64,000 nt of DNA from Panopea generosa. Taxonomy: Eukaryota > Mollusca > Bivalvia > Adapedonta > Hiatellidae. Every line of letters begins with the position of its first letter. Positions within the stretch are counted from its first letter, which is position 1. The stretch spans positions 2,418,001-2,482,000 of the forward strand of contig CM055912.1 of assembly GCA_029582155.1 (NCBI GenBank), read 5' to 3'. Below the pieces are notes generated by a model. The model had not been told where the DNA came from and ran no database searches. It saw only the letters and a program-made list of their open reading frames with translations. Shown here piece by piece: positions 1-64,000 of this stretch. Position numbers and translations under genes: made by a program.

Positions 1-239
1 TCTCGACGTTACTAACATTGGGTTGAAAGTAATGGAAGAAAGAAAAAAAAGAAACATTACTTCCAGGTGTCCAGGATGTCATGTTTGTTTTTCTTGAATC
101 TATTTTAGCTTGATTGCGAAGTAAACTCGGAGCTTTCGTAAATCGGTCTCGAGTCCGTCTCTTTGTAGAACCAGTACAGGACAATATTTATAATGTGTCA
201 GCTGATCGATCTTATATTAGTTTTAAACTTATTTATTTT

Positions 240-426
240 ACATCGATTTAAAACAAGTTCTTACAATTAAGACAAATTACGCTCAGAATCTTCCTGGGTA
301 GAACCAACTAAACATGCGGATAAAGTTTGTTGCTCAAGGACACTGTCCATAGTCGTGGTGGAGGATGGAACCCACGATCCCCAATCTTTGGTCCGATGTT
401 CTACCACTGGACTATGCACTCCACAT
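240..426 (-). mobile_element. tRNA-derived SINE, family A, near-complete copy
   Basis: Read on the minus strand this has a tRNA-like head with an A-box-like stretch (TAGTCCAGTGGTAGAACAT), a degenerate B box (GTGGGTTCCATCC), then GTGTCCTTGAGCAA and a tail with GTTCTACCCAGGAAG. The same order is seen at 42003-42200 and 50023-50205, so this is a dispersed element. I call it family A here. It is non-coding and would have been transcribed by RNA polymerase III. The short open frame crossing it has no coding support. Confidence 0.75.
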
Positions 427-490
427 GTCAACACCTGGCTGAATCGCTAAGTACCATCACACACCAACACAAATACACATGTTCCCATGA

Positions 491-522
491 GCACATGCAC
501 ACGCGCACGCGCGCACACACAT
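491..522. repeat. Alternating purine-pyrimidine tract
   Basis: These 32 bases alternate purine and pyrimidine without a break (mixed GC, CA and AT steps). Such tracts are classic candidates for Z-DNA and for slippage. Nothing suggests a gene here. Confidence 0.7.
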
Positions 523-691
523 TTTCATATGGAACTCTATAATCCCAGGTGCAAATAATATTAAAGAATTCAACTTTATTTTACACAACAAGTCAATCTA
601 ACGGATACAGTGGTAGATAAAAATTCTCAATATTTCTATAAGGAATATAATATCTTTGCTATATAATTGTCATAACATATTCATGAATATC

Positions 692-990
692 TATTGCTGA
701 AACTCTGCAGTTCTGCATGTATCATGGTTCTAGGTTCATTCTGTATATTCATTTGTTGCTGTATTTTTTTAATCTGTGTGTTAATTTGTTGTTTTTGAAC
801 ATGTAGAGTGAACCTTGAATCTTCCTTCCTGTTGGCGTCGAATAACCTATAATGTGTAGGTACGCCGTAAAACCCTATTCATTCATTCATTCATTCATTC
901 ATTCATTCATTCATTCATTCATTCATTCATTCATTCATTCATTTATTCATTCATTCATTCATTCATTCATTCATTCATTCATAAATATCT
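692..990 (+). mobile_element. SINE-like element, family B, with (ATTC)n tail
   Basis: The body carries AACTCTGCAGTTCTGCATG, then GAGTGAACCTTGAAT, then GCGTCGAATAACCTATAATG, and ends in CCCTATTCATTC. The ATTC/CATT microsatellite at about 871-980 is its 3' tail. The same body occurs in two separated pieces at 1240-1389 and 2512-2650. Two matching copies with a shared tail support a dispersed retroposed element. The 5' limit is uncertain. Confidence 0.65.
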
Positions 991-1239
991 TGGAAATGCA
1001 ATGACTTTAATTAATTGTATGACTGTATGTTTGTTTAGTATTTGAATGTATTTGTTATAATCATGATTTGCTTTGTTGATGGCCTGAATGGAGAACAGTT
1101 ATTGTAATTAATTAAGTTACCACCGTTGAGTAAAGAATTGTTTATTATTTTCATATATTATCTTCTGAATGGGTGCCTTATTCATTTTATGTTCATTATT
1201 GTGGTTAAATTTCCGACCACTGTGTGGTTCCAGGGAGCC

Positions 1240-1389
1240 ATATGAGTGATGGCAAGAATAGGATCATTGTGGCTAATGCATGTCGTAAGAAGCGACAACT
1301 TGAGTAATACTATATAATTTGCTAAAACTCTGCGGTTCTGCAGGTATCAAGGGTCGAGGTTTATTCTACATATTCATTTGTTGATTTTT
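1240..1389 (+). mobile_element. Family B SINE-like element, 5' piece
   Basis: GCTAAAACTCTGCGGTTCTG and TATTCATTTGTTGATTTTT match the body of the copy at 692-770. The match stops at about 1389 and resumes at 2512, so this copy is split by the intervening block. Confidence 0.55.
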
Positions 1390-2511
1390 GGGGTGGCATA
1401 TAGTAATCACAGCGTCCGTCCGTCTTTCCGTCTGGTATTTTTTGTCCGGCCTGTAACTTTGTCATGCATAGATGTATTATGGTAATACTTGATACAAATG
1501 ATCAACATAACATGAGATGTGTCGTGAGTAAGACCCACACCGTACCTCAAAGGTCAAGGTCACACTTTGAGTTTGTTTGACAACACTTTGAGTCTTTGTG
1601 AGATTTCGTGTCCAGCCTGTAACTTTGTCATGCAAACATGGATTTTATAAATACTTGCAACAAATGATCAATATAACATGATGACGTGTCGCACGTAACA
1701 CCCAGACTTCCACTTCAAAGGTCAAGGTCACAATTTAACTTTATTTGACAACACTTTCAGTATGCTGGAGATTTTGTGTCCGGTCTGTAACTTTGTCACC
1801 TATGGATAAAATTAAAAAAAAACACGTGTTTCAATTCATCAGCATGACATGACGACATTTCGCACGTAACGCATAAGACCCAGAACCTTTCCTTAAAGGT
1901 CAAGGTCACACTTTCAATTTGTTTGATATTTTGTATCTGGTCTTTAACTTGGCTCATTTTATCAAGATGACATGACGAGGTGTCACACGTAAAACCCAGA
2001 CCCTTACTTCAAAGGCCAAGGTCTCACTTTGAGTTTGTTCATCAACACTTTGAGTTTGTTTGAGATTTAAAGTCCAGTCTGTAACTTTATCATACATGGA
2101 TGGATTTCAAAAACACTTCACTCAATTTATCAATTGATCAACATGGCATGACAAAGGGTCGCTTTAAGACCTAGAACCTTACATCAAAGGTCAATGTCAC
2201 ACTTACAGTTTGTTTGATATTTGTTTTAGGGATTTTTGATGTAGGGATTTTAAAATAGCTTGATACAAGTGATCAACATGTCATGATGATGTGTCATCTG
2301 CGTTTACCTGTAGAAATACCCAGACCTTTACATTAGATGCCATGGTCAAGGTTAAACAAAGGTCAATGTCACACTTTAATGTAAAAAATAAAATAAAATT
2401 GCATTCTAGTCTAAAACGTCAGTCCATGACTCTTAAATATTCATGGATACATCGCTACCTATTATAAAATATATCGTTATTTTTACAGACCCAGTAACAT
2501 TTCTTGTTTTT
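1389..2511 (+). repeat. GGTCAAGG repeat block, degenerate ~150-180 bp units
   Basis: About five to six diverged units occur, each with CTGTAACTTTGTCATGCA-like sequence, then ATCAACATAACATGA-like sequence, then an AAAGGTCAAGGTCAC box (about 1548, 1718 and 1896; variants near 2009, 2186 and 2360). The left edge is rich in CCGTCCGTC. From memory, similar blocks are common in molluscan genomes. No coding frame is seen. The block separates the two halves of a family B element, so it probably arrived by insertion. Confidence 0.7.
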
Positions 2512-2650
2512 ATCTGCATTCTAATTTGTTTTTTTTTACATGTTGAGTGAACCTTGAATTGTCCTTCCTGTTTGCGTCGAATAACCTACAATGTGTTGGT
2601 ACAGCGTAAACCCCTTCATTCATTTATTTATTCATTATTATTATAACTAT
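2512..2650 (+). mobile_element. Family B SINE-like element, 3' piece
   Basis: GAGTGAACCTTGAATTGTCC, GCGTCGAATAACCTACAATG and a degraded CATT/TATT tail match 800-990. It continues the copy begun at 1240-1389. It ends just before the zinc-finger splice acceptor, so the intron of that gene holds a SINE. Confidence 0.6.
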
Positions 2651-2947
2651 TTATTTCCTTTAATTGTAGGCCTGAAGCAGAAGAAATGCATTGAGAAGGT
2701 CGAGTGCAGCCTGTGTTTCAAGTCCATATCGAAGATGAACATGTTTAATTATTTATTTCCTATAATTCTAGGCCCTAAGCAGACGAAATGCATTGAGAAG
2801 GTGCAATGCCGCCTGTGTTTCATGTCCATACCGAAGATGAACATGTTTAATTATTTATTTCCTATAATTCTAGGCCCTAAGCAGACGAAATGCATTGAAA
2901 AGGTGCAGTGCAGCCTGTGTTTCAAGTCCATATCCAAGATGAACATG
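2650..2947 (+). repeat. 102-bp triplication of splice acceptor plus exon start
   Basis: A TTATTTATTTCCTATAATTC tract followed by TAG and an exon beginning that encodes GPKQTKCIEKVQCSLCF-like sequence occurs three times. The acceptor AGs are at 2668-2669, 2770-2771 and 2872-2873. The spacing is exactly 102 bp, or 34 codons, so the frame stays open across all three. Copies 1 and 2 break after AAGATGAACATG and lack the histidine half of the finger; only copy 3 continues to a full finger. A few substitutions separate the copies. Confidence 0.85.
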
Positions 2948-3121
2948 AAGAAGCATATGCGGATCCACGCGGGTGTCCGACCTTACGTCTGCTTGGTGTG
3001 CAACAAGGCGTTCTCTCAGAGGCCGAACCTAAAGGCCCATGAACTGACTCATTTAAACAAGTCAACTCTGTACGGAAATATCAGTGTCGTAGATGAAGTC
3101 AAACACAACTTTGGAGTTTAA
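2670..3121 (+). CDS. C2H2 zinc-finger protein, 3' terminal exon (partial gene)
   Basis: This is the only convincing coding segment. From the third acceptor (exon base 2874) to the stop at 3119-3121 it encodes about 82 residues. It holds a finger CSLC...HMRIH, a linker AGVRPYV close to the classical TGEKPY type, and a canonical finger CLVC...HELTH with F and L at the hydrophobic positions. A 22-residue tail follows. The first finger has 11 rather than 12 residues between its second cysteine and first histidine, so it may fold poorly. C2H2 proteins typically bind DNA in the nucleus. The acceptor is phase 1. Use of the upstream duplicate acceptors (2670 or 2772) would add one or two half-fingers joined by an FNYLFPIILGPKQ stretch. 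No initiator exon is recognised, and upstream exons probably lie before the window. The ATG at 2591 lies in the presumed intron. A processed or decayed copy cannot be excluded. Confidence 0.7.
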
Positions 3122-3547
3122 CTATTGTTTGGTACAAAGAAGAATTGAACATTTAGTGTGGTTGAGACATTTTCTTTATTGAAAGCGGTGCCCAGCAAAT
3201 TAGTCATTGTTTTGTACCGTATGTTTGAGTCGGGTAAGAGAAAAACAGTGATGTCTATTTTGTACACCTGCGTGTACTAATGACTACAGTGGATTTATCA
3301 AACCCAATCGCATTATCTCGGCAGCACTGTTTTGTAGTAAGATGTATACTAGGCTATACTTATAGTCTATCCCAGTTCCTGATGTCTGTCTAATCAGGTC
3401 TGTCAAACCCAAATGCAAAACAACTTGTGGGACTTAGAATTTTACATAGGGATACTATATGAAAATAGAAAATTCTAAATTTTTCATCCATTTTGGCAAA
3501 ATTATTCAAATTGACTTCTGAAGCATCATTTGGTCTTATGAAATAAG

Positions 3548-3670
3548 ATGAACGACTACATCAAAGGTCAAGGTCACGTACTGGACTTAAGGTCATGGAC
3601 GCTGTGTATTTCCATATACTGTATTGTTGCTCGTGTCCAACCCGTCACTTTAAAATGCATAACTTTGATC
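3548..3670 (+). repeat. Solitary GGTCAAGG repeat fragment
   Basis: ATCAAAGGTCAAGGTCACG followed by CGTGTCCAACCCGTCACTTT resembles one diverged unit of the block at 1389-2511. The short open frame over it has no coding support. Confidence 0.5.
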
Positions 3671-4227
3671 AATATATTGGAGACTTTGTATTGCATGCCA
3701 AACATAATTGACTTCTATAATACTGGATCATGGAATTTGGTGTTATTTGCATGGCGACCGTTTTCATTATGTATCGGCTAGTCTCCATAGACTGTTTTGT
3801 AAAACATTTGTATTTGAACGTTCATCTAGCTTCTAACTGATATTGATTTTTTTTCACATTGTATAAAATTGCTATTCTCGTCTAAAAATTGAACATTTTG
3901 CTAATTTTTTTATTTACTAAAACTTTTTATTTTACTATTTGATATATGGATACTGGGTCACGAGACATGCATCTTTTACAGGGATGCCCAAACTGAATTC
4001 CAAGAAAGTAAAAACTCTAATTCCTTTTCCTGCAGCGTTCAGTGCGGAGATTACTATGCAGATTTTCATGTAGTGTAAAATTTTATGGAGGAACAAATTA
4101 AATATTTAAAAAAATCGCACGAACATAAACAAGAACCTAATATGAAGTTTGTCATTGGCGTAATAAGAAACATTTTATTTTAAACTTGTATATACAACTA
4201 AAACTGTTGTATGCATCGTATCATTGA

Positions 4228-4233
4228 AATAAA
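4228..4233 (+). promoter_or_regulatory. Candidate polyadenylation hexamer
   Basis: AATAAA lies about 1.1 kb downstream of the zinc-finger stop and is followed within 10-30 bases by TG- and T-rich sequence. It could end the transcript, but the hexamer is common in AT-rich DNA. Confidence 0.25.
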
Positions 4234-4267
4234 ATGTTGCTTGACCGTTTGAGGCGTTTTTTTTACT

Positions 4268-4400
4268 AATTTAAAGGTCATCTGAGCCAAAGTTCACGAT
4301 GAGCAATAATGGTGATCACTTTGCGTCCATCCAGACGTCCATCCGTCCGTCCGTTCTTCCTTTGTCGTAAATATTTGCTCCGAACGACTTTCTGGTACAA
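4268..4400 (+). repeat. Dispersed repeat with CCGTCCGTCCG
   Basis: AAAGGTCATCTGAGCCAAAG, then GATGAGCAATAATGGTGATC, then a CCATCCGTCCGTCCGT run. I recall this arrangement as a frequent dispersed motif in molluscan DNA; here only one copy is seen. No coding content. Confidence 0.4.
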
Positions 4401-4715
4401 ACTGTGTCTACCCTAATTTGAAGAAGCAATTGGGGATTCCAATTTTTTTCAATACACACATTTATTTTCTACACAGGTGAGTTTGCATATGGAATATCCC
4501 GTTTAAGGTAACTGTGTGCCAACCAGAGAACAGAACACTCAAAGGCATAGCCGCCACGACAGTTTAAAGTCATTGCAAACTGTAACACCACTTAATTGGT
4601 TCCAAAGATATGTCAAGGAAGGGAGTGAAACAACTTGTTACAAAAAATAAAGTTGATGCATGCGTTGCCTCCCTTCAGTATACCGAGTAACATGTACGCA
4701 ATCGGAGCATTGTGA

Positions 4716-4775
4716 AGGTTCGGCTTACAGTTCTATGTAAGCTGTGTTCGGCTTACATTTCTATGTAAGCTGTGT
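4716..4775 (+). repeat. Two tandem 29-bp hairpin units
   Basis: TTCGGCTTACA(g/t)TTCTATGTAAGCTGTG occurs twice. Each unit contains GCTTACA and TGTAAGC as an inverted repeat around a short loop, giving two adjacent small hairpins. Confidence 0.7.
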
Positions 4776-4779
4776 TTGT

Positions 4780-5685
4780 TAGCTTATATATTGCATGTTA
4801 TAATTTTTTTTTTCTGTCTAGTAAAACTTCAAAGTAAAGCACAACTTAAATTATATTAATACTCAAAGTAATAAAATAACTTAAAGGGCTTAAATAAATT
4901 TTCATACGCCTGCATGAAAATGACGCTAAATATTTAATCGATCAATATTTAATTTAATTTGAATGATATAATTGCATCATTGTTTATTTTATGCAACACT
5001 TTTAAAAGTGACATAACACAATGTCCACGACACCGTTTTATTGTTTGATTGCTAAGCCTCCTATTGGGTGATATATTTGTGTTGCTTTGACAAGCTTCCA
5101 TTATCAAATATACAACATGTTCTATGATTGACGTTTCATGCAACTAATTTTCTATTTTACAGAATAATTATGCATCTTTGTTACAAGCACATTATTAACT
5201 AGTCTTACACAGTCACACATGCCCGAACTTTCATTCTTCCTCGATGAAATCTTTTTAACTGCTCTTAGTACTTTTGTAGGCGATATGCCGCATATAATTG
5301 TTTCGGAAGTAAATCTTTGTTTATAGGCGATCCAAGCTTTATGCCAAATGAATGTCAGCGTGATTATGCATCAAGGCTTACATAATCTCTTGACTACTTT
5401 TTATTCGTCGAATTTCATTTTTTTCCATACTGAATAAGCAAATGTATTGTTATGGCAACTTACAGCAAACGTTAGATGAAACTCTAAGCAATGTGATATT
5501 GCGCCATGTAACACTTTCGTGGCACCTATGAAATATCAACTGCTCTGAAAAAACAAACCTCCGTGGGTATGCCGTTATTTACATACATACATAGCGGTCG
5601 TGTCACACCAGTATTTACAGGTTTCATATTACTTATGAAATAAATAACTACAATGAATACAAAACACGACTGCCATTGTTGAACA
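4780..5685. other. AT-rich sequence without recognisable features
   Basis: Stop-dense in all frames apart from one short minus-strand frame (4949-5143) that shows no domain. I see no repeat structure or RNA gene. Confidence 0.5.
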
Positions 5686-5687
5686 AT

Positions 5688-5782
5688 ACCACGTGTGCAC
5701 ATTTCTGTGTTTTACTGATGATATAAGCGATGTATCCACGTGTGCACATTTCTGCGTTTTACTGATGATAAAAGCGATGTAT
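5688..5782 (+). repeat. 47-bp direct duplication
   Basis: CCACGTGTGCACATTTCTG followed by GTTTTACTGATGATA(t/a)AAGCGATG occurs twice in a row, near-identical. Each copy starts with a CACGTG palindrome. Confidence 0.75.
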
Positions 5783-6784
5783 CGCAGAAAATAATGCTGC
5801 CATTTGGCAGCGTTGTTACTTATGCAACAAAAATTATCGAGGTATAAACCATACAGCGCTCTCATAACCATTGCATTTTGTTATTATAGGACATATCTAT
5901 TACTTTGGGGAAAGGATTAACAGTTCATAATGTAGTTCTGAACCATTCATACGTACCCCTTGTTCTTCTTCGTTTTTTTTGTGTAAACACAGAATGTGAA
6001 AATGCTTCTCTTTACAATATTCCCGATGTTTGGGATATTACATAAGCTTTTATATTCATATCGTTTTGGTTAGAAATAAAACGGTTGCTCTTTGTATTTA
6101 CTGACATATTTATGTCTATATGTGCTAGAGTAACCGTTTCTTACATATTGTTTTAACACGTGACCTGCTCTATGGCGCTTCCTCGTTATTACCTACTGAC
6201 ATTTTGTGGGACAGCAAATATAAAGTTAGTTTATACTTGGGCAAGTTCATCATTACAGTATACACAATGAATGAAACATTTTTGTTATGAGAGATTAATG
6301 TATGTCAATGACTAAAGTGTGTGAGTGGGGAAGTGGTTAGTAACTGATTGTTGAAATGTTTTAGTGACTTTATAGTTATTGAATGCGCAGTCGTACCAAT
6401 GCATGATCTATAAACATCTCACCCGGCACGTACTGTTCCCGATCACTGAGCACATTACCAATCTACTGTTTTGTTTTCATAGATATTCATCTATTGGTCT
6501 TAATATGCAGTGGAAAAACAGAGTGAAATAGATTTCTTTTTCACAATTTCAAATTGTTTAATGACACCTCATTTCTGGATGTCTAGCCCTTGTCATGTCT
6601 TGTAGTGCGTCACTACGCATTTTCAAACCGGCTCATCTTCATTCATTAATTACAAAGGAACACACGGCAACAATGCTTAATTATCGAATGACTTGTTAAC
6701 ACAGTTTGGTTCAATGCTATTGAGTGATTTTGTAAAATTAGATTTTTAAACATTCAACCTATCAGGTTGTATTATTCTAATTTA
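5783..6784. other. Unassigned AT-rich stretch
   Basis: No gene, repeat or RNA is recognised between the 47-bp duplication and the 45-bp array. Confidence 0.5.
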
Positions 6785-7050
6785 TCTACACGAAACACAA
6801 ACCACATAAAACCTGCAGGGAACCGTCGATCTACGCGAAACACAAACCACATACAACCTGCAGACCGTCTATCTACACGAAACACAAACCACATACAACC
6901 TTCAGGGAACCGTCGATCTACACGAAACACAAACCACATACAACCTGCAGGGAACCATCGACCTACGCGAAACACAAACCACATACAACCTGCAGGGAAC
7001 CGTCGATCTACGCGAAACACAAACCACATACATCCTGCAGGGAACCGTCG
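6785..7050 (+). repeat. 45-bp minisatellite, about six units
   Basis: The unit begins CTACACGAAACACAAACCAC and ends CTGCAGGGAACCGTCGAT; one copy carries a short deletion. Because 45 is a multiple of three, both strands stay open across the array (about 102 codons forward, 95 reverse). The predicted peptides are pure repeats and there is no flanking coding signal, so I do not call a gene. Confidence 0.9.
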
Positions 7051-7837
7051 AGGAAACATGCTTCAATTTGTGTAACTAAGACACGACTTTGTGTTGGCTT
7101 CTATTTATGTAACTAACTATTTTATTTTCAAAAACCTTAATTTTGACTTAAACGTAAAGAAATACGACCGATGAATTTATACTAGCGCAAAATGGTTGAA
7201 ACAAACGTGTAGGTAAGTATCAGTACGCAGTATGTGGCACATCGCTAGACAGAACGTTTCGGACATTTAAAAATCACATAGTTGTAAGCCCACCATTGAG
7301 TTTTGTTCTTTATTCTATAGAATATAAAATAAGTTTGCACGATTGCCATTCATAGAGAGATCCAAATGATAAAAGTAGTTTCATTGTTTTTCAACCTCTG
7401 CACTACCAAAACATGATTCCGCTCAGTGTGTATACTGCTGGCAAAGTGATGTATTCATACCCCAATTTCCAAGCATCATTTTCTTTTCTAAATTCACAAT
7501 TTAAACATAAAAATGCTTTCAAAATGTTCAAAATACATCAATAATGGCATTCAAGTAATAAAAGAGTATAAAACAAGGAAAATGCATTTTAAAGAAGAAA
7601 AAACAATGATTATTTATAACCTCCATTATGCGACAACACCACGGAAGCATTTTCTGTTTCCATGGTGGTACTTAACCTATATTCTCCCAAATGACAATTC
7701 TCATACAGTTAACGGTATAATATGTAAATAGTGAGACAAAACATGCAGTTGATAACGTTAAATGTAGTTTTGTAAAGCTGCATTTACTTCAAGGACGTAA
7801 AATGGCATTTCATTGTGAAAATGTCTGATATTCAAAT

Positions 7838-7965
7838 TAGTTGAAATAAAACGCTCTATTAGTCTGTGCAAATATATTTATAATGAAAGGCGGAACTAAT
7901 CTCGTCTTTATTGCTGCCGCGAACACCCACTTACGGAATAATGATCAGGTTTATACGGTGGCTCA
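7838..7965 (+). repeat. Dispersed repeat C, fragment
   Basis: AATAAAACGCTCTATTAGTC, CTGTGCAAATATATTTATAATG and GAATAATGATCAGGTT align in order with 28705-28885 and more weakly with 55405-55570. It is an old dispersed element of unknown type. Confidence 0.45.
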
Positions 7966-7997
7966 GTAGGGCTATCGCAGCATACATATATAATTAA

Positions 7998-8171
7998 GTC
8001 GAAACAGCGAAATAACGAAACTACGATGGTAAAAAGTCGACACAACGGTGGTGAAAAAGCCGAAACAAGTATCTACGATAGTGAACATCTTATCACCATC
8101 GTAGTTTCGTTGTTTCGACTTTTCACCGTCGTTGTGTCGACTTTTCACCATCGTAGTTTCGTTGTTTCGAC
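7998..8171. repeat. Foldback element with ~60-70 bp imperfect inverted arms
   Basis: The left arm (7998-8067) and right arm (8111-8171) are reverse complements except for a few mismatches and about 8 extra bases on the left. Both contain a GTCGAAACAACGAAACTACG-like stretch and GTCGACACAACG. The spacer is about 43 bp and itself repeats part of the right arm. The transcript would form a long hairpin. It may be a miniature foldback transposon, but no clear target-site duplication is seen. Confidence 0.8.
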
Positions 8172-8274
8172 TTTTCATCATTTCGAGTGAACTTAATTTA
8201 TGAAATATGTCGCGAATGCCGCAATGGGAAACCGTAAGTTTATACTAGTTTAGAATGTGATTTGTTTGTTATTC

Positions 8275-11085
8275 GTGGAATGCGTGGTCAAGTGGTAGGG
8301 CATGAACGGAGGATCTTGGAGCGCGTGGTCCATTGGTGGAACATGAACGGAGGGTCGTTGAACGCGTGGTCTAGCGGTAGAACATAAATTGAGGGTCGTG
8401 TAGTGCGTGGTCCTGTGGTAGAGCATGAACGGAGGGTCGTTGAACGCGTGGTCTAGCGGTAGAACATAAATTGAGGGTCGTGTAGTGCGTGGTCCTGTGG
8501 TAGAGCATGAACGGAGGGTCGTGGAGTGCGTGGCCCAGTGGTAGAGCATGAACGGAGGGTCGTGGAGTGCGTGGTCCAGTGGTAGAGCATGAACGGAGGG
8601 TCGTGGAGTGCGTGGCCCAGTGGTAGAGCATGAACGGAGGGTCGTGGAGTGCGTGGTCCAGTGGAAGAGCATGAACGGAGGGTCGTGGAGTGCGTGGCCC
8701 AATGGTAGAGCATGAACGGAGGGTCGTGGAGCGCGTGGTCTAGCGGTAGAACATAAATTGAGGGTCGTGTAGTGCGTGGCCCAGTGGTAGAGCATGAACG
8801 GAGGGTCGTGGAGTGCCTGGCCCAGTGGTAGAGAATGAACGGAGGATCGTAGATTGCGTGGCCCAGTGGTAGAGCATGAACGGAGGGTCTTGGAGCGCGT
8901 GGTCCAGTGGTAGAGCATGAACGGAGGGTCATGGAGTGCGTGGCCCAGTGGTAGAGCATGAACGGAGGGTCGTGGAGTGCGTGGCCCAGTGGTAGAGCAT
9001 GAACAGAGGGTCGTGGAGTGCGTGGCCCAGTGGTAGAGCATGAACAGAAGGTCGTGTAGTGCATGGCCCAGTGGTAGAGCATGAATGGAGGGTCTTGGAG
9101 CGCGTGGTCCAGTGGTAGAGCATGAACGGAGGGTCGTGGAGTGCCTGGCCCAGTGGTAGAGAATGAACGGAGGATCGTAGATTGCGTGGCCCAGTGGTAG
9201 AGCATGAACGGAGGGTCTTGGAGCGCGTGGTCCAGTGGTAGAGCATGAACGGAGGGTCATGGAGTGCGTGGCCCAGTGGTAGAGCATGAACGGAGGGTCG
9301 TGGAGTGCGTGGCCCAGTGGTAGAGCATGAACAGAGGGTCGTGGAATGCGTGGCCCAGTGGTAGAGCATGAACGGAGGGTCGTGGAATGTGTGGTCCTGT
9401 TGTAGAGCGTGAACGGAGTGTCGTGGAATGCGTGGTCCAGTAGTAGAGCATGGACGGAGTGTCGTGGAGTGCGTGGCCCAGTAGTTGAGCATGAATTGAG
9501 AGTCGTGGAACGCATAGTCCAATAGTTGAACGTGGTATGCGTGGTCCAGTGGTAGAGCATGAATGGAGGGTCATGGAATGCGTGGTCCTGTTGTAGAGCA
9601 TAAACAGATGGTCGTGGAGCGCGTGGTGCAGTGGTAGAGCATGAACGGAGGGTCGTCGAACGCGTAGTCCAGTGGTGGAGCATGAACGGAGGGTCATGGA
9701 GTGCGTGGCCCAGTGGTAGAGCATGAGCGGAGGGTCGTGGAGTGTGTGGCCCAGTGGTAGAGCATGAACAGAGGGTCGTTTTATTCCAGGTCCTGTGGTA
9801 GAGCATGAACGGAGTGTCGTGGAATGCGTGGTCCAGTAGTAGAGATGTCCAGGGGTAGAGCATGAACGGAGGGTCGTGGAATGCGTGGTCCAGTAGTAGA
9901 GCACGAATTGAGAGTCGTGGAACGCATAGTCCAATGGTTGAGCGTGGTATGCGTGGTCCAGTGGTAGAGCATGAACGGAGGGTCGTGGAATGCGTGGTCC
10001 TGTTGTAAAGCATGAACGGATGGTCATGGAGCGCGTGGTGCAGTGGTAGAACATGAACGGAGGGTCGCAGAGCACGTGGTCCAGTGGTAGAGCATGAATG
10101 GAGGGTCGTGGAACGCGTGGTCTAGTGGAAGAGCATGAACGGAGAGTCGTGGAACGCTTGGTCCAGCGGTAGAGCATGAACGGAGGGTCGTGGAATGCGT
10201 GGTCCCGTGGTAGAGCATGAACGGAGGGTCGTGGAGTGCGTGGTCCAGTGGTAGAGCATGAACGGAGGGTCGTGGAACGCGTGGTCCAGTGGTAGAGCAT
10301 GATCGGAGGGTCTTGGAACGCGTGGTCCGGTGGTGGAGCATGAGCGGAGGGTCGTGAAATGCATGGTCCAGTGGTAGAGTATGAAGGGAGAGTTGTGGAA
10401 AGCGTGGTCTAGTGGTAGAGCATGAACGGAAGGTCGTGGAACGCGTGGTCCGGTGGTTGAGCATGAACGGAGGTCGTGGAATGTGTTGTCCTCCGGTAGA
10501 GCATGAACGGAGGGTCGTGGAATGCGTGGACCAGTGGTAGAGCATGAACGGAGGGTCGTGGAGTTCTTGGCCTAGTGGTAGAGCATGAACAGAGGGTCTT
10601 GGAGCGCGTGGTCCAGTGGTAGAGCATGAACGGATGGTCTTGGAACGCGTGGTCCGTTGGTTGAGCATAAACGGAAGGTCGTGGAGTGCATGGTCCAGTG
10701 GTAGAGCTTGAACGGAGAATTATGGAAAGCGTGGTCCAGTGGTAAAGCATGAACGGAGGGTCGTGGAACTCGTGGTCTGGTGGTGGAGCGTGAACGGAGG
10801 GTCGTGGAATGCGTGGTCCAGTTGTAGAGCATGAACGGAGGGTCGTGGAACGCGTGGTCTGGTGGTGGAGCATGAACGGAGGGTCGTGGAATGCGTGGTC
10901 CAGTGGTAGAGCATGAACGGAGAGTTGTGGAATGCGTGGTCCTGTGGTAGAGCATGAACGGAGAGTCGTGGAACGTATGGTCCAGTGGTAGAGCATGAAC
11001 GGAGAGTCGTGGAGCGCGTGGTCTAGTGATAAAGCATGAACGGAGGATCGTGGAGTGCATGGTCCTGTGGTGGAGCATGAATACA
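8275..11085 (+). repeat. 41-bp minisatellite built from the head of SINE family A, ~68 units
   Basis: The consensus runs GCGTGGTCCAGTGGTAGAGC followed by ATGAACGGAGGGTCGTGGAG. This matches the 5' part of the family A SINE (compare 50023-50075): the A-box region is kept and the unit stops at the GTGG where the B box would begin. The SINE has TTGTGG or CGTGG at both places, so unit boundaries coincide with a short direct repeat inside the element. A 41-bp period is 2 mod 3, so one stop-free phase cycles through all minus-strand frames. This explains several long overlapping minus frames, the longest 587 codons. These are not genes. Confidence 0.92.
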
Positions 11086-11089
11086 CATT

Positions 11090-12215
11090 TCTGTATATGC
11101 TTTGTATTGGTTATACCCAGGCAGACTTCGACTCGTTTATATAGTTTGTTTTTGTCATCTTTTCCTGAATTTAAACTTAACTATTCGTGTTGTCCGGTGA
11201 CAAAATGGACACAACAGCTATGTTTGCGACTTCTCAGTAATAACGTTTGTTTCTGATTTAAGAGAAATCGCCGAGGTAGTCCGAGTTTTGGTTTAACCAA
11301 TCAACAACTTTATCCGAATCTCAGTACAATTGTTTGCAAAAGGAATTGTCAAAAAGATATTAGACATATCATATGGAAAATAATGCATTTACTTGACTAA
11401 ATATTATGTTTTGTTTTCTGTTAATCATAAGTATAAGAACTATTTTATCGACTTTTTATCTTTATACTAAGAATATATTTTAAACTATTATCCTGTGAAT
11501 CATATGAAAATGATTTGAAAGTTTACTCGAATTAGAATTAATTAAATACACGTTGTGTTGATATTGCATTTTATTACACCAGTCTTCAGTCAAACATAAA
11601 ACGTCAATCTTGATTATAAAGTGAACAGTTTTACTTAATAAAAGAAGAATTTTGACATTAAAATCGCACGAGCCTTGCAATCCGTATAGTAAACGTGTAA
11701 TAAACAGACAAATTAAACCGTTGTACCCAGACTTAATACACACTAACTATCTTTTGTTAAGTTAAATACGTGAATAATTATTGTAGAACAACTGCTTTCG
11801 GAAATGAAAATATTGCGTTCGCTAATTCTCAATCGCCACACAAACGATATCGTGGATTGTTTAGAAACTAAAATTCTATAAAATCATCTTTAGAATCTGT
11901 TCCGTTGCGCTTAATATTGCACTATGACAAAAAACAACTTAAAATATGTAATATACAGTGACGATCTTACACGCTCCTGACATACAGAACATGCAGGGAA
12001 TGAATCCTAAAATGTTACAGACTGAAAAACATTATACATTTGCTGATATTAATATATAAAAATACAGAAGTCAAAATATAACTACTTTTTTGAACTATTC
12101 AACATACACAAAACATTAAAAATAGGTAAAAAATCATGAGTTGACATACTGTATAATACACTCATTTCAAATAAAAACATATTACCAAACAGTTGATATC
12201 TAATAATTGACTATC
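11090..12215. other. Unassigned AT-rich stretch
   Basis: No repeat, RNA or coding signal is recognised. One 87-codon minus frame (11480-11743) has no domain, no acceptable splice context and AT-rich composition. Confidence 0.5.
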
Positions 12216-12218
12216 ATG

Positions 12219-12285
12219 GATTGTTGTTGTTGTTGTATAGTGTAAAGTGTCACTTTTAACACTATTTCAGTTACATTGCGACGGT
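12219..12285 (+). repeat. Element D 5' segment flanking the 69-bp array
   Basis: A GTTGTTGTTGTTGTATAGTG run, a TGTCACTTTTAACAC box and CATTGCGACGGTGCCTA match 32960-33030 and 37106-37176 (GTTGTTGTATTGTGTTTAGC, then ATGACGGTGCCTACC). This marks a single-copy dispersed element in which the following array is embedded. Confidence 0.65.
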
Positions 12286-13275
12286 GCCTAGTGGAGCGCT
12301 GCCGCTGTTGCAGACACATGTTATGATACCCCGGTCACATTATACTGACACGGTGCCTACTGGAGCGCTGCCGCTGTTGCAGACACATGTTATGATACCC
12401 CAGTCACATTATACTGACACGGTGCCTACTGGAGCGCTGCCGCTGTTGCAGACACATGTTATGATACCCCAGTCACATTATACTGACACGGTGCCTACTG
12501 GAGCGCTGCCGCTGTTGCAGACACATGGTATGATACCCCAGTCACATTATACTGACACGGTGCCTACTGGAGCGCTGCCGCTGTTGCAGACACATGGTAT
12601 GATACCCCGGTCACATTATACTGACACGGTGCCTACTGGAGCGCTGCCGCTGTTCCAGACACATGGTATGATACCCCAGTCACATTATACTGACACTGGG
12701 CCTACTGGAGCGATGCCGCTGTTGCAGACACATGGTGTGATACCCCGGTCACATTATACTGACACCGGGCCTACTGGAGCGATGCCGCTGTTGCAGATAC
12801 ATGGTAAGATACCCCAGTTACATTATACTGACACGGTGCCTACTTGAGCGCTGCCGCTGTTGCAGACACATGGTATTATACCCTGGTCACATTATACTGA
12901 CACCGGGCCTACTGGAGCGCTGCCGCTGTTGCAGACACATGTTATGATACCCCAGTCACATTATACTGACACGGTGCCTACTTGAGCGCTGCCGCTGTTG
13001 CAGACACATGTTATGATACCCAGGTCACATTATAATGACACGGTGCCTACTGGAGCGCTGCCTCTGTTGCAGACACATGGTATGATACCCCAGTCACATT
13101 ATACTGACACGGTGCCTACTGGAGCGCTGCCGCTGTTGCAGACACTTGGTATGATACCCCGGTCACATTATACTGACACGGTGCCTACTGGAGCGCTGTC
13201 GCTGTTGCAGACACATGGTATGATACCCTGGTCACATTATACTGACACGGTGCCTACTTGAGCACTGCCGCTGTT
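12281..13275 (+). repeat. 69-bp minisatellite derived from element D, ~14 units
   Basis: The unit joins GGTGCCTACTGGAGCGCTGC, CGCTGTTGCAGACACATGG and GTCACATTATACTGACAC. The period of 69 bp (23 codons) keeps forward frames open until point changes such as TACTTGA introduce stops at about 12845, 12982 and 13259. The core is shared with the 87-bp array at 48840-49505. Non-coding. Confidence 0.9.
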
Positions 13276-13530
13276 GCAGTATCACTGTATACCATACGGA
13301 GATATTGAACTGCGGGTATCACTATATACCATACGGAGATTATATACCATACGGAGATATTGAACTGCGGGTATCACTGTATACCATACGGAGATTTTGA
13401 ACTGCGGGCATTACTATAAACCATACGAAGAAATTGAACTGCAGGTATTACTATATACCATACGGAGATGTTGAACTGTAGATATTACTATATATACCAT
13501 ATGGAGATATTGAACTGTAGGTATTATTAT
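13276..13530 (+). repeat. 37-bp minisatellite, about seven units
   Basis: ACTATATACCATACGGAGAT followed by ATTGAACTGCGGGTATC repeats with starts near 13292, 13329, 13347 (short unit), 13384, 13420, 13458 and 13498. It abuts the 69-bp array directly. Confidence 0.85.
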
Positions 13531-13539
13531 ATGATTTTT

Positions 13540-14125
13540 CATATTTATGCCAGTTTTAACGAAGTTTTTGAAGTAAAAGAAGTGGTGTCGAGCATATATA
13601 AACAAATAATTGATAAAAAAATAGTTAAATATTACAAATTGCGATATTATTTAGTTAATCATACAGATAGTAAGGGATTTTTCTTGCTCAATTGTTATAA
13701 ATGAGCAGAAATATGCAACAACAGATACACTTTAGCAGTATTTAGGCACCGTTGAACCTTTAAGATCTTTCCTCAGATGTAATATTATACAGGAGTATAC
13801 AATTCTTACTCAGGTTACATATACACATAGCACCTTGATGGTCTGGTGGGGGTCCAACAGTCAGTGTGTTATTTCTGTAAAAGAATATACGTTACGGTAA
13901 TGGTAGCGGGAAAATAGTCCGCAAATTAAAGAATGCAGAGTTATGAATGTTGTTTACCATTTGTTACATAATGAGACAGAATTTATAACAACAATTACAT
14001 GATATAACAACAATTACATGCCAATTATAACAAGACAAACTAAACGCATAATAACTGATGCATCCTAATTTCCCATAGCTGTTAAAGCTCAAATGAACCT
14101 TAGAGTGAGAAAATATTCAAGGGGG
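13540..14125. other. Unassigned AT-rich stretch
   Basis: No gene or ordered repeat is seen; a short duplicated AACAACAATTACATG occurs near 13985-14020. Confidence 0.45.
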
Positions 14126-14165
14126 TTTCGGGGGCATGCCCCCCCCCCCCCCCCACCCCCGAATT
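14125..14165. repeat. Palindrome GGGGGCATGCCCCC followed by a C16 run
   Basis: A perfect 14-bp palindrome at 14130-14143 runs into C16 (14139-14154), then A and five more Cs. G-quadruplex or i-motif formation is possible, and the run length is likely unstable or mis-called. Confidence 0.75.
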
Positions 14166-14475
14166 TTTTTTTGATTCCTAGATCGTCTGTGGTGTGTTCT
14201 ATGGTGTTTGCTACAACAGTTTCATTTTCATTAAATTTGTATGATTTTGGTGTAATAAATTTACAGTAATTTAGCTACAGCAACGCTGTGATGTGATGCA
14301 GACGCCGCCATGATGTTTACATTGACACCGGGTAACGATTATTATGTGTTAGAATATTATATACTAACACCGGTTCCGGTAGCTAACAGTAGGTCAGACA
14401 CAACTAATACACTAACCAATTTTTTTACCGATTTATTCATAAAACCATAGTATTTATTTTCGTGAACTTTGTTTT

Positions 14476-14565
14476 AAGTGAAATGCGTGAGGAATTACAT
14501 AGCGTGAGACCGTGATTTCATTACCAAAATCGTGAGACTCACGGCGAAACCGTGAGACTTGACAG
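14476..14565 (+). repeat. CGTGAGAC-type degenerate repeat
   Basis: CGTGAGACCGTGATTTC, CGTGAGACTCACGG and CGTGAGACTTGACAGG are three imperfect copies of a CGTGAGAC motif. A 75-codon frame starts inside it (14552-14779), but no domain is recognised in it. Confidence 0.45.
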
Positions 14566-14861
14566 GTATGAATTTTCCAATGTAAGTCTCTGTGTCGACT
14601 TGGTTGTTATGGAAAATATTCACGATACATCAGTTGTTTTGCAAGTTTCGTATTCTGTACAATACAACGCAACACACGGTTGGCGTCTTATCAATACCAC
14701 GTGTGCATATTTCCGTTGTTTTGAATATGATATAGACGAGATATTCTTCTCGCCGGAAATTATGAGACCACTGGGATGAGATTACAAAGACATAAACATT
14801 ACCGCTCTCCCATTATGTTTGGATTTTCTTATTACAAAAGTATTTATTGTTTTGTTACCAA

Positions 14862-15836
14862 GGTTAGTAGTTTGTTACGAGAAATGAACCGTTCATAGCC
14901 ATCACTGGTTGTAATTCCTGGTTAAATACATAGACAACAAGGTTAGTAGTTTGTTACGGGGTAATGAACCGTTCATAGCCATCACTGGTTGCACTTCCTG
15001 GTTAAATACATGGACAACAGGGTTAGTAGTTTGTTACGGAGTAATGAACCGTTCATAGCCATCACTGGTTGCACTTCCTGGTTAAATACGTAGACAACAG
15101 GGTTAGTAGTTTGTTACGGAGTAATGAACCGTTCATAGCCATCTCTGGTTGCACTTCCTGGTTAAATACGTAGACAACAGGGTTAGTAGTTTGTTACGGA
15201 GTAATGAACCGTTCATAGTCATCACTGGTTGCACTTCATGGTTAAATACGCGGACAACAGGGTTAGTAGTTTGTTACGGAGAAATGAACCGTTCATAGCC
15301 ATCACTGGTTGCACTTCCTGGTTAAATACACAGACAACAGGGTGAGTAGTTTGTTACTGAGCAATGAACCGTTGATAGTCATCACTGGTTGTACTTCCTG
15401 ATTAATTACATAGACAACAGGGTTAGTAGTTTGTTACGGAGTAATGAACCGTTCATAGCCATCACTGGTTTTACTTCCTGGTTAAATACGCGGACAACAG
15501 GGTTAGTAGTTTGTTACGGAGTAATGAACCGTTCATAGCCATCACTGGTTGCACTTCCTGGTTAAATACACGGACAACAGGGTTAGTAGTTTGTTACGGA
15601 GAAATGAACCGTTCATAGCCATCACTGGTTGCACTTCCTGGTTAAATACGTAGACAACAGGGTCAGTAGTTTGTTACGGAGTAATGAACCGTTCATAGCC
15701 ATCACTGGTTGCACGTCCTGGTTACATACATAGACAACAGGGTTAGTAGTTTGTTACGGAGTAATGAACCGTTCATAGCCGTCACTGGTTGCACTTCCTG
15801 GTAAAATACATAGACAACAAGGTGAGTAGTTTGTTA
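14862..15836 (+). repeat. 80-bp minisatellite, ~12 units
   Basis: The unit starts GGTTAGTAGTTTGTTACGGA and includes AATGAACCGTTCATAGCC and CACTTCCTGGTTAAATAC. Starts at 14941, 15021 and 15101 give the 80-bp period. GAACCGTTC is a near-palindrome in every unit. The last partial unit breaks at TTTGTTA, exactly where the next array begins. Confidence 0.95.
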
Positions 15837-18800
15837 GGTTCGAAGTGCATGATAGGCCGCTAGATTCTGCTGTCATAATGATAAACTGTTACAAGGTTCG
15901 AAGTGCATGATAGGCCGCTAGATTCTGCTGTTATAATGATAAACTGTTACAAGGTTCGAAGTGTATAATAGGCCGCTAGATACTGCTGTCATAATGAAAA
16001 ACTGTTACAAAGTTCGAAGTGTATGATAGGCCGCTAGATACTGCTGTCATAATGACAAACTATTACAAAGTACAAGTGCATGATAGGCCGCTAGATACTG
16101 CTGTCATAATGACAAACTATTACAAAGTACGAAGTGTATGATAGGCCGCTAGATACTGCTGTCATAATGAAAAACTGTTACAAGGTTCGAAGTGCATGAT
16201 AGGCCGCTAGATACTGCTGTCATAATGATAAACTGTTACAAGGTACGAAGTGCATGATAGTCCGCTAGATTCTGCTGTCATAATGATAAACTGTTACAAG
16301 GTTCGAAGTGTATGATAGGCCGCTAGATACTGCTGTCATAATGGCAAACTGTTACAAGGTTCGAAGTGCATGATAGGCCGCTAGATACTTCTATCATAAT
16401 GAAAAACTGTTACAAGGTTCGAAGTGCATGATAGGCCGCTAGATACTGCTGTCATAATGAAAAACTGTTACAAGGTTCGAAGTGCATGATAGGCCGCTAG
16501 ATACTGCTGTCATAATGAAAAACTGTTACAAGGTTCGAAGTGTATGATAGGCCGCTAGATACTGCTGTCATAATGATAAACTGTTACAACGTACGAAGTG
16601 CATGATAGTCCGCTAGATTCTGCTGTAATAATGATAAACTGTTACAAGGTTCGAAGTGCATGATAGGCCGCTAGATACTGCTGTCATAATGAAAAACTGT
16701 TACAAGGTTCGAAGTGCATGATAGGCCGCTAGATACTTCTATCATAATGAAAAACTGTTACAAGGTTCGAAGTGTATGATAGGCCGCTAGATACTGCTGT
16801 CAAAATGAAAAACTGTTACAAGGTTCGAAGTGCATGATAGGCCGCTAGATACTGCTGTCATAATGAAAAACTGTTACAAGGTTCGAAGTGTATGATAGGC
16901 CGCTAGATACTGCTGTCATAATGATAAACTGTTACAAGGTACGAAGTGCATGATAGTCCGCTAGATACTGCTGTCAAAATGAAAAACTGTTACAAGGTTC
17001 GAAGTGCATGATAGGCCGCTAGATACTGCTGTCAAAATGAAAAACTGTTACAAGGTTCGAAGTGTATGATAGGCCGCTAGATACTGCTGTCAAAATGAAA
17101 AACTGTTACAAGGTTCGAAGTGTATGATAGGCCGCTAGATACTGCTGTCATAATGATAAACTGTTACAAGGTACGAAGTGCATGATAGTCCGCTAGATTC
17201 TGCTGTAATAATGATAAACTGTTACAAGGTTCGAAGTGTATGATAGGCCGCTAGATACTGCTGTCATAATGACAAACTGTTACAAGGTTCGAAGTGCATG
17301 ATAGGCCGCTAGATACTTCTATCATAATGAAAATCTGTTACAAGGTTCGAAGTGTATGATAGGCCGCTAGATACTGCTGTCAAAATGAAAAACTGTTACA
17401 AGGTTCGAAGTGCATGATAGTCCGCTAGATTCTGCTGTCATAATGATAAACTGTTACAAGGTTCGAAGTGTATGATAGGCCGCTAGATACTGCTGTCATA
17501 ATGGCAAACTGTTACAAGGTTCGAAGTGCATGATAGGCCGCTAGATACTTCTATCATAATGAAAAACTGTTACAAGGTTCGAAGTGCATGATAGGCCGCT
17601 AGATACTGCTGTCATAATGATAAACTGTTACAAGGTTCGAAGTGCATGATAGGCCGCTAGATACTTCTATCATAATGAAAAACTGTTACAAGGTTCGAAG
17701 TGTATGATAGGCCGCTAGATACTGCTGTCAAAATGAAAAACTGTTACAAGGTTCGAAGTGAATGATAGGCCGCTAGATACTGCTGTGATAATGATAAACT
17801 GTTACAAGGTTCGAAGTGTATGATAGGCCGCTAGATACTGCTGTCATAATGAAAAACTGTTACAAGGTTCGAAGTGCATGATAGGCCGCTAGATACTGCT
17901 GTGATAATGATAAACTGTTACAAGGTTCGAAGTGTATGATAGGCCGCTAGACACTGCTGTCATAATGATAAACTGTTACAAGGTTCGAAGTGCATGATAG
18001 GCCGCTAGATACTGCTGTCATAATGATAAACTGTTACAAGGTTCGAAGTGCATGATAGGCCGCTAGATGCTGCTATCACAATGATAAACTGTTACAAGGT
18101 TCGAAGTGCATGATAGGCCACTAGATACTGCTGTCACAATGATAAACTGTTACAAGGTTCGAAGTGCATGATAGGCCGCTAGATACTGCTGTGATAATGA
18201 TAAACTGTTACAAGGTACGAAGTGCATGATAGGCCACTAGATACTGCTGTCATAATGATAAACTGTTACAAGGTACGAAGTGCATGATAGGCCGCTAGAT
18301 ACTGCTGTCATAATGATAAACTGTTACAAGGTACGAAGTGCATGATAGGCCGCTAGATACTGCTGTCATAATGATAAACTGTGACAAGGTTCGAAGTGCA
18401 TGATAGGCCGCTAGATACTGCTGTCATAATGATAAACTGTTACAAGGTACGAAGTGTATGATAGGCCGCTAGATACTGCTGTCATAATGATAAACTGTTA
18501 CAAGGTACGAAGTGTATGATAGGCCGCTAGATGCTGCTGTCATAATGAAAAACTGTTACAAGGTTCGAAGTGTATGATAGTCCGCTAGATGCTGCTGTCA
18601 TAATGAAAAACTGTTACAAGGTTCGAAGTGCATGATAGGCCGCTAGATACTGCGGTCATAATGATAAACTGTTACAAGGTTCGAAGTGCATGATAGGCCG
18701 CTAGATACTGCTGTGATAATGATAAACTGTTACAAGGTTCGAAGTGTATGATAGGCCGCTAGATACTGCTGTCATAATGAAAAACTGTTACAAGGTACGA

Positions 18801-19448
18801 AGTGCATGATAGGCCGCTAGATGCTGCTGTCATAATGAAAAACTGTTACAACGTACGAAGTGCATGATAGGCCGATAGATACTGCTGTCATAATGAAAAA
18901 CTGTTACAAGGTTCGAAATGCATGATAGGCCGCTAGATTCTGCTGTGATAATGATAAACTGTTACAAGGTTCGAAGTGCATGATAGGCCGCTAGATACTG
19001 CTATCATAATGAAAAACTGTTACAACGTACGAAGTGCATGATAGGCCGATAGATACTGCTGTCATAATGAAAAACTGTTACAAGGTTCGAAGTGCATGAT
19101 AGGCCGCTAGATTCTGCTGTGATAATGAAAAACTGTTACAAGGTTCGAAGTGCATGATAGGCCGCTAGATACTGCTGTCATAATGATAAACTGTTACAAG
19201 GTTCGAAGTGCATGATAGGCCGCTAGATACTGCTGTCATAATGATAAACTGTTACAAGGTTCGAAGTGCATGATAGCCGCTAGATTCTGCTGTGATAATG
19301 AAAAACTGTTACAAGGTTCGAAGTGCATGATAGGCCGCTAGATTCTGCTGTGATAATGATACTGTTACAAGGTACGAAGTGCATGATAGGCCGCTAGATT
19401 CTGCTGTGATAATGATACTGTTACAAGGTACGAAGTGCATGATAGGCC
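15837..19448 (+). repeat. 58-bp minisatellite, ~62 units with higher-order pattern
   Basis: The unit joins GGTTCGAAGTGCATGATAGG, CCGCTAGATACTGCTGTCAT and AATGATAAACTGTTACAA. Variants (TTCGAA/TACGAA, GATAAAC/GAAAAAC, TACTGCTGTC/TACTTCTATC, TAGTCCGC/TAGGCCGC) recur in blocks. A run with TAGTCCGC, then a normal unit, then TACTTCTATC recurs near 16243, 16590, 17175 and 17405, which indicates amplification of multi-unit blocks. No unique spacers are present, so this is not CRISPR-like. Non-coding; the ATAA and TGATAG motifs place stops in most frames. Confidence 0.95.
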
Positions 19449-21590
19449 TGTGTAACACTTTAACAATCAGAAACATACACAGTTTAGTTATTTTTCTATT
19501 TTCTTTGATCAATTTAGTGCTCTATGTTTAAGATGAATATAACTCAAATTAAATATTAAATACAAACAAAATACGATATACGTAAAACGACGAGTTAAAC
19601 ATAAATGTAAACAACATCAAAATAACCAAAAAACATATATAAGTTTTGAGAGAAATGTTATGCCACACATATTATGTAAAAATTGTGTCAGCATTTTATT
19701 GTTATATAATTTATTTTCTTTGACACTCGCAGATTACAAACAATTTTTGTGTTATAATTTTAAGCGCTTTAGATTTATTTGATATTTGAAAATGGTTTGC
19801 ACATGATGGTGTTAAATAACTAACAATCAAAGTATATTTGATTGAATCTAAATATACACAATTCAAGACTGATTATGGATTAAATATATCTAAAGAATAA
19901 GTTGGCAATTTTCATCTTGCATGAATGTTAACACATTTTATTCTGGTGTTTTCATTAAAGCATTTTAATGTATTTTTGTTGATTAACGTCTCGTAGACTA
20001 ATTCGTGTCAAAACATGTTACATTTTTACAACATATATCATTCTTTAAATAATTGCAAGAGACGATGGATTTGTATAAGTGTTTGTTTTGACAGGTGTCG
20101 CTTTGTTGCATAATGCATATTTCCTGAACTAGTATATGTACATCAAGGGCTTTCGATTTAGCACCTTTTGTTATAACAATGATTGGTATTTAAGATAATC
20201 TATATTTTATCAGATAATTTGATTAGTCAAAATAAATGTTATATTATGTTTGGCTTTAAAACGAGACAGTTAGTTTTGAGAGTTTTAGGAAGAGAGAAGT
20301 CATATTAGAAGCGAGTTAAAAAAATGGTTTTCCACAGTGGATACAGATATCGGATTTCCGAAGAAACAATTTATACATGTTTGCTAAATTTACGTTGATT
20401 GTGAATAACTTAATTAATCATTTTGTCTGGTTATACCGACATAGATAAATAAATATTGGTTCTCCAATGGTCAAAATTGATTACGCTTATTATATTTAAA
20501 AGGAACGAAACTAGAAGTTGGACTTGCGTGTATTTATTTCACCTATTCACCCATATTAAATAAATAGACTAAAACATTACAGCGTAACAGAAATACTCGG
20601 CCACGATTTTCGCCTTGTATTATAACTTTTATAAGAGAGATAATAATTGTTTGATACAATAAAATAACGGATCGCTTAAACATTACAGCGATATACACTC
20701 AAGAGATATGAACATGTCACATATTTAGCACGTGTGTATAATGTAGATATCCCTATTCTACAGTAATTATCGTCTTTTGATTTTATTGGTTGTTTACTTG
20801 AGATGTTACCGTATAATTTGATTCAACATTCGTTGGTGTCATTTATTAATTTCTGAGTAAGTTCCCACTAAACCCTGTGATACATTTTCATATCTCTTCC
20901 TGTGTTGTGTGACCTTTGCTTGTATTTTGTTTTCATTGTTGCTAATATTTCAGCTCCTTTGAGATCATGGTGCGCTACGATGTGCAACAGAAAATAGACT
21001 ACTTCTCTAGTCGGTGTTAGAGGGGGTTCGTGGTGTTCAATTTCTCACTATCTCTTATCTACCAACTCAATAAAACACAATAAAACCGAGCCTCCCATTG
21101 TCTTGTCTAGACTGTGTTCTGCTCTTCCAGCTGATCTCTTTATTATATTAGTATTTGCGTCACTTCGTCTGCCACACACGTGACTTGTTATCGATACAGA
21201 CGTAAGCTCATTGTAATAACTGGTACAGAGGATGATAAATGCTTCATAGTTATATTCACCTCTGCTGCAGACATGTTTTTAATTTGTAACGAAAGTGTAC
21301 ACTCAGTGTTTGTCCACCGTGTCCTATTGTAGCCTTTACGACTTTAGAAGATTTTGACATTATCTGCAAGTAACTGTATTGTATGGCGTTGGGTGTTGCT
21401 TTTAGAAACACTATATGTCTGCTGTACTAATCTTATCAGCACTATTGAATATACATCACGAATAGATTGCCAAACTACAAGCAGCAAAGAAGTCAAATTG
21501 AATACTATTGAACTCTATGAATCCATAAAGAAAGTTTTTTAAAGTAGTTTTTTCCTAGCGGAAATGTATCCGCTGATAAACAAGCACAAT
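19449..21590. other. Unassigned AT-rich stretch
   Basis: I see no gene, RNA or ordered repeat. Stops are dense in all frames; the longest frame (21354-21542, 62 codons) has no recognisable domain. Confidence 0.5.
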
Positions 21591-21595
21591 GACTG

Positions 21596-21641
21596 GCGGT
21601 GGGTGTGGGTGGGTGTGGGTGTGGAGGGGGGGGGGGGGGGG
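21596..21641 (+). repeat. GGGTGT repeat and G16 run
   Basis: Several GGGTGTGGGT units lead into an uninterrupted G16 (21626-21641). The tract can form G-quadruplexes on the plus strand, and run length is uncertain in any read data. Confidence 0.75.
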
Positions 21642-21762
21642 TTGACCATATTTGTTGTTTAAAGACAATGCAGTGATATCCCTAAATGTTTTATAACATG
21701 AAGCCATTACATGCTCTAAAATACTCATCTATCAAAACCCAATTAAAGTCACTTTTTAACAC

Positions 21763-21861
21763 CAGTGATGTAATATTGCAGTATATGCTGTGCCACAGTG
21801 ATGTAATATTGCAGTATATGCTGTGCCACAGTGATGTAATATTGCAGTATTTGCCATGCCA
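21763..21861 (+). repeat. 33-bp direct repeat, three units
   Basis: CAGTGATGTAATATTGCAGT followed by ATATGCTGTGCCA starts at 21763, 21796 and 21829. The 33-bp period keeps frames open on both strands; no protein is inferred. Confidence 0.85.
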
Positions 21862-22305
21862 GTTTTTGCTCTGCTCATCTGCAGCAAGAGATCACAGTTC
21901 CTGTGAACCATTTTGAAAATATTACGAACCAAATTACATAGGACTCTTTTGTAGCACAAGACTTGTGATACCGTCACTCAAAACACGTACAACTGTGTAA
22001 TGAGACGCTTTCCGTTTCTTTCGCTTGTTTTGTTTTCCGTTAATCAATTATTAACAATGTGACCAGGCGCCAAATTCATAACACAAGCTATTATAAAATT
22101 ATGCCAACTTTAGACATAACAGAGATGATGTCATTCTCACTTTTACCGGGTTATAATGCGAGCATAAAAGTGATAATTATAATACGCAGAACATTTATTA
22201 AAATTGGCATGATTTTGTCAACACCGTGTGTCGACATCTCCTTTGTTATGCAGAATATACAGCAACCTATTTTCCCGGAAAGTAAACTTACACTGAGAAT
22301 ATTCA

Positions 22306-22793
22306 GAAACACGTATAACATGTTATATAACGTGACCATAAATCACACGAATACCATGTTATATAACGCAGAAACATGTATGACATGTAATATAACACAA
22401 AAACACGTATAACATTTTATATAACGTGACCATGAATCACACGTATAACATGTTATATAATGCAGAAACACGTATAACATGTTATATAACGTGACCATGA
22501 ATCACACGTATAACATGTTATGTAACATGACCATAAATCAAACGTATACCATGTTATATAACGCAGAAACATGTATTACATGTTATATAACACAGAACTA
22601 CGTTTAACATGTTATATAACGTGGCCATAAATCACACGTATAACACGTTATATAACGCAGAAACACGTATAACATGTTATATAACGTGACCATGAATCAC
22701 ACGTATAACATGTTATGTAACATGACCATAAATCAAACGTATACCATGTTATATAACGCAGAAACACGTATAACATGTTATATAACGCAGAAA
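22306..22793 (+). repeat. Composite minisatellite with AACATGTTATATAACGT palindromic core
   Basis: Two alternating modules repeat: one with CAGAAACACGTATAACATG and one with TGACCATGAATCACACGTAT, each followed by TTATATAACG. The core ACGTATAACATGTTATATAACGT is largely self-complementary, so each unit could extrude a small cruciform. About 14 cores are present. Non-coding. Confidence 0.85.
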
Positions 22794-22817
22794 TTCATAG
22801 TTATGTCTATTATATGA

Positions 22818-23030
22818 TTAAATACTAGAATGAAACATTTGTTCTACGGTGCTTATATTCAATCTACATTGGACTATTGCTCAACTGTTTGGTACTGGTA
22901 CGATTTTAAATACTAATATGATACTTAATGCGGCTAGACTGAGGTCGGCATATAAAGCTCCCTACATTGAACTTTTTAAAAACACTGATTCTCAATCTTT
23001 TCTGACAGATATATCTTTCAAAATCTGACA
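22818..23030 (+). pseudogene. Non-LTR retrotransposon reverse transcriptase, C-terminal relic
   Basis: From 22830 the frame reads FYGAYIQSTLDYCSTVW, which fits the region near the end of CR1/Jockey-type reverse transcriptases (typically an aromatic-rich AYIxSxLxYCSxVW motif). A stop follows. After a frame change the downstream text reads RSAYKAPYIELFK, fitting the usual alignment a few tens of residues later. Stops and at least one frameshift interrupt the piece, there is no endonuclease or catalytic domain, and the copy is dead. Clade assignment is uncertain. Confidence 0.6.
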
Positions 23031-23239
23031 ACTGAATAAAATAAAAAAATGTTACTTTTAAATATGTGTGCAAAGAATTTCGAATTGCTTACTATCTTTC
23101 TCATGAAAGATTTTACATTTTTTGCCATTGCTAACATAGATGTGGATTTAGCAGGTATCTGCTCTTCGTTATCTATATGTCTAAATAATCTTGTCATTAT
23201 CAATTTTAATGTGTTTTAAGTGTATATTATATTATTATT

Positions 23240-23860
23240 ACTAGTAGTAGTTGTTGTTGTACTACTATTCATTGATCTATAGGGGGACTCGAGAAGCTGA
23301 CCTTTTGTTTTATAGTAAATACAGCTAGAGTCATTATATATGTTTTTCAGTAGTTAAAAATTTAAAATACCCGTTTTGTCTAATGATGCGGTCTATTTTG
23401 CCAGAGTGAGCCAAGGAACTGACTAAAAAAGGTTGCAGATTAAAAGCATGCTCCGTTCAAATACTTTTTTTTAAATAAAATGTTTGCCTTGTATTTGCGG
23501 TAGGACAATCGACTTATCAATTTCAGGTCTCATTGCACCAATGAAACTGGACGCCATATATAACGGATGGAGCTATACCTCACTTTCTACATTCATCCTT
23601 GTCTTATCTTTCTAAAATATCACAAATATTACGTACAATAAGTCGGTTATTAATCCATCATTATTAGACTTAACATCAAGCAGTTTTATTATGACTAACC
23701 TTTCAAACAATCTCATGTAATTATAACAAATACGGATTCATTTCTTGGCGTGTTTATTCCGCATAATCTCTTTATGCTGTTTTTGTCTGATCTTTTACAT
23801 TGATTACTTAAAATTTGTAAGCGTTCAAGACAGAAATATGTCAGTAACATGAACACAACA
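23240..23860. other. Unassigned AT-rich stretch
   Basis: No supported feature apart from short TAG/TTG simple sequence near 23225-23260. Confidence 0.45.
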
Positions 23861-23865
23861 CTTAA

Positions 23866-23960
23866 ACGCGGCGGTAGTGTCATGGATAAAGTGTTGGGAG
23901 CTCACACCAGAGGTCGCGGGTTCAATTCCTATTTCGACCTGATACTGTAACCGGGGTGTG
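23866..23960 (+). mobile_element. tRNA-derived SINE head (family E)
   Basis: An A-box-like TAGTGTCATGGATAAAGTG is followed by GGTCGCGGGTTCAATTCC, with a B box (GGTTCAATTCC) at 23919-23929. Spacing is tRNA-like, but the acceptor arms do not pair well, so a functional tRNA is unlikely. ACCGGGGTGTGTATAAGCGG follows as non-tRNA body. Confidence 0.6.
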
Positions 23961-23969
23961 TATAAGCGG

Positions 23970-25699
23970 TGGGCATCTTCCATGTTGCTGGTGTTTTGTT
24001 GTTAATGCAATACTTAAAGTCCAATATATTGCAAAATATTGTAGAAAATCCTTGCATCAGTTAATAGTGTAATATGTCACATCCCTTTTTATTTTCTTCG
24101 TAACGTAAATAAAAAAGTTCTGAAATTCAAAATATAATTTCGATTAATTCCATCTTTTGCAGCTTGTCCCAGACATGCCTACAAATAAACTCTCGATATC
24201 TTAATCCGCGCGCAAGCGTTTCACGTGGTATTAGAAAACTACGTGATAAACGTAACCAATTGAAGTGCAGAAACTGGGCACATGATCAAGTAAACCATCT
24301 GGGCATGTGAGCAAGAAACCCTAATCAAACGAAGAAGCAAATTGTATGAATTTGTTATCGAAATTTAGTCAAAGGGTGACATTGCGTCATAAATATGCCA
24401 GGCCATCAAATAATTAGTCAATGTGCGAAAACCAATTCATAACGAAGTGATAGCAATTTGAATCGGATGAATGTACCAGTAAGATATAAAAAAGCTAACT
24501 TTTATATGAATTAAAACAATATGTTTTACAATCATGATTACCATGCTTCCCAAAAATATAAAAAATAACACACAAAACTAAAAAAAATAGCTCTAAAAAA
24601 TCAAGAAATATTTATATTAACCATATTTGTAGTCATATATGGTCGAATAAATATTAAAGCAAATAATTTGTTGTCGTCTTTTAAAAAATCTTTCCCATAA
24701 TTTCAAATCAATTTTTCTTTCTAGAAAACTATAGAGTATATATAACAAGGATCGTTATATTTTTTATCACGACAAATTTGAAATTATGGAAAAGTTTTTT
24801 TAATACATGACAGCATATTATTTGTCTTTTTTTTATATAAAATAAATTGTATATATGCTAGTTTATGTCTTACAAATATTTTAAATATTTACGAATTGTT
24901 TCATAAAATGTGTCACGTGATAATACATATATTGTATGTAATGAGACACATTATATGTTTAAGTTACAAATACGGAAATCTTGAATCTTGAACCTTTGCT
25001 ATTTCTTCGACCATTTAAGACAATAAAAATGGTTAATATAAACATGTCAACCATTTATAAGAAACATGACCTTTCCTAAAAAGAAACAAAATTAAGAGTC
25101 TGCAGTTTTTCTGGGGTAATTCAATTTGATATTTAGATTATCATGTATTTTTATTTCTTAATGATAATGAGACGTTTTTTTATCCATAGTAATAAACAAA
25201 ATTTAAAATATTTAAACCGTTTTTTCCCGATACTTCCATTAAATGCAGCAGTGATGCTCTTTACCACATATCGAACCTACCCATAGTTAACAATGTTGAC
25301 ATAGACGTTACATAACTGTTGTTTTGATTTACACCTTTGAATGAGAGATAACGAAAACACAACTTATTAGCAGACACGTTTATTAGTGCCAAGGCCAAAT
25401 TCAAAATGTAATGGTATACATAAATCAAAGTGAACGAACACGTAATTGGTAAAGTATAATCATTAAGGCAATTTCAAGTGCCTGCCAAAACATGAACTAA
25501 ATTGTATTGACATTACGTAACTAGAACTTAAAGTGCAGCAAAATAAATTAATTCTATTTTTGCAGGTCCTCATTTAAGAATTGAAAGTGCTGCAGTAGCT
25601 ATATCGGTGTTCAGATCCATCACAACTTTGCACGCGCCAAGGTCGGTAGCTGTCTGAACACGTGGACTAAGGACTCCATTACAGTTATTTGCTAACCTA
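23970..25699. other. Unassigned AT-rich stretch
   Basis: Very AT-rich, stop-dense, no ordered repeat or RNA recognised. Confidence 0.5.
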
Positions 25700-26356
25700 C
25701 CAAGTAGTTGATGTTTATACTCATGGTAATTGTACACAATTATGGCAATTACACAAGTAGTTGATTTGTGTACTCATGGTAATTGTACACAATTATGGCA
25801 ATTACAAAAGTAGTTGATTTGTGTACTCATGGTAATTGTACACAATTATACAATTATGGCAATTACACAAGTAGTTGATTTGTGTACTCATGGTAATTGT
25901 ACACAATTATGGCAATTACACAAGTAGTTGATTTGTGTACTTATGGTAATTGTACACAATTATGGCAATTACACAAGTAGTTGATTTGTGTACTCATGGT
26001 AATTGTACACAATTATGGCAATTACAAAAGTAGTTGATTTGTGTACTCATGGTAATTGTACACAATTATATAATTATGGCAATAACACATGTAGTTGATT
26101 TGTGTACTCATGGTAATTGTACACAATTATGGTAATTACACAAGTAGTTGATGTGTATACTCATGGTAATTGTACACAATTATGGCAATTACACAAGTAG
26201 TTGATTTGTGTACTCATGGTAATTGTACACAATTATGGCAATTACACAAGTAGTTGATGTGTACAATCATGGTAATTGTACACAATTATGGCAATTACAC
26301 AAGTAGTTGATGTGTATACTCATGGTAATTGTACACAATTATGGCAATTACACAAA
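25700..26356 (+). repeat. 53-bp minisatellite, ~12 units
   Basis: The unit reads CAAGTAGTTGATTTGTGTAC, then TCATGGTAATTGTACACAAT, then TATGGCAATTACA. Each carries TAATTGT-AC-ACAATTA, a 7-bp stem with a 2-base loop. Two units (near 25848 and 26068) have an extra AATTATA-type insertion of about 7 bp. Non-coding. Confidence 0.93.
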
Positions 26357-26359
26357 TCA

Positions 26360-28700
26360 TGGCAAGTTTTACATGCGTATTGTAATTGTATATCTATAGC
26401 ATGAACATTTTTACATTATTTAAAGGTAAGTGAACTCATTCATGTTAACATTTATATATTGATGATATTTGAACACATTTGGTAAGTTCTACAACTATGT
26501 TTATTTTGTATGATAATGATAACTGAGCACACTTATGATAATTTTATAAAGTCTGCATACATCCTTGGTACACACTCTTGATTATTGCATATAATGATAC
26601 ACATGATAATTTCACCCTATTTTAACACTGCTTTAGTATATCAAAGGTTTGTTCAGATCCAATTGACCCTTCTGAACTATACGGTGGATATTTTCATTAA
26701 GTCGAAACTCCAATGATTATTGGGATTCACCTCGATAAACTCTTTATTCATAACCCGATGCTCTCGTGACCTTAAATTTAGTAGAATTATTGTTCGATTA
26801 CTTATTGAGCTTATTACAAAGGTGGAATTGTCATCATTATCCCAGGAAACATGTCAAAGCCTGATTGATGAGCTCTGATATCGTGTGTACACGGGTGTTA
26901 TATTGAAGAAAATATAACCCCATTAAATGTTACTCGGTACGTGCCTATATTTTTACAAATGTATATTGACCTAAATACTGACTATGCATTTGTTTCGTCC
27001 TAGCAATTTACAAAACACAAGACAGTTCTTAACTGGATTTTGATTGCACAAAAAGAAATGTACAGATCAGATGTTACAAACAGTCTGGAAAACAAAAACA
27101 CATGTTTAGATTTTTATTTTTTATATTAAAACAAAACAATATATATATTTGCACACAATATATAAAAGGATCAGAACGAAAGATTAGATTTTATAGAGTT
27201 TTTATCTTTGAAGAACTTACATACCCAATAACACCATTTACAACGTGGAATTTAAAAGCGAAGAAGTAATTAGATGATCTCGATTCTTTACCAAGAGACA
27301 ATCAATTACACCTACGAACGCACTCAGGTGATGTTTTCGTGCTTCATGGACGCAATGAAAGCATTCAACCGAACCTTTATCTATGTCATTCTCTAGTTAC
27401 TATATCATCTAAGTATACGTGGCTTAACAACATTACTTGGCCCCTCAATTGTAAGGACATTTGCCAACTCGCTTCCAAATCCAGCAGGGAAGACAAAGAC
27501 GACTTTGGTTACCGTGTCTGTTTACCATTCTGATAAACTCCTGCATATGCTGGGAGCTTCAAACCATCGATTTAAATTCAACAATGTGCCACTTTATAAG
27601 ACACTTTTTTACTGATTATTGGTGAACTCTTTTAACCGCTGAATACATCATATGGACTTAGACTAGGAACCAGGGGGTCAAAATGGTAGTACCCGAAAGT
27701 AGTTCCATAGAAAATTGACAGTGGTCGTTCAAGATGGTGTGAGTGTGAAAATGCACTTGACAGGTACTATTGCAATGTAAAATTGTGAAGGGAATGTATT
27801 TTCCCAGAGCATGGTGCAGAATTGAGTGGACTGGTAGCTATAACACACAGATGGTACTATTTCTTAGACGGTAAGAATTTTGCATAATTTTGCTGATTTG
27901 AATGTATATGAAATAGGGACACCTACTTTCGCTTTGAGCAAAATTGTGAAATTGGAAGCAGTTAATGCCCATATTTTTAACTATTTTTTTGTGTTCTGCT
28001 TGAATTGAATATGAATTCTGGAAATTCTCATGGAGTTTGGAGCACAATTGTAAGTGTGACAGTCTACTGTGCTAATATTACGGTCTATGTGAAATTAATG
28101 GTGGGCCAGCTTCATATACAGTCGCAGATGTGTTGATATCAATATAGTTGTTTTAACCACTGCAGTTCCAGTATATACCGTCGTGTTGATACCAATATAC
28201 TTGTCAGTGGCAGTACTCAATTCTAAATTAATGCGTCGACATCAACCACAATTTCCGGCCGTTTAAAGATAAAACTAGAAAATTTCAACACATGTTGTCC
28301 ATTATTGACTAAGTCGTTAGGAGAAGACATATGCCCTTAATTGTTACGGTTTATTTTACAAAAGTAACAGACCTTAAACATACAATGTATATACTTGCCT
28401 GTATTCCACTGTAAGAACCAAGCTCTCCCTGCTTGTGTCACATAGCAATGCGATTCGTCAGTTGCTTCAGAAATTGAATGACGTCATATATTGGTTAGCG
28501 TTACAGTTCTATGGAATGGTGTTAAGCAAACATGATTCGTGAGACATCCTGGTCTGGGATGGACCATTATCAGTCCATCTGTTCTCTAACATGCTAGATC
28601 CGCAGTAAAACATAGTTCAATCTACAATTAACAATCGGAAACCTTTAAGCAAAATGAGAAAAGCTCAATTTGATTCAAGGAAATAAAGTGTGTTTAAAGG
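26360..28700. other. Unassigned stretch
   Basis: No gene or tandem repeat is recognised. A 64-codon plus frame (27339-27533) has balanced amino acids but no domain I can name. A small hairpin ATGGAC...GTCCAT lies near 28560-28580. Confidence 0.45.
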
Positions 28701-28704
28701 TGAA

Positions 28705-28885
28705 CATGTAACTGTCTGTTATTTATATCAGTGTAAGGAACGGAAATAAAACGGCGTTAAACTGTATGATGGCAGTCTGTACAAACAGGTTTATTATGAG
28801 AGGCGAAATAAATCTGGCGTTTATTACAATCGAAAACTTCCATTTTCTGAATAATAATCAGGTTAAGACAAGTTAAGTTTTGTTA
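28705..28885 (+). repeat. Dispersed repeat C, longest copy
   Basis: CTGTCTGTTATTTATATCAG, then AATAAAACGGCGTTAAACTG, GTCTGTACAAACAGGTTTAT and AATAATAATCAGGTTAAG. The first part aligns with 55405-55510 and the second with 7838-7965, so three partial copies define one element. Type unknown; GGCGTTAAAC resembles common SINE 3' ends. Confidence 0.55.
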
Positions 28886-31085
28886 TGTTCTGTACTTGAT
28901 CGGTTTTACAAATTGCTTTGCTCATTTTTATTTAAAACATTTTAATTCCAGACAATTTTATTATTTGCACCTTGAATATCTTTTGCTTTTTGGTGGCATC
29001 AGGGAACCTACATTAAAGTTTGAATACATTTCTCAATTTACATAAAAATATAACCGTACAAGTGTTCAAATTACTTGATAAATGATATAAAGACACAATT
29101 AACCAAAGTACAGTCTTTTAACCACCAACGAAAAAGCAGGGAAGTCTATGCCTGTCCCACAATAAATAACAATTGAACGCTTACTAAACTGTGACGTCAT
29201 TCAAACTTTCAGTTGAAGCAACTGACCAATGAACGTGCTCAAATACAACTTTCCCAACATTGCTATTCAATGGAGCCTATCGGGAGAGCTGAGTCCGTAC
29301 CACAGACTAAACAAAGCAGCATGGACATAATTAACAAACAGAATAATTACAAAGTACAATACATACATACAGAAGAAGAGGACGGCAAGCACGTGTGTAT
29401 CGTGCCAAACACATAAATATCCAAGTATATAAATATGTAATAAGGAAGATTACTTTACGAAATAATGCATTTGATGCACCTCGTCGATTATCCTTATTTG
29501 TCTGATAGCGAAAGATTACGGAAATTGCTGAGTATGTACGATTGGCACGGATATGAGGCAATCTGTTCCCAGTAGAAGGAGTGCATAACAGATTCACAAA
29601 ACATTGGTTTATACAGAATAAAATGTGTTATGAGATTTCATTTAAATGGAGTTAAACACCATTTTCAAACTATAACATATTATATATATTGCAGTTTTAT
29701 TGGTGGTAGAAGACCTCATACCTATGAGCCTGATATCCGTATAGGCGCCATAACTCTGGCAGTAATAATTGACAGTCCAACGTTTTATTTGAGATGACTG
29801 CTGCAAAAATTGGTGAAGATTAAATGAAACACGCAAATGCTATAGTGCTATAATTTTGGTCACATATTGATCATAACTCTGACATTGTTATCAGTACTTA
29901 TAGCAAGTTTACCAACGAATGTACGGCGGGGGAAGAACGGGCGACGACCACTGGTAGAAAAGCTATTATTCACTTAATATAAACCTGAATAGTTAATGTC
30001 TACATAATTTACTACTTGAAATACATAAATCTATACAATTTACAATGTTAACCTCATAATGAAGAGTTTAAAGTTAAAAAAACGCACACAAACAGAAATA
30101 AAAATCCATCAAAAATATTCTCATTGATCCGCAAACACCAGTTCTTATATATAAACAATAAGAAACACCAAAAGTGTAAACAATTGACGGAGAAGAACAT
30201 ACATATATCACAAATATATATTTGTTCATTTATAGATAAATCACTTGGATAGCAGGGATAAGTGCAGTTTATTAAAAACAATTGCCAACCATGACGCATG
30301 GATGAGGCAAAACATATATCTAATATTGTGGAATTTATTGCAGCGTGTGCTGCAGTTGGATATATTCTATGGATATGACATTTCGAAACTTTAAAAGAAT
30401 AAATCATGTAAAAATAAGTGTATGTGAAAGGTTAGATAAACTTCAGTAAGCTGGCAATTAGAAGATCTGCATGCTCTTTTGCATTCATTTAGATAATGTA
30501 AACTTTGTAACTAGAATGTCATTGAGTCAGAATACCATTTTTGCTGTCTTGTATTAAATACAAGGCTATTCGAACTAAATATTTAAGCCGCATAGCTTGG
30601 CTAAAACTCAATATATTTACATGTCTGAAATAAATTTATACAAGAAACTCATGTTATAAGAAAATACCCTTGAAAGTACGATTGTTTCGAAAGAATAATA
30701 GTCATGTAATGTATATTTAAATGGGTTATGTATGCAAAGTATTGTTTATTACAATATGTATTGTCTTTGTCATATTATTTTGTAAAATCTTGTAAATGGT
30801 CGAAGGCAAACTTTGCCGATTGCTGAATTGCAGAAGTAAGAGTGAACTATGCGAGCCTATAGTTTATCATGCATGTGGAATTTAAAACACTTACAGACTG
30901 AAAAACTTGGTTCCGCAGGTAGTTTCATCGGGAGTCGTTTTTTGTTATTTAGTCACTCGGATTGTTGTAAAAAAAAAATGGCGTGTATTATAACATCTCT
31001 TATGAACTGAAGTTAAAATGTTGTAGATTAGATCATTTATAATAGTTTTCTCACACTTCCATGCTCGATCTTCCGCGATATTCCT
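28886..31085. other. Unassigned AT-rich stretch
   Basis: Only short frames without recognisable domains (up to 117 codons on the minus strand at 30054-30407, rich in hydrophobic residues encoded by AT-rich codons). No RNA gene or ordered repeat is seen. Confidence 0.45.
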
Positions 31086-31089
31086 TTTC

Positions 31090-31177
31090 AATAAATGTAT
31101 CTACGCTAGGCTGATATCAATAAATGTATCTACGCTAGGCTGATATCAATAAATGTATCTACGCTAGGCTGATATCA
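31090..31177 (+). repeat. 29-bp direct repeat, three identical units
   Basis: AATAAATGTATCTACGCTAG followed by GCTGATATC occurs three times without a mismatch, implying recent duplication. Confidence 0.9.
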
Positions 31178-31489
31178 AACGAATGTTTTTTATTTACAAG
31201 AAATACAATTTTGGATTTTTTATTATTGTATTTGTCTACACTAAGCAAAAGAAATGATACACAACAACTGTTATCAGGCTTCCTGGAATGGGTAGCACAA
31301 CGTGACTATGATTTAACATGTAGACCTGGTCGAATATTTGCTATCCGTGCATTCATTATTGTGGAAGAAACAGCCGATGAGTATCTGCTGTAAAAGTGAT
31401 ATAGTTTTACAATTTACAAAAAAATGACTAAAACTGACAACTTAATATTGAAATAAACATGCCTGAAAATAAAACTTGTCTAATTAACG

Positions 31490-31600
31490 ACACTGGATCG
31501 ATGGTGCAGTAGATAGGACGTTGGCCGTTTATGATAGGGTTGCGAGTTCGATTTCCAGATTGATCCTACGGCCTTTAAAAAACCCAGTAAGGATTACTCA
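31490..31600 (+). mobile_element. tRNA-derived SINE head (family F)
   Basis: GGATCGATGGTGCAGTAGAT serves as an A-box region and GTTCGATTTCC (31546-31556) as a B box, with CCTTTAAAAAACCCAG downstream. The cloverleaf is degenerate, so this is a retroposed element rather than a tRNA gene. Confidence 0.55.
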
Positions 31601-31699
31601 GGAAGCAGGCTCCAAAGAACGCTTCATCTAAATTCTGAGCTTACTTCGTAATTGCGTAATATATATATATACAGTTGATACTCACCAACTCGAACTCTG

Positions 31700-31996
31700 A
31701 TATTTCGAATTTCCGGTTATCTCAAATTTGAAGTTCGGTCCCGTTTTTTCCCCTTTTATTTCTATATTAATTAACTCCGGATATATCAAATTCCAGTATT
31801 TCGAATTATTCACTATTTCGAATCTGTTTTTGGGTCCCTTCATCCTAAAATCTATTGATTTCTCACTCGTTATTTCGAATTTTTATCACCGCGTAAAGAT
31901 GTAAGGCAAACCGTCGAAGGTGATAATTTCTGTAATTTATCGCTTCATGTGTCGGTACTGGCAGGTAAGTTAATTGTGTCATCAAATTGTTATGAT
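31700..31996 (+). repeat. Duplicated pogo-element segment, copy 1
   Basis: It matches 33721-34017 with about three substitutions in 296 bp by my reading (for example CCTTTTATT against CCTTCTATT). The two copies flank the 1.7-kb insert as direct repeats. Confidence 0.9.
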
Positions 31997-32004
31997 TACA
32001 GACA

Positions 32005-32612
32005 AGATTAGGACTGGCTCCACCCCGGAAGATTAATACTGGCTCCACCCCGGAAGATTAGTACTGGCTCCACCCCGGAAGATTAGTACTGGCTCCACCC
32101 CGGAAGATTAGTACTGGCTCCACCCCGGAAGATTAGAACTGGCTCCACCCCGGAAGAGTAGTACTGGCTCCACCCTGGAAGATTAGTACTTGCTCCACCC
32201 CGGAAGATTAGTACTGGCTCCACCCTGGAAGATTAGTACTGGCTCCACCCTGGAAGATTAGTACTGGTTCCACCCCGGAAGATTAGGACTGGCTCCACCC
32301 AGGAAGATTAGTACTGGCTCCACCCTGGAAGATTAGTACTGGCTCTACCCTGGAAGATTAGTACTTGCTCTACCATGGAAGATTAGTACTGGCTCCACCC
32401 TGGAAGATTAGTACTGGCTCCACCCTGGAAGATTAGTACTGGCACTACCCTGGAAGATTAGTACTGGCTCCACCCTGGAAGATTAGTACTGGCTGCACCT
32501 GGAAGATTAGTACTGGCTCTACTCTGGAAGATAAGTACTGGCTCTACCTTGGAAAATTAGTACTGGCTGCACCCTTGAAGATTAGTACTGGCTCCACCAT
32601 GGAAAACTTCGA
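32005..32612 (+). repeat. 25-bp minisatellite, ~24 units (copy of part of 35241-36766)
   Basis: The unit is AGTACTGGCTCCACCC followed by (c/t)GGAAGATT. Variants TACTTGCTC, GGCTGCACC and GAAGAGTAG appear in the same order as in the downstream array. Confidence 0.93.
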
Positions 32613-32954
32613 GTGTTGCATGCACTTGTTTCGCAATCAATGAAAAATAAATAAGATTTAACATAATTTAAACACTATAACGGTACGTACATTAGTAAGA
32701 GTTCCAGTCCATTATAAAATGTGCTATAACTTCAATTTGGTGTCGTCATTTAATACGCAATGGGATTCAGAGAAGTTAAGATTTTTTAGTTATAAAAAAT
32801 GTCAGCTTTAGATGTGTAACGAAACCTGCAACTGAACATTAAGACAGGAGATAACCTCACGGAAAGTGATTATGCTCCCATTATAAAACGTGACATGCAA
32901 ATAAAAATTGTCTACCAGACTATCCTCCAGTCAATACGGCTCCAATGACATGTG

Positions 32955-33095
32955 AAAGTTGTTGTTGCTGTTGTTGTATTGTGTTTAGCGTCGCTTTCGA
33001 CACTTTTTCAGTCATATCATGACGGTGCCTACCAACAGTAGTCTAGGCGCTGTCACACTGGGAATATCATGCCGCAGTCACGTGCGGTACAACAG
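32955..33095 (+). repeat. Element D, single copy
   Basis: GTTGTTGTTGCTGTTGTTG, a TAGCGTCGCTTTCGACAC box, ATGACGGTGCCTACC and ATCATGCCGCAGTCACGTG. This is the unamplified form of the sequence that is tandemly expanded at 12281-13275. Confidence 0.6.
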
Positions 33096-33720
33096 AAGAA
33101 TTATTTAGTGGTGTTGTAGATCTAGTAAGGTAAACATTAAAATATCAGGTAAAATCACCATTGAAAGGTAGCAGTTTTACTTCAATGACAGAACTACGCT
33201 AGTTTACTCAGATGATTCCGCAGCAATACGATGCATAATTGGTAAAGTGCCATATATGATAGATAGGCCCATCGCCATGGCATGTGTATACAGGCAGCAG
33301 GGACGCTTCTTCGAAACTTCAGGAACTTTCCGACGTTACAATTGTTTGTCAAGAACGTCGCCACATCGCTTCGCGATCGCGTATATTGTTTATGAAATAG
33401 TGTGTAACCTTTTACCTACTGCTGGTTGTGTACATTCATTCAAAATATATTAAACTACCTCATGTTCAAATGGAGCATATCGCTGAAAAATATCACGAAA
33501 TTCCACGTATACATTTGATCACCCCATGTTTTAATATATTTACGTTCTATACAAATGTAACTGTTTGATTTTATCAAATCTCGGTTGCGCATAATTCTCT
33601 TTCGCTAGGTCAATATTCTTGGATGCTAATTCACAACTCTGAGATGAACTCAAAGATAACCTTATTTCGAATAATGTTCACCAATGATATGAGAAAATAA
33701 ATTGAATTTACAGACATCTG

Positions 33721-34017
33721 TTATTTCGAATTTCCGGTTATCTCAAATTTGAAGTTCGGTCCCGTTTTTTCCCCTTCTATTTCTATATTAATTAACTCCG
33801 GATATATCAAATTTCAGTATTTCGAATTATTCACTATTTCGAATCTGTTTTTGGGTCCCTTCATCCTAAAATCTATTGATTTCTCACTCGTTATTTCGAA
33901 TTTTTATCACCGCGTAAAGATGAAAGGCAAACCGTCGAAGGTGATAATTTCTGTAATTTATCGCTTCATGTGTCGGTACTGGCAGGTAAGTTAATTGTGT
34001 CATCAAATTGTTATGAT
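33721..34017 (+). repeat. Duplicated pogo-element segment, copy 2
   Basis: Second copy of 31700-31996. An 81-codon frame (33749-33994) crosses it, but the same frame is broken in copy 1, so no protein is inferred. Confidence 0.88.
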
Positions 34018-34629
34018 ATAAACACGAGCGATACACACGCTAATTATACAAACAACGCCGAAGTGTTAGAAGAAGTTTTTGACATGTGCTATTTTCGTCT
34101 TAGTTCTTATTTGTAAAATTGTTGTAACCATTGCTTGTATATAACCTGTGTTTATATTTCAGTTGCATATTCTATTTATTTGATATTCATGTAATTAAAA
34201 AGTATAAAAATTAAAAGTATATTTTGTTATCTATTATATCACACTCAAAAATATAAAATGTTCACGCACTGTGCAAATAGGCATTTAGCTTACACACGGA
34301 TAACAACACACAACATACGTTTGCGTAGAAGGAAGTAACGCATGTAAACACTAGAATTTACCACGATTTAAGATAAATCCACAGTATACATCAATATAAA
34401 CAAAGTTTATAGCATGTGTAAATATAACCACAACGTGTTATAGTTAAAAAACAAACAAAAACAAATAGAGGTATTTATAGGTATAACGTGTATATTTTTA
34501 ACGATTTATGAAGTGGGTAGGGTAACGGTAAAAAGTTGAACAAACATAGACTCCTGATAAATCGAACTTCGGATATTTCGAATTATTTTCAAGGTCCAAC
34601 GGAATTCGAAATAACGAGTTTTGACTGTA

Positions 34630-35125
34630 TTAGTATACTTGGTAATTAACCAAAGACAGAAAAAAATCGGAATGACGTCATGTGTTTTTGATTTGAAAAC
34701 AAAAGATGCAATAGACAAATAAGCATTCGTGGCTTGTAGTACGTGTTTCTTTAAATATTAACATGTAAGCATAACTTAATTTAAACGACTCATATTCCAT
34801 ACACCTTTGTATAATTATGAATACTTAAATAAGTCATTGCTATAATCTGGTTTACAGTATTTCTTATTACATACGTAATTCAAAGTAGAGGTATGTAGAG
34901 TAAATAACTAATTGCTGGCATATGTCTCTCATTTGCAATTTTCGTATTTTGTGTTAACATTGGGGCAGAATGGCCATGATATTTTTTTTCTAATATCTGC
35001 AATGAAACGTTTCTGCGAAGTATGCTTCTGATTGGTTGTGTTTCACAAAAAATAAAATATTTTTGTGTTTTTGAATGCGTTGGTTCTGTTGGAAAAAGAA
35101 CATTTTGTAACGTATTGATATACTA
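34630..35125. other. Unassigned AT-rich stretch
   Basis: Between the pogo-like right end and the next SINE head I see no feature. Confidence 0.5.
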
Positions 35126-36800
35126 TAGAGAAGTGGTTAGTGGTAAAGCATTGGTACGAAGACTGCGGCGTTGTGGGTTCATTCCTCTGTCACGGTTATG
35201 TGTGGTGTCATTGAGAAAAGCATTAATTCTGCATATGCTTAGTACTGGCTCTACTCTGGAAGATTAGTACTGGCTCTACCCTGGAAGATTAGTACTTGCT
35301 CCACCCTGGAAGATTAGTACTGGCTCTACTCTGGAAGATTAGTACTGGCTCCACCCAGGAAGATTAGTACTGGCTCCACCCTGGAAGATTAGTACTGGAT
35401 CCACCCTGGAAGATTAGTACTGGCTCCACCCTGGAAGATTAGTACTGGCTCCACCCCGGAAGATTAGTACTGGCTTCACCCCGGAAGATTAGTACTGGCT
35501 CCACCCCGGAAGATTAGTCCCAGGAAGATTAGTACTGGCTCCACCCCGGAAGATTAGTACTGGCTCCACCCTGGAAGATTAATATTGGCTCCACCCCGGA
35601 AGATTAGTACTGGCTCCACCCAGGAAGATTAGTACTGGCTCCACCCCGGAAGATTAGTACTGGCTCTACCCCGGAAGATTAGTACTGGCTCCACCCCGGA
35701 AGATTAGCACTGGCTCCACCCCGGAAGATTAGTACTGGCTCTACCCTGGAAGATTAGTACTTGCTCCACCCCGGAAGATTAGTACTGGCTCCACCCCGGA
35801 AGATTAGTACTGGCTCCACCCCGGAAGATTAGTACTGGCTCCACCCCGGAAGATTAGTACTGGCTCCACCCAGGAAGATTAGTACTGGCTCCACCCCGGA
35901 AGATTAGTACTGGCTCCACCCCGGAAGATTAGTACTGGCTCCACCCCGGAAGATTAGTACTGGCTCCACCCAGGAAGATTAGTACTGGCTCCACCCTGGA
36001 AGATTAGTACTGGCTCTACCCTGGAAGATTAGTACTTGCTCCACCTTGGAAGATTAGTACTGGCTCTACCCTGGAAGATTAGTACTGGCTCCACCCTGGA
36101 AGATTAGTGCTGGCTCTAAAATGGAAGATTAGTACTGGCTCCACCCCGGAAGATTAGTACTGGCTCCACCCCGGAAGATTAGGACTGGCTCCACCCCGGA
36201 AGATTAATACTGGCTCCACCCCGGAAGATTAGTACTGGCTCCACCCCGGAAGATTAGTACTGGCTCCACCCCGGAAGATTAGTACTGGCTCAACCCCGGA
36301 AGAGTAGTACTGGCTCCACCCTTGAAGATTAGTACTTGCTCCACCCCGGAAGATTAGTACTGGCTCCACCCTGGAAGATTAGTACTGGCTCCACCCTGGA
36401 AGATTAGTAATGGCTCCACCCCGGAAGATTAGGACTGGCTCCACCCAGGAAGATTAGTACTGGCTCCACCCTGGAAGATTAGTACTGGCTCTACCTTGGA
36501 AGATTAGTACTTGCTCTACCCTGGAAGATTAGTACTGGCTCTACCCTGGAAGATTAGTACTGGCTCCACCCTGGAAGATTAGTACTGGCTCCACCCAGGA
36601 AGATTAGTACTGGCTCCACCCTGGAAGATTAGTACTGGCTGCACCTGGAAGATAAGTACTGGCTCTACTCTGGAAGATAAGTACTGGCTCTACCTTGGAA
36701 AATTAGTACTGGCTGCACCCTTGAAGATTAGTACTGGCTCCACCATGGAAAACTTCGAGTGTTGCATGCACTTGTTTCGCAATCAATGAAAAATAAATAA
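35126..36800 (+). mobile_element. Family A SINE with internally expanded tail module
   Basis: A head with GAAGTGGTTAGTGGTAAAGC, a B-box-like GTGGGTTCATTCC and CACGGTTATGTGTGGTGTCA leads into the array at 35241. After the array the normal SINE end resumes: GGAAAACTTCGAGTGTTGCA, then TTGTTTCGCAATCAATG. Single-copy relatives have one AGTACTGG module at this place (42107-42135), so the array lies inside one SINE. Confidence 0.85.
35241..36766 (+). repeat. 25-bp minisatellite inside a SINE, ~60 units
   Basis: The unit is AGTACTGGCTCCACCC plus (c/t)GGAAGATT. One truncated unit lies at about 35512-35530. The unit equals the AGTACTGGTT...GGAAAACTT stretch of the family A tail. Confidence 0.95.
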
Positions 36801-37866
36801 GATTTAACATAATTTAAACACTATAACGGTACGTACATTAGTAAGAGTTCCAGTCCATTATAAAATGTGCTATAACTTCAATTTGGTGTCGTCATTTAAT
36901 ACGCAATGGGATTCAGAGAAGTTAAGATTTTTTAGTTGAAAAAAATGTCAGCTTTAGATGTGTAACGAAACCTGCAACTGAACATTAAGACAGGAGATAA
37001 CCTCACGGAAAGTGATTATGCTCCCATTATAAAACGTGACATGCAAATAAAAATTGTCTACCAGACTATCCTCCAGTCAATACGGCTCCAATGACATGTG
37101 AAAGTTGTTGTTGCTGTTGTTGTATTGTGTTTAGCGTCGCTTTCGACACTTTTTCAGTCATATCATGACGGTGCCTACCAACAGTAGTCTAGGCGCTGTC
37201 ACACTGGGAATATCATGCCGCAGTCACGTGCGGTACAACAGAAGAATTATTTAGTGGTGTTGTAGATCTAGTAAGGTAAACATTAAAATATCAGGTAAAA
37301 TCACCATTGAAAGGTAGCAGTTTTACTTCAATGACAGAACTACGCTAGTTTACTCAGATGGTTCCGCAGCAATACGATGCATAATTGGTAAAGTGCCATA
37401 TATGATAGATAGGCCCATCGCCATGGCATGTGTATACAGGCAGCAGGGACGCTTCTTCGAAACTTCAGGAACTTTCCGACGTTACAATTGTTTGTCAAGA
37501 ACGTCGCCACATCGCTTCGCGATCGCGTATATTGTTTATGAAATAGTGTGTAACCTTTTACCTACTGCTGGTTGTGTACATTCATTCAAAATATATTAAA
37601 CTACCTCATGTTCAAATGGAGCATATCGCTGAAAAATATCACGAAATTCCACGTATACATTTGATCACCCCATGTTTTAATATATTTACGTTCTATACAA
37701 ATGTAACTGTTTGATTTTATCAAATCTCGGTTGCGCATAATTCTCTTTCGCTAGGTCAATATTCTTGGATGCTAATTCACAACTCTGAGATGAACTCAAA
37801 GATAACCTTATTTCGAATAATGTTCACCAATGATATGAGAAAATAAATTGAATTTACAGACATCTG
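36176..37866 (+). repeat. Duplicated block, downstream (donor-like) copy
   Basis: It corresponds to 32005-33720. Here the block is continuous with the rest of the array on its left and unrelated unique sequence on its right, so this location is taken as the source. It includes a second copy of element D (37103-37240) and an identical 68-codon frame (37393-37599; 33247-33453) with no recognisable domain. Confidence 0.9.
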
Positions 37867-37869
37867 TTA

Positions 37870-38175
37870 GACTGTCGATTGCAATCAGCAAGACTGAAAT
37901 TAGAAGTTGTTGAGCCATCAATTTACTTTAAAACTATCTAACCAAGCTATCACGATTGGTATTTACATCTGAAGTATCGGCTTAATGTCTCACTGCGAGC
38001 TTCAGGTCGAGAATCCCTCGTGACATTTTGACACAGTCAATGTGCCTAAAGTAGGCTATACTACATGGGATATATTACATTATATCTCTTTTCATATCAA
38101 ACGAACGCAATACGAATATGAATAATACGACTAATAATGCGAAATAAAACAGATCCCCTCCCCTCTAAAAATGTA
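37870..38175. other. Unassigned stretch
   Basis: No feature recognised. Confidence 0.4.
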
Positions 38176-38179
38176 TTTA

Positions 38180-38513
38180 TTATATTATATCTGGGGGGTC
38201 ACAGGTTATCACTTGTTTTGCTCCTTCATTCACAGGACATGCTCGATGTGACGAAGCAATAGTGTCGGCCAAAAAATACCTGTCAGTGGTTGGCTTCGAG
38301 CTACTTGCGTCTTTTTCGATCATAGTCAGCTGGAGCTCTTCCCTGCAGCTTTGGGGATTCTTTCGACTACCAGCTGCTTTTGAAGTCCTGACATACCGAT
38401 GTATTGTGTATTGGAGCAATTTCCTTAGGGACAGAGCTAGAAAGCCACGCGTCCCTATAGCTCCACACTTGTCAACCCTCTTTTTTTCATTGTTGGACAA
38501 GATCGTCATATAG
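38180..38513 (-). other. Locally GC-richer segment open on both strands, identity unknown
   Basis: A 109-codon minus frame (38180-38509) and an 83-codon plus frame (38262-38513) overlap. The minus product is basic and polar with no low-complexity repeat; the plus product is hydrophobic and looks like a shadow. Composition differs from the AT-rich surroundings. I recognise no family. It could be an exon fragment, a transposon relic or chance. Confidence 0.2.
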
Positions 38514-41500
38514 CGATGTATGCAGCTTGTTTCGAAAAAAATATGCTGAATAATAATTTAAATCATATCAGGGAGTCGTAAATATAAAAATACGTGGAAT
38601 CGCCATCCAGGGATTGTGAAAGGGACTCGATAATTTCTACAGATATCCTCTAGAACCCCATGCCATGTAAACGTTACTGAACTAAAGCTTCACGCTCCAA
38701 TGAATTGTTCAAAAATTACCGACGGACGGGATTCCGAACAAGCTTCGTAACTCTCCGTTGTCTGCCGAGGTTTTAGTTTATCGGAGACGCCAAATAACAA
38801 ACAACCGTTCTCAATAGTGCACGTTATAAAGATTTTTGCGTACTTTCTCTGTGGTGATTTGTTAGATAAACAGAAAAAAAATTGGATAATTAATCGCCAA
38901 CCTTATGCGACAAATCCACGGAATTACAAAATTAATACCAATTAAAGAATTGATATTATGTTCGTATAAGTTATTCATACAGCAACCAACATGTTGCATA
39001 ACGGTCATCAAGTTCATACATTTATTCATAACACGTATATTCCATGTGCTGTTTAATAATGCATTACTTGATTGGAGTTACACGTGGTAACAGCTTACTT
39101 CAAAGGAATTTTAAAAACAAGGTTTATAATAGCGGTAAATGACCCTCCAGGCAGTCACTGTACGACTGCTACTGTTCCGCGGCGGATGATTCATCAGGAC
39201 AAATGGTTCTTATTATTAGTATGTGCTTAGAATAATCAAAACAAAAATGTATGAATGTAGACAGATTCATCGAGATGCCGAATCTGATGTTACGCATTTA
39301 TTAGGATAATTGGCGATTGGAATATAATGAAGTTTTGCCTCACGTCTCACTATACTATTGAATATCGTTATATTTGTACATATATATATGCGGTCACACT
39401 GGTAGAAAAATACATTCAGTACACAGTATCTCCTTTTAAACGTTTTTTGACAATTTCATGTACTCAAAATATTTGATGGACAAGGGGTACCAGGATAGTT
39501 TGTCTTTTCACTACAGAATTTATCTAATAAAGATATATTTAAAATCTTTAGAATTCGATACCTTCCGAATTACATTAATCTTCGTCTCTTATCAAAAATA
39601 ATATTATACACAATCTTAAATATGACACAACCTTGCTGAATTAAATGATACAATGCAGTTTGGAATATTTTGTCTCTGTTTGAGCAAGCGATTTGGGGAA
39701 TTGTTTAGGTATTGCTATATGTATTTTAAATGAGGCATTGATACTTATATTCCTGATTGAGATTGCTCTTTTGCATTTTGCTGGTTACTACTCATCAGGG
39801 CCAGATAACGAGATGCAAATACTGCAGTTTCGTCTATGTTGTTCAGAACATGTCCAAAAATGTTTAATACTATTATTATGTGAATTCGTGTGGTATTTAA
39901 ATAAATATATTCACTTTTCTCTTTTTTAATTACTCGCTTCATTTTTTTAAGTTTCTAAAGCATATTAGAACCAAAACTTAACAATATGTTATGAAATTTT
40001 ATTAAGTTTATTTTAAATTAGTTTATATTCGTCATGATAACAACAAAATAAAATTGTAAATAATCTTCCAAATATGTTCACAATTTATATGTCATGGAGA
40101 AGAACTCTATAAGATTGATCTTCTGTTCTAATCCTTATTTATACTTATACTGATTTATATTTATGTAAATTTGAATAAATAAATATGTTTAAACCAAATA
40201 CTGGAACTTAATCAAACTAAAACAGACTAAAAAAAACCCGAACATTTAAAATAAGGGTCATGCCAGTTATTGTGACCTTGATAATATATATTTTGACCTA
40301 GGCCGCACATTAATTGCATAAAACAAACACAATTTGTAAGCATAATGGTAGACGTACGTAAACTTGTACTCAGAGTAGGCGTGGAGTGCACTCCTAAATA
40401 CATTACCATAATATACTCAACTAACCATTACTAAACATGTTAAAAAGATATACAATTGTCATTTGTATAATTAAGTTATGCGTTTTTCTTAAATATAGAC
40501 CTAAACTTCAAAGTAGAGTAACTTGCACATGTTTCTCATTGTAACGCCAAAATTGCGTTAAATTGTTTGTAACTCTTCTCATACGAAACAACGTATTACC
40601 AACATACGTGCAACTAAACGCTCGTGCGTGCGTGTATGTGTGTTTATGTTCCAATCCAAGAAATGAAGTAATTATAAAACCAAAGCAATACACAAGACAC
40701 ACACTTTTGCTATCTCGGAATCAATTTGTGTGTATGAATAAACATTATAAAATCTTGTGTAATATCACAGTTAATGTTGTCAGTTACATTTCATCCTCAA
40801 ATATTGAAAATAAAACCACGTGCTTATAGTTCACAATTTTGTATGAGCATATACCTACGATGTGTGTTAAAACACGTGGACTTTTTCAATAATACTTAAA
40901 ATTTCATATACTAGTAGTGTTATATGTATCAGAACACATGACCCATTTGGCTTTGTTGGCAAGTTTAGGAAGTATTGATGAAGTCCACGTATTTTACAAC
41001 ACATTTCGTACAAAAACGATTATTACATGTATGTTTTCTATCGCTGCTGCTACGTCGAGCTGTTCGGTATCAATACGAAATTTGGCAATTACACTCAGGG
41101 AATAATAGTTTTATGACAATTTGTATCCATGTACAGAAATATGCAAAAAGTCAATGTATTTTGAACACAACTCGCACACGCGTAAACTATGTTTACACTC
41201 CCAGGTGGGCGTTTATGCCGTTGTCCGGTTGTCAGTTTACCTCTGTGTTTGTTTATATCTACAAAACGCGTTGTTTGTTTGATTGTTGTTCAGCTGTAGT
41301 TGTTGTTTCCCCTGACCGTCTGCCATTGGAAATGTGTATAATTGTAACTAAGTCAAACAATTTCCATTAGAATAGATTTGTTTTGTTTAATATATATATT
41401 TTTTATCAAGCACACTTTCCGCAGATGTCCACACCTGCGTTTGTTTGCTGTTTCTTACTGTTTTAAACAAAAATTAAACCCTCCACAAATAATGATAAAT

Positions 41501-42002
41501 ATAAATCATGTCAGTGTCCGAAAGTCTATGGCTCGTGGGTAATTTTGTTCTCTTCCTCACTTGGTTCAATTTAGACTATCACTAGCAATGTGTTCTCTAT
41601 ATTAAAACGTGCATGAATATTGAATACGAAGCTTCAAGGCTGGGTTTAAGCTTAATACGTTACACATTGATACAACATAAGTTTTGTATTTAACTAATGT
41701 ATGTCATCGTATCGCTTTTATGTATTACTCCCTGGCAATAGGAACAGTCTGTCATTTGAACTTGCGCTTTATCTTTTATGATTGTTTTACTTTGCAGATT
41801 TACTGGCTGTATTCTGGCATATAAAAGGAGCCATATGATATATTGTCATTGTTTATTTTTATAGGGACACACGCTTATGTTGAAAGTTCTATTTACATCA
41901 CAACTATATTTAAAGTTATCAACGTATAATTTATAAGTTATACCAAAATGACGATATTTTTTATCCAAGGTTTAGTAATTAGAAATTAATATGTAACACT
42001 AT
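38514..42002. other. Unassigned AT-rich stretch
   Basis: No ordered repeat or RNA gene. Frames of up to 131 codons (40975-41370, plus) have no domain I recognise and overlap other-strand frames. Confidence 0.45.
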
Positions 42003-42200
42003 GTGGCGGAGCGTATGATCCAGTGGTAGATCACCGAGGGTTTGGGTTAGATCCTCCCCCACGGTTATGTGTGGTGTCATTAAGCAAGGCACTTTCCCGC
42101 ATGTGAGCAGTACTGGTTGCACATAGGAAAACTTCGAGGATGATTTGTATAAGTTGTAATATCTTGTTTCACAATCGAAGTAAAATAAATAAGTTAAAAC
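42003..42200 (+). mobile_element. Family A SINE, full-length copy
   Basis: GGAGCGTATGATCCAGTGGT (A-box region), GGGTTAGATCCTCC (B-box region), CGGTTATGTGTGGTGTCATT, AGTACTGGTTGCACATAGG, AACTTCGAGG and TTGTTTCACAATCGAAGTAA, ending in an AAATAAAT-type A-rich tail. About 195 bp. It is the best single-copy reference for the head and tail arrays. Confidence 0.85.
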
Positions 42201-42945
42201 TAATATTTTAATAAAAGTTATTTGTATTTTTTTTTATAAAACCAGTGACCTAATTTCATGCAATAAAGGTCACTCATGAAATTCTTGACGTCGTTATTTT
42301 TAAATATGTGTAAATTTTCTTTTAAAATTTAAATTGATTTTTCCATGATATTTTTTAGAATGTCAATTCGATAAAAGCTGATGCAAATGTAAATGTTTTC
42401 TACATTATTTTGTCCTATATGACGATATACAAAGGTTAAGTTCCTTTCTAAAACAGAAACAAATTTAAAATTTTATCAAAATACTGAGTCGTTATAAATA
42501 TTTTTTTCAACGTGTAGATATATACTTTCCAGAAATTGTTTTAACTGAAAATTGACAATGTTGCCATTATGTTAAATATGCATGTTAACGCTGTGAATTA
42601 TACGGGTTCCTTTAATTAAACATGTATTTATTTATATACTTATAATTGATTTATTTTATTACTATAATTTATAGAGATAATAAATAACGTCTCTTGGAAC
42701 TTGCATTCCTCAACACTTTTCCACAAAATTTGACACACATTGGAAGCATCCTAAAAAAATGAAGAACATTTTCATTTTAATGTTAATATTAATTTCAAAA
42801 TACTAAAGTAAATATAAATACTTTCCATTAACCTTTGTCTCGAATTCTACCAAATACACCATACACAAAACATAAACAAATACAGTATTGAATTATTCAA
42901 ATTGCTTTTTTTTCAAATTTAATTTGTTTAGTATTCAAAATAGCA
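42200..42945. other. Unassigned AT-rich stretch
   Basis: No supported feature. Confidence 0.5.
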
Positions 42946-42949
42946 ATTA

Positions 42950-43190
42950 TATCATGTGTGTGATTCTAAGGTGTTTAGTACCCCCTCTAAATAATTCCGG
43001 GGGCTAGCAATAACAGTTTTCATTTGACCTCTTTCTTACCATCATTCTGAAAAACTGAAGTATTTAAACCAGAAATTATGTCGTGTGTGTGATTCTAAGG
43101 TCTTTAACACCCCTTCTAAATAATTCCGGGGCTAGCAATAACAGTTTTCATATGACCTGTTTTTTATCTTCATTCTGGAAAACAGAAAAC
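42950..43190 (+). repeat. 129-bp direct duplication
   Basis: GTGTGTGATTCTAAGG, CTAAATAATTCCGGGG and GCTAGCAATAACAGTTTTCA occur twice in the same order at a spacing of 129 bp, with moderate divergence. Confidence 0.8.
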
Positions 43191-43448
43191 GGTCTTCGTT
43201 AAATGTGCATTCAGGAAAGATACAGTGTGGTTTTCAACGCACGAATTAAAGACATTTTACGATTTTTGCCAACCAATGTACGTGCGTACTGTAAACATAA
43301 CGGCAGGAAATACTAACTCCAAGTAGTGCCAACTGAAAAACAATTATAATCCTATTTCTGAAAAACCAGTGAATTCACTCTTTCTTGAACACATGAATGC
43401 AAATTCTTAAATATATAATTATGGATAATTCTTTGGATTTGTTTTCAG

Positions 43449-43679
43449 GCATGCAACCAGAATAAGATGAAATGTGTGCTACATGTTTTGTCATACAATG
43501 TGTACCGATCATATGCAAAATATGATGTCTTTCAATCGTTTACAGGAGTTTTGCAACTTTTCAAAAAAGACCGACATACATATCGATTTGTTTTAAAGTT
43601 CATACTTGAATCATTTACAGAAAACGAAATAAGCAAATATTTAGAGGTAGAGGACAGGCCGTTGGATACGGCCAATTAG
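43449..43679 (+). CDS. Possible exon of unknown protein
   Basis: A TTGTTTTCAG acceptor-like site at 43440-43449 opens a frame of about 76 codons ending at 43677-43679 (ATG at 43467). The peptide includes FTGVLQLFKKDRHTYRFVLKF and EISKYLEVEDRPLD, with amphipathic-helix character and no repeats. I recognise no family. There is no nearby partner exon. Two further plus frames at 44147-44371 and 44374-44559 may be unrelated. It may be chance or a decayed fragment. Confidence 0.25.
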   Translation, partial: ACNQNKMKCVLHVLSYNVYRSYAKYDVFQSFTGVLQLFKKDRHTYRFVLKFILESFTENEISKYLEVEDRPLDTAN

Positions 43680-44605
43680 AAAACCATTTGACGAACGAAA
43701 GTGCAGAGTATGTAATAAATTCGATGATGAATATCATTGAATGTGTGCTATAATCCGAAAAAATTCTACGAAATGTGACAAAATCGCTATTTAAATCGTA
43801 CTAGTAAACTTGAAACGAATTTCCCATTCTAAAAATAAACAATACAAATCGAAGTAATTTATATATTCGGAAAGTCAGAAAGCAGTTCGGTAGTTTACGC
43901 ACAAGAGTCGAGTCATTCGGAAACACCGACAGATCGACCGAAAGTGATATTACACTTGGGGATATATAAAAACATATGTCATGGATTTATTGCACTGCGC
44001 CACCGTTAATTGTTTATCCTTTGGTATCGTTGAACTTGCTAAATATGGTTCGAAAACAGACAACTGCTTAAGCCTGTGCCTACACTGAATAATTGATTAT
44101 CTGAATTACCAAAATAGCAGTCTCGTTTTTAATCTGTTCATTAGGAGTGAAAATATATGAACGACTCTCACGCCCCCTAGATGCAATGGCTTTATCGTTT
44201 TTCTGTGTTCGTGTAAATCTGAAAGAACTATATACAAGCTTCCGAAGAACCAAAAATCACCACAAAATTGAATTCAAGGTCGGGGTGGTGTCAAGTCTTT
44301 TTCTAGGGAAGAATATGTTAAAAAAGTTCACATACTTTATGATGTTTCGTGACAATGTGCAATACCTGTAGTAATGTCGTGTTTAGGTTTGCGTGTTAAA
44401 TATACTTCTGCGCATAAATATCGTCTGCTATTTGATGATAAGAATAGTTTTCTAAATATGGTAAGATACCTAACGCGTGATCTCCTGAGTAATACAAACA
44501 AATATCATCCGGAAGGTTTATATAAAAACCTGGAACAGAACCAGACGATGACAGATTAACCAAGTATGCACGTGGAGTTGATACACGCGCCATATAAAGC
44601 TGGAT
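43680..44605. other. Unassigned stretch with moderately open plus frames
   Basis: Two consecutive plus frames (75 and 62 codons) separated by one stop occur at 44147-44559. No domain is recognised. Confidence 0.35.
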
Positions 44606-45155
44606 AAAAAGGAGCGCTTGGTCAAGTTCAAGGACTTCGGACGCAAAAAAGGAGGGTCGTGGGTTTGATCCTCTGCCACGGCCGTTAGTTTAATAATATT
44701 TTATTGCAGGATTCATTATATAATACACAGGTATATAAAAAGTGACATAATAATCATGAAAAAGGGAATTGGGTTGGTCTATAAGTTCTTCCAACATTAG
44801 TTACAGTCCTTCCCACAGCGTTACATGTTACGTTTATTAAACTAAAATGGCGGGGGAAAACAAACAAACGAACGAACGAACGAACGAACGAACGAACGAA
44901 CGAACAAATAAATACTTCAAATTGTAGAAAGCGAAAAAGAGAAAAAAAAAGAATATAAGAAAAATAACATCATCACTACCCCTGCCGTCCCTGCTTGGCT
45001 GCTACCCTCGCCACCCCTGCCCATAACCTGTCACGGTTATGTGTGGTGTCCTTGAGCAAGACACGTTGTTTGAGTATGTTTAGTTCTGGTTCTACCTAGG
45101 AAGACTTTGAGTGTGATGTCACTGGCTTCACAATCGAAGTAAAATTAAAAAAATG
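44606..45155 (+). mobile_element. Family A SINE split by a ~335-bp insert
   Basis: The head GGAGCGCTTGGTCAAGTTC...GTCGTGGGTTTGATCC ends at about 44690. The body resumes at about 45026 with TGTCACGGTTATGTGTGGTG, TTCTACCTAGGAAGACTT and TTCACAATCGAAGTAAAATT. A (CGAA)n-containing sequence lies between. The inserted piece has no recognised termini. Confidence 0.7.
44866..44906 (+). repeat. (CGAA)n microsatellite
   Basis: About nine uninterrupted CGAA units lie inside the insert that splits a SINE. Confidence 0.95.
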
Positions 45156-45883
45156 TAAAACAAATCAAGTTTTATAATTTACATATTTTATTCAATAACA
45201 CACAAGACCGAATGGTCTATCAGTACACATAGAATTTAATCAATTTAAATAAATACCTAATTGTCAATGGCATCAATACAGCAAGGTAGTTCAAGATAAT
45301 ATTTCCAACATTACAAATATTGTTACTCATTTAGATAAATTATAAAACTTAGTAATATTATTTATATGTTCTTTATACAATACTTGCTTAATGTAAAAAA
45401 ATTCAACATTTCACAAATTATCATCTTCTAAGGAGTTGCAAAGTTGACATTTTCGTTCAGATATAGACGTTTTTCTAGTTTGTGTCATCTACCATTTTCT
45501 ATTTCGAGTCGATGTGACAATGTTACTATATACATGATGTACTTGAGAAAAGAGAGTTCAAAACGCATTTAAATATTTATATAAACAGATATATTGGTGA
45601 AGTTTAAAATGTTAAAAATATAATAATTGCATATGACTAAGGTTAACGTGTAAAATACACTACTATGTTGGTGGGTTCAGTCCCAAAACAAGGTTGTGTC
45701 ATAACACATGGTGTAAAATAAGTAAGAGTAAAACAAGCAACATGAATACAGGAATCTAGCAATATTCTTGATAATTATTATAAGTATTGTTGTTGATATA
45801 ATTCTGTTACTATACAGTTATATGTGAAGAATAGAGGAAAAGCTTCGTATTGTCTGTAGAACGGAATCAGCTCTCCCGATTAA
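45156..45883. other. Unassigned AT-rich stretch
   Basis: No supported feature. Confidence 0.5.
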
Positions 45884-45983
45884 GTTCGTTAAAAGTTGGG
45901 AAAGCCCCATTTGAGCACGTTGATTGGTCAGTTTCGTTAAAAATAATGTTGGGAAAACCCCATTTGAGCACATTGATTTGTTC
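45884..45983 (+). repeat. 53-bp direct duplication
   Basis: GTTGGGAAAGCCCCATTTGA and GTTGGGAAAACCCCATTTGA, each followed by GCACGTTGATT or GCACATTGATT, occur 53 bp apart. Frames crossing it (119 codons plus) have no recognised domain. Confidence 0.75.
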
Positions 45984-48600
45984 TCTTGCTATGCATTGCG
46001 GGACAGGCATAGAAGTCTTTGCTTTTTCATTTAGGGTTAATAGCTCTGATAGGAAACACGTCTTTTCGACTCTCAACTTACCCCGGATAGTTTATGCCAT
46101 TGCGCAAAATGTGTTTATTTGTGTATGTTTAATATTGACTCAACCTAGAAAGAACCAAACGCTATTTGTTTTTGCAATTGATTCAAACTTAATTTTGCTT
46201 TTAAACTGATACGATCCACGTTTTACAATTGAGTGTGTTTCTTTCGAAACGGGATGAACACTATTTTGTTTGATAAGGTTTAAGTTTCTCTGAAATATCA
46301 TTGTATTATTGTCCCTCGACATTTGCCTATTTTGTACACTATGTTTTAAAGCCGGTCTTTGTTCAAATTTATTACTTTGATTATTTTCAAACAAGAAATC
46401 GGGGATTGTTTATGTTAATTTGAACATAAACAGACGATGAAAATAGCTTTGTGAAGAGATATGAAAGAGAAAAGTAATAAAACATAAACTTAAAATTATG
46501 TTTATAAGAACATATTATTAAGCTGCATGATAAGAAATAAGGCATCTAAACATTGCATTAATTGCCTGTCTAGATTGTGCTCAAGAGCTATTACAGATAG
46601 GGGAAACAATAGACAGAATGCGTAATGTAATTAAAAGATTTCCTATAAATCTCTCCTAGATGCAGACTTAGCCGGTATTGCAATAATGATTGATATAAAG
46701 ATGCCAAAACAGTATATTGAAAAGGGATATCCAAACCTGGAACATATCAAATGAGTCACGCCATTTTGTTTTGGTTTTGATTTTATCTGTTAAATTTGAA
46801 TTGGCCACACATTGCTAAAATAGTTTAAGTAAAATAGTGAAAGCATTTGTCTGATTTTTACCGATAACTGAAATATTATAGGACAATAAAGACATGTTTT
46901 GATTTTCAGTTTTGACCACCAATATAGTGGTCCATTTAACATGAACATTTTTTTTGAAAATGCGTGAAACTCATGCATGGGAACTTATCTTCCTGTAAAC
47001 TGCCTTCTGTTTTATCAACTGTTTTAAAGTGTGTGTTTCTTGCTATACGATTGTAACCGGTTTGTGATAAATATTTAAATCAATCACAATAAAAAATTAC
47101 TGTCAAACCTGTTTTTAGCAGCTACCCGAGGGAATTAGCAAAAATAACTAAAACTATAAAAATATGACTGTTAAAGACAGTTTGGTGCTTAATAGATGTG
47201 ATTTTCAACACCTATTTGATCGTAGTAAAGTTTCGATATAGGAAATAATATCCAAACATGTTATTGACTAACTCCTGACTGCAGCTAGTAAATAAAAACA
47301 ACATAAACCTTCCCAGCGAAGTCAGCTATCCCCCATCGAACCCAAAATTGATTTAAATTTAACAGTTTCGATATTTTGAGCACGAATCACGCTGGTTTCG
47401 ACCACGAGAAGTTTTTACCGGAGGCTGTGTCTGCTATTTTATATTGACTATAGTGCAAACAACTTTATATAACAAATACATATTGTTAGTATTTCAATTG
47501 TAAACCTTTACACAGCAAACAAAATTAATGCTCATTTGGTATTACTTATTTATGACAGTTGAATGATTCTATATATAAATGTTTACAAGCAGCTGTTGCT
47601 TTAGAAATGCGTTCTACTTCTTCTAACATTAAGCGTATTTATTTTAAAACAATATGTTACATTTATATCCGTATTACCAAACAGACCAAGATTCATGGCA
47701 TAATCCAGTAATTGTAACTTGCCGATCCAGTCCATCGAAACACTATATACTAATCAATTCAGCTGTAATGTAACTACTATCCTTAGCAATCGAGTTTTTC
47801 ACGTCCTCTGCGCTAAATCGCCCTCTAATTAATTAAATGCCATGTCTTGGGGTGGCTGTGTTAAACCCCCTAACTATTCATATAGCGATCACTTGTTACA
47901 GTATTCATTTTACTAAAATTAGAAACAGAAACGCCTTTGTTCGTCATTTTTGTTTATACGTTTAACCAAATGACATGCTATCGTTTTGTAAACTGTCATA
48001 ATGATTGGCTCATCAATCAGAAATAGCATATATTTCATACTACTGGAAAAAAGGAATTTCAGAATGTAGCACATTATTTTATGACCGATAAAAAGGAAAC
48101 TATTGTGTACTATGGTTAACAATGATATATTGATAAATGGAGAGTGTCAGGGTCATGTGATGCTATTCAATGTTGTGTTGTGACGTTTAACTGGTAGTCA
48201 ATTAATGGCGAGATACAAGGGTAGTATTTCCATGCTATCTAAGTTAATTTTATTGTCTTCCAAGACAGTATATTATTATTTCAATTTGCAAAATTACCAA
48301 ACAATTTACTAAACATTTTGGTATGTAGTATGACGATATAGTAGATGCCTATTGAGTTAATAGCTAGAAAAACCTTTTCAGTTAATTGAAAAAAAAAACG
48401 ACTATTAAAATATTCTATTGAGAGAAACAATAATGTTAACAACCGCGATCAGGTATAACAAGTCGATTTTATAAAAAAAGATGTCTTAAATGTAATATTT
48501 GTTAATTGAAACACGCATAAAGGTAGGCGGTTCCATACCCAATTTTAAACATTTGGTAACTTTTATAGCTCATAAATGCAGTCGTTAAAATTGTGCTTAT
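45984..48600. other. Unassigned AT-rich stretch
   Basis: No ordered repeat, RNA gene or supported exon. Confidence 0.5.
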
Positions 48601-48639
48601 GCTGAATGGTTTGCTGTTGCTGTATGGTATTTAAATAAC

Positions 48640-48722
48640 TGCAGCAACAACAACAACAACACCAATCAAAAACAACATCAAACAACAACATCAAGGGCCT
48701 TTAAACAACAACAACAACAAAT
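48640..48722 (+). repeat. CAA-rich simple sequence
   Basis: Interrupted CAACAACAA runs on both sides of a short unique segment. Element D starts with the complementary GTTGTTG run, so this may be a remnant of an opposite-strand copy. Confidence 0.6.
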
Positions 48723-48839
48723 AATATATTTGCCATATCGACAAATTTGATCCAAAACAAACATCGATTCATTTAATGGAACCATTGTTTATAATAAATC
48801 CTACCAATAATACTAAATCACCAAAGTTCATACCGTATG

Positions 48840-49505
48840 TACATGGTATGTTACACCATCCTGTTACATTGTACCGACATACCTAGACATATCCTCTAAA
48901 TGCTGAGCGCAGACACATGGTATGGTATCCCGCCCTGTCACATTATACTGATACCGGGGCTGACCAGACCTTGAAATTTCCCCTAAATGCTAAGTGCAGA
49001 CTCATGGTATGGTATCCCACCCTGTCACATTATACTGATACCGGGGCTGACCAGACCTTGAAATTTCCCCTAAATGCTAAGTGCAGACTCATGGTATGGT
49101 ATCCCACCCTGTCACATTATACTGATACCGGGGCTGACCAGACCTTGAAATTTCCCCTCAATGCTAAGTGCAGACTCATGGTATGGTATCCCGCCCTGTC
49201 ACATTATACTGATACCGGGGCTGACCAGACCTTGAAATTTCCCCTCAATGCTAAGTGCAGACTCATGGTATGGTATCCCACCCTGTCACATTATACTGAT
49301 ACCGGGGCTGACCAGACATTGAAATTTCCCCTAAATGCTAAGTGCAGACTCATGGTATGATACCCCACCCAGTCATATTATACTGACACCGGGGCGACCA
49401 GACCTACAAATATTCTCTAAATGTTGAGCGCAGAAGACACCTGGCATGATACCCCATCCAGTCACATTATACTGACACCGGGCCGACCAGACCTAGAAAT
49501 GGACA
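48840..49505 (+). repeat. 87-bp minisatellite sharing its core with element D array
   Basis: Five near-identical units plus degenerate edge units. The unit contains CAGACTCATGGTATGGTATC, CTGTCACATTATACTGATAC, CGGGGCTGACCAGACCTTG and CCCCTAAATGCTAAGTG. The first two stretches match the 69-bp unit at 12281-13275; the rest does not. The 87-bp period keeps a 147-codon plus frame open, which I regard as non-coding. Confidence 0.92.
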
Positions 49506-50020
49506 AACAAAGTCACGTGGTCAGTGGGTGGAACGATTGTCATTTTCGCGTCAGGTCAATTGAGTTTAAATAGGAGAAAACTGCCGGCCATGGGATCGCG
49601 TTGATATTTGCAAAGATGTTCTTGGATTTTGAATGCTTTAGTACAATAATTTATGATGCTAATTTATTTAACAGGATTTTGGTTTGACTGAAAAAGATAA
49701 ATAAGTTTGAACAGTAATAAACCACCCTCCATACGTATACGTACATGTGTTTGTACATAACACATGATAAAACATGTGCTGTTTTATTATAAATGGATAA
49801 TAAATATTATTGCTGTTCCACACCGACATTAACTGCGATCATTTTACATAATAATAATTATTTAAACCGATAAAAACGGATTCTTCTTCTTGGCACGTGA
49901 CCACATTTAGCAATGAATTTGGAGTATATAACTATTATCCGTGGATAGAATTTTAACATAAACAATGTAATGTGACTTTTAAGCTATGTAAAACGTAAAC
50001 AGCGGGATCCGACAATAATA
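49506..50020. other. Unassigned AT-rich stretch
   Basis: No supported feature. Confidence 0.5.
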
Positions 50021-50022
50021 TT

Positions 50023-50210
50023 GTGGAGCGCATGGTCCAGTGGTAGAGCATGTCTAGATTGGAGGGTTGTGGGTTCGATACTCCGGCGCTGTTTTATATG
50101 GTGTCCTTGAGTAACCCCTTTCCGTTACTGTTTAGTACTGGTCTACGTGAGTGATGAGTATAAAGTGTCATAACGTGTTTCACGATCGAAGTAAAATTAA
50201 ATAAATTAAA
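50023..50210 (+). mobile_element. Family A SINE, full-length copy
   Basis: GTGGAGCGCATGGTCCAGTG, a good B box in TGTGGGTTCGATACTCC, TGGTGTCCTTGAGTAACCC, TTAGTACTGGTCTACGTGAG and TGTTTCACGATCGAAGTAAA, ending AAATAAATTAAA. TTGTGG occurs both at the start and just before the B box; this is the pair of short repeats that bound the 41-bp unit at 8275-11085. Confidence 0.88.
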
Positions 50211-50339
50211 ACTAATATTGTAACACAGAACAGAAATAATTAGATTTTTGTGCAAAAAAGAACACAGGTAACTTGTATTGTATAACTGCTATTGAAATTA
50301 AATTTATGCATGATTACACATAAAATAATTTACGCCAAA

Positions 50340-53300
50340 GAACATAACAATTATGGCCATGCACATATAGTATTACATAACAATTACGGCCATGCGCATG
50401 TAGTATTACATAACAAATATGGCCATGCGCATGTAGTATTACATAATAATTATAGCCATGTGCATGTTGTATTACATAACAATTATAGCCATGCGCATGT
50501 AGTATTACATAACAAATATGGCCATGCGCATGTAGTATTACATAACAATTATAGCCATGTGCATGTAGTATTACATAACAATTACGGCCATGCGCATGTA
50601 GTATTACATAACAATTATAGCTATGCGCATGTAGTATTATATAACAATTACGGACATGTGCATGAAGTATTACATAACAGTTATGGTCATGCGCATGTAG
50701 TATTACATAACAGTTATGGCAATGCGCATGAAGTATTACATAACAGTTATGGCAATGTGCATGTAGTATTACATAACAGTTATGGCCATGCGCATGTAGT
50801 ATTACATAATAGTTATGGCCATGCGCATGTAGTATAACATACCAATTACGGCCATGCGAATGAAGTATTACATAACAATTACGGCCATGCGAATGTAGTA
50901 TTACATAACAATTATAGCCATGCGCATGTAGTATTACATTACAATTACGGCTATGCGCATGAAGTATTACATAAAACTTATAACATGTGCATGTAGTATT
51001 ACATAACAATTATAGCCATGCGCATGTAGTATTACATAACAATTACGGCCATGCGCAAAAAGTATTACATAACAATTATGGCAATGCGCATGCAGTATTA
51101 CATAACAATTATGGCCATGCGCATGCAGTATTACATAACAATTACGGCCATGCCAATGAAGTATTACATAACAATTATAGCCATGCGCATGCAGTATTAC
51201 ATAACAATTACGGCCATGCAGATGTAGTATTACATAACAATTATGGCCATGTGCATGCAGTATTACATAACAATTACGGCCATGCGGATGTAGTATTACA
51301 TAACAATTATAGCGATGCGCATGAAGTATTACATAACAATTATAGCGATGCACATGTATTATAACATAACAATTATAGCCATGCGCATGTAGTATTACAT
51401 AACAATTACGGCCATGCGCATGTAGTATAACACAACAATTACGGCCATGCACTTGTAGTATTACATAACAATTATAACGATGCACATGTAGGATATCATA
51501 ACAATAACGGCCATGTGCATGTAGTATTACATAACAATTATAGCCATGCACATGTAGTATAACATAACAATTATAACGATGCACTTGTAGTATTACATAA
51601 CAATTACGGCCATGCGCATGTAGTATAACATAACAATTATAGCGATGCGCATGTAGTATTACATAACAATTATAACGATGCGCATGTAGTATTACATAAC
51701 AATTATAGCGATGCGCATGTAGTATTACATAACAATTATAGCGATGCGCATGTAGTATTACATAACAATTATAGCGATGCGCATGTAGTATAACATAACA
51801 ATTATAGCGATGCGCATGTAGTATTACATAACAATTATAGCGATGTGCATGTAGTATTACATAACAATTATAACGATGCGCATGTAGTATTACATAACAA
51901 TTATAGCCATGCGCATGTAGTATTACATAACAATTATAGCGATGCGCATGTAGTATTACATAACAATTATAGCGATGCGCATGTAGTATAACATAACAAT
52001 TATAGCCATGCGCATGAAGTATTACATAACAATTATAGCGATGCGCATGTAGTATAACATAACAATTATAGCCATGCGCATGTAGTATAACATAACAATT
52101 ATAGCGATGCGCATGTAGTATTACATAACAATCGCGGCCATGCGCATGTAGTATAACATAACAATTATGGCGATGCGCATGCAGTATGACATAACAATTA
52201 CGGCCATGCGCATGTAGTATTACATAACAATTATGGCGATGCGCATGTAGTATTACATAACAATTACGGCCATGCGCATGTAGTATAACATAACAATTAT
52301 GGCGATGCGCATGTAGTTTGACATAACAATTATAACGATGCGCATGTAGTATTACATAACAATTACGGCCATGTGCATGTAGTATAACATAACAATCACG
52401 GCCATGCGCATGTAGTATTACATAACAATTATGGCGATGCGCATGTAGTATTACATAACAATTACGGCCATGTGCATGTAGTATAACATAACAATCACGG
52501 CCATGCGCATATAGTATTACATAACAATTACGGCCATGCGCATGTAGTATAACACAACAATTATGGCGATGCGCATGTAGTTTGACATAACAATTATAAC
52601 GATGCGCATGTAGTATTACATAACAATTACGGCCATGTGCATGTAGTATAACACAACAATTACGGCCATGCGCTTGTAGTATAACATAACAATTATAGCG
52701 ATGCGCATGTAGTATTACATAACAATTATAACGATGCGCATGTAGTATTACATAACAATTACGGCCATGTGCATGTAGTATAACATAACAATTATAGCGA
52801 TGCGCATGTAGTATTACATAACAATTATAGCCATGCGCTTGTAGTATTACATAACAATTATAACGATGCGCTTGTAGTATGACATAACAATTACGGCCAT
52901 GTGCATGTAGTATAACATAACAATTACGGAACATGCGCATGTAGTATGACATAACAATTATAGCGATGCGCATGTAGTATGACATAACAATTACGACGAT
53001 GCGCATGTAGTATTGCATAACAATTATAGCGATGCGCATGTAGTATTACATAACAATTACGGCCATGTGCATGTAGTATAACATAACAATTATGGCGATG
53101 CGCATGTAGTATGACATAACAATTACGGCGATGCGCATGAAGTATGACATAACAATTACGGCGATGCGCATGTAGTATTACATAACAATTACGGCCATGT
53201 GCATGTAGTATAACATAACAATTATGGCGATGCGCATGTAGTATGACATAACAATTACGGCGATGCGCATGTAGTATGACATAACAATTATGGCGATGCG

Positions 53301-54670
53301 CATGTAGTATGACATAACAATTACGGCGATGCGCATGTAGTATTGCATTACAATTATAGCGATGCGCATGTAGTATTACATAACAATTATGGCGATGTGC
53401 ATGTAGTATTACATAACAATTACGCCGATGCGCATGTAGTTTGACATAACAATTATAACGATGCGCATGTAGTATTACATAACAATTACGGCCATGCGAA
53501 TGTAGTATAACATAACAATTACAGCCATATGCATGTAGTATTACATAGCAATTATAACGATGCGCATGTAGTATTACATAACAATTATAGCGATGCGCAT
53601 GTAGTATTACATAACAATTTTAACGATGCGCATGTAGTATTACATAACAATTATAGCGATGCGCATGTAGTATTACATTACAATTATGGCCATGCGCATA
53701 CAGTATTACATAACAATTATAGCAATGCGCATGTAGTATTACATTACAATTATAGCGATGCGCATGTAGTATTATATAACAATAATGGCCATGCGCATAC
53801 AGTATTACATAACAATTACGGCCATGCGCATGAAGTATTACATAACAATTATAGCCATGTGCATGTTGTATTACATAACAATTACGGCCATGCGCATGAA
53901 GTATTACATAACAATTATAGCCATGTGCATGTAGTATTACATAACAATTATAACCTTGCGCATGAAATATTATATAACAATTATAGCCATGTGCATGTAG
54001 TATTACCTAACAATTATGGCCATGTAAATGTAGTATTACATAACAATTATGGACGTGCACATGTAGTATTACATAACAATTATGGACATGCACATGTAGT
54101 ATTACATAACAATTATGGACGTGCACATGTAGTATTACATAACAACTATGGACATGCACATGAAGTATTACATAGCAATTATGGACATGCACATGTAGTA
54201 TTACATAACAACTATGGACATGCACATGTAGTATTACATAACAATTATGGCCGTGCACATGTAGTATTACATAACAATTATGGCCGTGCACATGTAGTAT
54301 TACATAACAATTATGGACATGCACATGTAGTATTACATAGCAATTATGGACGTGCACATGTAGTATTACATAACAACTATGGACATGCACATGCAGTATT
54401 ACATAGCAATTATGGACATGCACATGTAGTATTACATAACAACTATGGACATGCACATGTAGTATTACATAACAATTATGGCCGTGCACATGTAGTATTA
54501 CATAACAACTATGGACATGCACATGTAGTATTACATAGCAATTATGGACATGCACATGTAGTATTACATAGCAATTATGGACATGCACATGCAGTATTAC
54601 ATAACAATTATGGCCATGCACATGTAGTATTTCATAATAATTATAGCTATGTACATGTTGTATTACAATG
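50340..54670 (+). repeat. 33-bp minisatellite, ~131 units
   Basis: The unit is AACAATTATGGCCATGCGCA followed by TGTAGTATTACAT. Three subtypes dominate in turn: GGCCATGCGCATG (to ~51640), AGCGATGCGCATG (~51640-53800) and GGACATGCACATG or GGACGTGCACATG (~54040-54620). CATGCGCATG is a perfect 10-bp palindrome, and CATGCGCATGTA alternates purine and pyrimidine. The period is 11 codons, so frames of 690 codons (minus, 50967-53039) and 397 codons (plus, 53529-54722) stay open. Both strands are equally open and stops appear wherever TATTACAT becomes TATAACAT, so I see no coding selection. Confidence 0.95.
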
Positions 54671-54997
54671 CAACTTTATATATAGGAATTATTACCTCTC
54701 TTTAAAAACACTTGCGGTATAGTCCTCAAATAGTATAACTTTAACGTATTGATGTAACTGCAATAAATCAGTTTTACTCCCACAAACATTTAACTATTAC
54801 CCCCACCCCAGTATGAACATCTGACATATTCAATGAATTATTACCGAATTTTATAAGATAAAATAATATTTTATACACATTAACATGAATAATAACAATA
54901 CAAATAGTTGTATAAAGCGCGTAAATTGGTTTATAACATTAGCCAGATCCATCCCAAAAACGAAAAAGCAAATTTTAATGAAAATTAATATTTATAC

Positions 54998-55213
54998 AAA
55001 TACGGCAGTATGCACATGTATATGAAAGTGCGAAAAGCGTACCAGTGTCACAGTGCGTGTATGTGTGTAGTATGAAACGCATACATGTATGGAAGTAAAC
55101 ACATGTATGGCGTAAAATGCACACACATTTGGCAGTATGCACATGTGCATGGCGTAAAACGCACAAAAATATGACATTATGTGCATGGCGTAAAACGCAC
55201 ACAAATCTGCATT
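54998..55213 (+). repeat. Degenerate ~40-bp repeat with ATGGCGTAAAACGCACA
   Basis: ATGGCGTAAAATGCACACAC, GCATGGCGTAAAACGCACAA and GCATGGCGTAAAACGCACAC recur, with GGCAGTATGCACATGT between them. Two overlapping minus frames arise from the repeat and are not genes. Confidence 0.75.
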
Positions 55214-55404
55214 TTGCTCACCTGACTTAAATTGTTTTAGACATTTTATGATAAAAGATGGGTGTATATAGAAATTGGTATTCTAAACCTTCAGAAACAA
55301 CCTTAACTATACACATCTGTTAGAAATAGATAGACATGATCTCAGTAAGTATAGCTGGAAGTTATTACATATAAATTGAATGAAAGCTAGTTGCTTTTTA
55401 GTGC

Positions 55405-55570
55405 AATGCCGTCTGTTATTTAAATCAGTGTGAAGCAAACGACCGGGAAAGAAATGTAGTTAAACTTTATCACGCCGGTCTGTACATTTATTATCAAAAA
55501 GCTCAAAGAAATAAAATAAATCACGCTAGCAGTTTAGAACTAGCACTTACCGTGTAATGATCCTATTGAT
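55405..55570 (+). repeat. Dispersed repeat C, third copy
   Basis: CCGTCTGTTATTTAAATCAG, GTTAAACTTTATCACG and GGTCTGTACATTTATTAT align with 28705-28800. Confidence 0.5.
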
Positions 55571-55883
55571 ATTTAACCTTTTTTATGTTCAACGCTTAAT
55601 CTGTTTTACAGGCGATTTGACTGATGCTGAGTTTTGAATTTTAGACGTTTTGTGTTATTTCACCTTGTTTGCCATTGAATTAATTTGTAATGCGAGGAAA
55701 ATATCGAGCTTCTATCTAAATGACGTCATTTATTCATAAGAAGTTATGTTATCTCGCCAAGCTGACGTCATACGAGAACTGATGACGCAGTGTAGTTTAT
55801 AGTTAAGTATTATTATTAAAAAACGTTGATTTCAAAGATGCTACTTTAAAGTTTATTAACTTATTTCATTTGAATAAATCTAC

Positions 55884-56090
55884 GCGGCGGAGCAATCCAC
55901 AGCGATCTCAAGATGTTGCGCCTCCCGCTGTTGAGGTCTCGGATTTGTGCACAGAGTGGCTCAGTATGTATGATGTCTTTGAGCCAGATACTTTATTTGC
56001 ACATGTATATAACTGGATCTACTCAGGAAGACTTCGAGCGTGACTTATTGCAATAACTTGTTTCACAAACAAGGTAAATTTCTACCTCTA
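55884..56090 (+). mobile_element. Family A SINE, diverged copy
   Basis: The 3' half, AACTGGATCTACTCAGGAAG, ACTTCGAGCG and CTTGTTTCACAAACAAGG, matches the family A tail. The head (GGCGGAGCAATCCACAGCG, GAGGTCTCGGATTTGTGC) is badly eroded. Confidence 0.6.
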
Positions 56091-56394
56091 CCATTAAAAC
56101 TGTATGCCATATATTACACCAATGTGTTGCAAGGACGTTAAAAACTAGTTGTATTACACTATTCCCTGATATCAAACAACAACACGCTAATCTGGTGAAT
56201 TCCAAATATCCAAATAAGACGATAACTATGCAGTTTGTTCATCTTACTTGATACATAGTTTATCATCTTAGACCATCACAGAAATAATCCAGTTTCTGAC
56301 ACATCATCTGAAGCTTGATAAGGTGATTAAGACATTTTAGATTCGTGTTAATCATATAAAAAAACAACATACGATATATGAAACGCGGCGATGT

Positions 56395-56535
56395 GGAACA
56401 TAAATAGCTTCAAAAATGTTGTGAGACAGTTTGCCAGTTACTTGCGGAAAGACGGTGGTTCTACTCAGATTCTTTCCGAGGTTTTCCTCCACCAATATAA
56501 CACTGGATATGCCAAATATTATAGTGATCCCGGCT
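56395..56535 (+). mobile_element. Family G SINE, partial copy
   Basis: GTTTGCCAGTTACTTGCGGA and TTTTCCTCCACCAATATAAC match the core of the complete element at 57990-58230. The tRNA-like head is missing. Confidence 0.65.
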
Positions 56536-56539
56536 AGCG

Positions 56540-57420
56540 GGTAACCCACACCCCATAACAAGGGTTGTCAGTAAGGTAAAAACACTGCTCTCTATGTACA
56601 CTGTATATTCCACTGATAAGATAGTAAATAACAGAAACAAACATCTCTGAAATCTACAAATACATCTTACGAAACATATAAAACACATATACTAAAATTA
56701 TATTTATAGTATCACAGATTGCTTAATTTTATGCTTTATATTTAAAGAGTCTAATTTTTCTACCATCGTCACATCACATCTCTATTCCATCATCATCTCT
56801 ATCTCTCCTGCACATCTTGTTTATATAATTTTTTTATTAGAAAAAGTACCTTTAACATTTAAAATAACAACAATACAGTTTTCATACAGACAGTTGTTTC
56901 AAGCATCTAGCATATTTACCTTATAAATATGATATATATGATAACAGTATTTATATTCGCTGTTCAACTTTCTATTACTTAAAAGAATTAATACATATAA
57001 AATGTTCCCAGCCGATATACGGACACATCCATATCAATACAGACAGGCGCATTTGGGTATTTACAATATACACAGTAACACATATAGAGTCAGTTTTCCA
57101 CATCAGACAGTTAATTTATGACTACTGTGAAACTTGCAGCTTGCAAATTAAATGAATTATTGAAGGAAATATGATATGAACTAAGGCGATGCCGCCTTTT
57201 TGGTCGAACTTCAATTTTATAAGTATAGTAAACAAACAAATACTAACTGAACTTTATAGTACATGTGTTATATGTTTAGGATAACGTTGCAGTTGTTTCC
57301 ATTGTATATTTAAAAACAATTTCAGAAACTCTTGACATGTGTTTTTCTACTGTTATTAATGTTTCTTGTATAATATATATGTCACAGTGTGTACATAAAC
57401 TGTTAGGAAAGATATATATG
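56540..57420. other. Unassigned AT-rich stretch
   Basis: No supported feature. Confidence 0.45.
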
Positions 57421-57425
57421 TCAAC

Positions 57426-57502
57426 GGTCTGGTTAGCTCAGTCGGTTGAGCAATTGTCCTGTAAGTGAAAGGTCCCGGATTCGAGTCCGCAATGGCAGCA
57501 TA
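57426..57502 (+). mobile_element. tRNA-like sequence, probably a pseudo-tRNA or SINE head
   Basis: GGTTAGCTCAGTCGGTTGAGC is a good D arm/A box and GATTCGAGTCC (57478-57488) a good B box. The anticodon stem does not pair and the acceptor ends do not match, so a working tRNA is unlikely. Confidence 0.55.
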
Positions 57503-57989
57503 TTCTTCTTGTCTTGTTACATAAACATTATACATGTCTATACTATAGTTTACACTGTGCAGATAGCCAGTATGTATTTTTACTGGGGTTTCAAAACAAT
57601 TTCAAAACAGACCTAGAAGACATAGGAACCAATCTCAGCACAGCCACTGTCATTCTGTAAGTAACCTTAAATTTCTCACAAAATGTTTTTAAAATACTGG
57701 AGCGAGGATTGATCCGACAACTTCAGCAGTGAGAAGTAAGTGGTAATTTGACAACAACACTATGGACAACTCTGCCACCGAAGGAACCATTTGTATAATT
57801 CTAAACATACAAGCTGCATACAATATATCATTAAAATTGAGCTTACAGTTTCTAAGAAGAAGACGACGAAAAAGCCAATTGTTTACGGACGCATAATGAC
57901 GGACAAAAGGTCCCTTCAGACAAAGTCTCATGTGACCTAAAAACACCGAGATTAAAGTTGAGGGCATTATGGCAGATTAAATGCATTTA
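57503..57989. other. Unassigned stretch
   Basis: A 92-codon minus frame (57689-57967) has no recognised domain; otherwise nothing is seen. Confidence 0.4.
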
Positions 57990-58230
57990 AAGGGTCCTCT
58001 GTGGCCAAGTGGTCTAAGGCACCATCTCAAGATCACTTATTTCTCACCGCGTAGACTGTAGGTTCGAGTCCCGCTCGCTTCAAAAACTGTATGTGAGAAA
58101 GTTTCCAGTTACTTGCGGAAGGACAGTAGTTGTACTCAGTCCGAGGTGTTCCTCCACCAGTAAAACTGGACGAGCCATATATAACCTGAAATGTGTTGAA
58201 AATGGCGTTAAACCCGATTAAAAAAAGGAT
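57990..58230 (+). mobile_element. Family G SINE with tRNA-Leu-like head, full-length
   Basis: The head TGTGGCCAAGTGGTCTAAGG, a CTCAAGA loop that would place CAA as anticodon, and GGTTCGAGTCC (58061-58071) resemble tRNA-Leu. The body has CCAGTTACTTGCGGAAGGAC, GGTGTTCCTCCACCAG and CCATATATAACCTGAAATG, and the end is TGGCGTTAAACCCGATTAAA. Body sequence like this is familiar from SINEs with a conserved central domain in molluscs; I do not assign a published name. Confidence 0.8.
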
Positions 58231-59360
58231 GCATTTAAATCATTAATTAAAGTTTTATAACTATTTATCAACTACTATATGCCGCACCATGTGTATCAAT
58301 ACAATTGTTTGTTATCACCAAGATTGACTAAGCTATTTTGTCATATTTGACCAGGTCATTCTGAAAGAATGTTTGATTGCTGTGCGTCGACTCAGTATTT
58401 TTCATGTGGGAATGTACAGGTAGGTAGGTAAAAAAAATGACAAATTTTGCATAATATCATTTTTAAGAAAAATGGACAGATATCATGATAAAAAAAATGC
58501 TTTGAAAGGCAATAAAAAGTTTAAGTAGCTGCAATTTTAGCAAATAGGTAGGAGCACAGCAACACATGCCGTACTTATTTTGATGCCAGAGTGCAACCCT
58601 CCATTACTGAGAACACTCTCGTGCTTAAGATCACGTACCTGTCACATGTAAAGTTGTTGGTTCAAGTCAAGCTATATACATACAATTTATTAGAGTTAAC
58701 CAATTTCTCCTGAAAGGTTCTACTCAGACTTATGTTACTTTTTGGAATATACAGGAGACCTTCCGATACCTTTTTATGTGCATGTTCATTATTGCACAGA
58801 GAGTACAGTTTACATTGTCACTACAAGGCACTGTTCACTCATTATCAACTTCCAATTTATTTTCACATGCACACTTTTCCCCCCATGCCATTAACCCTTG
58901 CCATGGGCTGTTATCAAAATTAGAATTCTGGGTAGTGGTAATGCCCTGCCTAAATGAATTCTGAGTAGTGATAACGCCCTGCTCATGGGAATTATGCAAG
59001 GAATGTGAATATGAGCCCATTGTAATAGTGATAATAGACAAAATTTAGTATAGATATACTATATTTAGTACCATGCGTAATAATGTTGTTAAAATACCAG
59101 CCACTCACGGTGCTGTGCAATCCTATAGCCGGATGTTCTGGACAAGTAGAAAATTGAACAAGTCACTGGCCAAGTAAAAATTTGTACAAGTCACCCATTA
59201 CAAACGTTTAGTCTCTTTAATAACTTTAATTGATGAAAATACACATGGGGATTAATTACCACTGACCAGTTAATAACTACTCTGGATCAATTATCTCCAG
59301 GCGGTATTCAATAAGATGTCCAAAAATACATAGCCGTTTTGATGGCAGCATAACCAGTAT
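58231..59360. other. Mostly unassigned; short ~40-bp duplication near 58915-58990
   Basis: AATTCTGGGTAGTGGTAATGCCCTGC and AATTCTGAGTAGTGATAACG are two copies of one short unit. A B-box-like TGGTTCAAGTC lies near 58658. No gene is seen. Confidence 0.4.
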
Positions 59361-59365
59361 AAGCT

Positions 59366-59525
59366 GGTTAGCCCCATTAGCTCAGTCGGTAAAGCACAAA
59401 ACTTCTAGCATCGAGGTTGTGGGTTAGATCCCCGGGGCTGGCCAATTTAAACAGTCGTTCGGATGGAACTTTAAGTCGAGGATCCGTGTGACGGTGCTAT
59501 ACACTGAACACGCTGAATACCAGAA
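59366..59525 (+). mobile_element. tRNA-derived SINE (family H)
   Basis: GCCCCATTAGCTCAGTCGGT with a well-paired anticodon arm ACTTC-TAGCATC-GAGGT and a 3' GGGGC that pairs with the 5' GCCCC. The B box GGTTAGATCC is imperfect and the base before the anticodon is A rather than T. The following CGTTCGGATGGAACTTTAAG and GAGGATCCGTGTGACGG look like a SINE body. Likely retroposed; a true tRNA is less likely. Confidence 0.55.
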
Positions 59526-59614
59526 GAAACATACAATGGGTTTCAACCTGTATCCTGCACTATCACCCCTGGAATCAAAAAAGATTAATACTGTTCTATG
59601 GTAATCGCCAGTAT

Positions 59615-60012
59615 GGGATGTTGATGTCCGTAAATGTTTGTAAGCTACTTTTGCGCCAAACACCATGACAACCAAAGATATTAAAACAATTGTTGCTGTT
59701 TACAATAACTATAGAATATTAGGAAACTTGCATCTCCTGACTAAATGTTGATAAAATAGCACACGAAGGATTACTAATTTGGCATGAGTGTTCACAAAAT
59801 CTCAACTAGTTGCCTTTCCATCTCTGTATAATTCCTTGATGTTTATGTCCATAAATTTTAGGTTAGCAACTTTTGCAGCACACACTATGACAAATACAGA
59901 TATTTAAACAAATGGTAGATGTTTATGTCTGTAAAATGTTGGGTTAGTGACTTTCGTGCCACACACCATGACAACTACATATATAAAAACAAATTGGTTG
60001 CAGTTTATGTTC
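59615..60012 (+). repeat. Three degenerate copies of a ~90-110 bp unit
   Basis: GATGTCCGTAAATGTTTG, GTTTATGTCCATAAATTTT and GTTTATGTCTGTAAAATGTT are each followed by a TTAG...ACTTT(t/c)G(c/t)G(c/a)C stretch, ACACCATGACAA-like sequence and TATTTAAACAAAT-like sequence. The copies are well diverged. Confidence 0.6.
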
Positions 60013-60014
60013 TC

Positions 60015-61775
60015 TCCACACACTGCGAGTGTAGGTCCGACTGTAGCTTCAATTTCACATGCTGTGGCCCACGGGTGACGGTGGTTTCGTCAACCTACCA
60101 GTTCATCTACTTTAATTTTGTGTTTAAAACAGGTAGTGGTTTCGTCAACTTAATTTAGTATAGTGTTATGTGACACGCCAAATATACAGCAAGAACACTG
60201 ACAATTGTGGACAGGTGAGAACCAGTTATGGTCTGTTGAACTAACTAGCGCTATAATTATGTAATTGAAAAATAACGAGTAATAAAATATTCAGCATTAG
60301 ATTATTTTAACTTAATTAAAACAATTTTTTAGCTTTTTTTATTTGGAATAATAGTCACGAGGCAACGTATGGGTCGTCATGATTTTTTTGAAACGCACCA
60401 CTTCTTGAGCGAGTTCTTGACGTCGCTCGAGTGATACAGTAACGAGTTCGACCCCTATAAACTGACAGCTCATAACACAACTTAACACATCAAATTTCTT
60501 TCTAAGACTGATTTTACAATAAATGTTGACCAATGAGAATGAATAAGATGGTCAAGTGGCAATATTTTCCCACCAAAACTACTCGGTCTTGATCCGTATA
60601 AATTTAAAACTAGTAAATCTGTATATGTTAATATTAGAAACATGCTAATGTGTTAGTACGATAAACTATTTTAAACAGTAAAATTACACTCTACCACATA
60701 AATATACCCTGAAACGTGCTGGAAACATAAAGTTGCCTCTATAACGCACACAACCGCTACTCTGTGAAATAAACCTACCATTCAAATACTTTCGACAATT
60801 CAAGTCATATCCTTCTTCCATTCTTACCTCACCGTACTGTACGTACTCATATAGACGTATAATCCATTTAAGTGCGAGCGTTCTGTACACTTAGGGCAAT
60901 ATTAAACTATATCTGATTGATTCATTTATAGACAGGTTAATTATGAACCTAAAAGCGTAAAACATATCCGTGCTTAGTCTTGATCCTGCTAAGACAAATG
61001 ATTTATAGAAATATTTCATAAGTATAACCTTGGGAACTCACTCTGTAAAATATGACGTTGTAAACAAGATAAATTTGGGAGGATGACATCTTAATGGTCT
61101 GTGAATTAAACTTCAGTATAATTTGCTGGTGATTAACCTATGCTTTTAAAGCTTTCGATATTACATGTTATTTGAATTATCACACAGGTTCCAATAGGTC
61201 AACTACGTGTATCATTAACATTTAAATGTTTAGATTTTTAGATGTTTCATATCTTTGTTTTTGGTTTTAAGTTTGCTGTAAATCTCGCTAGCTTTCATTT
61301 TACGACAATACAAATAAGATTAGAGTGGAAATAAAACTAACTAACATATTTGACGACCCAAGACAGGAAGGTTGACATTATTGATTATATAATAAAATTG
61401 TATTAATATTAAGTTAGACAATATTTTATTGCATCTATAACATAATAACATGTCATATATTAGTAATATATAATGCAATTATAACAACATAAAGCAACAT
61501 TCCTCTCCTAATTAATGAATATACTGTAATACATGTTCCTGCGGTATACATGGATATCAATGTAAAATTATATTGTACTGTTATTTTCTTGTTCAGGTTT
61601 ATCTTTATTTTAACATTTATGTTTTATACATGCACATATGTATATACAGTTATTTGAGCGAGGTATATATAAATATAGTATTTATTATACGATAAAGATT
61701 TTGTCTTTCTATATCAAACAGCCATATTCACTAATTCCATCAAACCAAATGAATGTGATCTTTTTTATATTAAAA
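60015..61775. other. Unassigned AT-rich stretch
   Basis: No ordered repeat, RNA gene or supported exon. Confidence 0.5.
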
Positions 61776-61777
61776 AC

Positions 61778-62470
61778 CAATACAATAGTTCATCTATGAT
61801 ATATTATACAAAAAACAATAGTTCATCTATGATAAATTAAACCCATTACAATAGATCATCTATGATATATTAAAACCAATACAATAGTTCATCTTTGATA
61901 TATTATACCCAATACAATAGTTCATCTATGATATATCAAACCCAATACAATAGTTCACCAATGATATATTAAAACCAATACAATAGTTCACCTATGATAT
62001 ATTACACCAAATACAATAGTTCATCTATGATATATTAAACCCAATACAATAGTTCATCTATGATATATTAAACCCAATACAATAGTTCACCTATGATATA
62101 TCAAACCCAATACAATAGTTCACCTATGATATATCATACCCAATACAAAAGTTCACCTATGATTTATTAAACCCAATACAATAGTTCACCTATGATATAT
62201 TAAACCCAAATACAATAGTTCACCTATGATATATTAAACCTAATACAATAGTTCACCTACGACTTATTAAACCCAATACAATAGTTCATCTATGATATAT
62301 TATACTCAATACAACAGCTCATCTATGATATATTACCCAAGACAATAGTTCATCTATGATATATTATACCCCAATGCAATAGTTCACCTATGATATATTA
62401 AACCCAATACAATAGTTCATCTATGATATGTTATACCCCAATGCAATAGCTCATCTATGATATATTATGA
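61778..62470 (+). repeat. 33-bp minisatellite, ~21 units
   Basis: CAATAGTTCATCTATGATAT followed by ATTAAACCCAATA repeats with small substitutions (CATCTA/CACCTA; ATTAAACC/ATTATACC). TAA and TGA codons close all forward frames. Unrelated in sequence to the other 33-bp arrays. Confidence 0.95.
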
Positions 62471-63054
62471 AAGTAATGTACAGGCAGGGTACACAGCTGC
62501 GATCAAGAAAACACTTCTATACTCTGGGTTTTCAGCGTAGATAACAGTAACAAATAACAATCTGTACATCTAAAAGGAGCCGAAGCATCCAAAAGGAAAC
62601 ATCACTAAACAGAACAAATACTACAAAGATTGACAATGTTGTAAGACCATCAAGGGACGACTCGACCTGCTTACGGTGCAACAATCCTCAATCTTTGCCT
62701 GTCGCCTCAATATTAATAGAGATGGCATCAATATGTGTATTGTTTTAATACAATCATAATTTCAAAATTATCTTACAAACTATAAAAAATCTCACTCGAT
62801 AGTATATTAATAAGAACGCTGATGTCCGTTGAATGTTAAGGAGAAAGACGTCACGTGACAGTCGTATACTGAAGCTTAATACACATTGGATATGCTTAGA
62901 CATTGAGTATCAACTGCCATTCTCCTATATGATCCACAGCTTCTATAACAGCCATGTAGAAACAAACATTAAAATTCATCATGCCATAGATGGATATAAA
63001 TGTTTTATTAAACAGACTCTTTACCAAGTGTGGCAAAGTGTGGTTTTATCATAA
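62471..63054. other. Unassigned stretch
   Basis: A 73-codon plus frame (62833-63054) has no recognised domain. Nothing else is seen. Confidence 0.4.
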
Positions 63055-64000
63055 GTATTCAGCGACCCCTAGTATCCACTCAGTACAAACTGACTGTAAT
63101 GGTCAAAGCTGTTTCCGTTACATTGTATCCAGCGCGACCTTATAAACTGACCGTACTGGTCTATGGTGTCTACACTACATTGTATCCAGCGCCCCCTAGT
63201 ATCCACTCAGTATAAACTGACTGTACTGGTCAATGGTGTCTCCTCTACATAGTATCCATCGCCAATAGTATCCACTCAGTATAAACTGTGTGTACTGGTC
63301 AATAGTGTCTCCCCTGTAGTGTATTCAGCGCCCTCCTAGTATCGAATCATTTTAAACTCACTGTACTAGTCAATGATGTATCCCCCACATTGTATCCAGC
63401 GCCCTCCAAGTATCCACTCAGTATAAACTGACTCTACATGTCAATGGTGTCTAACCTACATTGTATCCAGCGCCCTCTAGTATCCACTCAGTATAAACTT
63501 ATTGCACTACTCATGGTGTCTCGCCTACATTGTATTTAGCGCCCTTATAGTATCTTTTCAGTATAAACTGACTGTACTGGCCAATGGTGCCTTCCTTACA
63601 TTGTATCCAACTGACAGTACTGGCCAATGGTATCGCCCGTACATTGTATCCAGCGCCATCTAGTATCAATTCAGTATAAACTGACTGTACTGGTCAATGG
63701 TGCCTTCCTTACAACTGACAGTACTGGCCAATGGTATCGCCCGTACATTGTATCCAGCGTATCCTTATAAACTGACCATACTGATAAATGGTGTCTACAC
63801 TACATTGTATCCAGCGCCCCCTAGTATCCACTCAGTATAAACTGAATATACTGGTCAATGGTGTCTCCCCTATATTGTATTCAGCGCCCTCCTAGTATCC
63901 ATTCAGTATAAACTGACTGTACTGGTCAATGATGTCTACCCCAAATTGTATCCAACGCCCTCCAAGTATCCACTCAGTATAAGCTGACTGTACTGGTCAA
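63055..64000 (+). repeat. 70-bp minisatellite, ~13 units, running off the window
   Basis: CAGCGCCCCCTAGTATCCAC, TCAGTATAAACTGACTGTAC and TGGTCAATGGTGTCTCCCCT plus ACATTGTATC. Units vary, and two compressed units near 63600-63760 share CCAACTGACAGTACTGGCCA-type sequence, indicating deletions within units. The right end is not in the window. Confidence 0.93.

Follow-up and report, generated by a model that had tools for sequence, protein, structure and literature searches.

The window, that is the whole stretch of DNA that was analysed, is 64,000 nucleotides long and corresponds to C19:2418001–2482000 of a 1.474 Gb assembly of Panopea generosa. It holds a SINE copy in which a tandem array of short units lies between the upstream part and the 3′ end of the element:

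35126..35238, forward strand: diverged upstream (tRNA-related) part of the SINE copy, ending where the first module begins; aligned to the consensus from 35170, the start being that given in an earlier sequence-only reading of this DNA
35239..36750, forward strand: array of 61 units of 25 bp, from TRF, comparison of the unit with the SINE consensus and unit splitting
36751..36807, forward strand: 3′ end of the SINE copy, after the module; aligned to the consensus with one 13-nt gap

TRF describes the array with a period of 25, 60.9 copies and 90% matches, and splitting it into units gives 61 of them, 58 of which are 25 bp long, the others being 15, 24 and 23 bp. These head-to-tail units with length variation make it a minisatellite (a class that ranges from about 10 to 100 bp) and not satellite DNA proper, which is defined by very long arrays, the longest array of this unit that was seen being 6.5 kb. 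No block repeats above those of shuffles were found within it.

The SINE family was defined with an ordinary window copy (42021–42192) as the query, which returned 3413 first-look candidates; 40 of these were scored, all 40 matched, and 30 loci were cut out. The consensus, 209 nt of which was used, was built from 29 of the 30 (the paralogue of the query was left out). The element is dispersed in many copies that share their 5′ and 3′ ends, 29 loci falling on one consensus, and each of these carries one module in the stretch printed; when 5 mismatches are allowed, 27 of 28 copies have exactly one module and the remaining one has none. Target-site duplications of at least 8 nt across the insertion, and of up to 13 nt (L049), are present in 10 of the 26 scorable copies (three of the 29, whose ends were not recognised, were left unscored), a figure that includes one duplicated locus twice (L041 and L043) and a CTA repeat (L066). 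The two copies of that duplicated locus, C27:912433 (+) and C27:654513 (−), have the same flanks in opposite orientation and form an inverted duplication on C27. The window copies at 35126 and 42021 gave negative results in the search for target-site duplications: for the former, nothing was above chance, as 131 of 200 shuffles do as well. As DNA, the head of the SINE has a better fold than 198 of 200 shuffles (z −2.59), and it contains what read like putative pol III boxes A and B; ARAGORN finds no tRNA in the window and no Rfam family matches there.

On this consensus, the 25-bp unit corresponds to nt 117–141 (88% alike), window 35170–35263 aligns with nt 49–141, the head (nt 1–48) being unaligned there, and the last module with the 57 nt that follow aligns with the end of the consensus (aligned stretch 36728–36807). 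Two other window copies align to the 35126 copy from about position 35139, at 67–69%. Since the array is flanked by the upstream part of the consensus on one side and by its tail on the other, it is the central module of a single SINE copy. The sequence-only reading had seen about 60 repeats of a 25-bp module inside one SINE copy, with which TRF and the alignments on both sides agree; it had located this module in the tail, a label that has to be replaced, as nt 117–141 are central in the consensus.

The 35126 copy is matched at E 6e-10 or better by five further family copies of the window, and at E 0.002 by the SINE remainder that follows the head array described below. Their alignments reveal no second module.

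42021..42192, forward strand: family copy, single module
229..408, reverse strand: family copy, single module
45028..45151, forward strand: family copy, single module, 5′ part unmatched
50039..50204, forward strand: family copy, module partly deleted
55965..56078, forward strand: family copy, single module, 5′ part unmatched

The array has a counterpart on the same contig. A search with window 35000–35200 detects one further place, C19:3084669, about 632 kb away, where an array of 260.9 units (approximately 261, C19:3084908–3091428, 6.5 kb) is joined to the same SINE part. The flanks of this partner array are 98.5% (over 611 bp) and 98.1% (over 1073 bp) identical to those in the window, and window 8273–54899 aligns along C19:3062899–3112499 (50 kb fetched), mostly at 92–97% but at 87% over 8273–13141. 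The pair is either a segmental duplication or a retained haplotype; in both cases, two copies of one locus hold 61 and 261 units. The partner array contains block repeats at a lag of 79 units (match 0.31, compared with 0.215 in the best of 200 shuffles) and identical runs of 14 and 13 units, when 50 shuffles give at most 6. As a separate observation, a probe from C19:2.70 Mb has 81 matches, all on C19 and most of them at 2.66–3.46 Mb (also at 5.20 Mb), some in close tandem; it represents a clustered multi-copy family.

The window also contains a second, shorter array of the same unit, which the sequence-only reading does not mention and which lies in an insertion:

31672..34627, no strand assigned: DNA-transposon-like insertion that holds the paste, with ends CAGT...ACTG and TA on both sides, absent at the partner
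31696..31996, forward strand: first copy of a 301-bp segment flanking the paste, 98.7% identical to 33717–34017
32004..33723, forward strand: pasted copy of 36150–37869 (array end and about 1.1 kb of flank), 98.9% over 1720 bp
32004..32604, forward strand: second array, 24 units (24.1 copies by TRF) of the unit of the 35239 array, copied from its end
33717..34017, forward strand: second copy of the 301-bp segment

The partner locus is devoid of window 31671–34627. The insertion begins with CAGTTGATACTC and terminates with GACTG, the TA on both sides being within a TA-rich stretch and the CAGT and ACTG ends pairing only imperfectly; we assume that it is a putative DNA transposon of the Tigger/pogo type. 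An independent origin of the 32004 array was considered and rejected, since this array is part of a pasted copy that sits between the two 301-bp segments. The paste looks like a local templated insertion. At its left junction there are 7 extra bases, of a kind that the pasted piece also has close to its right end, and our guess is that they were templated from there.

The comparison of the paste with its source, which can be used as a clock, gives 3 differences in 1115 bp outside the array, versus 16 in 601 bp inside it when no one-unit gap is introduced (Fisher p 1.3e-5), or 11 in 575 bp when one extra unit is allowed in the paste (24 units, versus 23 in the source, Fisher p 0.0008). At 13 of the 16 differing sites, each of the two states can be found within the 35239 array itself, in its 58 regular units, a pattern that exchange between units would produce. 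The array alters faster than its flank, and it does so by whole units.

A different stretch of the same SINE family is amplified upstream, within 30 kb:

8273..11081, forward strand: head array, with a 41-bp unit that is SINE nt 2–51 less 9 nt (TRF, alignment, direct repeat)
11089..11135, forward strand: SINE remainder after the head array, a single module and the nucleotides that follow it (alignment)

The 41-bp unit aligns to the consensus with one 9-nt gap, the array starts at the 5′ end of the SINE, and later SINE sequence follows it. In the consensus, the amplified stretch is bounded by GTGG direct repeats that are 50 nt apart. The CGTGG repeat, whose copies are also 41 nt apart, was rejected as the origin of this unit, which has both GTGG stretches. 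Since the array at 8273 aligns to the SINE head and is followed by SINE sequence, the claim in the sequence-only reading that two modules of one SINE family became two minisatellites holds, with the head array and the module array placed on one consensus.

The same reading had proposed that copies with few modules should be looked for, their complete absence being a refutation, and this search was run genome-wide. A loose pattern designed on the window's own 25-bp unit matches 318 + 5 = 323 places (control 0), 308 of which are in the window and in the 50 kb around the partner. A stricter pattern for the family-type unit matches 3 places at two loci (control 0): about 26.7 units of 25 bp at the C17 locus (L073), and about 10 modules with mixed spacing at the C16 locus. 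The pattern for exact tandem module pairs, GGTTCTACCCAGGAAG-N(2-30)-ACTGGTTCTACC, occurs 411 + 349 = 760 times (0 + 0 for the reversed-pattern control). It is important to note that long arrays enter this count many times and that 760 is a number of places, not a rate per SINE copy. The 100 pairs listed, out of 760, are on C1 to C4 (to 27.4 Mb), that is about 327 of 1474 Mb if the list order is complete; grouped at 6 kb they form 27 loci with 10 modal unit lengths, 34 bp in 15 loci, 43, 44 and 46 bp in two each, and 30, 37, 39, 40, 45 and 49 bp in one each.

The sequence of six stretches was read. L074, whose whole three-module copy is only a few hundred bases long, runs from the SINE upstream part through three 43-bp modules, no more, to the SINE tail, and AAGAC stands at each module border; L077 and L076 belong to opposite ends of a single locus, which has a SINE head, 37-bp units and a SINE tail. 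L075 has four 34-bp modules, L078 has three, and L079 is part of a 45-bp array. Intermediates with few modules therefore exist, as three- and four-module copies were read. The upstream part of L071, L073, L075 and L078 (...AAAACAACACTCAG) differs from that of the consensus family, and we take these four to be members of a second SINE family that carries the module.

For the head of the SINE, 11 + 23 = 34 exact pairs were found (control 0), all of which are listed, at nine loci: C7, C11, C13, C14 (two), C17, C18, C19:33.55 Mb (18 pairs), and the C19 window with its partner, counted once. At C19:33549511–33554176, which holds these 18 pairs, the unit is 48 bp long and combines SINE head sequence with a stretch that the consensus lacks. 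A genome-wide pattern for pairs of one stretch of the SINE tail has no match. The order 760, 34, 0 for module, head and tail does not result from the conservation of the words used in the consensus SINE family, since the exact 19-mer of the module is the least conserved of the three (kept in 5 of 28 family copies, against 11 for the head and 17 for the tail). Position within the SINE thus seems to matter for tandem duplication, though both the second family and the long arrays may exaggerate this order.

The mechanism that we consider probable is the following. The starting point would have been a tRNA-related SINE copy, old and ordinary, whose central module was duplicated in tandem and in place; the array would then have lengthened and shortened on the spot as units were gained or lost and blocks duplicated, leaving the flanking parts of the SINE where they were. 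The module, and less often the tRNA-related head, would start arrays at other SINE copies too, with unit lengths that differ among loci because the breakpoints differ. The first step would be slippage or a microhomology-mediated duplication, and growth would proceed by unequal exchange or slippage. The arrays would most likely be a neutral by-product of a mutation-prone stretch that is present in very many copies, and we propose no function for them. There is good support for local duplication with change in steps.

As for the first step, short direct repeats are located where some of the arrays start, namely AAGAC around the module and CGTGG or GTGG in the head. No direct repeat spanning the module core is longer than AAGAC, at consensus positions 96 and 138, and the junction that AAGAC predicts is found at 4 of the 27 loci obtained from the 100 pairs listed, not at the other 23. 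CGTGG, at positions 10 and 51, predicts a 41-bp junction, which is found at the C11 head-pair locus. CTT, the nearest repeat, predicts a 26-bp unit; the window unit has 25 bp, and neither array contains a 26-bp unit. Nor is the SINE especially rich in direct repeats, as the consensus has 4 of at least 5 nt at 20–60 nt spacing, compared with a shuffle mean of 4.9. Since repeats are at shuffle level, CTT is one base off and 23 of 27 loci lack the AAGAC junction, slippage or microhomology is likely at some starts and may or may not have operated at the others. The proposal in the sequence-only reading that the family has built-in slippage points is weakened accordingly: the repeats are ordinary 4–5 nt ones, and some junctions do fit. 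Its other proposal, that the family acts as a satellite seed, stands in so far as tandem arrays start at many loci, "satellite" being too strong a word for arrays of which the longest seen is 6.5 kb. A hairpin in the module was also considered as the driver and found no support, the folding of module dimers being unremarkable (z −0.07 and 0.42).

Other explanations of these observations have to be considered. That the assembler made the joins between array and SINE, or the length of the array, is very improbable. Tandem arrays are hard to assemble, and the partner, on the same contig and 92–97% alike in most blocks (87% over 8273–13141), could be a retained haplotype; however, two separately assembled loci have the same joins on both sides, with flanks that are 98% alike and very different lengths, one of the two holds an insertion that is absent from the other, and the three-module copy L074 is short. 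It is quite possible, with chances somewhat short of even, that the SINE is unexceptional: in a genome rich in minisatellites, a family with thousands of copies would simply be struck often, and the arrays of the window would be chance members. Arrays (period of at least 15, at least 3 copies) indeed occupy 29.9% of the window; at 28 other SINE-centred loci (88,413 bp, in which L041 and L043 share flanks) they occupy 9.87%. Direct repeats are not enriched in the consensus. None of the 19 arrays at these 28 loci matches the SINE or the 34-bp module, so that, minisatellites being common in this genome without the SINE, the latter is one source among many. What speaks against pure chance is the order of pair numbers given above, tail 0, head 34 and module 760, in spite of the module 19-mer being the one least often exact, an argument that is tempered by the fact that L071, L073, L075 and L078, whose upstream part is different, also carry the module. 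We also note that the arrays at 12281–13279 and 48881–49500, with units of 69 and 87 bp, have consensus units that share, by eye, a stretch ending CACATTATACTGA, perhaps the module of another repeat family.

The chances are only just below even that a master copy which already had at least two modules was retroposed, so that module number was dispersed with it and varied only later, at many loci. A 34-bp unit is common to 15 of the 27 loci from the 100 pairs listed, all 15 with the junction form AAGNNGACARCA, and for 9 of them no more than two exact pairs are among those listed; the 34-bp class may be a multi-module subfamily spread by retroposition. On the contrary, the other 12 loci have nine further modal unit lengths (30–49 bp) and there are 25-bp arrays at C17 and C19, an indication that there were between several and about ten separate starts, bearing in mind that unit length can also change later; moreover, the loose matches of the window unit are confined, for 308 of 323, to the window and the surroundings of its paralogue. 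We therefore favour duplication in place, with repeated starts at other copies. A bolder version of this appears doubtful at present: the central module, which two or more kinds of SINE carry in this genome, would be a genuine hotspot, and the frequency with which it initiates minisatellites in situ would, counted per copy, greatly exceed that of other SINE stretches. If it were true, each burst of SINE insertion would plant thousands of pre-formed minisatellite seeds, of which the graded series from 2 to 261 units would be today's outcome.

The onset of minisatellites is poorly understood in general, and the present family provides a natural series for how they arise and lengthen. It offers an unusually good set of stages, since single modules, doubles, few-unit copies and long arrays are found in one genome. 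With one stretch of 25–50 bp in thousands of copies, per-copy counts of starts, breakpoints and growth become possible, and module, head and tail of one element give a built-in comparison for minisatellite starts.

SINE-derived minisatellites have already been described in human (PMC3389668) and in mouse (PMC9659126). The human survey of minisatellites derived from transposable elements (Ahmed and Liang 2012, PMC3389668) attributes 2663 of them to Alu and says that they grow locally with time; in AluS, two regions are spanned by more tandem repeats than the other regions. Flanking direct repeats of 5–20 bp fit only 300 of its 7,276 repeats, and the established mechanisms account for only about 6% of starts (PMC3389668). 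Tandem repeats derived from copies of a transposable element, local growth and hot regions are thus shared with the Alu case as described there. The two differ in that the mean unit number of the Alu classes is 2.30–2.42 (PMC3389668), compared with 61 and 261 here, and in that one short central module supplies most of the pairs that we counted.

In mouse, a VNTR family derived from SINE B1, (GGCAGA)n (Bois et al. 1998, as listed in PMC9659126), is likewise a case where a short stretch internal to a SINE has become a family of unstable tandem arrays. Going by that entry, the Panopea units are longer (25–49 bp) and have varying breakpoints, and a second stretch, the head, also grows. A molluscan example is PcH-sat of the limpet Patella caerulea, a pericentromeric repeat with a 179-bp monomer that makes up about 10% of the genome and is related to Nin-SINE (PMC11121367). 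By its description, it resembles our arrays in being a tandem repeat of a mollusc that contains a SINE-like stretch (118 bp), and differs from them in that here the arrays are scattered and the host SINE is still recognisable on both sides in several copies. Last, Hydromantes Hy/Pol III and Xenopus satellite 1 are listed as tandem DNA from the tRNA-related region of SINE-like elements (PMC9659126), an origin that, by description, resembles that of the head array at 8273.
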